This document shows, in pieces, positions 1 through 39,204 of a stretch of DNA of 39,204 bases (position 1 is the stretch's first letter; each line of letters begins with the position of its first letter). The position numbers and the translations under genes are program-made. Location of the stretch: NCBI GenBank assembly GCA_902774325.1, contig CACYIC010000020.1, positions 1 to 39,204 on the forward strand. The letters are read 5' to 3'. Origin of the DNA: an uncultured Ruminococcus sp. (GTDB lineage: Bacteria; Bacillota; Clostridia; Oscillospirales; Acutalibacteraceae). The notes under the pieces are model-generated. The model saw only the letters and a program-made list of their open reading frames with translations, was not told the origin of the DNA and did no database searches.

Positions 1-68
1 AGCCTCTCCGCGAACGGAGCGTAAAAGCCTTCCAATGTCATTTGTGAACTGTTTTCGTTGATGTACAT
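1..68 (-). CDS. Insertion-sequence transposase, N-terminus only (cut by left edge)
   Basis: Only the first 22 codons lie in the window, read leftwards off the edge. The peptide starts MYINENSSQMTLEGFY and continues APFAER. A GA-rich ribosome site (GAGGGG, then GAGGT against the ATG) precedes it. The MTLEGFY-x-PF opening resembles the N-terminus of IS5-superfamily (DUF772-type) DDE transposases as I remember them; no catalytic residue is visible, so the family is an inference. The leader carries an extended -10 promoter and a stem-loop, an arrangement common in insertion sequences. It could be intact or truncated beyond the edge. It lies upstream of the excisionase gene and points away from it. 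Confidence 0.55.
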   Translation of the reverse strand, partial: MYINENSSQMTLEGFYAPFAER

Positions 69-100
69 ACCTCAACACCCCTCAGATTCGCTGTTTTTTT

Positions 101-122
101 ATAAAACGCCCCGATTTCGGGG
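101..122 (-). terminator. Stem-loop with T-run in the transposase leader
   Basis: The arms CCCCGA and TCGGGG (109-122) form a compact GC stem. Read on the minus strand it is followed by CGTTTTAT. It sits between the transposase promoter and its start codon. Insertion sequences often carry such a structure to stop outside transcription from reaching the transposase. Confidence 0.5.
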
Positions 123-139
123 TCATCCGCTATATGAGT

Positions 140-148
140 ATTATACCA
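140..148 (-). promoter_or_regulatory. Extended -10 promoter for the transposase
   Basis: On the minus strand this reads TGGTATAAT, a perfect -10 hexamer with the TGn extension. The -35 position (163-168) is poor, which an extended -10 can tolerate. It points at the transposase start at 68. Confidence 0.5.
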
Positions 149-303
149 TATCTTGTGGATGAATGATAGAGGATATTTGATATATTGTGGTTTTTCGCTG
201 TCGGAGAGCTTTTCAGCAGAGCCTAATCTATTTTCAGCAAATAAAGATTATGTAAAAGAATATTTGATTTATCATTTTGGCGATTTATTAATTAAATAAA
301 AAC
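149..303. other. AT-rich spacer without a recognisable gene
   Basis: No open frame of note, RNA gene or clear promoter could be recognised here. The end of the insertion sequence should fall in or near this stretch, but I could not identify its terminal repeat because the other end lies outside the window. Confidence 0.4.
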
Positions 304-342
304 ACAGCGGTAAAGCAAATAATTTTTTGTATTTGCCGCTGT
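304..342 (-). terminator. Inverted repeat, terminator-like on the minus strand
   Basis: The arm ACAGCG...GCAAAT (304-320, with a 5-base interruption, GTAAA) pairs with ATTTGC and CGCTGT (331-342). On the minus strand the stem is followed by GTTTTTATTT. It lies about 75 bp before the excisionase gene. Nothing on the minus strand needs terminating here, so it may instead be a protein-binding or leader structure of the mobile element. Fifteen bases of it (328-342) recur inverted inside the integrase gene (1424-1438). Confidence 0.4.
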
Positions 343-416
343 AAGCAATAAAAAAATCAGAAAGGAATACAGCCTATAAGAAAATAAACTGAAAGATGTA
401 TTAATGGTGAATGTAT

Positions 417-683
417 ATGAATGAGATTATTAATAATGATAATGTAAAAAATACTAACCGACTTCCCCGAATGAGGACGATTCCGAAAGCCTACGCTGAA
501 ATAAAGGCTTTAGACCCTGATACAGACCTTACACAGAGAGCCTTGCGCCGTATGGTTGCGAATGATGAAATACCTACAACAAGAATCGGTAACAAACATT
601 TGATAAATCTTGATTTACTACTTGAATTTTTGTCTTGTGGTTATTATAATAAAGCTGATACTTGTACTTCTTCCGTGAGTTGA
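417..683 (+). CDS. Excisionase-like helix-turn-helix protein
   Basis: This small basic protein (88 residues from this start) is probably the directionality factor that assists the neighbouring integrase in excising the element. The stretch PKAYAEIKALDPDTDLTQRA followed by LRRMVANDEIPTTRIGNKHL is typical of Xis/MerR-type winged helices that precede integrases in Tn916-like and phage-derived elements. A TGGTGA ribosome site (405-410) is 6 bases before the ATG at 417 but abuts the ATG at 411, so 417 is preferred. The stop is 13 bases before the integrase start, so the two genes are probably cotranscribed. Base composition is AT-rich, unlike the core genes to the right. Function is inferred from family resemblance and position. 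Confidence 0.7.
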   Translation: MNEIINNDNVKNTNRLPRMRTIPKAYAEIKALDPDTDLTQRALRRMVANDEIPTTRIGNKHLINLDLLLEFLSCGYYNKADTCTSSVS

Positions 684-696
684 AAGGAGTACACAG

Positions 697-1889
697 ATGG
701 CATATATCCAAAAGAAAACAAATGCAAAGGGTGAAGCGGTTTATAAAATCAAAGTATCTTGTGGTTACAATTCCGAGGGAAAGCAAATCACAAGGACTAT
801 GACATATAAACCAGACCCAAAAATGACAGCAAGGCAGGTTGAGAAGGAGGTCAACAAGCAAGCTGTTCTGTTTGAGCAAGAGATAGCTAATGACAATACA
901 GCATTGCGAACAGCCAAATTTGAAGAAATTGCTAAACAGTGGTTGAACCATATTGAGAGAGCAGGAGATGTCAAGATAAGTTCCATTCAGACCTACAAAG
1001 GCGCACAGGAGCGCACATATAAGGCGATAGGACATATTCAAATTGGCAAACTCACAAAGAAACAAGTGCAGGATTTTATCTATGGTTTAGCTGATGGTTC
1101 AGATGGAGGCAGACCTTTAGCCACAAAAACGCAAAAACCTATTTAACCTTTGTATCGGGTGTTTGTAATTACGCTATTGATGTGTTAGAGGTTATTTCAA
1201 AGAATCCTTGCGCAAGGGTCAAATGCGAGAAAAAGCAAACAAAAGAGCGTCAGGTTTACACACTTGACGAAGAATCCACGCTAATCAATCGGTTGATTGA
1301 GCGCAATGCGCCTATTCGCTATTTGGTTTATTTTCTGCTTGTGATTTATCTTGGTTTGAGAAAAGGTGAAGCGTTAGGGTTAAAATGGAGCGATTTTAAT
1401 TGCGCCGCCTGTACTGTATATATACAGCGGCAAATACAGTATCGTAATTCAAGCACAGGCGTATATGTTGAAACGCCAAAAACACAATCATCTTTCCGCT
1501 GTCTGAAAGTTCCGCAAGAGGTATTAGACCTTTTGCCGCTGTTAAAATCAGAGCAGGAGCAGACCAAAAAAGATGTTGGCGATAATTGGCAAGAGCAAGA
1601 TTTCTTATTTACAACTTGGTGCGGTGAGCCTATGCGCACCGGTCGTCCGTATGTATGGTTAAAGAAATTCTGCGAGCGTGAGGGTTTGCAGTTCAAAGCA
1701 ATCCATAGCTTTAGACATAGTGCCGCAACCAACTTGATACATAACGGTGTTGATATTGCCGCTGTATCAAACATTTTAGGACATAACACACCTAATGTTA
1801 CACTTGGCATTTATGCACACGAAGTCAAAGAAGCCACAGCGTATGGTTGCGATATAATGTCACAGCTATTAGCAAAACATCGCGCATAA
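697..1889 (+). pseudogene. Tyrosine-recombinase integrase, broken by a -1 frameshift
   Basis: This is a site-specific recombinase of the phage/ICE integrase family that would integrate the element into a tRNA gene. The first part (697-1146, 149 codons) holds the N-terminal DNA-binding segment and most of the SAM-like core-binding domain, ending ATKTQKPI-stop. The homologous sequence continues in another frame as TYLTFVSGVCNYAIDVLE into the catalytic domain. That domain has LGLRKGEALGLKWSDF with the first catalytic Arg, HSFRHSAATNL with the H-x-x-R pair, LGH, and the Tyr of GIYAHEV. Adding one A to the A5 run at 1133-1137 restores a continuous protein of about 397 residues, so a one-base loss is the simplest explanation. 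All catalytic residues survive. The start is supported by AAAGGAG at 682-688. The gene ends about 85 bp from the 3' end of tRNA-Pro, as expected for an integrase next to its attachment site. Confidence 0.85.
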
Positions 1890-1920
1890 TGAGCCGATAA
1901 TGAGCCAAAGCAAAACGATA

Positions 1921-1966
1921 AAAAGAAAAACTCCCAAAAGTGTGATAAAATCTACACTTTTGAGAG
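1921..1966 (-). terminator. Terminator of the tRNA-Gln/tRNA-Pro unit
   Basis: A 13-bp stem with one mismatch (1931-1943 with 1954-1966, loop GATAAAATCT) is followed on the minus strand by TTTTTCTTTT. It lies just after tRNA-Pro and is tail-to-tail with the integrase, whose transcripts it may also fold. Confidence 0.75.
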
Positions 1967-1974
1967 CCTATAGT

Positions 1975-2051
1975 TGGTCGAGGTGACAAGATTCGAACTT
2001 GCGACTTCATCGTCCCGAACGATGCGCGCTACCAAACTGCGCTACACCTCG
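1975..2051 (-). tRNA. tRNA-Pro (anticodon CGG)
   Basis: A complete 77-nt cloverleaf with CCA encoded. The acceptor stem is CGAGGTG with CACCTCG and the discriminator is A. The anticodon stem CATCG/CGATG encloses the loop TTCGGGA, giving anticodon CGG, which reads proline CCG. The T-loop is TTCGAAT. Its 3' end faces the integrase gene, so it is the likely integration target of the element to the left; the 3' half would be kept intact by the attachment core. Confidence 0.93.
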
Positions 2052-2060
2052 TAGTAAAAC

Positions 2061-2081
2061 AGCCTCGAATGAATCGAGGCT
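2061..2081 (-). other. Perfect hairpin between the two tRNA genes
   Basis: AGCCTCGA and TCGAGGCT (8 bp, 5-base loop) lie between tRNA-Gln and tRNA-Pro. On the minus strand GTTTTAC follows. It could be a weak terminator that lowers tRNA-Pro relative to tRNA-Gln, or a processing signal. Confidence 0.55.
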
Positions 2082-2083
2082 GA

Positions 2084-2157
2084 TGGCTGAGGAATAGGGA
2101 TTCGAACCCCAACAAACAGAGTCAGAGTCTGTCGTGCTACCGTTACACTATTCCTCA
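2084..2157 (-). tRNA. tRNA-Gln (anticodon CTG)
   Basis: A complete 74-nt cloverleaf with CCA encoded. The acceptor stem is TGAGGAA with TTCCTCA and the discriminator is G. The anticodon stem ACAGA/TCTGT encloses CTCTGAC, giving anticodon CTG, which reads glutamine CAG. The T-arm TTCGAAT is intact. It is first in the two-tRNA transcript. Confidence 0.93.
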
Positions 2158-2188
2158 ATGTTATCACATCTCGTGTGCAACGTGATAT

Positions 2189-2217
2189 ATTATAGACCAT
2201 GACGCCGTATTTGTCAA
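2189..2217 (-). promoter_or_regulatory. Consensus sigma-A promoter of the tRNA unit
   Basis: TTGACA (2212-2217) and TATAAT (2189-2194) are both perfect and 17 bp apart, reading left towards tRNA-Gln. The -35 box is under 20 bp from the dnaI stop, with no terminator between, so dnaI transcripts may also run into the tRNAs. Confidence 0.88.
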
Positions 2218-2234
2218 TAGGATTTTTGAATTTT

Positions 2235-3230
2235 TTACAAATTTATTTTCTTTTTCAGGACGCGGATATCCGTTCCCATGAAGTTGAGCTTCTGACCGCT
2301 GCCGGTCATGCGCGAAACGAATCTGTCGGTATAAGTCTTATCAAGCTCCGAGATCGTCAGATTGGTGCTGATGATAAGCGGTTTGTTAGAAAGCAGGCGC
2401 GAATTGATGATATTGTACATATTTGAAACGTTATACTGAGAATGATACTCGGTGCCGAGATCGTCGATGATGAGCAGATCGCAGTCATTGAGAGTATCAA
2501 AAACAGATTCGTCCTCGATGCGGAAGCGCTTCGCCGCGTCGACCTTTTGCAGGAGCGCCGGGGCGGAAACATAAATAACGCTGTAGCCGCGCCTGATTAC
2601 CTCGTTGGCAATCGCCAGCGAAAGATGGGTCTTTCCCAAGCCTGTCGCTCCGATCATCAGGATGCTGTTTGAATCGGGCGTAAAATTCGCGGCGTAGGAT
2701 TTGCAGTATTTGAATACCTTTTCGATATGCTGACGCGGGATTATCCCGCTGCTGTCAGGGGTTTGGGGATAGAAATCGAGAGAAAAGCTCTCAAAGGTCG
2801 AAAGCGAGAGCGGCGCGTGGCGGTTCAGCTCCTCGCAGGCGCACTCCGAAAGCGCAGCTTTGAGGCAGGAGCAGACGAGCGTTCTGCCGCCCTCGTCATA
2901 GTATCCGGTATCCCCGCATTTTTTGCAGGCGTAGTCCGGCTCAAGGACGTTTTCGGAGTAGCCGTTCTGTATAAGCAGCTCGCGCAGCTCCGACTGCATT
3001 TGAAGATTCTCGCGGCGCAGCTTCTCAAGCTCCTCGCCCGCGTTCCCGCCGCCGATAACCGCGCGGGCTGCGCGGATGCCGCTTGAGGATATCCCCTTCT
3101 CAAGCTCGCGAACCCGCGGTATTTTTTCGCAGATCTCGGCGCGGCGAGCGTCGGCTGCCTTCTCAGCCGCGAGCTTCTTTTCGTGGAGCCTGTCAAGGGC
3201 TTTTTTGTAGATCGTACTGTTGAATCCCAT
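2235..3230 (-). CDS. dnaI: DnaI/DnaC-type helicase-loader ATPase
   Basis: This AAA+ protein loads the replicative helicase at the origin and at restarting forks, working with the DnaD protein encoded just upstream. The 331 residues contain a charged coiled N-terminus (about 5-90) and a zinc-binding cluster CKKCGDTG...CSC (Cys102, 105, 120, 122) as in Bacillus DnaI. The Walker A is GATGLGKTHL (about 194-203) and the Walker B is LLIIDDLGTE (about 252-261). The C-terminal sensor region ends with an SRMTGSG arginine segment. It starts 9 bases after the dnaD stop, so the pair is an operon. Many databases label this family DnaC; the zinc cluster favours the DnaI type. Confidence 0.9.
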   Translation of the reverse strand: MGFNSTIYKKALDRLHEKKLAAEKAADARRAEICEKIPRVRELEKGISSSGIRAARAVIGGGNAGEELEKLRRENLQMQSELRELLIQNGYSENVLEPDYACKKCGDTGYYDEGGRTLVCSCLKAALSECACEELNRHAPLSLSTFESFSLDFYPQTPDSSGIIPRQHIEKVFKYCKSYAANFTPDSNSILMIGATGLGKTHLSLAIANEVIRRGYSVIYVSAPALLQKVDAAKRFRIEDESVFDTLNDCDLLIIDDLGTEYHSQYNVSNMYNIINSRLLSNKPLIISTNLTISELDKTYTDRFVSRMTGSGQKLNFMGTDIRVLKKKINL

Positions 3231-3239
3231 AATCCTGTC

Positions 3240-4262
3240 CTATTCTATAAAATCTAAGGTATCGATTTGTTCGAGCTCCGAAATATTGTAGGAGCTCTGT
3301 TTTTCTGTCGTTTTCTTTTCGGCAGCGCTTTCCGCTTCCCGAAGCTCAGTCGGGCTTTTTATGCCGGAGGCGTTCCAGCGCTTCAATATCCCGTCTATAT
3401 AATTGAACTTCATCGTTCCCTTGGAATCGACGCAGCGCTCATAAGCCTCGCGGAGCATTTCGGGAGAAAAGCGCCACTCCCCTATCCATTTCGCGCAGTA
3501 CTCAAGCTGCTTCTTCGTGGGAGAGCCGGCGTTCTTGATTCCGAACGCCGATGCAACGATAGAATACTGCTTGCTGCTCTGACGCGCAAGACGTATTTTA
3601 TTCTCGGCTGCCTCGACAGAAAAGATCCCCTCGTCCGCCCAGCTCACCCCGAGCTTTTCTATAGTCCGCATATTGCCCTTGTCGATGCTGATCGCGTATT
3701 GTATAAGCATCAGAATCACATCCAGCGGCAGTCCGCAGGTGTCCTTGAGCATCAGCAGAGTAGCAATATCCGAATTTGAAAGCACCTTTCCCAAGGCGCC
3801 CTGAGCCTCCTGAACCAAAAACTGAAGCTCGCTGTCGACCGCAAGCCTCTGCGCCGTAAAAACATAATCCGGCTTTTGCGGTCTGGTGACGACAAAATGC
3901 TGCTTTGCCTCGTTGACCTCGCGGGAGATATCCTCTGCCGTGGGCTTCTGAGGCTCGGGCTCGGGCTTTTCCCCGGGAGCCTCCCGCTGATCCTCGGAGT
4001 CGCTCACGGGAGATAGAACGGAGCCGTTTCTTTGCAGGATACCCATTGAGACCCAATAATCGAGAGCCTCGGGAATATCGGTGACGTTCACTCCCGTCGC
4101 CTTGGAAATATCATTTTCGTCAAAAGGAATATCGGCGCTGCGGAGCACATATAAAAGCACCTTGAGCTTTACGCCGTCCGAAAATTTAAGCCCCTCGTCA
4201 ACGACCTTTGAGGGAACGGCAAAAACGGAGCTCCACGCGCCGAGGTTAATCTGTACCGACAT
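3240..4262 (-). CDS. dnaD: DnaD-domain replication initiation/primosome protein
   Basis: This protein acts with DnaI in primosome assembly at the origin and at stalled forks. The N-terminal winged-helix part (about residues 1-80) includes LKVLLYVLRSADIPFDENDI and DIPEALDYWVSMGIL. A charged linker follows (about 85-115). Two DnaB_2-type helical domains (about 145-310) end with FNYIDGILKRWNASGI, the family's Y-x3-I-L-x2-W signature. At 340 residues it is longer than Bacillus DnaD and looks like the two-domain form usual in Clostridia. GGGAAG lies at a normal distance from the ATG at 4262. Its leader contains a 33-bp copy of the dispersed repeat described below. Confidence 0.86.
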   Translation of the reverse strand: MSVQINLGAWSSVFAVPSKVVDEGLKFSDGVKLKVLLYVLRSADIPFDENDISKATGVNVTDIPEALDYWVSMGILQRNGSVLSPVSDSEDQREAPGEKPEPEPQKPTAEDISREVNEAKQHFVVTRPQKPDYVFTAQRLAVDSELQFLVQEAQGALGKVLSNSDIATLLMLKDTCGLPLDVILMLIQYAISIDKGNMRTIEKLGVSWADEGIFSVEAAENKIRLARQSSKQYSIVASAFGIKNAGSPTKKQLEYCAKWIGEWRFSPEMLREAYERCVDSKGTMKFNYIDGILKRWNASGIKSPTELREAESAAEKKTTEKQSSYNISELEQIDTLDFIE

Positions 4263-4289
4263 CTTATCAACTTCCCAAAATTTCGTAAA

Positions 4290-4322
4290 GGCGGCGCCGA
4301 GCCTGAACCGCGCGGTATCGCC
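4290..4322 (-). repeat. Dispersed inverted-end repeat, copy A (33 bp)
   Basis: On the minus strand it opens GGCGATACCGCGCGGTTCAG and closes GGCGCCGCC, matching the ends of copies C and F. The flanking bases on the plus strand are TAAA on the left and TGAA on the right, exactly as for copy C. It is shortened and keeps little but the ends. It lies in the dnaD leader, between the probable promoter and the ribosome site. Confidence 0.6.
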
Positions 4323-4341
4323 TGAATGATCTGTAGGAAAG

Positions 4342-4372
4342 AGTATAGCACAAAATGCTTCTCAATGGTTAA
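4342..4372 (-). promoter_or_regulatory. Probable dnaD-dnaI promoter (extended -10)
   Basis: TGC-TATACT on the minus strand (hexamer 4342-4347) is an extended -10. The best -35 is TTAACC (4367-4372) at a long 19-bp spacing. It lies just downstream of the prfB terminator, where the operon needs a promoter. Confidence 0.45.
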
Positions 4373-4385
4373 CAAAAAAGAATTA

Positions 4386-4417
4386 TAAAAAAGAAACGTC
4401 CGTTTTAAATCGGACGC
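4386..4417 (-). terminator. prfB terminator
   Basis: The stem CGTCCG/CGGACG (4397-4402 with 4411-4416) is followed on the minus strand by TTTCTTTTTTATAA. It separates prfB from dnaD. Confidence 0.75.
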
Positions 4418-4433
4418 TTCCGTAAAGAGTTCA

Positions 4434-4459
4434 GGCAGTACCGCATGATTTGCGGCGCC
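4434..4459 (+). repeat. Dispersed repeat, solo end (copy B)
   Basis: GGCAGTACCGCATGATTTGC followed by GGCGCC matches the conserved end of the repeat family. TTCA precedes it, as in copies A and C read from the same end. It sits 4 bp beyond the prfB stop codon, between the gene and its terminator. No partner end was found. Confidence 0.5.
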
Positions 4460-4463
4460 GACA

Positions 4464-5582
4464 TTATTTTTGCAGGGTTCCCTGACTCGCGCATTTGAGA
4501 TAGGCGTTGATGAAGCCGTCAAGATCGCCGTCCATTACCGCCTGGACATTTCCCGTTTCGTAGGAGGTGCGGTGATCCTTCACCATGGTATAAGGCATGA
4601 AAACGTACGAGCGGATCTGTGAGCCCCAGGTGATCTCCTTCTGTACGCCCTTGATATCCTCGATCTTCTCAAGATGCTCTCTCTCCTTGATCTCAACGAG
4701 CTTTGAGATAAGCATATTCATGGCAACGTCGCGGTTCTGATACTGGCTTCTCTCGACCTGGCTCGCTACGACTATACCGGTCGGGATATGAGTAAGACGA
4801 ACCGCCGAGGAGGTCTTGTTTACCTTCTGACCGCCCGCGCCGCTGGCGCGGTAAACATCCATCTTGATATCCTCGGGAGGGATAGTTACGTTTACGTCCT
4901 TGGGGATCTCGGGCATGACCTCGAGGGAGGAAAAGCTCGTATGCCTTCTGCCAGCCGAATCGAACGGAGAAACGCGGACAAGACGGTGGACGCCCGCCTC
5001 GCTCTTCAGATAGCCGTAGGCGTTCTCGCCCTCGATAAGAAGCACGGCGCTCTTGAGTCCCGCCTCGTCGCCGTCGAGATAATCGACCGCCTTGACCTTG
5101 AAGCCGTGCGCCTCAGCCCAGCGGGTATACATTCTGTAGAGCATTTCCGCCCAGTCCTGAGCCTCCGTGCCGCCGGAACCGGCGTGAAATGTCAGGATAG
5201 CGTTGTTTTTATCGTATTCGCCCGTGAGAAGAGTCTGAAGCCGCTGCTTCTCCATATTTTCTCTGACGGCGTCGACCTCGCTCTTCGCCTCGTCGAACAG
5301 CGTCAGATCCTCTTCCTCGTCGGCAAGCTCGATCAGCGCCTGAGTATCCTCGTATTTTTGACAAAGCGCCTCGTAAGCCTCGACCTTGCCCTTGAGCGCG
5401 CCTGTTTTCTGCAATACCTGCTGGGACTTTTCGACGTTGTCCCAAAAGCCCGGCTCGGTGGCTCTGAGCTCAAGCTGCTCGATTTCGGAGCGCAGCGATT
5501 TTATTCCCAGAGCGTCCGCGAGGTCGTCTATTTCAGGCTTGAGTGCCTGAAGCGACTGCAATAATTCTTCAAACTGTACCAT
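4464..5582 (-). CDS. prfB: Peptide chain release factor 2
   Basis: RF2 recognises UGA and UAA stop codons and triggers release of the finished protein from the ribosome. The 372 residues include the SPF codon-recognition tripeptide in RVSPFDSAGRRHTS (about 200-213) and the GGQ catalytic motif in SGAGGQKVNK (about 245-254). The SPF tripeptide separates RF2 from RF1, which has PxT. The gene is one continuous frame: the usual in-frame UGA with the +1 programmed frameshift near codon 25, upstream of the P-x-F-W segment (here ATEPGFW), is absent. Autoregulation by frameshifting is therefore not expected. It is transcribed alone from its own promoter to its own terminator. Confidence 0.96.
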   Translation of the reverse strand: MVQFEELLQSLQALKPEIDDLADALGIKSLRSEIEQLELRATEPGFWDNVEKSQQVLQKTGALKGKVEAYEALCQKYEDTQALIELADEEEDLTLFDEAKSEVDAVRENMEKQRLQTLLTGEYDKNNAILTFHAGSGGTEAQDWAEMLYRMYTRWAEAHGFKVKAVDYLDGDEAGLKSAVLLIEGENAYGYLKSEAGVHRLVRVSPFDSAGRRHTSFSSLEVMPEIPKDVNVTIPPEDIKMDVYRASGAGGQKVNKTSSAVRLTHIPTGIVVASQVERSQYQNRDVAMNMLISKLVEIKEREHLEKIEDIKGVQKEITWGSQIRSYVFMPYTMVKDHRTSYETGNVQAVMDGDLDGFINAYLKCASQGTLQK

Positions 5583-5613
5583 AGCGTAAACCTTCTTTCT
5601 TATACAATTTATA

Positions 5614-5642
5614 ATTATATCAAAAACAGGATAAATTGTAAA
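5614..5642 (-). promoter_or_regulatory. prfB promoter
   Basis: On the minus strand, TTTACA (5637-5642) and TATAAT (5614-5619) are separated by 17 bp, about 30 bp before the prfB start codon. Confidence 0.75.
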
Positions 5643-5687
5643 CTTATATTTAAAAATTTATTTTAATCAACAATTACAAATATTCTG

Positions 5688-5716
5688 TTGCATTTATTTC
5701 ATTTATTTGGTATAAT
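5688..5716 (+). promoter_or_regulatory. Promoter of the RING/zinc-ribbon protein and galU
   Basis: TTGCAT (5688-5693) and TATAAT (5711-5716) are 17 bp apart. Transcription would start near 5723, too close to the ATG at 5737 to leave room for a ribosome site and thus favouring the ATG at 5749. Confidence 0.8.
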
Positions 5717-5748
5717 AATCTATAAATGTATTTGGTATGGAGGAAATC

Positions 5749-6774
5749 ATGGAATTTACTCAATACAAATGTCCGGTTTGTAACAAAAGCTTCGAGAAAG
5801 GCGACGATATCGTTGTCTGCCCGGAATGCGGCGCGCCGCACCACAGAAGCTGCTATGAACTGGAGAACAAGTGCTTCTATGAAGCCGAACACGCCGAGGG
5901 CTTTTCCTTTGAGCAGGAGCAGAAAAGCGGCGGCGAAGCTGAGGAAAACTCTGACGGCGGCGAAAAAGCCTCGGTCGGGACGCGCTGCCCGCGCTGCGGG
6001 ACCGACAACGAGCCCGGAGCTCTTTTCTGCAATCACTGCGGTCTGCCTCTAATGCAAAACGGCGCCGAGGCGGGTGAAGCTCCGGAGCGGGAGGACCAGA
6101 CAGGAAGGGCGAACCCCTTCGGCTTTGACAGCTCGCAGAATCCTTTCTTTGATCCTATGGCGGGACTCAAGCCCGATGAAGAGCTCAGCCCGGGCATCAA
6201 GGTCAGTGAGACAGCGAAATTCGTCGGAAAGAGAACTCAGTACTTTTTGCTTGTTTTCAAGCGCATCAAGGACTTCGGAAGGTCAAGATTCAATTTCGCG
6301 TCGTTTTTACTCCCGGGGGTCTATCTGCTTTACCGCAAGATGACCGTTCCCGGACTCATCATCTCCCTTCTGCTCATAGCCTGCAATATCCTGTCGGCGT
6401 ACATCTATATGACGCCCGCGTGGAGCACCTGCTACAACGATCTGCTGAGCTATGTGCGCAGCGGAGGCACGCTCAGCATCGGCTCAGGGATAGAGCTCAC
6501 CGCCGAAATGATGTTTGTCTATCTTCCGGTCATGCTCACCGGGATCCGCTATGTATTTATGATACTCTGCGGACTGCTGACAAACCGCTTTTATTTCAGG
6601 CATTGCAGAAAAAAAATCGAAACCATCAAAAACGAAGAAAAAGAAAATATCAATGAAAAGCTGGAACGCGCCGGCGGAGTCAATCTGGGACTCGCGATAA
6701 GTCTGGGCGCGGCTACCCTGATTGTCGGATATGTTTGCAACTTTATGTTGATGCAATCGGGTATTCTTTTCTGA
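5749..6774 (+). CDS. Prokaryotic RING-type zinc-finger membrane protein
   Basis: The protein has 341 residues. Its N-terminal zinc module has Cys8, Cys11, Cys24, Cys27, a His pair at 31-32, Cys35 and Cys42 (CPVC...CPECGAPHHRSC). This matches the Prok-RING family, related in fold to eukaryotic RING fingers. A charged linker and a second zinc ribbon (RCPRCGTDNEPGALFCNHCG, near 85-105) follow. The second half has about four hydrophobic segments: FLLPGVYLLY, LIISLLLIACNIL, a pair around MMFVYLPVMLTG, and a C-terminal LAISLGAATLIVGYVCNF. The start is set by GGAGG (5739-5743), which overlaps the alternative ATG at 5737. Function is unknown; it is probably a membrane protein with a cytoplasmic zinc head. 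galU follows 21 bases downstream on the same strand. Confidence 0.75.
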   Translation: MEFTQYKCPVCNKSFEKGDDIVVCPECGAPHHRSCYELENKCFYEAEHAEGFSFEQEQKSGGEAEENSDGGEKASVGTRCPRCGTDNEPGALFCNHCGLPLMQNGAEAGEAPEREDQTGRANPFGFDSSQNPFFDPMAGLKPDEELSPGIKVSETAKFVGKRTQYFLLVFKRIKDFGRSRFNFASFLLPGVYLLYRKMTVPGLIISLLLIACNILSAYIYMTPAWSTCYNDLLSYVRSGGTLSIGSGIELTAEMMFVYLPVMLTGIRYVFMILCGLLTNRFYFRHCRKKIETIKNEEKENINEKLERAGGVNLGLAISLGAATLIVGYVCNFMLMQSGILF

Positions 6775-6795
6775 TCTTTAAGGAGGATTTATGAA

Positions 6796-7668
6796 ATGAA
6801 AATCACAAAAGCGGTGATCCCCGCCGCAGGCTTCGGAACCAGAGTGCTCCCCGCCACAAAGAACGTCCCCAAGGAGATGTTCCCCATCGTGGACAAGCCC
6901 ACGATCCAGTACATCGTCGAGGAGGCTGTCGCTTCGGGCATAACCGATATTCTCATTATCACCAACCGCGGCAAAAGCCTGATCGCCGATCACTTCGACC
7001 GCTCCCCCGAGCTTGAGCAGATCCTTGAGAAAAGCGGCAAGGATGACTTTCTCAACATCGTTAAGAGCATTTCCGAGATGGCTAATATCAGCTTTATTCG
7101 CCAGAAGGAGATGAAGGGACTCGGTCACGCCGTTCTCAAGGCAAAGTCCTTTGTCGGCAACGAGCCCTTCGCGGTACTCTTCGGAGACGGCGTTATCATC
7201 AGCAAAAAGCCGGCGATCAAGCAGCTTATCGACTGCTACGGCGAATTCGGAGAGGGCGTCGTCGGCGTGAAAAAGGTCTCCGAGGATCAGATCCACAAGT
7301 ACGGCTCCCTCAAGGTCGAGCCGCTTCACGACAACGTTTTCAAATGCACCGATATGAAGGAAAAGCCTCAGACCAAGGAAGAAGTGCTTTCTCTTTATTC
7401 GATCCTCGACCGCTGCGTGCTTCCTCCCGAGATCTTCGAGATCCTCGAGCGCACAAAGCCCGGTATCGGCGGCGAGATCCAGCTCACGGACGCCATGCGC
7501 GAAATCGCGGTCACAAAGGGTATCACGGCGGTTGAATTTGAAGGCACCCGCTATGATATGGGAAACAAGTTCGGCATTCTCCAGGCGCAGATCGAGGTCG
7601 GTCTGGAGCATCCCGAAACCAAGGATCAGCTCAGGGAATACATCAAAGAGCTCGCCAAAAGAATCTAA
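6796..7668 (+). CDS. galU: UTP--glucose-1-phosphate uridylyltransferase
   Basis: This enzyme makes UDP-glucose from UTP and glucose-1-phosphate, feeding glycolipid, teichoic acid and polysaccharide synthesis in the cytoplasm. The length (290 residues) is normal. The nucleotide-binding signature AAGFGTRVLPATKNVPKEM occupies about residues 10-28 and IVDKPTIQYIVEEA follows. The conserved LFGDGVI and the C-terminal RYDMGNKFG are present. AGGAGG (6781-6786) lies 9 bases before the ATG. It is probably cotranscribed with the preceding zinc-finger protein and ends at a strong terminator. Confidence 0.95.
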   Translation: MKITKAVIPAAGFGTRVLPATKNVPKEMFPIVDKPTIQYIVEEAVASGITDILIITNRGKSLIADHFDRSPELEQILEKSGKDDFLNIVKSISEMANISFIRQKEMKGLGHAVLKAKSFVGNEPFAVLFGDGVIISKKPAIKQLIDCYGEFGEGVVGVKKVSEDQIHKYGSLKVEPLHDNVFKCTDMKEKPQTKEEVLSLYSILDRCVLPPEIFEILERTKPGIGGEIQLTDAMREIAVTKGITAVEFEGTRYDMGNKFGILQAQIEVGLEHPETKDQLREYIKELAKRI

Positions 7669-7678
7669 AGCAGAAATC

Positions 7679-7722
7679 AGGACCGATACGGATATTTCTC
7701 CGTTTCGGTCCTGTTTTTGTTT
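7679..7722 (+). terminator. galU terminator
   Basis: AGGACCGA...TCGGTCCT forms a stem of about 12 bp with an internal mismatch, followed by GTTTTTGTTT. A second palindrome, GCGGCGCTTAGCGCCGC (7723-7739), abuts it and reaches the stop of the converging gene. Confidence 0.85.
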
Positions 7723-7738
7723 GCGGCGCTTAGCGCCG

Positions 7739-8560
7739 CTATTCTATTTCTATTCTCACGGGCTTATGCTTTTCATAGATATAGTAGCAGTCGAAACCCG
7801 CCGCTCTCGCTGTTTCTATCCCCTGCCGGATAAATCCTCCGACCATATCAGCCCTGTGAGAGTCGGAGCCGACGGTGATATATTTTCCGCCGAGCTCACG
7901 GAAGCGGCGCACAAGCGGGAGATCGGGACTCGTCTGCTTTATCGGCTTGAACAATCCCTGCGTATTGATCTCTAGAGCCTTTTCGTTCTTTATGAGCGTC
8001 CTGAAGATCTCGTCGATCTTGCTCATGAACGGCGTGAGATCGGGGCAGTAGCCCTCGCGCTCGAAAACATATCTCAGGGGATAAGTAAGGTGCGCAAGGC
8101 TGTCAAAATGCGGAAAGGCGGCGGTTTCAAGCAGCTCGTCAAAATACCGGGAGAGGATATCGTTCACATCCGCCTTTGAGTAATCCATATAATAGAAATC
8201 CTCCTCGCCGCGGATATTGTGGATCGAGGCAAGGATGAAATCGAAATCTCCGTAAGCGAGCGCCTTGGAGGTCTGGTCGGGGTCGTGCATCGGCTCGCCG
8301 AGCTCCATTCCGACAAGCAGCCTGAGCTTATCGCCGTATTTTTCTTTTGCCGATTCGATATCCGAGATCAGCTTGGGTATCTGTCTGTCAAAGCTGCCGA
8401 ACTCGCAATCCTCCCCGCAGTTGATAAACGGCGCCTCGCAGTGGTCGGTGACGGCGAGAGCGTATAAGCCCTTGTCGATCGCGGAGCGGCACATTTCATC
8501 GACGGTGTTTTTTCCGTCAAAGGAATTATTTGAATGGGTATGGATATCGCACAAAAGCAT
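7739..8560 (-). CDS. PHP-family phosphatase, histidinol-phosphatase (HisJ) like
   Basis: This metal-dependent phosphoesterase of the PHP superfamily has 273 residues. Visible metal-ligand motifs are DIHTHSNNSFDG (His7, His9), AVTDHCEAP (His40), LVGMELGE, ILASIHNIRG and TVGSDSHR near the C-terminus. The order and length fit HisJ/HisK-type histidinol-phosphatases, which convert L-histidinol phosphate to histidinol. No histidine-biosynthesis gene lies nearby, so the substrate is not established. It is monocistronic, with its own promoter, and converges with galU. Confidence 0.83.
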   Translation of the reverse strand: MLLCDIHTHSNNSFDGKNTVDEMCRSAIDKGLYALAVTDHCEAPFINCGEDCEFGSFDRQIPKLISDIESAKEKYGDKLRLLVGMELGEPMHDPDQTSKALAYGDFDFILASIHNIRGEEDFYYMDYSKADVNDILSRYFDELLETAAFPHFDSLAHLTYPLRYVFEREGYCPDLTPFMSKIDEIFRTLIKNEKALEINTQGLFKPIKQTSPDLPLVRRFRELGGKYITVGSDSHRADMVGGFIRQGIETARAAGFDCYYIYEKHKPVRIEIE

Positions 8561-8592
8561 GAAGCATCACCTATTTACATTTTTATGAAAAA

Positions 8593-8621
8593 ATAATAGC
8601 ATAAGAATCGGTTTTTTGCAA
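8593..8621 (-). promoter_or_regulatory. Promoter of the PHP phosphatase
   Basis: TTGCAA (8616-8621) and TATTAT (8593-8598) are 17 bp apart on the minus strand. It is back to back with the promoter of the DUF711/V-ATPase operon. Confidence 0.7.
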
Positions 8622-8629
8622 GATTTAAC

Positions 8630-8658
8630 TTTACTTTACCGAAAAAAAATTATATAAT
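8630..8658 (+). promoter_or_regulatory. Promoter of the ACT/DUF711/V-ATPase operon
   Basis: TTTACT (8630-8635) and TATAAT (8653-8658) are 17 bp apart. It is the only convincing promoter I see ahead of the roughly 10-kb operon. Confidence 0.6.
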
Positions 8659-8670
8659 AAGATGTTGATA

Positions 8671-8684
8671 TATTATTAATAATA
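8671..8684. promoter_or_regulatory. Perfect 14-bp palindrome downstream of the operon promoter
   Basis: TATTATTAATAATA reads the same on both strands. It lies 12 bp past the -10 box, where a bound repressor would block transcription. A short stem (CTCTCC with GGAGAG, about 8685-8707) follows before the GAGGAGG ribosome site. An operator role is inference; AT-rich palindromes can arise by chance. Confidence 0.35.
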
Positions 8685-8719
8685 CTCTCCTTTGTTTTTC
8701 GGGAGAGAGGAGGAATTAT

Positions 8720-8891
8720 ATGAAAGCAATAATAACCGTAATCGGAAAGGACGCCGTCGGGATCCTCGCGAAGGTATCGGACGCCTGCGCCAGGGCGAGC
8801 GTGAATATCGTTGAGGTCACCCAGAGCGTATTGCGGAACCAAGATCCATATCATGCATGAGGATATTTTCAACAGCATGCATAAAATCTGA
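8720..8891 (+). pseudogene. ACT-domain protein (UPF0237 type), internally deleted
   Basis: A good ribosome site (GAGGAGG) precedes an ATG that opens MKAIITVIGKDAVGILAKV and runs to VEVTQSVL, the normal first half of this roughly 90-residue ACT-domain family. The frame then stops at 8860. In another frame the typical family ending, KIHIMHEDIFNSMHKI-stop, is found at once (8837-8891). The middle third, about 30-35 residues, is missing and the two halves are out of frame, so the gene is disabled by an internal deletion. UPF0237 genes usually sit next to a UPF0210 (DUF711) gene, as here, and are thought to form an amino-acid-sensing or regulatory pair with it. Confidence 0.8.
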
Positions 8892-8915
8892 ATAAGCAGT
8901 GAAAGGAAGCCTTTT

Positions 8916-10277
8916 ATGCTTGAAACAAAAGACATACTTGAAACCATAAATATGATAGACAACGAAAACCTTGACGTCAGGACGATCACTATGGGTATTT
9001 CGCTCCTGGACTGCATTGACGAGGATATCGACAAGGCGTGCGTAAAGGCTTACGACAAGATATGCCGCAGCGCTAAGGACCTTGTGAAAACAGGCGAGGA
9101 TATCCAGAGCGAATACGGAATACCGATCATCCACAAGCGCATTTCCGTAACTCCCATAGGAATGATCGCCGCTCCCTGTCAGAGCAGGAACGTCGTGAAA
9201 TTCGCTCGTACCCTCGACAAGGCGGCAAAGGAGCTGGGAGTGAACTTCATCGGCGGCTACTCCGCTCTGGTGCAGAAGGGTTTCGCAAGCGGGGACTACG
9301 CCCTGATCGAAAGCATCCCGCAGGCGCTCAGCGAAACGGATTTCGTTTGCTCCTCGGTCAATATCGGCTCGACCAAGGCGGGAATAAATATGGACGCCGT
9401 CAGGATGATGGGCAGGATCGTAAAGCAGACCGCCGAGATCACCGCTGACCGAAGCTGTATCGGCGCGGCAAAGCTTGTCGTTTTCTGCAACGCCCCCGAG
9501 GACAATCCCTTCATGGCGGGCGCCTTCCACGGCGTAGGCGAATCCGACACCGTTATAAACGTCGGCGTTTCGGGTCCGGGAGTCGTGAGAGCGGCGCTCG
9601 CAAAGCACGGCGCAGGCAAGGATATTACCGAAATAGCGGATATGGTCAAGAAAACCGCGTTCAAGATAACCAGGATGGGACAGCTCGTCGCCAAGGAAGC
9701 AAGCAGGCGCCTCTGCGTACCCTTCGGCATCGTCGACCTTTCGCTCGCCCCCACCCCCGCCATCGGCGACAGCGTGGCGTATATACTCGAGGAGATGGGT
9801 CTTGAGGTCTGCGGCTGCCACGGAACCACCGCGGCTCTGGCTCTGCTCAACGACGCCGTCAAAAAGGGCGGCGTGATGGCGTCCTCGCACGTCGGAGGAC
9901 TCAGCGGCGCGTTTATTCCCGTTTCCGAGGACGCGGGCATGATCGCCGCCGCCGAAAGCGGTCATCTTGATATCACAAAGCTCGAATCAATGACGGCGGT
10001 CTGCTCCGTCGGACTTGATATGATAGTTGTCCCGGGAGATATCTCTCCGGAAACGATCTCGGCTATCATCGCCGACGAAGCCGCGATAGGCATGGTGAAT
10101 TCAAAAACCACCGCAGTAAGGCTTATCCCCGCGATAGGAAAGCAGGCGGGCGATATGCTTGAATTCGGCGGTCTGCTCGGCTCGGGTCCCGTTATGCCCT
10201 ACAGAGAAGGCTCGCCGGCGGTATTCATCAACCGCGGAGGCAGGATCCCCGCCCCCATCCAGGCATTAAAGAATTGA
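8916..10277 (+). CDS. DUF711/UPF0210 family protein (PFL-like fold)
   Basis: This full-length member (453 residues) of a conserved family distantly related to pyruvate formate-lyase has no settled function. Recognisable stretches are [14 protein letters not shown] at the start, [48 protein letters not shown], and the glycine-rich [19 protein letters not shown] near the end. AAGGAAG lies 6 bases before the ATG. In many Clostridia and streptococci it follows an intact ACT-domain gene; here that partner is broken. The V-ATPase genes begin 26 bases after its stop in the same direction. Confidence 0.88.
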
Positions 10278-10303
10278 TTTTCCTTTATCGGAGGTGATAC
10301 TTT

Positions 10304-10612
10304 TTGCAGGACATGATAAAGAGGATTATCGACGCCGACAACGAAGCCAGACGGCTCGCGGAAAAAAGCCGCGCCGATTCCGAAAGAGAGAAAGAGAAAA
10401 TCAAAAAGCAGGCGCGAAATATTTACGACAAGTACATGGCTGAGGCAATGGAGACCGTAAAGCAAAACGATATCCACGAGGAGCACAGAGCCGAAAAGCA
10501 GTGGAACGAAATAATGTCGCGGCAGCATTCAACAATGATCAAACTAAAATCCGACTACGAGCAGAACCGCGATATCTGGGTCGACGCGATCGTCGACAGG
10601 GTAATCGGCTGA
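10304..10612 (+). CDS. V-type ATP synthase peripheral-stalk subunit G/H
   Basis: This small (102 residues), highly charged, almost wholly helical protein has the heptad-like pattern of a stalk subunit: ADNEARRLAEKSRADSEREK and DIHEEHRAEKQWNEIM. It probably pairs with subunit E to form the peripheral stalk linking the catalytic head to subunit I. The start is TTG: GGAGGTG (10290-10296) is 7 bases before TTG at 10304 but 16 before the next ATG at 10313. It is first of the nine ATPase genes, 13 bases before subunit C. Sequence identity in this family is low, so the call rests on composition and position. Confidence 0.72.
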   Translation: MQDMIKRIIDADNEARRLAEKSRADSEREKEKIKKQARNIYDKYMAEAMETVKQNDIHEEHRAEKQWNEIMSRQHSTMIKLKSDYEQNRDIWVDAIVDRVIG

Positions 10613-10625
10613 ACAGGAGGGCGTT

Positions 10626-11660
10626 ATGCCACTTACTTCTTACGCTGTACTGACCAAATCACGGGCAAAATACGGCAAGCAGCTCAAGGAAAAAGATTAT
10701 CTCGGACTGCTCGCCTGTCAGAGCGTGCCCGAGGTCATGGTTTACCTGAAATCGCATACCCACTTTGCCGGAGTGCTCGCCGACGTTAACGAGCGCGACG
10801 TCCACAGAGGGCGGCTGGAAATGCTGCTCAGGCAAAACCTCTTTTACGAATTTGACTCGCTTTTCAGATACGACTCAAATATCAGCTCGGGCTTTTCCCG
10901 ATATGTAATAGAAAATATGGAGGCGGAGCAGATCGTCAGGTTCCTGATTCTGCTCAGCTCCAACTCGACCGAAAAATTCATCTTTAACTTTCCCGCGTTC
11001 TTCGACAAGCACACCGAGATAGATATCCATAAGCTCGCCGTCGCGAAGAACTACGAGGAGTTTCTTGAGGCGCTGCGCCTCTCTCCCTATTACCGGATCC
11101 TGAAGAATTTCCGTCCCGACGAAAAGAACAGGCTTCCGGTTTCGGTAATGGAAACAAAAATCTACGAATACATCTACGGCAATCTTTTCGACCTGATCGA
11201 AAAAAAGGCAAAGGGTCAGGAAAAGCAGGAGCTTATGGCGCTGTTCCGCACGATAATGAACTACAACGTTTTCTCGCGGATAATCAGACTGAAAAGCTGC
11301 TTTGACCTTACGCCCGAGGCGGTAAAGGCTTCGCTGATGACGCAGTACTGCGATATCCCGCCTAAGATCATCGACAGCATGTGCAAGGCGGAATCCACCG
11401 CGGAGGTATTCGCGATCATGCAGCGCACGGGCTGCGGAAAAATGATAGACAAGCTGGGATATGTCCACGCGAACGATATCGCCCCGCGAGTGACCTGCCG
11501 ACTAGCAAAAAAGAATATGCATTTTTCAAACAATCCCGCCGTGGTTATGATCTCTTATGTGCTGATATCCGAGATCGAGCTGAAAAACGTCATCAGCCTG
11601 ATCGAGGGGATACGCTACAAGCTTGACGTCAAAACCATCAAGTCAATACTGATTTTTTAA
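10626..11660 (+). CDS. ntpC: V-type ATP synthase subunit C
   Basis: Subunit C (AC39/d family) caps the membrane ring and connects it to the central stalk of the ATPase. The 344 residues show the family features: an N-terminal VLTKSRAKYGKQLKEKDY, mainly helical repeats with YVIENMEAEQIVRFLILLS, and the C-terminal ELKNVISLIEGIRYKLDVKT that characterises archaeal and bacterial subunit C. AGGAGGG precedes the ATG. After it the operon has a 122-bp gap holding repeat copy C; other gaps in the ATPase operon are short or absent. Confidence 0.9.
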   Translation: MPLTSYAVLTKSRAKYGKQLKEKDYLGLLACQSVPEVMVYLKSHTHFAGVLADVNERDVHRGRLEMLLRQNLFYEFDSLFRYDSNISSGFSRYVIENMEAEQIVRFLILLSSNSTEKFIFNFPAFFDKHTEIDIHKLAVAKNYEEFLEALRLSPYYRILKNFRPDEKNRLPVSVMETKIYEYIYGNLFDLIEKKAKGQEKQELMALFRTIMNYNVFSRIIRLKSCFDLTPEAVKASLMTQYCDIPPKIIDSMCKAESTAEVFAIMQRTGCGKMIDKLGYVHANDIAPRVTCRLAKKNMHFSNNPAVVMISYVLISEIELKNVISLIEGIRYKLDVKTIKSILIF

Positions 11661-11674
11661 AGGGAACTTCTAAA

Positions 11675-11756
11675 GGCAAAAGGCACTATTCGCGGCGCAC
11701 GCCTTGCCGGTATAACCTGCTGTGCGATCCGTACACCCGAATCAAGCGGTATTGCC
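11675..11756 (-). repeat. Dispersed inverted-end repeat, copy C (82 bp)
   Basis: Read on the minus strand it opens GGCAATACCGCTTGATTCGG and closes GTGCCTTTTGCC. Its first 30 bases match copy F at 25 positions, and its right arm shares the core GGCGYGCGCCGCGAATWGTG with copy F. The two ends are imperfect inverted repeats of each other. Flanks on the plus strand are TAAA (11671-11674) and TGAA (11757-11760). It lies inside the V-ATPase operon between subunits C and I and should be transcribed as a folded RNA. Confidence 0.75.
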
Positions 11757-11782
11757 TGAATCCCGAAAGAGGTGATTATAAT

Positions 11783-13708
11783 TTGGCTGTATCATCAATG
11801 CAGGCCGTGAACGTTATCGGACTGATGGATAACATCGAAGAGGTAATCACGGTTCTTGGTGAATCGGGCGTGTTCCATCCCGATGAAGTCCAGAACTTCT
11901 ACGACAACATCAGGGATTTTACACACCTGCAAACAAAAAACATTTACGCGGAGCCGCTTACAAATCTGAAGGCGGCGATAAACCTTGCGAAGCAAAAGGT
12001 CAATCTGGTCGACCCGCGCGACTACTCGCCCTCCTTTGAGGAGCTTGACGCTTCCGCCAAGGTCATAACCAAAAACATCGACTCGCTGATCGAGGAAAAG
12101 AATACGGTTGCCGAAAAGCTGAGGCTGAGCACCGAGCAGCTGAGCATGGCAAATCATTTCAAGGGCATGGACGTAGAGATCGAAAAGGTGCTCAATCTCA
12201 ATTTCCTCAAAGCCCGCTTCGGCAGACTGCCGAAGGACAGCCTCGAAAAGCTCAAGGACTACGATCTCAACAAATTTATCGAATTCGCGGTCTGCAACGA
12301 GGAAAAGAACGCGGTATGGGGCGTTTATTTCGCTCCCAACGAAAGAGCCGAGGAGATCGACAAGATATTCGACGGGCTGTATTTCGAGCGCTGCGAATCG
12401 GGCTTCACCGACGAAACCCCCGCTACCCAGATCAAGCGGCTCGAAAAGGAGATACCCGAGCTTAAAACTCAGCTGAGCGCCTCGGACAAAAAGCTGAGCG
12501 CCTACTTCAAAACCAACGGCCAGAGGATCTCCCTCACCCTGTCAAAGCTCGAGGAGCTGTATTTGTACGCGGGAATAAGAGCAAACGCGATGCAGTACAG
12601 CCGCAGCTTCATCATAGTAGGCTGGGTGCCCTCCGAATACCAAAAGGAGCTGGGCATAAGGCTCGGCAAGATCAAGAGCGTTGAGGTAGACTTCTCCGAC
12701 GCCAAAAACGAGCTCGACAAAAACCCGCCGGTCAAGCTGAAAAACAACCTTCTGACCAGACCCTTTGAGTTTTATACCGAAATGTACGGTATGCCGAAAT
12801 ACACCGAGATCGACCCGACCTTCTTTGTGGCGATAACATATACGCTGCTCTTCGGTATCATGTTCGCCGACGTCGGTCAGGGACTGATACTCGCGATCGT
12901 GGGTCTGCTGATGTGGAAAATCAAAAAGATGAAGATCGGAAAGATACTCGTCCCCTGCGGGCTCTGCTCGTCGGTTTTCGGATTGGTATTCGGAAGCGTT
13001 TTCGGATTCGAGCACCTTCTCGACTTCATGTACTACAAGATGGGCTTTATGGAAAAGCCTATCGAGGTAATGGAGCGAACGAACGAGCTCATCATCTTCG
13101 CCATAGGAATAGGCATAGTGCTGCTGCTTATCGCCATGATGCTCAACGTCTATACCTCCTTCCGTCAGAAAAACCCGGGGCGGGCGCTGTTCTCGACAAG
13201 CGGAATAGCGGGAATAATCTTCTACGACGCGATAGTTTTCGGGCTCGTGGGAGAGCTTTTCCTCGGACTTCACGTCCTCACTCTTCCCTATATCCTGGGA
13301 CTCATCGTATTCCCGTTCGTGCTGATTTTCTTCTCAGAGCCGCTTTCGGATCTGGTGAACGGAGAAAAGGACTGGCAGCCGGAAAGCTGGCCGGGCTTCA
13401 TCATCGAAAAGCTGTTTGAATCCATCGAGGTCCTGCTCAGCTACGTTACCAATACCATGAGCTTTTTGCGTGTCGGTGCGTTCGTGCTGGTCCACGCGGG
13501 AATGATGCTCGTTGTATTTGTTCTGGCTGAGATGGTCGGCGGCATCGGCTACTGGATCATTGTCGTGATCGGCAACGCGATCGTGATGGCGCTTGAAGCG
13601 CTGCTCGTTTCGATCCAGACGCTCAGACTTGAATACTATGAAATGTTCAGCCGCTTCTATTCGGGCGAGGGCAGAGGCTACGCGCCCATAAAACTTATAA
13701 AAGATTAA
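11783..13708 (+). CDS. ntpI: V-type ATP synthase subunit I (membrane stator)
   Basis: Subunit I (the a-subunit) forms the static half of the ion channel facing the rotating K ring. The 641 residues split into a cytoplasmic N-terminal half with coiled coils (about 1-330) and a C-terminal half with seven or eight membrane segments, starting near DPTFFVAITYTLLFGIMFAD. The conserved GQGLILA and the SFLRVGAFVLVHAGMMLVV segment, with its essential Arg in LRVGAF, are present, as is LRLEYYEMFSRFYSGEG near the end. The start is TTG at 11783, placed by AGAGGTG 8 bases upstream; the first ATG is five codons later. Confidence 0.92.
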   Translation: MAVSSMQAVNVIGLMDNIEEVITVLGESGVFHPDEVQNFYDNIRDFTHLQTKNIYAEPLTNLKAAINLAKQKVNLVDPRDYSPSFEELDASAKVITKNIDSLIEEKNTVAEKLRLSTEQLSMANHFKGMDVEIEKVLNLNFLKARFGRLPKDSLEKLKDYDLNKFIEFAVCNEEKNAVWGVYFAPNERAEEIDKIFDGLYFERCESGFTDETPATQIKRLEKEIPELKTQLSASDKKLSAYFKTNGQRISLTLSKLEELYLYAGIRANAMQYSRSFIIVGWVPSEYQKELGIRLGKIKSVEVDFSDAKNELDKNPPVKLKNNLLTRPFEFYTEMYGMPKYTEIDPTFFVAITYTLLFGIMFADVGQGLILAIVGLLMWKIKKMKIGKILVPCGLCSSVFGLVFGSVFGFEHLLDFMYYKMGFMEKPIEVMERTNELIIFAIGIGIVLLLIAMMLNVYTSFRQKNPGRALFSTSGIAGIIFYDAIVFGLVGELFLGLHVLTLPYILGLIVFPFVLIFFSEPLSDLVNGEKDWQPESWPGFIIEKLFESIEVLLSYVTNTMSFLRVGAFVLVHAGMMLVVFVLAEMVGGIGYWIIVVIGNAIVMALEALLVSIQTLRLEYYEMFSRFYSGEGRGYAPIKLIKD

Positions 13709-13727
13709 TTTTTTGGAGGAATTTCTC

Positions 13728-14153
13728 ATGTTGTTAAACGCACTTCTTTTGGCTTTACCCGTAATCTTTCTCATTGTATCCGTCGTTGTCGCAGTTAAGG
13801 CTGTCAGCCGCGGAAAGAGCAGAAAGACCTCTCTCCTTGTTCAGCTTTGCTCCTTTGCCGCAGTATTCGCGATCTGCCTTGTCTGCCCGATCGTAGCGGG
13901 CGCGGCGACCGGCGACGCTTCGGCCGCGGACGCGAGCGCTACCGGACTCGGATATATCTCGGCGGCGCTGGCTACAGGCATCGCCGGCATCGGCGGCGGC
14001 ATCGCCGTCGGCAAGGCGGCTCCCGCGGCTATCGGAGCAACCAGCGAGGATCCCAAGGCATTCGGTAAGGCGATCATATTTGTCGCGCTCGGAGAAGGCA
14101 TCGCGATCTACGGAATGCTCATTTCGATCATGATCATCTCCAATCTCGGCTGA
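13728..14153 (+). CDS. ntpK: V-type ATP synthase subunit K (rotor ring)
   Basis: This proteolipid forms the rotating membrane ring. The 141 residues hold four membrane segments (about 3-24, 36-58, 75-97 and 113-138). The last two form the conserved hairpin: glycine-rich ATGIAGIGGGIAVGKAAPA, then FVALGEGIAIYGM with the ion-binding Glu at position 123. The first hairpin has no equivalent acid, so there is one ion site per subunit. The residue after Glu123 is Gly, not the Thr of the sodium-binding Enterococcus protein. That leaves proton use open, but ion choice cannot be settled from this alone. The ATG at 13728 has GGAGGA (13715-13720); the in-frame TTG at 13713 overlaps that site and is rejected as a start. 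Confidence 0.9.
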   Translation: MLLNALLLALPVIFLIVSVVVAVKAVSRGKSRKTSLLVQLCSFAAVFAICLVCPIVAGAATGDASAADASATGLGYISAALATGIAGIGGGIAVGKAAPAAIGATSEDPKAFGKAIIFVALGEGIAIYGMLISIMIISNLG

Positions 14154-14169
14154 TGAAAGAGGCATACAA

Positions 14170-14478
14170 ATGAAATTCTTTTTGATCAGCGATAATGTGG
14201 ATACCAAAATCGGTATGCGCTTCGCGGGGATCGAGGGGATCGTTGTCCACGAGGAGGAGGCGGTCAGGCGAGAGCTGACCAACGCCATGGAGCAGGAGGA
14301 TATCGCCGTCATACTTATGACCGAAAGGCTGGTATCCCTCTGCCCGGATCTTGTCTACGATCTCAAGCTCAACCGCAAAAAGCCGCTGATTGTGGAAATA
14401 CCGGATCGTCACGGCAACGGAAGAACCAAGGACAGCATCACGAAATACGTCCGTGACGCGATCGGCGTCAAGCTGTGA
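14170..14478 (+). CDS. ntpG: V-type ATP synthase subunit F
   Basis: Subunit F is part of the central rotor stalk with subunit D. The 102 residues are a normal family length. The Rossmann-like pattern is visible in KFFLISDNVDTKIGMRFAGI, the acidic loop after it, AVILMTERLVSLCPD, and the proline-rich KPLIVEIPDRHG followed by a C-terminal helix. AGAGG precedes the start, 16 bases after subunit K. The gene is called ntpG in Enterococcus naming and atpF or vatF elsewhere. Confidence 0.9.
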   Translation: MKFFLISDNVDTKIGMRFAGIEGIVVHEEEAVRRELTNAMEQEDIAVILMTERLVSLCPDLVYDLKLNRKKPLIVEIPDRHGNGRTKDSITKYVRDAIGVKL

Positions 14479-14502
14479 TCAAACATTCCGAGAGGTTGCA
14501 TT

Positions 14503-15096
14503 ATGGAGAAAAAAGGTAAAACCGATAATTTTTTGAAGGCTATAAAAAAGCACGCAAAGGCGCAGAAAAACGCCATGAAATCAGAGGTTTCCCTGCTCAA
14601 GGAAGAAAAAATCAAAAGAGCCGAGAACAAGGCGAAGCGCGACAGCGAAAAGCTTATCAGGGATAAGCTTGAGGAAAAGCGCAACGAGCAAACGGCTATC
14701 CTCGCGCAAAAGACCCGCGAGGGACAGCGCCGGATCTTCTTTGAGCGCGCGAGGATGACCGACGAGGTGTTTAATCTCGCCTCAAAGAAGCTTACCGAAT
14801 ACGCGAAAACCGAAGAATACAGAAGGAAGCTGATCGACAGCGCGAAAGAGATCGCAAAGCTGTTTGAGAGCAACGACTGCGTGCTCTATATCAGCGAAAA
14901 GGACATGGAGCAGTCAGATGAGATCAAAGCCGTATTCGAGGGCAATACCGAGATAAAAGCCGACCGCAGGATAAAGCTGGGCGGCATCATCGGTTATTGC
15001 GACGCGATGGGAATCGTCGCCGACGAGACCCTCGACAACAAGCTGCTCATGCAGAGAGAATGGTTCATTGAGAACGCCGATCTCTCAGTACTCTGA
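14503..15096 (+). CDS. ntpE: V-type ATP synthase subunit E
   Basis: Subunit E is the long helix of the peripheral stalk, partnering the G/H subunit encoded first in the operon. Of 197 residues, the N-terminal 90 are a lysine- and glutamate-rich coiled coil (KHAKAQKNAMKSEVSLLKEE and following). The C-terminal half is globular and ends with KLGGIIGYCDAMGIVADETL and LLMQREWFIEN, the expected subunit E ending. GAGAGG precedes the ATG. The stop codon is directly followed by a solo end of the dispersed repeat. Confidence 0.87.
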   Translation: MEKKGKTDNFLKAIKKHAKAQKNAMKSEVSLLKEEKIKRAENKAKRDSEKLIRDKLEEKRNEQTAILAQKTREGQRRIFFERARMTDEVFNLASKKLTEYAKTEEYRRKLIDSAKEIAKLFESNDCVLYISEKDMEQSDEIKAVFEGNTEIKADRRIKLGGIIGYCDAMGIVADETLDNKLLMQREWFIENADLSVL

Positions 15097-15117
15097 GGCA
15101 ACACCGCACAATTCGCG
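15097..15117 (+). repeat. Dispersed repeat, solo end (copy D)
   Basis: GGCAACACCGCACAATTCGC begins at the base after the subunit E stop codon. It closely matches the inverted right end of copy F. No second end is visible before subunit A, so this is a remnant or a solo end. It sets the spacing before the subunit A ribosome site. Confidence 0.6.
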
Positions 15118-15132
15118 AAAGAGATGATTGAT

Positions 15133-16914
15133 ATGAATAACAGCAACGTGATATACGGAATCAACGGACCCGTTGTGACCGTTCGCGAAGCCGACAGCTT
15201 TGAAATGATGGAGATGGTGCACGTCGGCACCCAAAAGCTCGTCGGCGAGGTGATCGGGATCACCGACTCGCTCACCACGATACAGGTTTATGAGGAAACG
15301 ACAGGTCTGCGTCCCGGAGACCCGGTCGAGGGCACCGGAGCGCCGATGAACGTTACTCTGGGCCCGGGAATAATTGACAATATCTTTGACGGTATCGAGC
15401 GTCCCCTTAAGGCGATAGAGGAACAGTCAGGCGCTTTCATCAAGCGCGGCGCTAGGGTCTCTCCGCTTGATGAGGACAAACTCTGGAACGTCACCGTGAC
15501 AGCCCGAGAGGGCGACGAGCTGAAGGGCGGCGATATCTACGCCGTACTCCCCGAAACGCCGATAATCGAGCACCGAGTTATGGTTCACCCGAGGCTTTCG
15601 GGCAAGGTGATAAAAGCTATGCCCGACGGCAATTACAGGGTAAACGATACGATCTGCGTTATCGAGGACGAATACGGAGAGCGCCACGACCTTACGCTTT
15701 GCCAGCAATGGCCGATCAGGACCTCAAGACCCGTAAAGGAAAGACTCACGCCCTCCATCCCGCTCATTACGGGACAGAGGATAATGGACACCCTTTTCCC
15801 CATCGCCAAGGGCGGCACGGCGGCTATACCGGGCGGCTTCGGCACGGGAAAAACAATGAACCAGCATCAGCTCGCGAAGTGGTGCGACGCGGATATAATC
15901 ATTTACGTCGGCTGCGGAGAGCGCGGAAACGAGATGAGCCAGGTGCTCGAGGAGTTTTCAGAGCTGATCGACCCTAAATCCAACCGTCCCATGACCGACA
16001 GGACGGTGCTTATCGCCAACACCTCAAATATGCCCGTCGCCGCGCGCGAGGCGTCAATATACACCGGGATCACGCTCGCGGAATACTACCGCGATATGGG
16101 TTATCACGTGGCGATGATGGCGGATTCCACCTCTCGCTGGGCGGAGGCTCTGCGCGAGATCTCGGGCAGACTTGAGGAGATGCCCGCCGAGGAGGGCTTC
16201 CCCGCGTATCTTCCCTCTCGTCTCGCCGAGTTTTACGAGAGAGGCGGCAGGGCGGAGGTACTCAGCGGCGGCGAGGGCTCGGTAACTCTTATCGGAGCCG
16301 TTTCGCCTCAGGGCTCAGACTTCTCCGAGCCAGTAACTCAGAACACCAAGCGCTTCACGCGAGTTTTCTGGGCGCTTGACAAATCACTCGCCTACGCCCG
16401 CCACTACCCCGCTATAAACTGGATAAACAGCTACAGCGAATACTTCAACGATCTCGATCCCTGGTTCAGAGAAAACCTCGGAGACGACTTCATCGAATAC
16501 AGAAACAGGATCAACGCCCTTCTCCAGGAGGAAAACTCCCTTATGGAGATCGTGAAGCTCATAGGCGCGGATGTTCTTCCCGACGACCAGAAGCTAGTTA
16601 TAGAGACCGCCCGCGTGATCCGCGTCGGTTTTCTGCAGCAGAATGCCTTCCACGCCGACGACACCTACGTTCCGCTTGAAAAGCAGAAGCTGATGATGAA
16701 AACCATCCTTTACCTTCACTCAAGGGCGAAGGAGGTAGTTGACAGGGAGATCCCTATTTCAGCCATCACCAAGCTCGGGCTGTTCGACAAGCTGACAAAA
16801 ATGAAATACGACATTCCAAACAGCAAGCCCGAGATGTTTGACGATTATATCAAGGATATAGACGAGCAGATCGGATTGCTGCTCGGTATAGGAGGAAGCG
16901 CCGATGGTAATTGA
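15133..16914 (+). CDS. ntpA: V-type ATP synthase catalytic subunit A
   Basis: This is the catalytic ATP-binding subunit of the head (three copies alternate with B). From this start it has 593 residues, normal for the family. It opens [13 protein letters not shown], carries the A-type non-homologous region (about 115-190), and has the Walker A loop PGGFGTGKT (about 233-241). [18 protein letters not shown] with the catalytic Glu and [20 protein letters not shown] follow. An ATG at 15124 is in frame, but AAAGAG (15118-15123) abuts it. The ATG at 15133 has correct spacing and is preferred. The gene overlaps subunit B by 11 bp. Confidence 0.95.
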
Positions 16915-18286
16915 TTATGTTGGAGTTAAGGAAATAAACGGCTCTCTCATTGTTATGGACGGCGTAAAGGGCGTTTCCTACGAGGAGATCGTCGATATCA
17001 AGCTCGACAACGGCACCTCGCGTCAGGGACGCGTCGTGCAGATCGAGGGAGAAAGAATCGTCGTCCAGGTCTTTGAGGGCACAAGACAGATCAGCCTCAA
17101 AAATACCAAAACCAGATTAATGGGCAGACCCATGGAGATGCCGCTCGCTCCCGAGATCGTGGGCAGGGTCCTCGACGGCGCGGGCAGACCCATCGACGGA
17201 CTCGGAGACATCTTCCCCAAGGAACGCCGAAACATCAACGGCACTCCGATCAATCCCGTATCGCGCGTATACCCCAAAAACTACATCAACACCGGTATTT
17301 CAACGATAGACACCCTTATGACGCTGATACGCGGTCAGAAGCTGCCGATCTTTTCCGGCTCCGGAATGTCGCACAACGATCTGGCGGTCCAGATAGTTCG
17401 CCAGGCAAAGATCAGCGGCGCCGACAGCACCAACTTCGGAGTTGTATTTGCCGCTATGGGCGTGCAAAAGGACGTAGCGGAGTATTTCAGAAAGAGCTTT
17501 GAGGAAAGCGGCGTGCTCTCGCGCGTCGTAATGCTGCTCAATCTCTCGAACGATCCGATCATAGAGCGAACCCTCACTCCCCGCTGCGCGCTGACCGTCG
17601 CCGAATACCTCGCCTTTGAGCTGGATATGCATATCCTGGTAATCATGACCGATATGACCTCCTACGCCGAGGCGCTTCGAGAGTTCTCCTCCTCAAAGGG
17701 CGAGATTCCCGGACGAAAGGGATATCCCGGATATCTCTATTCCGACCTTGCCTCGCTTTATGAGCGCGCCGGCATGATAAAGGGTCATCCGGGCTCAGTG
17801 ACCCAGATCCCGATCCTCACCATGCCCAACGACGATATCACCCACCCGATCCCCGACCTCACCGGCTATATCACCGAGGGTCAGATAGTCCTCGACAGGG
17901 CGCTCCAGGGTCAGGGGCTTTATCCGCCCGTCAGCGTGCTGCCCTCGCTTTCGCGACTGATGAAGGACGGCATCGGAGAAGGCTACACAAGAGGCGATCA
18001 TCAGGCGCTTGCCAACCAGCTTTTCGCCTCATACGCGAAGGTTATCGACGCCCGCTCTCTCGCCTCGGTAATCGGCGAGGAGGAGCTTTCTCCCATTGAC
18101 AAAAAATATATCGAATTCGGCAAGCTGTTTGAATCGCGGTTCGTGAACCAGGGCTTCAACGAGAACAGGAGCATCGAACAGAGTCTTGATCTCGGCTGGG
18201 AGCTTCTCGGCACGCTGCCGCGCTCCGAGCTCGACCGCGTTGACGACGCGCTTCTCAACATCTACTACAAGGGCAAAGAGGGATAA
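16904..18286 (+). CDS. ntpB: V-type ATP synthase regulatory subunit B
   Basis: This non-catalytic nucleotide-binding subunit of the head has 460 residues, typical for the family. As expected it has a degenerate P-loop, [16 protein letters not shown], in place of the Walker A. It also has [20 protein letters not shown] and the B-specific [20 protein letters not shown]. The C-terminal helical domain ends with [12 protein letters not shown]. Its ATG lies inside the end of subunit A, which suggests coupled translation of the two head subunits at a 1:1 ratio. Confidence 0.95.
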
Positions 18287-18288
18287 TT

Positions 18289-18945
18289 ATGGCTGTACAG
18301 GCGGTGCCCACCAAGGGCAACTTAATGAACGCGAAAAAATCGCTCGCTCTCGCAAGAAACGGCTACGAGCTGCTCGACCGCAAGCGCAACATCCTGATTC
18401 GAGAGATGATGACTCTGATAGATAAGGCGAACGAGATCCAGGAAAAGATCGACGACGCCTACGAAAAGGCGTATCAGGCGCTGATGACTGCAAACATCAC
18501 AAACGGCTTCTGCGACGATCTCTCCAAGTCGATCCCGGTTGAGAACGGACTGCAGCTTACCTCACGAAGCGTCATGGGAGTCGAGATCCCGATCCTGACG
18601 ATCTCGGAAAAGCAGCACCATGATTTTCTGCACTACGGAATAATGACGACAAACTCCGCTGTTGACGAGACTCACAACCTCTTTTCGGAGGTCAAGCGCC
18701 TGACCGTGGAGCTGGCGGAGATCGAAAACAGCGTCTACAGACTTGCAGACGCCATCAAAAAGACCCAAAAGCGCGCGAACGCGTTGAAAAACATCATGAT
18801 ACCGCGCTTTGAGGAAACCGTTAAATTCATCACCGACGCGCTTGACGAGAAGGACAGAGAGGAATTCAGCAGGCTGAAGGTTATAAAAAGAAAAAAGCTC
18901 CGCGAAAGCGAAGCCAAAGCAGGACAAGGCGCGGGACGCCGATGA
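18289..18945 (+). CDS. ntpD: V-type ATP synthase central-stalk subunit D
   Basis: Subunit D is the long coiled-coil axle of the rotor. The 218 residues begin with VPTKGNLMNAKKSLALARNG and YELLDRKRNILIREMM, the family signature. The C-terminal helix contains IKKTQKRANALKNIMIPRFE, which in known structures forms the second strand of the coiled coil. It begins 2 bases after subunit B, with AGGG in the end of ntpB as ribosome site. It is the last gene of the operon and is followed by a strong terminator. Confidence 0.93.
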   Translation: MAVQAVPTKGNLMNAKKSLALARNGYELLDRKRNILIREMMTLIDKANEIQEKIDDAYEKAYQALMTANITNGFCDDLSKSIPVENGLQLTSRSVMGVEIPILTISEKQHHDFLHYGIMTTNSAVDETHNLFSEVKRLTVELAEIENSVYRLADAIKKTQKRANALKNIMIPRFEETVKFITDALDEKDREEFSRLKVIKRKKLRESEAKAGQGAGRR

Positions 18946-18948
18946 TCC

Positions 18949-18983
18949 AACCGCCGCGGGAAAAATCCCCGCGGCGGTTTTTG
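18949..18983 (+). terminator. Terminator of the V-ATPase operon
   Basis: A perfect 10-bp GC stem, CCGCCGCGGG (18951-18960) with CCCGCGGCGG (18968-18977), has a 7-base loop and the tail TTTTTGT. It works only on the plus strand; there is no T-run in the other direction. Confidence 0.92.
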
Positions 18984-18998
18984 TATCGAAATAAAACT

Positions 18999-19433
18999 CT
19001 ATCTTTTCTTATTTTGAAAATCCCTGACGCGTTTTGAAAGCTCCTCGAGCTCCTCCTTGGAAAGCTCGGGAAGATGCTCGAGATCGTCGAGGAATTTTCG
19101 GGAGCTTTCGCTTGCCCTGAACCTTGAGATATCGGTGAAGAAGCTTGTGATCACGGCAGTAAAGATCGCTATGACAGCTATCGAATAGACCGTGAGAATC
19201 ACGGTGATGATCCTTCCGACAATGGTGACGGCAACATAATCCCCGTAGCCTATCGAGGTCGCGGAGGCAAAGCAAAACCAAAGGCTGTCGCCGTAGGACT
19301 TGATATTCGGCTCAATAAGCCAGACAGGTATCGCGGAAGCAAAGAACCATATCAGATATCCGCCTATGATCTTGTCTGCTCCCGCCGTTTTGAAGGATTT
19401 TAAAAGCATTCTGAATACTTTTCTCTTTTTCAT
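18999..19433 (-). CDS. Two-helix potassium channel subunit
   Basis: This small ion channel of the Ion_trans_2 type has 144 residues. The first membrane helix (about 22-40) is followed by a pore helix and selectivity filter ATSIGYGDYV (about 58-67, with the potassium signature GYGD). The second helix (VGRIITVILTVYSIAVIAIF and on) and a charged cytoplasmic tail (about 105-144) of coiled-coil character complete it. Four copies would form a pore. No RCK/TrkA-N regulatory domain is attached, unlike many bacterial channels of this class. The ATG overlaps the stop of the upstream PLP-enzyme gene (ATGA), so it is the last gene of the murD operon. Confidence 0.87.
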   Translation of the reverse strand: MKKRKVFRMLLKSFKTAGADKIIGGYLIWFFASAIPVWLIEPNIKSYGDSLWFCFASATSIGYGDYVAVTIVGRIITVILTVYSIAVIAIFTAVITSFFTDISRFRASESSRKFLDDLEHLPELSKEELEELSKRVRDFQNKKR

Positions 19434-20692
19434 TTCTTTTCACCGCGAAGAACCTTATCTGCCGCAAGCATTATCCCGAGCTTGCCCGAATGGAAATTAA
19501 GCGCGCCCTGCAGCCAGACGGCGTAGGGCTCGCGCAGAGGCGCGTCGGCTGAAAGCTCGATCGAGCTGCCGAGGGTGAACGCGCCCGCCGCCATGATGAC
19601 CTGGCTTTCATAGCCGGGCATATCGGAGGGAACGGGCTCAACAAAGCTGTCTACCGCCGAACCGCTCTGGATACCGCCGCAGAATTGAATAAGCTTTTCC
19701 CTGTTGCCGAGCATAATGAGCTGGATTATATCTCCCCTGCTCTCCGAGTATTTCGGAGCGGTGTCAAAGCCGAGAATTTCAAAGAGGGCGGAAGCGAAAA
19801 CCGCCGTTTTCAGAGCCTCGCCGGTGACGTGCGGCGCGTGGTAAGCGCCCATAAAAAGCTCCCGGGAGGCGTTCAGGGTCGCGCCGATCTCCTTGCCGGT
19901 GCCGGGAGTGGTGAGTCGGTAGGCGCACATCTCGACCAGATCGGCTCTGCCCGCAATATAACCTCCCGTGGGGGCGATCCCGCCTCCCGGATTCTTGATG
20001 AGCGAGCCTGCCATGATATCGACGCCGACCGAAAGCGGCTCGACCTTTTCGACAAATTCGCCGTAGCAGTTGTCGAGCATTATAATTGAATTCGGGGAAG
20101 CCGCCCTTGAAATATCGCAGATTTTTTTGATCTCGCGCCAAGTGAGAGAGGGTCTTACGCTGTAGCCGCGCGAGCGCTGGATATATACCATCTTGGGCTT
20201 CTTTTGCGCGATATCGCGCTTTATTGACTCATAATCAAGCGTGCCGTCGGACAGCAGCTCCGTCATCTCAAAATGAATATTAAAATCCCTGAGCGAGCCG
20301 GGATAGTTTCCCTCAAGACCGATCGCCGAGCGGATAGTATCGTAGGGCATTCCAGTGACGCTTAGCATCGTATCGCCCGGACGCAGCATTCCGAATAGCG
20401 CCACGGTGAGCGCGTGGGTGCCGCTTACGAAATTATGGCGAACAAGCGCATCCTCGGCGTCAAAAGCAAAGGCATAAACGCGGTCGAGCGCGTCGCGTCC
20501 GAAATCGTCATAGCCGTAACCCGTTGAGCCGCAAAAATAGCTCTCGCGCACCCCGGCGTTCTGAAACGCCTTTATCATTTTTATCTGGTTGTATTCCTGG
20601 ATATCCTCGATTTCAGACAGCTTGTCCGCGCAAAGCTCCATAGCCTGAGCCGATGCTTCGAGGATCCTTTTATCTATATCAAAAAATCGCAA
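19430..20692 (-). CDS. Methionine gamma-lyase family PLP enzyme (aluminium-resistance protein type)
   Basis: This fold-type I PLP enzyme has 420 residues. The family was named for an aluminium-resistance phenotype and annotated as methionine gamma-lyase-like (YnbB type); its natural substrate is unclear. Visible features are YFCGSTGYGYDDFGRDALDR, the cofactor-binding FVSGTHALTVALFG, the Asp of IIMLDNCYGEFVE, and the cofactor lysine in MAGSLIKNPGGGIAPTGGYI. The start is TTG at 20692, supported by AAGGTGA ending 4 bases before it. No ATG occurs in frame near the N-terminus. It starts 9 bases after the GNAT gene and overlaps the channel gene by 4 bp. Confidence 0.88.
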   Translation of the reverse strand: MRFFDIDKRILEASAQAMELCADKLSEIEDIQEYNQIKMIKAFQNAGVRESYFCGSTGYGYDDFGRDALDRVYAFAFDAEDALVRHNFVSGTHALTVALFGMLRPGDTMLSVTGMPYDTIRSAIGLEGNYPGSLRDFNIHFEMTELLSDGTLDYESIKRDIAQKKPKMVYIQRSRGYSVRPSLTWREIKKICDISRAASPNSIIMLDNCYGEFVEKVEPLSVGVDIMAGSLIKNPGGGIAPTGGYIAGRADLVEMCAYRLTTPGTGKEIGATLNASRELFMGAYHAPHVTGEALKTAVFASALFEILGFDTAPKYSESRGDIIQLIMLGNREKLIQFCGGIQSGSAVDSFVEPVPSDMPGYESQVIMAAGAFTLGSSIELSADAPLREPYAVWLQGALNFHSGKLGIMLAADKVLRGEKK

Positions 20693-20701
20693 AAAATCAC
20701 C

Positions 20702-21472
20702 TTAACTGTAGTATTCGCGCCAACTGCCGACCTCGGAAAAGCCGAGCTCGGTATAAAATGCCGCGTTCGCGTTTTGAGCGCGGTGCAAAAAGACCGTTTT
20801 TCCCTCTCCTGTCAGAATATTCGTCAGGCGTTTTACGACAGCCGAGCCGTAGCCGCGACGACGAAAATCAGGGTCGCAGGAAACAGCGCCCAACACCGCT
20901 CCGCTTTTGCTCTCGGCAACTGTCATCGCAAGCGCGACCGTCCTCCCCTCCTCCTCGATAGCGCACAGGCTGATGGAGCCGTGACGGAGCTTGTGGTTCA
21001 CATCGACATAAAAATCCTCAAAGGAGGGCGGAACAAAGCTTTCATCCGCGCATTTTACGATCAGGCTGTAGGCGTCGCGGATATCCGGCTGAACGAACGA
21101 CAAGCCTTCGTTTTCCTCGGGATATGCTTCATTGCGCCTGAGAACAACGCCCGTAACTGTTACGGGGTCATTCAGGTCGAGCTCGTACTCTCCGCTGCAG
21201 ATTATACCGGTAGCTCCCGCAACGCGCATAAAGGAGGAAACCTCCGCGATATCGCTTTCGGGAGTAAGCAGAAGGATAAAATTGCTTCCGTTTCGGGCTA
21301 TCGCGCCGTTAAAGCCGCCCTCTTCATCCGAGATCAGCCAGTAATCGACAAAGACGAGAGAGGGCTTGTAGCTGTTATAAAGAGATATTATCCGGCAGGC
21401 AAAGGGATCCCCGGGCGCGATCTCCGAGACGATATCCTCAAAGGGCGTATTCTCGTCAACCGAGCTTATCAT
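20702..21472 (-). CDS. GNAT-family N-acetyltransferase
   Basis: The protein has 256 residues with the acetyl-CoA-binding core in the C-terminal half. AVSCDPDFRRRGYGSAVVKR is the R/Q-x-x-G-x-G/A pyrophosphate loop (about 205-218), and NANAAFYTELGFSEVGSW is the usual closing motif. The N-terminal half (about 1-130) is a divergent domain, possibly a second degenerate GNAT fold. The acceptor substrate cannot be told. Its ATG overlaps the upstream peptidase stop by 4 bp, so translation is probably coupled. It sits among peptidase and amino-acid-type genes, which fits an amino-acid or peptide substrate, but that is a guess. Confidence 0.82.
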   Translation of the reverse strand: MISSVDENTPFEDIVSEIAPGDPFACRIISLYNSYKPSLVFVDYWLISDEEGGFNGAIARNGSNFILLLTPESDIAEVSSFMRVAGATGIICSGEYELDLNDPVTVTGVVLRRNEAYPEENEGLSFVQPDIRDAYSLIVKCADESFVPPSFEDFYVDVNHKLRHGSISLCAIEEEGRTVALAMTVAESKSGAVLGAVSCDPDFRRRGYGSAVVKRLTNILTGEGKTVFLHRAQNANAAFYTELGFSEVGSWREYYS

Positions 21473-22503
21473 GAGATCATCCCTCCGGCGATCTGATCGG
21501 CAAAGGCAAAGGCAAGGGAGATCACGCTCTCGCAGTCGTCCTTATCCGCGACGCAGCTCGGAGAATGGAGATAACGCGTCGCGAGCGAGATCGCGAGGGT
21601 GCGGACTCCGGAGCGGCTCTGATGGATAACTCCCGCGTCGTTGCCTCCGGCGACCGCTTTTTTATACTGAACCTTGACGCCGTTTTTTTCGGCAAGCTCA
21701 AAGGCTGCCGAAATCAGGCGCTTATCGTAGATCGTATGCCTGTCCATCAGGGAAATAACGGCGCCGTCGCCGAGCCTGCAAACCTTTCTGTCGGTTTCCG
21801 ACTCAGGGGTATCCGCCGCGGTCGTAGCCTCAAAAACAAGCGCAAAATCGGGATTTACCGAATAAGCCGCCGCCTTAGCGCCGCGAAGCCCGACCTCCTC
21901 CTGAACCACGAAGGCGAAATCCATATCGTACTCAAGCTCTGATTTTATCAGAGAGATGAGAACAAGACATCCGAAGCGGTCGTCTATCGCCTTGCTGCAT
22001 ATTTTTTTCTCGGTTTGGGTGAATTCGGAGACAAAGTAAACGCTGTCGCCGTAGTTTATATATTGCAGCGCGTCCTCTGTGCTTTTAGCGCCGACGTCTA
22101 TGTACATCTCGGAGAGCTCGGGGATCGTCATATCCTCGTCGCCGTGAGTGAGATGCACCGGTTTTATTCCGATCACGCCGTGGAGCTTGTTTTTTCCGAC
22201 GGAAACTCTTTTGCCGATCAATACTCTGCGTTCTATGCCGCCGACCATATCGAATTTCAAATATCCGTCAGAGGTGATATCGGTGACCATCAGCCCGACC
22301 TCGTCGAGGTGGGCGGAGAGCATAAGACGGTTCACGGCGGGATTTCTGCCCCTTTTGTGGACCAGGATGTTGCCGAGGTTATCTATCCTGATCTCATCGG
22401 CGTAATCCCTTATCTCGGAAACGACGATATCTCTTACGCTTTCCTCGTCGCCTGAAATCGCGTCCGCGAGGCAGAGCTTTTCCAAAAGCGCGTAATCAAC
22501 CAT
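21469..22503 (-). CDS. M42-family metallo-aminopeptidase (second of a tandem pair)
   Basis: This dinuclear-metal aminopeptidase of the M42 (TET/glutamyl aminopeptidase) family degrades peptides in the cytoplasm. Of 344 residues, the metal ligands are all visible: His and Asp in SAHLDEVG (about 65-67), Asp in AIDDRFG (about 174), the Glu pair in QEEVGLRG (about 202-203), Glu in LVFEAT (about 225) and His in RYLHSPS (about 313). The ATG at 22503 has GGAGG (22512-22516) 8 bases upstream. A GTG three codons earlier overlaps that site and is rejected. It overlaps the upstream paralogue by 8 bp. Confidence 0.92.
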   Translation of the reverse strand: MVDYALLEKLCLADAISGDEESVRDIVVSEIRDYADEIRIDNLGNILVHKRGRNPAVNRLMLSAHLDEVGLMVTDITSDGYLKFDMVGGIERRVLIGKRVSVGKNKLHGVIGIKPVHLTHGDEDMTIPELSEMYIDVGAKSTEDALQYINYGDSVYFVSEFTQTEKKICSKAIDDRFGCLVLISLIKSELEYDMDFAFVVQEEVGLRGAKAAAYSVNPDFALVFEATTAADTPESETDRKVCRLGDGAVISLMDRHTIYDKRLISAAFELAEKNGVKVQYKKAVAGGNDAGVIHQSRSGVRTLAISLATRYLHSPSCVADKDDCESVISLAFAFADQIAGGMIS

Positions 22504-23521
22504 TGAAGGCACCTCCGCTCATAATATACTCAACGATCAGGCGGGCGGTGTTCTCGACGTCGCAGAGAGCGATGACCTCCGAAGGAGTATGCATATAACG
22601 CTGCGGTATCGAAATGACCGCGGTTCTGACGCCTCCGCGTGAAACCGAAATGCTGTCGCCGTTGGTGCCCGTTCTTCCGCCTATAGGCTCAAGCTGATAA
22701 GGGATCTCCTTATCCTTTGCGAGCTGTATCAGATAATCGGACATCTCGCGGCTTAAAACCGGAGCTATCGCGATCATGGGGCCCTTCTCGAGCTCGATCT
22801 TGGAATATTGTCCGCTGACGTCGGGCTGAGAAGCAAAGCTCACGTCAACGGCGATAGCCTCATCCGCGCAGAGCTTGTAAGCCGAGGTTTTCGCGCCGGT
22901 GCCGAAGGTCTCCTCCTGAGAGCTTAAAACCACGGCGATTTTACAGCCGACTCCTTCTCTGCCGCTCAAAAGCTCGGCGGCGCGGATCAAGGCAGCCACG
23001 CCGCAGCGGTTATCGAGCGCGGCGGAAGCGATCCTTCCGTTGAGCAGCTCGGCGGGCTCAGCCGCGAAGGTGAGCATATCGCCCGGACGGATATATCTTT
23101 TTATTTCATCTGCGCCCATGCCGAAATCGACGCGGATTTTGGTTATAGGCGTCGCCTTGTTCTCTTTTCCGTCGTTCAGATGCGGCGGCAGGCAGCAAAC
23201 CGTGCCCTTTATCCCGCTCTCGCTGATAAGCACCGCATCCTGAAGAGTGCGGGGGTCGATCCCGCCGCACTTATCGACCTTTACGAAGCCGTCGTCGTCA
23301 ATATCGGTAACTATGAAGCCGATCCTGTCGAGATGAGCGTCCAGCAGGACGGTCCTCTTGGAATTGCTGTCGCCCAGGATCGCGATGAGGCTGCCGTTGC
23401 GGTCGATATGGATATCGGCAAAAGGCTTGAGATAAGCCTTGGCAACCTCCGCAGCGCACCTCTCGCTGCCTGAAACTCCCTGAGCGCGGCACAAATCAAA
23501 AATGAGTTTTTTCAAATCCAT
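22496..23521 (-). CDS. M42-family metallo-aminopeptidase (first of a tandem pair)
   Basis: This is a paralogue of the next gene, with 341 residues and the same ligand set: LDAHLDRIGF (His, Asp), AALDNRCG (Asp), SSQEETFGTGA (Glu pair), AIAVDVSFA (Asp) and RYMHTPSEV (His). Here Asp replaces the Glu found in the second copy at the fourth ligand, and the substrate-facing residues differ, so the two probably trim different N-terminal residues. M42 enzymes can form large tetrahedral complexes, and mixed complexes of two paralogues are known in archaea; whether that happens here is open. It starts 3 bases after murD. Confidence 0.9.
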   Translation of the reverse strand: MDLKKLIFDLCRAQGVSGSERCAAEVAKAYLKPFADIHIDRNGSLIAILGDSNSKRTVLLDAHLDRIGFIVTDIDDDGFVKVDKCGGIDPRTLQDAVLISESGIKGTVCCLPPHLNDGKENKATPITKIRVDFGMGADEIKRYIRPGDMLTFAAEPAELLNGRIASAALDNRCGVAALIRAAELLSGREGVGCKIAVVLSSQEETFGTGAKTSAYKLCADEAIAVDVSFASQPDVSGQYSKIELEKGPMIAIAPVLSREMSDYLIQLAKDKEIPYQLEPIGGRTGTNGDSISVSRGGVRTAVISIPQRYMHTPSEVIALCDVENTARLIVEYIMSGGAFNG

Positions 23522-23524
23522 GTT

Positions 23525-24916
23525 TTACACCAAAGCATTGACAATCGACTTGAAGTGATTGCCTCTCTCCTCAAAATTCTTATAGAGTCCGAAGCTCGCG
23601 CTTGCCGGCGAGAGCGAAACGATATCTCCCGGCTGAGTGTTTTCAACCGCCGCGGCAACAGCCTCCTCCATATTCGTGACGTTGATTATTTTGATGGCGT
23701 CCTCGTCATAATTGTCGCTGTTTCTTACCGCCGCCTCGATCTTGGGAGCGGTGTCCCCGAGAAGTATCAGGAGCTTGACCTTGTTGTTGATCACGGGTCC
23801 TAACGGCTCGTAAGGGATATGCTTGTCGTAACCGCCCGCGATGACGGCGATTTTTTTATCATAAAGCGAGAGCGTTCCAAGCGCTGTGCGGGTCGGACTG
23901 GAGGCGATGGAATCGTTGAAGTACTTTACTCCCCTGTATTCGCGGACGTATTCGGCGCGGTGGCGAACGCCTCCGAAGCTCTTGGCGACGGAGAGGATCG
24001 TTTCGGTATCCACGATGCCCCATACCGCCGAGATAGCCGCGAGATAGTTCTCAACATTGTGCATACCGGGGATCTTGATATCGGAGATATCCATGATCTC
24101 GGTCACTTTGCCGTAATCCGAATAACAGACCGTGGTTCCTCTGAGGAAGGCTCCGTTGAAAACCTCCTCCTTAACGGAGAACTTCGCGAGCCTGCCTCTA
24201 ACGGAATCCGAGAAGCCGTTGGTGATCTCATTATCGAGATTAAGGATAGCCTTTGAAAAGGCGTTCTGATGGAGCAGGATGTTCTTTTTGGACTCAACGT
24301 ACTCCTGCATATCCTTGTGGATATCGAGATGGTTCGGCGCGAGGTTGGTTACAACCGCGATATCGGGGCTCTTGCGCATTGAGATGAGCTGAAAGCTCGA
24401 AAGCTCGACCACCGCGAAATCGTCCTCCCTGACGCTCTCGATCTCTGGAAGGAGCGGGTTGCCGATATTGCCGCCGAGATGGACGTTTTTGCCCGCCGCC
24501 TTGAGCATTTCGGAAATGATCGTAGTCGTTGTGGTCTTTCCGTCGGAGCCGGTGACGGCTATGCACTTGCAGGGACAAAGATCGAAAAAGACCTCCATCT
24601 CCGAGGTGAGTATCTTTCCGTTTTCACGGAGCCTGACAAGCTCCTCCTTGTAATAAGGGGTGCCCGGGCTACGGAAAATGATGTCCGCATCGATGCAGCT
24701 CAGATAATCCTCTCCCAGAATAAGCTCGGCGCCGTACTCGCGCGCCATTATGCCGTTACCGCCCAAGGACTCAAAATCCTTTCGGTCGCAGGCGATGACC
24801 CTCGCGCCCTTTTCGGCAAAGAGCTTTAACAGCGGAAGATTGCTCGTGCCTATGCCGATAAAGGCGACCTTCTTCCCCTTGATATAATCAAAAAAACCTT
24901 TTAATGAAGTGTTCAT
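23525..24916 (-). CDS. murD: UDP-N-acetylmuramoyl-L-alanine--D-glutamate ligase
   Basis: MurD adds D-glutamate to UDP-MurNAc-L-Ala in cytoplasmic peptidoglycan precursor synthesis. The 463 residues show an N-terminal Rossmann part (KVAFIGIGTSNLPLLKLF), the ATP loop AVTGSDGKTTTTT (about 120-132), HLGGNIGNPLLPEIE, VVTNLAPNHLDIH, and the C-terminal RHRAEYVREYRGVKYFNDS and SPASASFGLYKNFEERG. These are all standard for MurD. AGGGG lies 6 bases before the ATG. It stands alone, outside a mur/fts cluster, and leads an operon of peptidases and other enzymes, which is unusual. Confidence 0.95.
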   Translation of the reverse strand: MNTSLKGFFDYIKGKKVAFIGIGTSNLPLLKLFAEKGARVIACDRKDFESLGGNGIMAREYGAELILGEDYLSCIDADIIFRSPGTPYYKEELVRLRENGKILTSEMEVFFDLCPCKCIAVTGSDGKTTTTTIISEMLKAAGKNVHLGGNIGNPLLPEIESVREDDFAVVELSSFQLISMRKSPDIAVVTNLAPNHLDIHKDMQEYVESKKNILLHQNAFSKAILNLDNEITNGFSDSVRGRLAKFSVKEEVFNGAFLRGTTVCYSDYGKVTEIMDISDIKIPGMHNVENYLAAISAVWGIVDTETILSVAKSFGGVRHRAEYVREYRGVKYFNDSIASSPTRTALGTLSLYDKKIAVIAGGYDKHIPYEPLGPVINNKVKLLILLGDTAPKIEAAVRNSDNYDEDAIKIINVTNMEEAVAAAVENTQPGDIVSLSPASASFGLYKNFEERGNHFKSIVNALV

Positions 24917-24938
24917 AAATATCCCCTCTGTTTCATTA

Positions 24939-24952
24939 CATACTTATGTACA
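24939..24952. promoter_or_regulatory. Palindrome in the murD leader, candidate operator
   Basis: TACATA-CT-TATGTA is a perfect inverted repeat with a 2-base centre. It lies between the murD -10 box and start codon, close to the divergent MocR-type regulator gene. A binding site for that regulator is possible but not shown; GntR-family operators are often short palindromes of this kind. Confidence 0.4.
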
Positions 24953-24966
24953 GTTATACATTATAT

Positions 24967-24995
24967 ATTATACTCATTTGGGATGTAAATTTCAA
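24967..24995 (-). promoter_or_regulatory. Promoter of the murD-peptidase-channel operon
   Basis: TTGAAA (24990-24995) and TATAAT (24967-24972) lie 17 bp apart on the minus strand, about 50 bp before murD. Confidence 0.8.
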
Positions 24996-25066
24996 CCGTT
25001 TATGCGATTTCATTTGATAACTTTTCATATTTTTCGGCAGTTTCGTGTCTGCGGGCGGTAAGAATA

Positions 25067-25095
25067 TTGAAAAAATCGAAAATAAGTGATAAAAT
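25067..25095 (+). promoter_or_regulatory. Promoter of the MocR-type regulator
   Basis: TTGAAA (25067-25072) and TAAAAT (25090-25095) are 17 bp apart. The -10 box is only 15 bp from the ATG, so the leader is very short. Confidence 0.65.
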
Positions 25096-25110
25096 TGGAG
25101 CGGTGATTAT

Positions 25111-26481
25111 ATGCTTTATGATTTTCTGATCGCCGACTCTGATGAAAACGAGCCGCGCTACAGACAAATATATTATTCGGTGCGCCGTCATATCGAGGAC
25201 GGAAGCCTCAAAAAAAATACCCGTCTGCCGTCCGTGCGCGAGCTGTGCGCGGAGCTTGGGATTTCCAAAACCACGGTTCTGGCGGCTTACGAGCAGCTTT
25301 CCGCGGAGGGCTATATTTACTCTCTGCCGAAGAAGGGATATTTCGTCGCGGCTGACTTCAACAGCCGTCCGCCCGAAAGTCCGAGCGTAAATGAAGCCTC
25401 CGCTCAAAAGAGCCGTCAGTATTATGAATATGATTTCAGCGGCAAGAGCATAGACAGCGGGATAGTCGATCTGAGCCATTGGCGCAAATGCGTAAAGGAT
25501 GTTATTAACCGCGACTATCTGCTGACCTCCTACGGCGATCCCCAGGGCGAGGAGGCGCTCAGAAAAGCGCTGCAGCAATACGCAGTTGGCACCAGAAGCG
25601 TCAATTCCACCCCCGAAAATATAGTCATAGGAGCGGGAACCCAGCCCGTTCTGTCGATACTTTGCGCCCTCCTCGGAAAAGAACTGAAAATCGCCGTAGC
25701 CGGCGGCGCGTTCGTTCAGTCGGAATTTGTATTCCGAAGTTACGGATATGAGGTCGAATACTTTGAAAGCGACAGATTCGGAGCGCGCGTTGACTCTCTC
25801 GATAGAATCAAGCCCGACCTTGTGCTGATAAATCCGAATTACTGCGAGGAAAGCGGCGAAAGCATGCCGGTTACCCGCAGGCTGGAGCTCATCCGAGGCG
25901 CAAAGCTCAACAATGCCCTTATTATCGAGGACGATTACAACGGCGAGCTGCGCTACAGCACCCATCCCATGCCGTGCGTCCAGCATTACGATACGGAAAA
26001 CACCGTTTATCTCGGCTCATTCTCAAAGGTCCTGCTTCCTTCGGTAAGGCTGAGCTATATGGTTCTGCCGCGCGCTCTGACCGAAAAATACAGAGAGATC
26101 AAAAAATTCACGAATCAAACCGCCTCAAAGACCGAACAGCTCGCCCTCGCGGAGTATATCAACAGCCGAAAGATCGACGTTCATCTGCGCAAGGCGAGGC
26201 GCGTATATCTCGAAAAAAGCCGTTTGATGCTAAAGAGCATTCGGAAGTATTTTCCCGATTGGGAGATCAAATTCAACGAAACCTCGCTGTACTGCACCCT
26301 AAAGCCTCCCTTTCAGCTCGACGCGGAGGCGCTGAGCGGAGCGCTTGAGGAAAACTCTATAAGGATAATGGCGCGGAGCGCCGGGAAAAACGAGCTTTCT
26401 CTAAGCTTTTCGGGCATCTCATCTCAAAAAACAGAGGGCGGTATCGAAAAGCTCGCAAAAATCATCGGCGATACCGCATGA
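25111..26481 (+). CDS. MocR-type transcriptional regulator (GntR helix-turn-helix fused to aminotransferase fold)
   Basis: This regulator combines an N-terminal GntR winged helix (about 15-80: YRQIYYSVRRHIEDGSLKKN, RLPSVRELCAELGISKTTVL) with a fold-type I aminotransferase domain that senses PLP or an amine ligand. The cofactor-binding elements are intact: IIEDDYNGELRY (Asp) and YLGSFSKVLLPSVRL with the Schiff-base lysine (about 308). The 456 residues are a normal length. Known members include PdxR and GabR, but no pdx or gab gene is adjacent. The divergent murD-peptidase operon, which includes a PLP enzyme, or the gene itself, is the likeliest target by position. The last codons (GDTA-stop) come from a solo end of the dispersed repeat. 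Confidence 0.9.
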   Translation: MLYDFLIADSDENEPRYRQIYYSVRRHIEDGSLKKNTRLPSVRELCAELGISKTTVLAAYEQLSAEGYIYSLPKKGYFVAADFNSRPPESPSVNEASAQKSRQYYEYDFSGKSIDSGIVDLSHWRKCVKDVINRDYLLTSYGDPQGEEALRKALQQYAVGTRSVNSTPENIVIGAGTQPVLSILCALLGKELKIAVAGGAFVQSEFVFRSYGYEVEYFESDRFGARVDSLDRIKPDLVLINPNYCEESGESMPVTRRLELIRGAKLNNALIIEDDYNGELRYSTHPMPCVQHYDTENTVYLGSFSKVLLPSVRLSYMVLPRALTEKYREIKKFTNQTASKTEQLALAEYINSRKIDVHLRKARRVYLEKSRLMLKSIRKYFPDWEIKFNETSLYCTLKPPFQLDAEALSGALEENSIRIMARSAGKNELSLSFSGISSQKTEGGIEKLAKIIGDTA

Positions 26482-26484
26482 TTC
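26467..26484 (+). repeat. Dispersed repeat, solo end (copy E) forming a gene end
   Basis: GGCGATACCGCATGATTC matches the conserved end of the repeat family at almost every base. The regulator gene uses it for its last four codons and its TGA stop (26479-26481). It is short, so chance similarity cannot be fully excluded. Confidence 0.45.
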
Positions 26485-26511
26485 AATTATATTCGGAATC
26501 CAAAAAACGAA

Positions 26512-26554
26512 AACGCGGAACCGGGAACTGATCCCGACTCCGCGTTGCTTTTTT
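26512..26554. terminator. Bidirectional terminator between converging genes
   Basis: AACGCGGA...TCCGCGTT with the inner pair CGGGA/TCCCG forms a long stem. The plus tail is GCTTTTTT and the minus tail is TTCGTTTTTT, so it can serve both the regulator and the CpsB-like phosphatase. Confidence 0.88.
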
Positions 26555-26569
26555 GAGCTATTATTAGCC

Positions 26570-27289
26570 TTAGAGAGCCTTATTGAAAATATCTCCGGCG
26601 ATCTCCATCATTTCTTCAAGGCGGTTGCGTCCGCACTTCTGAGAAATAATATCCATAGCCTCCGAAAACGCTTCGGGGTTGTTGTGAGTGAACGAATGGG
26701 CGTCGGTGCCGAGGATATCTATATATCCCTTTGAGATCATCTTGAGAAGCTTGCGCTTACGGAAGAACGACGCGTCCGAGGCGTAGCTTTTGGCGTTGGT
26801 CTGGATTATTATTCCCATATCCTGAAGCTCGGAGATGAACGACAGATTCTCCATAAGATAAGGATAACGCTCAACATGAGGAATAACGGGGATAAGCCCG
26901 TTATTGTTCATCAGCATATATATCTTCTGCATCGTGCGCTCCGAGAAGGTGCAGTTATAGGCGTATTCCGTGAGGATATATTTGGATTTTCCAAAGGTGA
27001 TCTCGGAAAAGTCATCATTATTAAAGAGATAATGAGTGACATAAACCTCCGCTCCGAGGACGACGTTAACGTCCTCGGGAATATAAGGACGGAACTCCTC
27101 GAATACCCTGTCGCGCTCCTCAACAAAGCTGTCGATCGAGCGCTCGTTGGTGTAGAAGTGAGGAGTAAGGCAAATATTGTTTACTCCCTGCTTTTTAAGG
27201 CTGTCAATAAGCTTCAGGCTTATCTCAACATTCTTCGCTCCGTCGTCAAAGCCGGGAAGAATGTGGCTGTGCATATCGTATAGCTGCAT
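26570..27289 (-). CDS. CpsB/CapC-family PHP phosphatase
   Basis: This manganese-type PHP phosphatase is related to CpsB, YwqE and Wzb-like tyrosine phosphatases that act on capsule-polymer kinases. Of 239 residues, ligand motifs are DMHSHILPGFDDGA (His7, His9), CLTPHFY, VVLGAEVYV, PVIPHVERYPYL and DILGTDAHSFTHNNP. The length and order fit CpsB well. No tyrosine kinase or capsule genes are in the window; it is the last gene of a unit behind leuB, 15 bases away. The substrate is therefore unproven and it might act on an unrelated phosphoprotein or small phosphate ester. Confidence 0.85.
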   Translation of the reverse strand: MQLYDMHSHILPGFDDGAKNVEISLKLIDSLKKQGVNNICLTPHFYTNERSIDSFVEERDRVFEEFRPYIPEDVNVVLGAEVYVTHYLFNNDDFSEITFGKSKYILTEYAYNCTFSERTMQKIYMLMNNNGLIPVIPHVERYPYLMENLSFISELQDMGIIIQTNAKSYASDASFFRKRKLLKMISKGYIDILGTDAHSFTHNNPEAFSEAMDIISQKCGRNRLEEMMEIAGDIFNKAL

Positions 27290-27304
27290 GGTCCCTCCTT
27301 TTGA

Positions 27305-28375
27305 TCACAATGCCTCACAAACAAGGTCGCCCATCTGCTCGCAGCTTACCTTATTCATGCCTTTTTCGTATATATCGGGTGTACGGTCGGTTTCGAGAAC
27401 CTTGGCTACCGCCGCTTCGATGGCGTCCGCCGCTTCGTTCTGCTCAAGCGAATAGCGGAACATCATGGCGACCGAAAGGATGGTGGCGAGGGGATTTGCG
27501 ATCCCGAGTCCGGCGATATCGGGGGCGGAGCCGTGGATGGGCTCGTAAAGTCCGAGCTTGCCGCCGGAAAGACTCGCGGAGGCGAGCATACCGATCGAGC
27601 CCGCGATCATGGAAGCCTCGTCGGAGAGGATATCTCCGAAGATGTTGGATGTAACAATGACGTCAAACTGCTTGGGATTGCGGACAAGCTGCATAGCGCA
27701 GTTATCGACGTAGAGATGATTCAGCTCGACCTCGGGATAGTCCTTGGAAACCTCGATAACGGTCTTTCTCCAAAGACGCGAGGACTCAAGAACGTTTGCC
27801 TTGTCGACGCTTGTGAGCTTCTTGCCGCGCTTCATAGCCATATCAAAGGCAACTCTGGCGATCCTCTCAATCTCGGCAACGGAGTATTTTTCGGTATCCC
27901 ACGCTGCGGGGCTGCCGTTTACCTCTCCTCTGCCGCGCTCTCCGAAATAGATGCCTCCGGTGAGCTCGCGAACGATGAGGATATCCATTTTATCGCCGAT
28001 GATCTCATCCTTTATGGGAGAAGCGCTCTTGAGCGGTCCGAAAATAACGGAGGGACGAAGATTGGCGAAAAGACCCAGCGCACCTCTGATGCCGAGAAGT
28101 CCCGCCTCGGGACGGACGCTTCCGGGCAGGTTGTCCCACTTGGGACCTCCTACCGCGCCGAGAAGAACGCTGTCGCTCACCTTGCACTTGGCGATGGTTT
28201 CATCAGGGAGCGGAACGCCTGTCGCGTCGATCGCGCAGCCGCCGAGCAAAGCCTCGTCATACTCCACCGTAAAGCCGAACTTGTCAGCCGCCTTGTTGAG
28301 CACCTTTACCGCCTGGTCGACGATCTCGGGTCCGATACCGTCACCCTTGAGTAAAGTAATCTTGTAATCTGCCAT
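27305..28375 (-). CDS. leuB: 3-isopropylmalate dehydrogenase
   Basis: LeuB oxidises and decarboxylates 3-isopropylmalate with NAD in leucine synthesis. From this start it has 356 residues, the normal length. [15 protein letters not shown] opens the protein. [14 protein letters not shown] carries the substrate loop and [15 protein letters not shown] the catalytic Lys region. [20 protein letters not shown] is the family signature with metal-binding Asp residues. A GAAGGA site lies 8 bases before the ATG; an upstream in-frame ATG at 28405 lacks one. Gene neighbours are not leuA, leuC or leuD, so leucine genes are split in this genome or the enzyme serves a related pathway. Confidence 0.93.
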
Positions 28376-28408
28376 TGTTATATCCTTCTTTCTGTGAATT
28401 TGCAATAA

Positions 28409-29050
28409 TTATTCCAAATGAGAATCGTTCTCATCTCTGAGCATGGGTATTCTGTTAAAAACCTCAGTGACCTTTCCCCGCTGCCACAGCATCGGAGTCA
28501 CGCGGATCGAGTAGCCGAAGCCGTTGTCAACTGTCCATTCAAAGGGCTTTGCCTGCGGCAGACCGTAAACGGCAAGCAGGGTCATTATTATTCCGCCGTG
28601 AGTGACAATGACGCATTCGGTCGTGCCCGTTTTCATCAGACCCTCGACTATGCTCTCAAAGATCCTGCATATCCTGCGTACAAAGTCGTCGTTGCTCTCG
28701 CCTCTCGGAGGCTTTACGCTGTTGTCGCCGGCGAGCCACTTGTGAAAATCGGGGTCGTCCCTCAGCTCCTCGGCGGTCTTGCCCTCCCACTCGCCGAAAT
28801 TACATTCAATAAGATCCGAAATTACGATCGGCTTTATGTCGGGATAGAGCAGCTCGCAGGTCTGGGTACAGCGCTTGAGCGGAGAGGTGAAAACCACGGG
28901 AGCGCCCGGGTATTCGTGATCGTGAGCATTTCTGCGCAGAGCCATCCTTCCCTTGTCCGAAAGCGGGACGTCGGTGGTTCCGATATATTTGCCCGAAAGC
29001 GTTTCGTCAATTGCTCCGTGACGCAAAAGGTGAATAACATAACTTTTCAT
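28409..29050 (-). CDS. Histidine-phosphatase (phosphoglycerate-mutase-like) family protein
   Basis: The protein has 213 residues with the RHG catalytic motif in IHLLRHGAIDETLSGKYIG (Arg10, His11, Gly12). It also has FTSPLKRCTQTCELL, the acid/base Glu in ECNFGEWEGKTAEEL and the second His in CVIVTHGGIIMTLL. This pattern resembles CobC-type alpha-ribazole phosphatases and other broad-specificity members of the branch, rather than glycolytic mutases. No cobalamin gene is nearby, so the substrate is unknown. It is first of the three-gene unit with leuB and the CpsB-like gene. Confidence 0.86.
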   Translation of the reverse strand: MKSYVIHLLRHGAIDETLSGKYIGTTDVPLSDKGRMALRRNAHDHEYPGAPVVFTSPLKRCTQTCELLYPDIKPIVISDLIECNFGEWEGKTAEELRDDPDFHKWLAGDNSVKPPRGESNDDFVRRICRIFESIVEGLMKTGTTECVIVTHGGIIMTLLAVYGLPQAKPFEWTVDNGFGYSIRVTPMLWQRGKVTEVFNRIPMLRDENDSHLE

Positions 29051-29068
29051 CTTTTCCCCTCCGGGTTA

Positions 29069-29097
29069 TTTACAATCTGTATTTTTTGAGTTATACT
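29069..29097 (+). promoter_or_regulatory. Promoter of the xre regulator
   Basis: TTTACA (29069-29074) and TATACT (29092-29097) are 17 bp apart. It lies downstream of the opposing promoter's start, so the two transcripts overlap by a few tens of bases. Confidence 0.55.
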
Positions 29098-29136
29098 TAC
29101 AGTAGAAAAGCCAAAATCAGACTTTTTAACTTATAT

Positions 29137-29165
29137 ATTATACTATTAAATGAATCGAGGGTCAA
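29137..29165 (-). promoter_or_regulatory. Promoter of the phosphatase-leuB-cpsB unit
   Basis: TTGACC (29160-29165) and TATAAT (29137-29142) are 17 bp apart on the minus strand. The -35 box lies just before the xre start codon, so the regulator's ribosome site and this promoter share DNA. Confidence 0.8.
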
Positions 29166-29168
29166 GTC

Positions 29169-29831
29169 ATGAATCAAGATTTTCCGAGAATTCTTACATT
29201 TTTGCGCAAGGAACGCGGTCTGAGCCAGAAAAAAGCCGCGCAGGATCTGGAGATCTCGCAGGCGCTGCTCTCTCATTACGAAAAGGGGATTCGCGAATGC
29301 GGCTTGGATTTTCTCGTCAAAGCGGCGGATTATTTTGACGTATCGACGGATTATCTGCTTGGCAGAACCATGATGCGCAAGCCGGCGGAAATGAAGGCGG
29401 AGGATCTTCCCGACAGCGACGAGATCCGCCATATTCAGGGAAACGTAATAAACCAGGTGAACCGCAAGCTGCTCATGAATACGAACACAGTCATTTTCGA
29501 TCTGCTCGCTCAGATAGGCAGCAAACGGCTGACCACCGTCGCGAGCAACTATCTTATGAGCGCCGAATATCAGGTTTTCAGAGCGATCTACGCCTCCGAA
29601 AAGACCAACACCCTCAGTATGTTCGCGCTGGATCAGCGCTATTACAAAAGCCTTGCAAACGCGTCTATGATCGTTGATCTTGAAAGACTCGGAGAGATAG
29701 TCGACCGCGAGAATATTGCCCTCTCGCTCTCTCCGGATATTATTTCGGGCTACTTTGACCGAGGCGCCTCTTCCCTGTTCAACCTGATACAGTTTTCGGA
29801 GAGGAACATCAGAAAGGTCACCTCGGAATGA
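29169..29831 (+). CDS. XRE-family helix-turn-helix regulator
   Basis: The protein has 220 residues. The N-terminal HTH (about 6-63) reads RILTFLRKERGLSQKKAAQD, LEISQALLSHYEKGIRECGL and DFLVKAADYFDVSTDYLLGR, a textbook Cro/C1-type domain. The C-terminal 150 residues (from about KAEDLPDSDEIRHIQGNVIN) are helical and unrecognised; they may bind a ligand or form a dimer. It is divergent from the phosphatase-leuB unit with interlocked promoters, so it may regulate that unit and itself. It ends near a bidirectional terminator. GAGGG precedes the ATG. Confidence 0.88.
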   Translation: MNQDFPRILTFLRKERGLSQKKAAQDLEISQALLSHYEKGIRECGLDFLVKAADYFDVSTDYLLGRTMMRKPAEMKAEDLPDSDEIRHIQGNVINQVNRKLLMNTNTVIFDLLAQIGSKRLTTVASNYLMSAEYQVFRAIYASEKTNTLSMFALDQRYYKSLANASMIVDLERLGEIVDRENIALSLSPDIISGYFDRGASSLFNLIQFSERNIRKVTSE

Positions 29832-29913
29832 CGGAAGCGACGGCGGGTCAAAAATCGTTCTGTCCTCCGCGTTAAGACAGCTCGAATAAAAGGGATCGCC
29901 TTAAAAAAACAAT

Positions 29914-29958
29914 ACAAAAAAGGGATGGCTCAAAGCAAATGAGTCATCCCTGTTTTTT
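29914..29958. terminator. Bidirectional terminator after xre and the HAD gene
   Basis: AGGGATGgCTCA (29921-29932) pairs with TGAGtCATCCCT (29940-29951). The plus strand continues GTTTTTT and the minus strand TTTTTTG. The 90 bases between the xre stop and this stem hold nothing I recognise. Confidence 0.88.
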
Positions 29959-29963
29959 CGCGC

Positions 29964-30809
29964 TCAGCTTTTCAGGCTTCCCTTCTGTCTGCTGTTCTCA
30001 GCCTGCAGAAGGTCGCTTACAGCCATCTTGCGGATGATATTTTTTATCGTGACGTCAAGCCCGCTTCCCTCGCGGTAATCGGCGGGGTAGATGAAATCCA
30101 CCCTGTCGCGGCGAAGAAGATCCTCCACCTTGCTGCCGCGCTCCTGATAAACGGCGATCGAGTAGCCGCCGTAAGCCTTCATCATCTTCATGCAGGGGAC
30201 GTCCGAAAGCCCGTCGCCGAGATAGATCATATTGCAGAAGGGAACGCGCTTGCTGTCGTCGGGCATCGAGCGGTTCAGATCCAGATCGTTAGCGACGTCG
30301 AGAACTCCCTTGTTGATTCGGTAAACGAATTGGGTCTTGTTGGTGTAATTTACGTCAGTTTTCGCCCATACCGCGTTGCCGTCTGAATCATAGAGAAATT
30401 CGCAGGCAAATATGCTCTTGAAGCAGCGGCTGATGTTTGTGCCCTCTATGATCTCGCGCAGACCCGAGGAAATAACGTAGTGCTCGATCCTCACGCCTGC
30501 GCTCTCGCCAAAGCGGTTGATGCGGTCAAACCATTCATCAACGCCCTGATAAAGCTCGACGTTAGCGCCCATTTTCACAAGGGTATCTCTTGTGATCGGT
30601 ATGCTTTTCTCGCCGGAGACCTTTACCATGGCGTACATATAGGCGAGCACGGAGTCCATGTGCTCGCGCTCTCCCAGCTCGTTGGCATAGCGCCAGAATT
30701 CCTCCTCGGTCATGCCGAGGCTGGGAATAAAGCTGTAGTCCTGCATATCCTTTGTGCAGAGTGTACGGTCAAAATCGTACATCATCGCGATAATGGGCTT
30801 CTCGGTCAT
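29964..30809 (-). CDS. HAD-family hydrolase
   Basis: This haloacid-dehalogenase-type phosphatase has 281 residues. Motif I is MYDFDRTLCTKD (Asp12 nucleophile, Asp14). Motif II is VISSGLREII. Motif III lysine is probably in the segment after DVNYTNKTQFVYRINKG. Motif IV is MIYLGDGLSDVPCMK with the metal-binding Asp pair. The layout resembles phosphoserine-phosphatase-like HADs with a helical cap between motifs I and II, but the substrate is unknown. GGAGG lies 6 bases before the ATG at 30809; an upstream in-frame ATG at 30872 would overlap the cyclophilin gene and is rejected. It is probably cotranscribed with that gene. Confidence 0.85.
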   Translation of the reverse strand: MTEKPIIAMMYDFDRTLCTKDMQDYSFIPSLGMTEEEFWRYANELGEREHMDSVLAYMYAMVKVSGEKSIPITRDTLVKMGANVELYQGVDEWFDRINRFGESAGVRIEHYVISSGLREIIEGTNISRCFKSIFACEFLYDSDGNAVWAKTDVNYTNKTQFVYRINKGVLDVANDLDLNRSMPDDSKRVPFCNMIYLGDGLSDVPCMKMMKAYGGYSIAVYQERGSKVEDLLRRDRVDFIYPADYREGSGLDVTIKNIIRKMAVSDLLQAENSRQKGSLKS

Positions 30810-30861
30810 ATTATTCCTCCGCGTTTTCCTCCGCGTCGATATAATTATCCTCTTGCTTGTC

Positions 30862-31911
30862 CTACGCTTCATCCTCAGCCTTTGTCTCGGCGGGAGCGGT
30901 GGTCGTCTTTGCCTTTGTATCGGGAGCCGTGGTCGCTTCCTCCTGACCGTAGGTCTTGATCTCTATTGACTTGATCGTGATGCTTTCAAGGGGAGTATCG
31001 CCCTTGTCGGTCTCAGCCGAGGCGATCTTATCGACGATATCCATTCCCTCGATCACCTGACCGAAAACGGTATTTCCGCGATCCGCCGCGTTGAACGCGC
31101 CGTCGAGATTCGGGCTGCCGCCGTTGTCAACATAAAGCTGCTTGACCTCGTTCGGGATGACCTCGGTGTTGATGAACTTATCGCCGTTTTCATCTACAAA
31201 ATCAGCGAGAAGATTTGAGTCCTTGTAGTTGACGAGCTGGTTCTTGATGTTGTTCCAGATATCGTCATAAGCCGACCATCCGCCGTTTTTTCTGAAGGTC
31301 TCGGCGTCGGTCTGATTGATGAAGAACTGACTTCCGTTTGTATCCTTCTTGCTGCTCGCCATCGAGACCGCGCCGCGCAGATTGAAAAGCTTGTCGCAGA
31401 ACTCGTCCTCGAACTCGGCACCGTAGGAGCTGACTCCGTTGACCGCGGTGAGGTCGGTGCCGCAGTGTCCTCCCTGGATTATGAAATCCTTGATAACGCG
31501 GTGGAAGGTGGTTTTGTTGTACTTTCCGTCGTTCGCGAGGGTGATAAAATTCTTAACAGCCTTGGGAGCCTGCTCCGGGAACAGGCGCAGAGTGATATCT
31601 CCCTCGGAGGTATGGATCACCGCGATAGTATCGCCCTTTGAGGGCTTGTCAAGCTGGAATCCCGCTTTGTGGGAATCGTGAAGGATCTCGGGCTCAATGC
31701 CGAGAGTCGCGGGGTCGATGCCCAGCGCCTTGAGTCCTCCGATCGCCTTTGCCTCGTCGTCCGTGCTTATCGGATAGGTCGGTGCGGCTGTTGAAGGCTC
31801 GGTCGCTTCCTGATCGTTTTCGTTGCTCTTACATCCCGAGAAGCTCATCGCGCTCACGGAAAGAAGCAGAGCCAAAAGGAGTGAAATGATTGCCTTGCGA
31901 TAATTTTTCAT
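30862..31911 (-). CDS. Lipoprotein peptidyl-prolyl isomerase (cyclophilin type)
   Basis: This secreted, lipid-anchored foldase has 349 residues. The signal peptide runs from KNYRKAIISLLLALLLSVSA to the lipobox FSGC (Cys27). A Thr/Glu/Pro-rich linker follows, then the cyclophilin domain (about 85-310): IAVIHTSEGDITLRLFPEQA, TFHRVIKDFIIQGG with the catalytic Arg, and the NGSQFFI motif. An insertion of about 70 residues splits the usual fold after NGSQFFI (SAYDDIWNNIKNQLVNYKD). The tail is Thr/Ala/Lys rich. The ATG at 31911 has AAGGA; an in-frame ATG at 31947 lacks a site. It likely folds exported proteins outside the membrane. Confidence 0.92.
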   Translation of the reverse strand: MKNYRKAIISLLLALLLSVSAMSFSGCKSNENDQEATEPSTAAPTYPISTDDEAKAIGGLKALGIDPATLGIEPEILHDSHKAGFQLDKPSKGDTIAVIHTSEGDITLRLFPEQAPKAVKNFITLANDGKYNKTTFHRVIKDFIIQGGHCGTDLTAVNGVSSYGAEFEDEFCDKLFNLRGAVSMASSKKDTNGSQFFINQTDAETFRKNGGWSAYDDIWNNIKNQLVNYKDSNLLADFVDENGDKFINTEVIPNEVKQLYVDNGGSPNLDGAFNAADRGNTVFGQVIEGMDIVDKIASAETDKGDTPLESITIKSIEIKTYGQEEATTAPDTKAKTTTAPAETKAEDEA

Positions 31912-31967
31912 AACGATTGTCCTTTCGGATAATTTTTTAAAAAACACACAATTCTTCTTTCGCCCCT

Positions 31968-31996
31968 ATTATAACATACTTTTTCAAAAAATGCAA
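31968..31996 (-). promoter_or_regulatory. Promoter of the cyclophilin-HAD unit
   Basis: TTGCAT (31991-31996) and TATAAT (31968-31973) are 17 bp apart on the minus strand. I could not find an equally good promoter for the divergent S1-domain gene in the remaining 65 bases. Confidence 0.75.
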
Positions 31997-32061
31997 ATTT
32001 GGCATATTTGCGCCTTCGTGTTCATAGAATTTTGTGTAATGAAATATGCGGAGGTATGAAA

Positions 32062-32985
32062 ATGAATGAATACGCACCCGAAGGCCGGTTGTTAAATCTT
32101 GAGGAAAACAGGCGCGCCCAGAGCTCTCCACGACTATTAAGAGAGGCTATGCGCGAAGGGCGGATGCTTGAGGCGCCCGCCGTTTTCTGCGACTCTCGGC
32201 ACAATCTCGGTGTGGAGCTCGGCTGCATGAAGGGAATAATCCCGCGCGAGGAGGGGGCGCTCGGAATACGCGACGGCAGCGTGAGAGATATCGCGGTGAT
32301 ATCCAGGGTGAACCGTCCCGTGCGGTTTATTGTGGAAGAAATAAGAAAAGATGAAAGCGGCAGAGAATACGCCGTACTCTCGCGCGAAAAGGCACAGCGA
32401 AAATGCCTTGAGGCGAGGGTCGCCTTTCTGAGAAGCGGAGATATCGTCGACGCGAGGATAACCCACCTTGAAAGCTTCGGAGCCTTCGCGGATATCGGCT
32501 GCGGTATAGTAGCGCTTATGCCGATCGACGCTATTTCGATTTCCAGAATCGAACACCCGAAGGAGCGCTTCACCGTAGGGATGGACATAAAGGCGATCAT
32601 AAAGCATATCGAAAACGGCAGGATAAGCCTCAGCCACAAGGAGCTGCTCGGCACCTGGGAGCAGAACGCCGCGCGTTTTCAGGCGGGCGAGACAGTTTCG
32701 GGAACAGTCCGCAGCGTCGAAAACTACGGAGCCTTTGTTGAGCTTGCACCGAACCTCGCGGGACTTGCCGAAAGCAAGGACGGCGTGAGGATGGGACAGC
32801 AGGCAAGCGTCTACATCAAGAGCATCCTGCCCGACAGAATGAAGATAAAGCTTATAATTATCGACACCTTTGATCACCGACGCGAGCCCGTCCCGCCGGA
32901 TTATTTCATCACCGAGGGCCACATCGACCGCTTCCTCTACTCCCCCGTCAACTGCTCCAAGGTGATCGAAAGCAGCTTTGAATAA
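32062..32985 (+). CDS. S1 RNA-binding domain protein (ribosomal protein S1-like)
   Basis: The protein has 307 residues with two clear S1 (OB-fold) domains: about 125-193 (GDIVDARITHLESFGAFADI to NGRISLSHKELLGTW) and about 209-266 (GETVSGTVRSVENYGAFVEL to MKIKLIIID). The region before them (about 30-110) has the spacing of a third, degenerate S1-like module. Short S1 proteins of this kind in Clostridia bind RNA and may help translation or mRNA turnover; this one is much shorter than proteobacterial S1. GGAGG (32050-32054) is 7 bases before ATG 32062 and only 1 before ATG 32056, which decides the start. It is followed by repeat copy F. Confidence 0.87.
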   Translation: MNEYAPEGRLLNLEENRRAQSSPRLLREAMREGRMLEAPAVFCDSRHNLGVELGCMKGIIPREEGALGIRDGSVRDIAVISRVNRPVRFIVEEIRKDESGREYAVLSREKAQRKCLEARVAFLRSGDIVDARITHLESFGAFADIGCGIVALMPIDAISISRIEHPKERFTVGMDIKAIIKHIENGRISLSHKELLGTWEQNAARFQAGETVSGTVRSVENYGAFVELAPNLAGLAESKDGVRMGQQASVYIKSILPDRMKIKLIIIDTFDHRREPVPPDYFITEGHIDRFLYSPVNCSKVIESSFE

Positions 32986-33019
32986 AATCCTACAGCGAAA
33001 GGCTGCCACCGGCGGTAAA

Positions 33020-33128
33020 GGCAATACCTCATAATTCAGGTGTGCGGATTGCGAAGCAATATTTTTTTGGCAGACTGACAGAATAAAATTCAGGCAAAGG
33101 CGCGCGCCGCGAATTGTGCGGCGTCGCC
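33020..33128 (+). repeat. Dispersed inverted-end repeat, copy F (109 bp, best preserved)
   Basis: The left end is GGCAATACCTCATAATTCAG and the right end is CGCGAATTGTGCGGCGTCGC followed by C. The inverted right end, GGCGACGCCGCACAATTCGC, matches the left end at about 14 of 20 positions. TAAA stands directly on both sides (33016-33019 and 33129-33132), as in a 4-bp target duplication. The interior has ATTGCGAAGCAAT, a small hairpin, and no coding frame. It lies between the S1-domain gene and rmuC. Confidence 0.75.
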
Positions 33129-33140
33129 TAAATATCCGAG

Positions 33141-33176
33141 GCGGGTGAAAAAGACTGCGACAGTTTTTTCACCCGC
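33141..33176. other. Long near-perfect hairpin upstream of rmuC
   Basis: GCGGGTGAAAAA-g-ACTG (33141-33157) pairs with CAGTTTTTTCACCCGC (33161-33176): 16 bp, one bulged G and a 3-base loop. No T-run follows on either strand, though the stem itself contains A and T runs. It ends 5 bp before the rmuC -35 box. It may be a terminator variant, an RNA structure or a binding site. Confidence 0.6.
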
Positions 33177-33181
33177 TGATA

Positions 33182-33210
33182 TTGCGTTTCGCTTTGCTTT
33201 GTGATATATT
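33182..33210 (+). promoter_or_regulatory. rmuC promoter
   Basis: TTGCGT (33182-33187) and TATATT (33205-33210) are 17 bp apart, about 30 bp before the start codon. Confidence 0.6.
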
Positions 33211-33240
33211 ATTCTAAGATCGAGAAAAGGGGCAAAGCAA

Positions 33241-34500
33241 ATGAACGTTATCGAGATAATCACAATGGCGGCAGCGCTTACGGCGGTTGTGCTGCTCATT
33301 GTTTTAGTTCTGAAAAAGAACAATACCGGCAATTATGAGGATGAGCTATACAGGGCAAAGAACGAGATAATCTCCGCCGTCAAGGACGAAATGACTGCTC
33401 AGCAGAGCGTTCAGCGTCAGGAGCTGCTCACGCAGACCCAAAGCTCGATAAAAAACATGGGCGACATGATCTCGGACTCGCAGCAAGCCTCCTCGCGCCA
33501 GCAGAGAGAGCGGCTCGAAGACCTGGACGACAGGCTCAGGGAGTTTTCGGCTTCAAACGCCGGAGAGCTCGAAAAAATGCGCGAGACAATCGACAGGCGG
33601 TTTGAGTCGATACAGAACGAGAACAACCAAAAGCTCGAGGAAATGCGAAAAACCGTAGACGAGAGGCTTGAGAAATCGCTCGAGGACAAGATGAACAAGA
33701 GCTTTTCGCTCGTCAGCGAGCGACTTGAGCAGGTCTACAAGGGCTTGGGAGAAATGCAGAACCTCGCGACAGGAGTGGGCGACCTGAAAAAGGTGCTCTC
33801 AAACGTCAAGACCAGGGGCATACTCGGCGAGATACAGCTCGGAAGCATTCTTTCGGAGATCCTGTCCCCCGAGCAGTACGCGGAAAATGTCGCGACCAAA
33901 AAAGGCTCCTCAAATGTCGTTGAATACGCCATAAAGCTGCCCGCAAAGGACGAGGGCTTTATCTGGCTGCCTATCGACTCAAAATTCCCGGGCGACACCT
34001 ACGCCGCTCTGCGCGACGCAACGGAAAGCGGCGACAAGGCGCAGATCGACCTTGCCGCCAAAGCGCTGATAAACACCATTCGCAGCGAGGCGAAGGATAT
34101 CAGCACAAAATATATAGACCCGCCGAACACTACCGAATTTGCGATCATGTTCCTGCCCTTCGAGGGACTTTACGCCGAGGTCGTCAACCGCGGGATGGTT
34201 GAGGTCCTGCAGCGCGATTTCAAGGTGAATATCGCGGGACCGAGCACCATGGCGGCGCTGCTGAACTCACTTCAAATGGGCTTTAAAACCCTCGCGGTCC
34301 AGAAGCGCAGCGCCGAGGTCTGGGAGGTGCTCGGAGGCGTTAAGAAGGAATTTGATTCCTTTGCCGACGTGCTCGACAGAACCCAGAAAAAGCTTGAGCA
34401 AGCCAACCACGACCTCGATACCCTTGTCGGAGTGCGCACAAGGCAGATCAGGCGCAGGCTCAAGGATGTTCAGTCGGCATCAACGCCCGAGATCGAGTGA
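33241..34500 (+). CDS. rmuC: DNA recombination protein RmuC homologue
   Basis: RmuC proteins limit recombination between inverted repeats and carry a predicted PD-(D/E)XK-like nuclease domain. The 419 residues begin with a membrane anchor (about 5-24, AAALTAVVLLIVLVL). A long coiled coil follows (about 35-165, rich in Gln, Glu, Lys and Arg). The RmuC domain (about 170-385) includes GVGDLKKVLSNVKTRGILGE, SNVVEYAIKLPAKDEGFIWL, PIDSKFPGDTY, TEFAIMFLPFEGLYAEVV, and VNIAGPSTMAALLNSLQMGF. All are family hallmarks. AAGGGG precedes the ATG. It is monocistronic and converges with the amidase gene one base beyond its stop. Confidence 0.94.
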   Translation: MNVIEIITMAAALTAVVLLIVLVLKKNNTGNYEDELYRAKNEIISAVKDEMTAQQSVQRQELLTQTQSSIKNMGDMISDSQQASSRQQRERLEDLDDRLREFSASNAGELEKMRETIDRRFESIQNENNQKLEEMRKTVDERLEKSLEDKMNKSFSLVSERLEQVYKGLGEMQNLATGVGDLKKVLSNVKTRGILGEIQLGSILSEILSPEQYAENVATKKGSSNVVEYAIKLPAKDEGFIWLPIDSKFPGDTYAALRDATESGDKAQIDLAAKALINTIRSEAKDISTKYIDPPNTTEFAIMFLPFEGLYAEVVNRGMVEVLQRDFKVNIAGPSTMAALLNSLQMGFKTLAVQKRSAEVWEVLGGVKKEFDSFADVLDRTQKKLEQANHDLDTLVGVRTRQIRRRLKDVQSASTPEIE

Positions 34501-34501
34501 T

Positions 34502-35044
34502 TCAAGGCTCAACAAACGGAACGCCGAGATATTCGGCGACAGACTTCGCAAGCGTCCGCGCTATGGTCTGAATGTTATCGCGTATCCAATTCGCGTCGTC
34601 GCGGTTGTCATGATAAGCGGTTTCGATCAGAACGGCGGGCGCTTTTGTTCTGCGCAGCTCCGCCAGATTAGCGGAGGGCACAAGCTTGATATTTCCGGGT
34701 TCGCGGTAGATCGACTTGTAATTATTCATCAGGATTTCCGCGAAGCGTCTGCCCTTCGCGCTCGTGGGGTAGTAGTAGATCTGCACTCCGGTGTTCTTCC
34801 CCGCCTGAGCCTCGGGAGAGGCGTTGCTGTGGATGGCGAGGTGAAGATCGTAATTCTGAGCGTTTGAATCGTTGATTATCTGACTCAGGCTCTGCATAGG
34901 GTCGTTGCGGTCAAACGAGATACCGCTCGCCGTGAGATACGGCTCCATGGCGTCCGCTATCAGATTCATGTAATATTCCTCATTGCCGCCGTCGATATAG
35001 GGGTTGAATTCCTGCGCTGACGGACTCAAAAAGATTTTGGACAT
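34502..35044 (-). CDS. N-acetylmuramoyl-L-alanine amidase-like protein (Amidase_3 type)
   Basis: The 180 residues fit the zinc amidase fold that cleaves peptides from murein: GNEEYYMNLIADAMEPYL (zinc-ligand Glu), DLHLAIHSNASPEA (zinc-ligand His), a conserved YYYP, and APAVLIETAYHDN with the catalytic Glu. The usual first zinc ligand, in a G-H-G motif, is replaced by FLSPSAQEFN, a variant opening seen in a clostridial subgroup. There is no signal peptide or membrane anchor, so export, if any, is by another route such as lysis or sporulation. AGAGGA is 6 bases before ATG 35044; an upstream ATG at 35077 lacks a site. Confidence 0.82.
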   Translation of the reverse strand: MSKIFLSPSAQEFNPYIDGGNEEYYMNLIADAMEPYLTASGISFDRNDPMQSLSQIINDSNAQNYDLHLAIHSNASPEAQAGKNTGVQIYYYPTSAKGRRFAEILMNNYKSIYREPGNIKLVPSANLAELRRTKAPAVLIETAYHDNRDDANWIRDNIQTIARTLAKSVAEYLGVPFVEP

Positions 35045-35119
35045 ACAATTCCTCTTTTCTTTATGTTGATGGTACATGATATGAGGAAAACCAAAAAAGG
35101 TGCGGAAAACATAAGATAC

Positions 35120-35148
35120 ATATTATCCTGTCCCGCCTTGCTCCGCAA
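35120..35148 (-). promoter_or_regulatory. Possible amidase promoter
   Basis: TTGCGG (35143-35148) and TAATAT (35120-35125) are 17 bp apart on the minus strand. Both boxes deviate from consensus. Confidence 0.4.
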
Positions 35149-35292
35149 ATTTTCCTGCCGACGCTATAAAAAACAAATTATCATAAAATAGTATTATAAT
35201 TCTCTGTCGCAATTAAAATTAGCAGTTTGTATGATAATATAAATTAATGGAATTAAAATTCTGTTAAATTTATTTTTTAGGAGGATTCTACT
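35149..35292. other. AT-rich leader of the rubrerythrin gene
   Basis: It contains TATAAT at 35195-35200 without a matching -35, several weaker AT-rich boxes, the palindrome GAATTAAAATTC (35250-35261) and the AGGAGG ribosome site near 35279. Rubrerythrin genes are often under peroxide (PerR) control, but I see no convincing PerR box here. Confidence 0.35.
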
Positions 35293-35838
35293 ATGAAATG
35301 GGTTTGTACTGTATGCGGATATATCCACGAGGGAGATCAGCCCCCCGAGAAATGCCCTGTCTGCAAGCAGCCCGCTTCCAAGTTTAAGCCTATGGAAGAG
35401 GACGCTGAGTTTGCAACCGTCCACAAGCTGGGCGAAGGCAAGGCTGAGGGCGTGAGCGAGGACATCATCGCCGACCTGAGAGCTAATTTTGAGGGCGAGT
35501 GCAGCGAGGTAGGAATGTATCTTGCTATGGCGAGAGTCGCCGACAGAGAGGGCTATCCCGAGATCGCCGAGGCGTTCAAGCGCTACGCCTTTGAGGAAGC
35601 CGACCATGCTTCACGCTTCGCAGAGCTTCTCGGAGAGGTTCTCACCGACAGCACCGAAAAGAACCTCAAGATGCGCGCCGACGCTGAGGCGGGCGCCTGC
35701 GAGGGCAAGTTCGATCTCGCAAAACGCGCAAAGGCAGCCAACCTCGACGCTATCCACGACACCGTCCACGAAATGGCTAAGGACGAAGCCAGACACGGCG
35801 CGGGCTTTAAGGGACTGCTTAAGAGATATTTCGGTTAA
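35293..35838 (+). CDS. Reverse rubrerythrin (rubredoxin domain first)
   Basis: This peroxide-reducing non-haem iron protein protects anaerobes from oxygen and hydrogen peroxide. The 181 residues start with a rubredoxin-type iron site (Cys5, Cys8, Cys21, Cys24: CTVCGY...CPVC). A ferritin-like four-helix diiron domain follows (about 40-181), with Glu and His ligands in [27 protein letters not shown] and [11 protein letters not shown]. The domain order is the reverse of classical rubrerythrin and matches the clostridial reverse form induced by oxygen. AGGAGG precedes the ATG. A small membrane-peptide frame begins 9 bases after its stop. Confidence 0.94.
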
Positions 35839-35847
35839 TGATAATTG

Positions 35848-36024
35848 ATGGATAAAGAAAGCATATTAATTGAAATTGAAAAACAGTCTTTGGACATTCA
35901 AAAGAAGTCTTTGGAAAAGTTGACAGCTATACATAAGTGGATAACTTTTTTCGGTGTTGTGACTATTATCAGTCTTACCGCCGGTTTGATTTCGGTTATC
36001 GCTATGTTGGCTAATATGAAATAA
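35848..36024 (+). CDS. Small membrane peptide, 58 residues
   Basis: This short frame opens MDKESILIEIEKQSLDIQKK and goes on SLEKLTAIHKW. The hydrophobic segment ITFFGVVTIISLTAGLISVI follows, ending AMLANMK. The pattern, an amphipathic helix followed by one membrane segment, recurs in small proteins of Firmicutes as far as I remember. It lies 9 bases past the rubrerythrin stop, in the same direction and before a terminator, so it is probably on the same mRNA. No good ribosome site is visible, which lowers confidence; coupling to the preceding stop is possible. Its AT-rich codon use differs from rubrerythrin. Function is unknown. Confidence 0.55.
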   Translation: MDKESILIEIEKQSLDIQKKSLEKLTAIHKWITFFGVVTIISLTAGLISVIAMLANMK

Positions 36025-36079
36025 AAACAGATCCGGAAAAACTGTTTTTGAGGGAAGGGAGTTATCCTTTCCCTCTTTT
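36023..36079 (+). terminator. Two adjoining terminator-like hairpins after the small peptide
   Basis: AAAAACAG/CTGTTTTT (about 36024-36049) is followed by GAGGGAA/TTCCCTC (36050-36056 with 36069-36075) and TTTTCTTCTGTCTTTT. The second stem is the better terminator. The next 110 bases hold nothing I recognise apart from a faint repeat-like stretch at 36136-36155. Confidence 0.65.
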
Positions 36080-36185
36080 CTTCTGTCTTTTATTTTGCAA
36101 AACGATATCGGCATAGAGCCACAGCGGATAGAAACGGCGATACAGAATCGCGCGCAATTGTTGTAATTTTATCACAAGAAAGCCG

Positions 36186-36213
36186 AAAAAAGAGCGGGGC
36201 ACGCGCCCCGCTC
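36186..36213 (-). terminator. Terminator of the small zinc-ribbon membrane protein gene
   Basis: GAGCGGGGC (36192-36200) pairs perfectly with GCCCCGCTC (36205-36213). On the minus strand TTTTTT follows directly. Confidence 0.9.
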
Positions 36214-36258
36214 TCTAATTCTTGTTCTGTTTTGATCGGTTTTCTAAAGCCGCCGCTT

Positions 36259-36651
36259 TTACTGCTCCTTCATTTTCCCGCACAGAATGCACTTTGTCAC
36301 CACGCGGGAGTTTTTCTCTCCGCAGGCAGGACAGGTCCACGCTCCGCCGGCGGAGCTGCCTTTGGCGGCTGTTGAGACGCTTGCGGCAGGAGATATCACG
36401 ACAGGCGTGACCGGCGCGGTTTTGGTTATGGATCCTTCCGCGGATTTTTTTGAAAGATAATAATCGACCTTATCCGTCAGCTCGTCTATTCTTTTGATTA
36501 TATAGCCGAAGCCGAAATATATCAATGCGAACAGGAAGGTAATAAGCCAGACGAGCAGACAGATACCGAAATTATCGCTGCTATCGCCCGCAACTATTCC
36601 CGAAATAAAGCCGATTATCGAAATCAGCACGCCGACAATCGTAAGCGCCAT
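36259..36651 (-). CDS. Small membrane protein with C-terminal zinc ribbon
   Basis: The protein has 130 residues. Two membrane helices (about 3-22 LTIVGVLISIIGFISGIVAG and 29-51 FGICLLVWLITFLFALIYFG) are followed by a short coiled region (IIKRIDELTDKVDYYL). An Ala/Ser/Thr/Pro-rich linker leads to a zinc ribbon, WTCPACGEKNSRVVTKCILC. The family is not recognised. The start is set by AGGTGAT 7 bases before ATG 36651; a longer in-frame start at 36738 would begin beyond a stem-loop and is rejected. The plan, membrane anchor plus zinc ribbon, is the mirror image of the protein at 5749-6774. Confidence 0.7.
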   Translation of the reverse strand: MALTIVGVLISIIGFISGIVAGDSSDNFGICLLVWLITFLFALIYFGFGYIIKRIDELTDKVDYYLSKKSAEGSITKTAPVTPVVISPAASVSTAAKGSSAGGAWTCPACGEKNSRVVTKCILCGKMKEQ

Positions 36652-36680
36652 AATATCACCTTTTTTTACAAATTGAAAGA

Positions 36681-36708
36681 GGAAGAGTTTTCGACTCTTC
36701 CTTTTTCT
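36681..36708 (+). terminator. Hairpin between ppa and the zinc-ribbon gene
   Basis: GGAAGAGT and ACTCTTCC (36681-36688 with 36694-36701) are followed on the plus strand by TTTTTCT. Read on the minus strand the tail is only TCTTTC. It may still end ppa transcripts, or limit antisense transcription. A second stem (ATGAaCGGG with CCCGTcAT, about 36784-36806) lies just after the ppa stop. Confidence 0.55.
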
Positions 36709-36815
36709 ATAACAGGAAAACTCCGATTTAAGAATCAAGCAGAAACAGCTCCGCTGTTCGCGGCATTATGACCCGCCGCCGCGGATGAACGGGAAAACGC
36801 CCGTCATAAAGAATT

Positions 36816-37352
36816 TTACTCCATCAGGAAATCCCGGTTATAGCTTTCCATCGCGCTCTTGATTACTTCCTTTGCCTTTTCCGCGCCGCTGATCTCTTTT
36901 ACGTTTGTCATCTTATTGATCTCAAGCATCTTGTATACCTGGAAGAAATGCCTGATTTCATCAAAACGGTGCTTTGGAAGATCCTTGATATCATTGTAGC
37001 AGTTGTAATTCGGGTCGTTTACTGGTACAGCTATGATTTTTTCGTCGCTGCTGTCGTCATCTATCATGATAAGCACGCCGATAGGCTTGCACTCTACCAG
37101 AGTCATGGGAAGTATCGTTTCGCTGCATAGCACGAGAACGTCGAGCGGGTCGCCGTCGTCGCAGTAAGTGAGAGGAATAAATCCGTAGTTTGAGGGATAA
37201 TGAGTAGAGGTAAAGAGAACACGGTCGAGCTTGAGCATACCCGTTTCTTTATCCATCTCATATTTATTCTTTCCGCCTTTGGAAATTTCAATTACGGCGT
37301 AAAAGCATTCGGGTGTGATTCTTTCCGGTGAAATGTCGTGCCAAATATTCAT
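36816..37352 (-). CDS. ppa: Inorganic pyrophosphatase, family I
   Basis: This soluble enzyme hydrolyses pyrophosphate to phosphate, pulling biosynthetic reactions forward. The 178 residues contain the signature DGDPLDVLV with its metal-binding Asp residues (about 66-74). Other conserved blocks are YAVIEISKGGKNKYEMDKET, YPSNYGFIP and LPKHRFDEIRHFFQVYK. Many Clostridia instead use a family II enzyme or a membrane pyrophosphatase, so the family I enzyme is worth noting but not rare. The gene has a perfect consensus promoter placed right behind the P-type ATPase gene. Confidence 0.94.
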   Translation of the reverse strand: MNIWHDISPERITPECFYAVIEISKGGKNKYEMDKETGMLKLDRVLFTSTHYPSNYGFIPLTYCDDGDPLDVLVLCSETILPMTLVECKPIGVLIMIDDDSSDEKIIAVPVNDPNYNCYNDIKDLPKHRFDEIRHFFQVYKMLEINKMTNVKEISGAEKAKEVIKSAMESYNRDFLME

Positions 37353-37387
37353 TATTTTGTCCCCTTTCTTAAGACTTCTTATAATAA

Positions 37388-37416
37388 ATTATAAGAAAAT
37401 AATAGGGGATTGTCAA
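37388..37416 (-). promoter_or_regulatory. Perfect consensus promoter of ppa
   Basis: TTGACA (37411-37416) and TATAAT (37388-37393) are both exact with 17-bp spacing. The -35 box is 1 bp past the ATPase stop codon, leaving no room for a terminator between the genes. Confidence 0.9.
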
Positions 37417-37417
37417 G

Positions 37418-39204
37418 CTATTTTCTCACCGCGTCGGCAATCGCTTTTATAATTTGAATTATCAGCGTGGGCGCGAAGGCAAGAGCCGCGATCAGACCGT
37501 ATTGAGCTGGCTCAAGAGCGACAACGCTGAAAAGTCCGTAAAGCGCGGGGATCAGGAGCACGGAGAAAAGAAGCACAAGTCCGGCAAGGAAGGCGCCGAC
37601 GCTGTAAATATTGCTGAACAGTCCGATTTTGAGTATAGAGCTCTTGCTGCGGCAGTTGAAGCCGTGGAAAAGACGCGAGAGCGTGAGCGTGGCGAACGCC
37701 ATAGTGCTCGCGGTTTCGGCGTTGATTTTAAGCCCGAGCAGGAAAGCGGTGATGACCGAAACAGCGATCAAAGCGCCCTGACCGAACATCAGCATTGTAA
37801 AATCCCTTGTGAGTATCCCTTGCTTCGGGTCGCGCGGCTTCTGATCGAGCAAGCCCTTCTCGGGCCTTTCCATGCCGATGGCAAGCGCCGGAAGGGAGTC
37901 GGTAAGAAGGTTGATGAACAGCAGATGAACGGGCATGAACGGCACGGGAAGAGCCGCGAAGGAGGCGAACAGAACCGTGAAGATCGCCGCCATATTGCCC
38001 GAAAGCAGATAGAGGATAGAGTTTTTGATATTTCGGTAGACGTTTCTGCCGTTTGCGACAGCCTTGATGATAGTGGCAAAGTCGTCGTCCTGAAGGATCA
38101 TCGAGGCGGCGTCCTTGCTGACCTCGGTTCCCGTTATTCCCATAGCGACGCCGATATCCGCCTTCTTGAGCGCGGGCGCGTCGTTTACTCCGTCGCCGGT
38201 CATCGAAACGATATTGCCCTTCTTCTGCCACGCCTCAACGATCCTGATCTTGTTTTCGGGTGAAACCCGGGCGTAAACGGAGATCCTGTCGATTATCTTG
38301 TCGAGCTCCTCATCGCTCATTGCGTCAAGCTCCAAGCCCGTCACAGCAAGATCGCCGTCGTTCATGATGCCGATCTGCTTGGCGATCGCGGAGGCGGTTA
38401 TCTTGTGGTCGCCCGTTATCATTATCGGCTTGATTCCCGCGCGGAAAGCGTCGGCAACCGCCTGACGGCTCTCCTCTCTGGGCGGATCCATCATCGAAAC
38501 CAGACCGATGAAGATGAAGTCCTTTTCGTTCTCAACAGTAAGCTCCTCGCCGCTTTCCTTGTAGGCGAAGGTCAGGACGCGCAGACCCTGCTCCGAGAAT
38601 TCCATATTCTTTTTGAGTATCCTGTCCTTATCCTCAGGGGTGATGGGACGGACGCTGTCGCCGTCGGCAATGCTCACACAGCGCTCAAGGATGGAATCGA
38701 GCGCGCCCTTTGTGAGGACATGAGGAACTCCGTGGATCATATACTTAGTGCTCATCATCTTGCGGTCGGAGTCGAACGCGAGCTCATCCATGCGTGCGAT
38801 CGTATCGCGGATGATGTTTTCGTCAAGATCGATATGCCTTGTGCACTCGATCAGAGCGTATTCTGTGGGGTCTCCTATTCCCCTTCCGTCGACGATGCTC
38901 GAATCATTGTTGAGCACCATATCGTAGATAAGTATGCGGTGAAGCCATTTTGATATATCAAGTCCCGCCTCGGTGATAGTTTCGCCGTCAACATAGATCC
39001 TCTGAACGGTCATTTTGTTCTGGGTGAGCGTTCCTGTCTTATCCGAGCAGATGACCGAGACGCAGCCGAGGCTTTCGACCGCCTTAAGATCCTTAATTAC
39101 CGCGTTTTCCTTCGCCATCTTCTGAGTTCCCATAGCCTGAACAATGGTAACTATCGAGCCCAGAGCCTCCGGGATCGCGGCGACAGCAAGCGCCACGGCG
39201 TACA
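37418..39204 (-). CDS. Calcium-type cation-transporting P-type ATPase, C-terminal part (cut by right edge)
   Basis: This P-type ATPase of the P2 (SERCA/PMCA-like) group pumps a cation, probably Ca2+, across the cytoplasmic membrane. The frame is open to the right edge; residues before the visible VALAVAAIPEALGSIV (the fourth membrane helix with its P-E-A-L motif) are missing, so the first visible Met is not the start. Then come the phosphorylation site ICSDKTGTLTQNKM, the nucleotide-binding domain with VLTKGALDSIL, the TGDH loop (MITGDHKITA), the hinge MTGDGVNDAPALKKADIGVA, and six C-terminal membrane helices beginning near NSILYLLSGNMAAIFTVLFA. About 595 residues are visible of a usual 880-900. 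Ion choice is inferred from family only. Confidence 0.92.
   Translation of the reverse strand, partial: YAVALAVAAIPEALGSIVTIVQAMGTQKMAKENAVIKDLKAVESLGCVSVICSDKTGTLTQNKMTVQRIYVDGETITEAGLDISKWLHRILIYDMVLNNDSSIVDGRGIGDPTEYALIECTRHIDLDENIIRDTIARMDELAFDSDRKMMSTKYMIHGVPHVLTKGALDSILERCVSIADGDSVRPITPEDKDRILKKNMEFSEQGLRVLTFAYKESGEELTVENEKDFIFIGLVSMMDPPREESRQAVADAFRAGIKPIMITGDHKITASAIAKQIGIMNDGDLAVTGLELDAMSDEELDKIIDRISVYARVSPENKIRIVEAWQKKGNIVSMTGDGVNDAPALKKADIGVAMGITGTEVSKDAASMILQDDDFATIIKAVANGRNVYRNIKNSILYLLSGNMAAIFTVLFASFAALPVPFMPVHLLFINLLTDSLPALAIGMERPEKGLLDQKPRDPKQGILTRDFTMLMFGQGALIAVSVITAFLLGLKINAETASTMAFATLTLSRLFHGFNCRSKSSILKIGLFSNIYSVGAFLAGLVLLFSVLLIPALYGLFSVVALEPAQYGLIAALAFAPTLIIQIIKAIADAVRK

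Follow-up and report, generated by a model that had tools for sequence, protein, structure and literature searches.

Repeats of the ERIC/RU and Correia type are mobile intergenic palindromes of 100–170 bp, as is the repeat family described here; their ends and target are not known to be related to those of this family. According to one account, RU repeats measure 103–168 bp (PMC2759123). Type II MITEs are described as elements shorter than 500 bp with terminal inverted repeats, direct repeats and transcripts that form stem-loops (PMC10969869). In the same description their similarity to insertion sequences is confined to the ends, many copies are partial, and an AT-rich composition is typical of prokaryotic MITEs though not required (PMC10969869). 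QMITE1 and QMITE2 of Coxiella burnetii and Chunjie of Geobacter grade from full-length to very short copies and have better-kept ends (PMC10969869), as is also the case here. QMITE2 is set apart by its description, which gives duplications of 7–9 bp (PMC10969869).

The present family resembles type II MITEs in its length (35–221 bp), its inverted ends of about 18 bp, its fixed 4-bp target duplication and its many dispersed copies. Autonomous elements with the same ends exist, and the similarity to them is limited to the ends. Unlike typical MITEs the family is not AT-rich; pooled G+C of the two-ended copies is 57.2% in the genome under study (n=28) and 47.0% in other genomes (n=114). It also differs from type II MITEs as described above in that several interior types are found on the same ends, and in the strand-polarised hairpin of types 1, 2 and 4. 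With the IS5_4 insertion sequences (NF033581) it shares a 12-bp terminal core and, in the two of these with a 4-bp duplication (TTAA or CTAA), the length of the duplication. Unlike an IS5 family insertion sequence, the elements in the window have no transposase gene, and internal matches are weak and short. The kind of element, a type II MITE, is well known; the family is new. A search of the literature found neither the family nor its ends nor the link to a transposase. None of the full texts searched contained any of the four 18-base ends; 10 papers contained one of two shorter 11-base strings, in contexts that were unrelated by title.

Repeats in the window

The window comprises a complete contig (C20), 39,204 nucleotides long, from an uncultured Ruminococcus sp., whose assembled genome has 2.11 Mb in 74 contigs and is 91% complete. 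The consensus end was written as GGCRAYACCGCAYAATTCGC (20 bases). The end core is GGCRRYRCCGCRY, and the end is about 18 bp long in the mini-elements. The P end is GGCAATACCGCATAATTC, then AGGTGTGCGGATTGC, and the Q end is GGCAACACCGCACAATTC, then GCGGCGCGCGCC. The window holds the following features.

4290–4322, minus strand: element A, two-ended short remnant of 33 bp; flanks TAAA/TGAA; beside a DnaB_2-domain gene
4434–4459, plus strand: element B, readable as a remnant of 26 bp, one end of which is good; flanks TTCA/GACA; beside a release-factor gene (PCRF and RF-1 domains)
11675–11756, minus strand: element C, 82 bp with both ends, running P to Q on the minus strand; flanks TAAA/TGAA; between two V-type ATPase subunit genes
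15097–15116, plus strand: element D, solo end, exact consensus match; directly after the stop codon of ORF 14503–15096 and before a gene for an ATP synthase alpha/beta-type (V/A type) subunit
26467–26484, plus strand: element E, solo end that shares bases with the final codons and stop of ORF 25111–26481
33016–33019: left target duplication of F, TAAA (4 bp)
33020–33128, plus strand: element F, two-ended, internally deleted, 109 bp, P left and Q right; flanked by genes for an S1-domain protein and an RmuC-family protein
33129–33132: right target duplication of F, TAAA (4 bp)

At up to 3 mismatches the consensus matched the window 6 times, versus a mean of 0.02 and a largest value of 1 in 100 shuffles. 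The only exact match is at D (15097). The right end of F (33109–33128, minus strand) has 1 mismatch, B, C, E and the left end of F have 3, and A has 5. All six repeat places that a preliminary description had listed in these 39 kb are real. Their placement between genes or at gene ends also holds, with E as the gene-end case. The stop and final codons of ORF 25111–26481 were apparently supplied by solo end E. The same description had called the repeats GC-rich, which is right only in part: G+C is 79% in A, 65% in B, 59% in C and 50% in F, and 51.4% in the window. It had seen no transposase in view, and the window elements, of 109 bp at most, indeed carry no transposase gene.

Copy number and anatomy in the genome

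Element F was used as a DNA query against its own genome. It matched 54 places at E≤1, several of which were two halves of one copy, and the matches elsewhere in the genome were 80–94% identical. A relaxed end pattern (18 bases, up to 2 mismatches) gave 161 matches in the genome, compared with 6 for the control, in which the pattern was read backwards. A genome-wide search had been proposed at the outset, with finding only a few matches taken as the sign of chance similarity; the ends proved to be abundant.

Copies that kept both ends form a size series in this genome: full copies of 158–167 bp, then 152, 106–109, 77–91, 49–54, 44 and 35 bp. A 29-bp form can be read by eye in locus L209. Two-ended copies range from 35 to 167 bp in this genome and from 35 to 221 bp elsewhere. 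The unequal length of the interiors, already remarked upon for C and F, is accounted for by internal deletions of a form of about 160 bp. F, C and A are short forms, and B, D and E are remnants or solo ends. One 91-bp copy (L029:1435–1525) has an interior built of tandem units of about 21 bases (CATAATTCGGGTTTGCGCCGT).

Target duplications

For the flank test, element boundaries were set at GGC...GCC. In other genomes 81/114 non-redundant two-ended copies have identical 4-bp direct flanks, versus a shuffled mean of 25.2 and a maximum of 36 in 2000 shuffles. In the window's genome this was the case for 10/28 copies (shuffled mean 1.7, maximum 7); these statistics use a stricter set of 28 pairs, since some of the 48 lenient pairs look false. 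Flanks of 3 and 5 bases showed no excess of identity over shuffled pairs. TTAA is the commonest duplicated target (40/81). Palindromic 4-mers of the TTAA or TATA type account for 47/81 identical flanks in other genomes and 3/10 in the window's genome. The remaining identical flanks, 34 and 7 respectively, are direct, and inverted-only identity was seen in no copy. A perfect duplication is absent in 18/28 copies of the window's genome, as would be expected if the copies were old.

The site of F was compared with its orthologs. For this, 120 genomes were searched and the loci of 19 relatives fetched. The S1-domain and RmuC-family genes that flank F are adjacent in 15/19 relatives; the other 4 gave no alignment on both sides within 600 bases. 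No end was seen, at up to 4 mismatches, in the spacer of any of the 15 relatives with the gene pair, and the spacer measures 47–249 bases in these, versus 255 with F. The element-free spacers were compared whole, divergence being too high for a base-by-base alignment of the empty site. The alignment of flanks suggested in the preliminary description thus revealed exact 4-bp duplications and, for F, orthologous spacers free of the element. In one relative (L295) the spacer in which the window's genome has F holds another short repeat, TTTGCGGTCTATTTTCCGCAATACTTCG, which is found in 3/333 loci (L075:38–65 and 3639–3666, L122:38–65, L295:2080–2107).

Insertion sequences with the same ends

A search with PF01609 (DDE_Tnp_1) gave no match in the window's genome. 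In the genus, matches were found in 18/60 genomes at 26 loci, which were rejected as a source because 0/26 were two-ended for the family ends. Locus L273 has a degraded IS5-like remnant beside a one-mismatch end, and a 44-residue open piece of it, used as a query, matched 6/295 genomes of the order. Three loci from this search (L274, L276, L277) have family ends on both sides. The proteins P0001 (L276) and P0002 (L274) scored 320 and 332 bits to NF033581 transpos_IS5_4, for which the cut-off is 140, and also match PF01609 and PF05598.

Matches of the P0001 type at E≤1e-50 were found in 15/394 genomes of the order. Among 47 genomes with end matches, the P0001 search gave a match in 4, two of them close. 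An intact element of 1126 bp with flanks TTAA/TTAA (L283) lies in genome G381, which also holds mini-element L137. The genome with type 3 interiors, G062, has a truncated gene that closely matches P0001. No transposase of the P0001 clade was found in the window's genome, which is 91% complete.

Using the 12-bp core, 5/25 loci are two-ended insertion sequences of 1020–1150 bp (L311, L313, L314, L283 and L322; L311, L313 and L314 are the same places as L276, L277 and L274). The transposase is 67–100% identical to P0001 at 17 loci: both ends are present at 5 of these, a single end is nearby at 9, and 3 lack ends. At 8 loci it is 43–48% identical, and 0 of these are two-ended. As judged from the sequences of these 25 loci, the 12-bp ends track the transposase clade. 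A full mini-element in G366 (L285:2062–2222) adjoins a different, distant transposase gene that is 33–34% identical to P0001. The 4-bp flanks are identical in 2/5 insertion sequences (CTAA/CTAA in L274/L314, TTAA/TTAA in L283) and differ at one or two bases in L311, L313 and L322. The reading frame is open in L274 (L314), L276 (L311) and L283; L313 and L322 have stops in frame. L322 is located in the taxonomic family to which the window's genome belongs. The preliminary description had proposed looking for a full-length element with the same ends and a transposase, and five such two-ended IS5_4 elements exist in related genomes.

The mini-elements were compared with the five insertion sequences by blastn (up to 6 copies per type). 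They match at the terminal 12–24 bases, with exact identity over at most 16. Internal matches are short and weak (best E 0.008 among the matches listed), and the insertion sequences do not in general have the inner bases (AATTC) of the 18-bp end. Likeness only at the terminal 12–24 bases is the pattern of type II MITEs. Exact 4-bp duplications together with insertion sequences having the same ends argue for DNA transposition. On these results the elements are very probably type II MITEs with ends that an IS5-family DDE transposase (IS5_4 clade) recognises in trans. The initial term "MITE-like" was correct and can be put more strongly in view of the inverted ends, the exact 4-bp duplications, the absence of F from 15 orthologous spacers, the excess of ends (161 vs 6) and the IS5_4 elements with the same ends.

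In the mechanism that we propose, the IS5_4 transposase would cut at the GGC...GCC ends. Insertion would be at AT-rich 4-bp sites, with TTAA the commonest, and would duplicate the site. The copies here would have been mobilised by this transposase or by a lost close relative. Once inserted, copies would lose internal sequence or one side, giving rise to the short and solo forms. The window's genome, 91% complete, yielded no transposase of the clade, so its copies are probably relics that are no longer mobile. The missing transposase, and the P0001 matches in no more than 4 of the 47 genomes with end matches, are weak counter-evidence to the proposed mechanism, since MAGs tend to lose repeats.

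Distribution and interior types

A full-length copy (L007) used as query at E≤0.001 matched 14/59 genomes including its own. The related genomes, in which a search had also been proposed, thus yielded copies in 14/36 of the same genus and in 0/23 from other genera of the order. An exact 19-base scan with one genome per species gave at least 108 stretches; the taxa among the scan matches listed are Ruminococcus, Ruminococcaceae, Oscillospiraceae, other Clostridia MAGs, Subdoligranulum and Gemmiger formicilis. A phage or plasmid origin was also considered: in viral_contigs 6 stretches match, and the plasmid sequences searched gave no match. Full-length relatives with 69.5–72.5% identity occur in four unannotated phage records from human faeces (MT835489.1, MT835885.1, MT835480.1 and MT836531.1, here H1–H4).

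Type 1, the type of the window's genome, is mostly 161 bp long. Type 2 is 159 bp long; counting partial matches, it was found 41 times in G059, 41 times in G060 and 46 times in G061. Type 3, of 157 bp, is found in G062, where 37 matches to a type 2 query cover the end only, among the matches listed. Type 4, of 172 bp, comprises L115 and L137 and has the same ends as the other types. Copies resembling type 4 also occur in a strain of Gemmiger formicilis. L191, which was binned with type 4, is 161 bp long and aligns with type 1 along its length. When types 1, 2 and 3 were compared by blastn (up to 6 copies each), they had mainly the terminal 17–19 bases in common, with a few longer or short internal matches, in both cases among the matches listed. 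L137 of type 4 can be aligned by blastn with type 1 over most of its length. On this likeness, the interior types may be far-diverged branches and not independent inventions.

Types 2 and 3 were also considered as the ends of longer elements, as copies lie at contig ends. This idea was dropped once full copies of 157–162 bp were read. One type 3 copy of 218 bp (L184:1508–1725) is about 61 bases longer than the others owing to an insertion in the hairpin. Copies lie within about 50–100 bases of the end of a contig or fetched stretch in L064, L069, L072, L081, L083, L094, L100, L112, L118, L141, L149, L151, L155 and L162. Copies at contig ends are expected if near-identical copies break assemblies, which suggests recent activity in the genomes concerned.

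Gene context

Tandem genes flank 68 of the 142 two-ended copies, divergent genes 24 and convergent genes 17; 19 are at locus edges and 14 are far from an ORF call. By the same crude ORF calls, 34/142 overlap an ORF by at least half. Type 2 copies were oriented by their interior, by which one of them, L117, has its ends swapped. In tandem context, 30 type 1 copies are opposite to transcription and 15 along it (p 0.036 for type 1 alone). Type 2 has 3 opposite and 6 along (p 0.13 with type 1 included). A further repeat, which contains TCGGGCAGAYAGGTT, occurs in 4/333 loci (L006:1456–1470, L022:1577–1616, L075:4715–4729 and 5910–5924, L232:2204–2218), in several cases near a mini-element. Its two inverted copies in L022 suggest a hairpin.

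Hairpin and strand polarity

The full-length copies are imperfect hairpins over their whole length. To count pairs, each copy was aligned with its own reverse complement, all mismatches being scored alike. On the P to Q strand, type 1 (n=35) has 247 G.T vs 48 A.C pairs, type 2 (n=10) has 51 vs 23 and the type 4 bin (n=3) has 17 vs 2. Type 3 (n=5), for which the choice of strand is arbitrary, has 9 vs 19. The mean RNA folding energy of the P to Q strand versus its complement is −83.4 vs −57.6 kcal/mol in type 1, with P to Q stabler in 32/32 copies, −82.0 vs −56.7 kcal/mol in type 2 (10/10) and −83.9 vs −56.8 kcal/mol in the type 4 bin (3/3). Type 3 has almost no polarity (−58.4 vs −56.5 kcal/mol, 3/5). 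The early prediction that the RNA should fold is correct for full-length copies, and the folding depends strongly on the strand in types 1, 2 and 4.

Alignment A1 and the counts of departures from the consensus leave out 3/35 type 1 copies (longer than 163 bases). In the A1 structure, 21 pairs changed on both sides, compared with 12.5 after shuffling. Both-side changes make up 108 cells vs 43.0 in shuffles, 0/500 of which were as high; the shuffles ignore kinship among the copies. Structures slid along A1 gave 6–11 pairs and 10–27 cells. A large share of the covariation signal reflects the replacement of entire apical stems by others that are likewise self-complementary. Most of the polarity is already present in the consensus, with 8 G.T to 1 A.C. 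Departures from the consensus are 58 G.T to 40 A.C in type 1 (p 0.085), 16 to 8 in type 2 and 3 to 8 in type 3. A C-to-T bias on the P to Q strand was rejected as the cause of the G.U polarity, as paired sites have 54 C>T vs 83 G>A, which is the wrong direction.

A cruciform, or a transposase acting on double strands, should favour neither strand. Polarity, if real, would therefore need RNA or single-stranded DNA. The retention of length and of a G.U-rich hairpin while apical stems are swapped would suggest that selection acts on a single strand, of RNA or DNA. We tentatively raise the possibility, which we hold to be rather doubtful, that mini-elements of types 1, 2 and 4, besides being mobilised by a DNA transposase, are preserved in the form of a single-stranded hairpin, at a length of about 160–172.

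We wondered whether the repeats could instead be a structured RNA, such as a terminator, attenuator or small RNA, dispersed because it is useful to the host. The folding advantage of one strand in every copy of types 1 and 2 and the type 4 bin, and the both-side changes that no shuffle equalled, would fit such an RNA. However, the 4-bp duplications and the insertion sequences with the same ends favour DNA transposition. Rfam gave no family at gathering score, the one sub-threshold match being Pistol (16.3 bits vs 34.5). Type 3 is nearly without polarity, the departures of type 1 are weakly polarised, and gene orientation is mixed, with type 1 mostly opposite and type 2 mostly along transcription. 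Taken together, a host RNA is an improbable explanation of the family.

Discussion

Repeats moved by another kind of enzyme were also considered, namely REP-like palindromes moved by a RAYT (single-strand Y1) transposase. The short forms of 29–50 bp are imperfect palindromes and mostly extragenic, as such repeats would be. Target duplications are not expected for REPs, and here they are exactly 4 bp. Furthermore, the short forms derive by deletion from a long element with two ends, and it is a DDE transposase that bears the same ends. A REP origin is thus very improbable. Chance similarity of intergenic hairpins has practically no standing, being ruled out by the 161 vs 6 ends in the genome, the 6 vs 0.02 matches in the window and the copies of 80–94% identity.

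The proposed recognition of these MITEs in trans by an IS5_4 transposase names a likely mobiliser for a repeat that is abundant in Ruminococcaceae/Oscillospiraceae genomes from rumen and gut. The repeats are often found at the contig ends of MAGs and at gene ends, and in the window they also lie within a run of V-type ATPase genes. If the hairpin is indeed maintained, one of its strands would be selected beyond hitch-hiking, for example for effects on host messages or for control of transposition. The occurrence of the same ends on several interiors, together with a polarised hairpin, offers a natural series in which selection on the interiors of MITEs can be tested.
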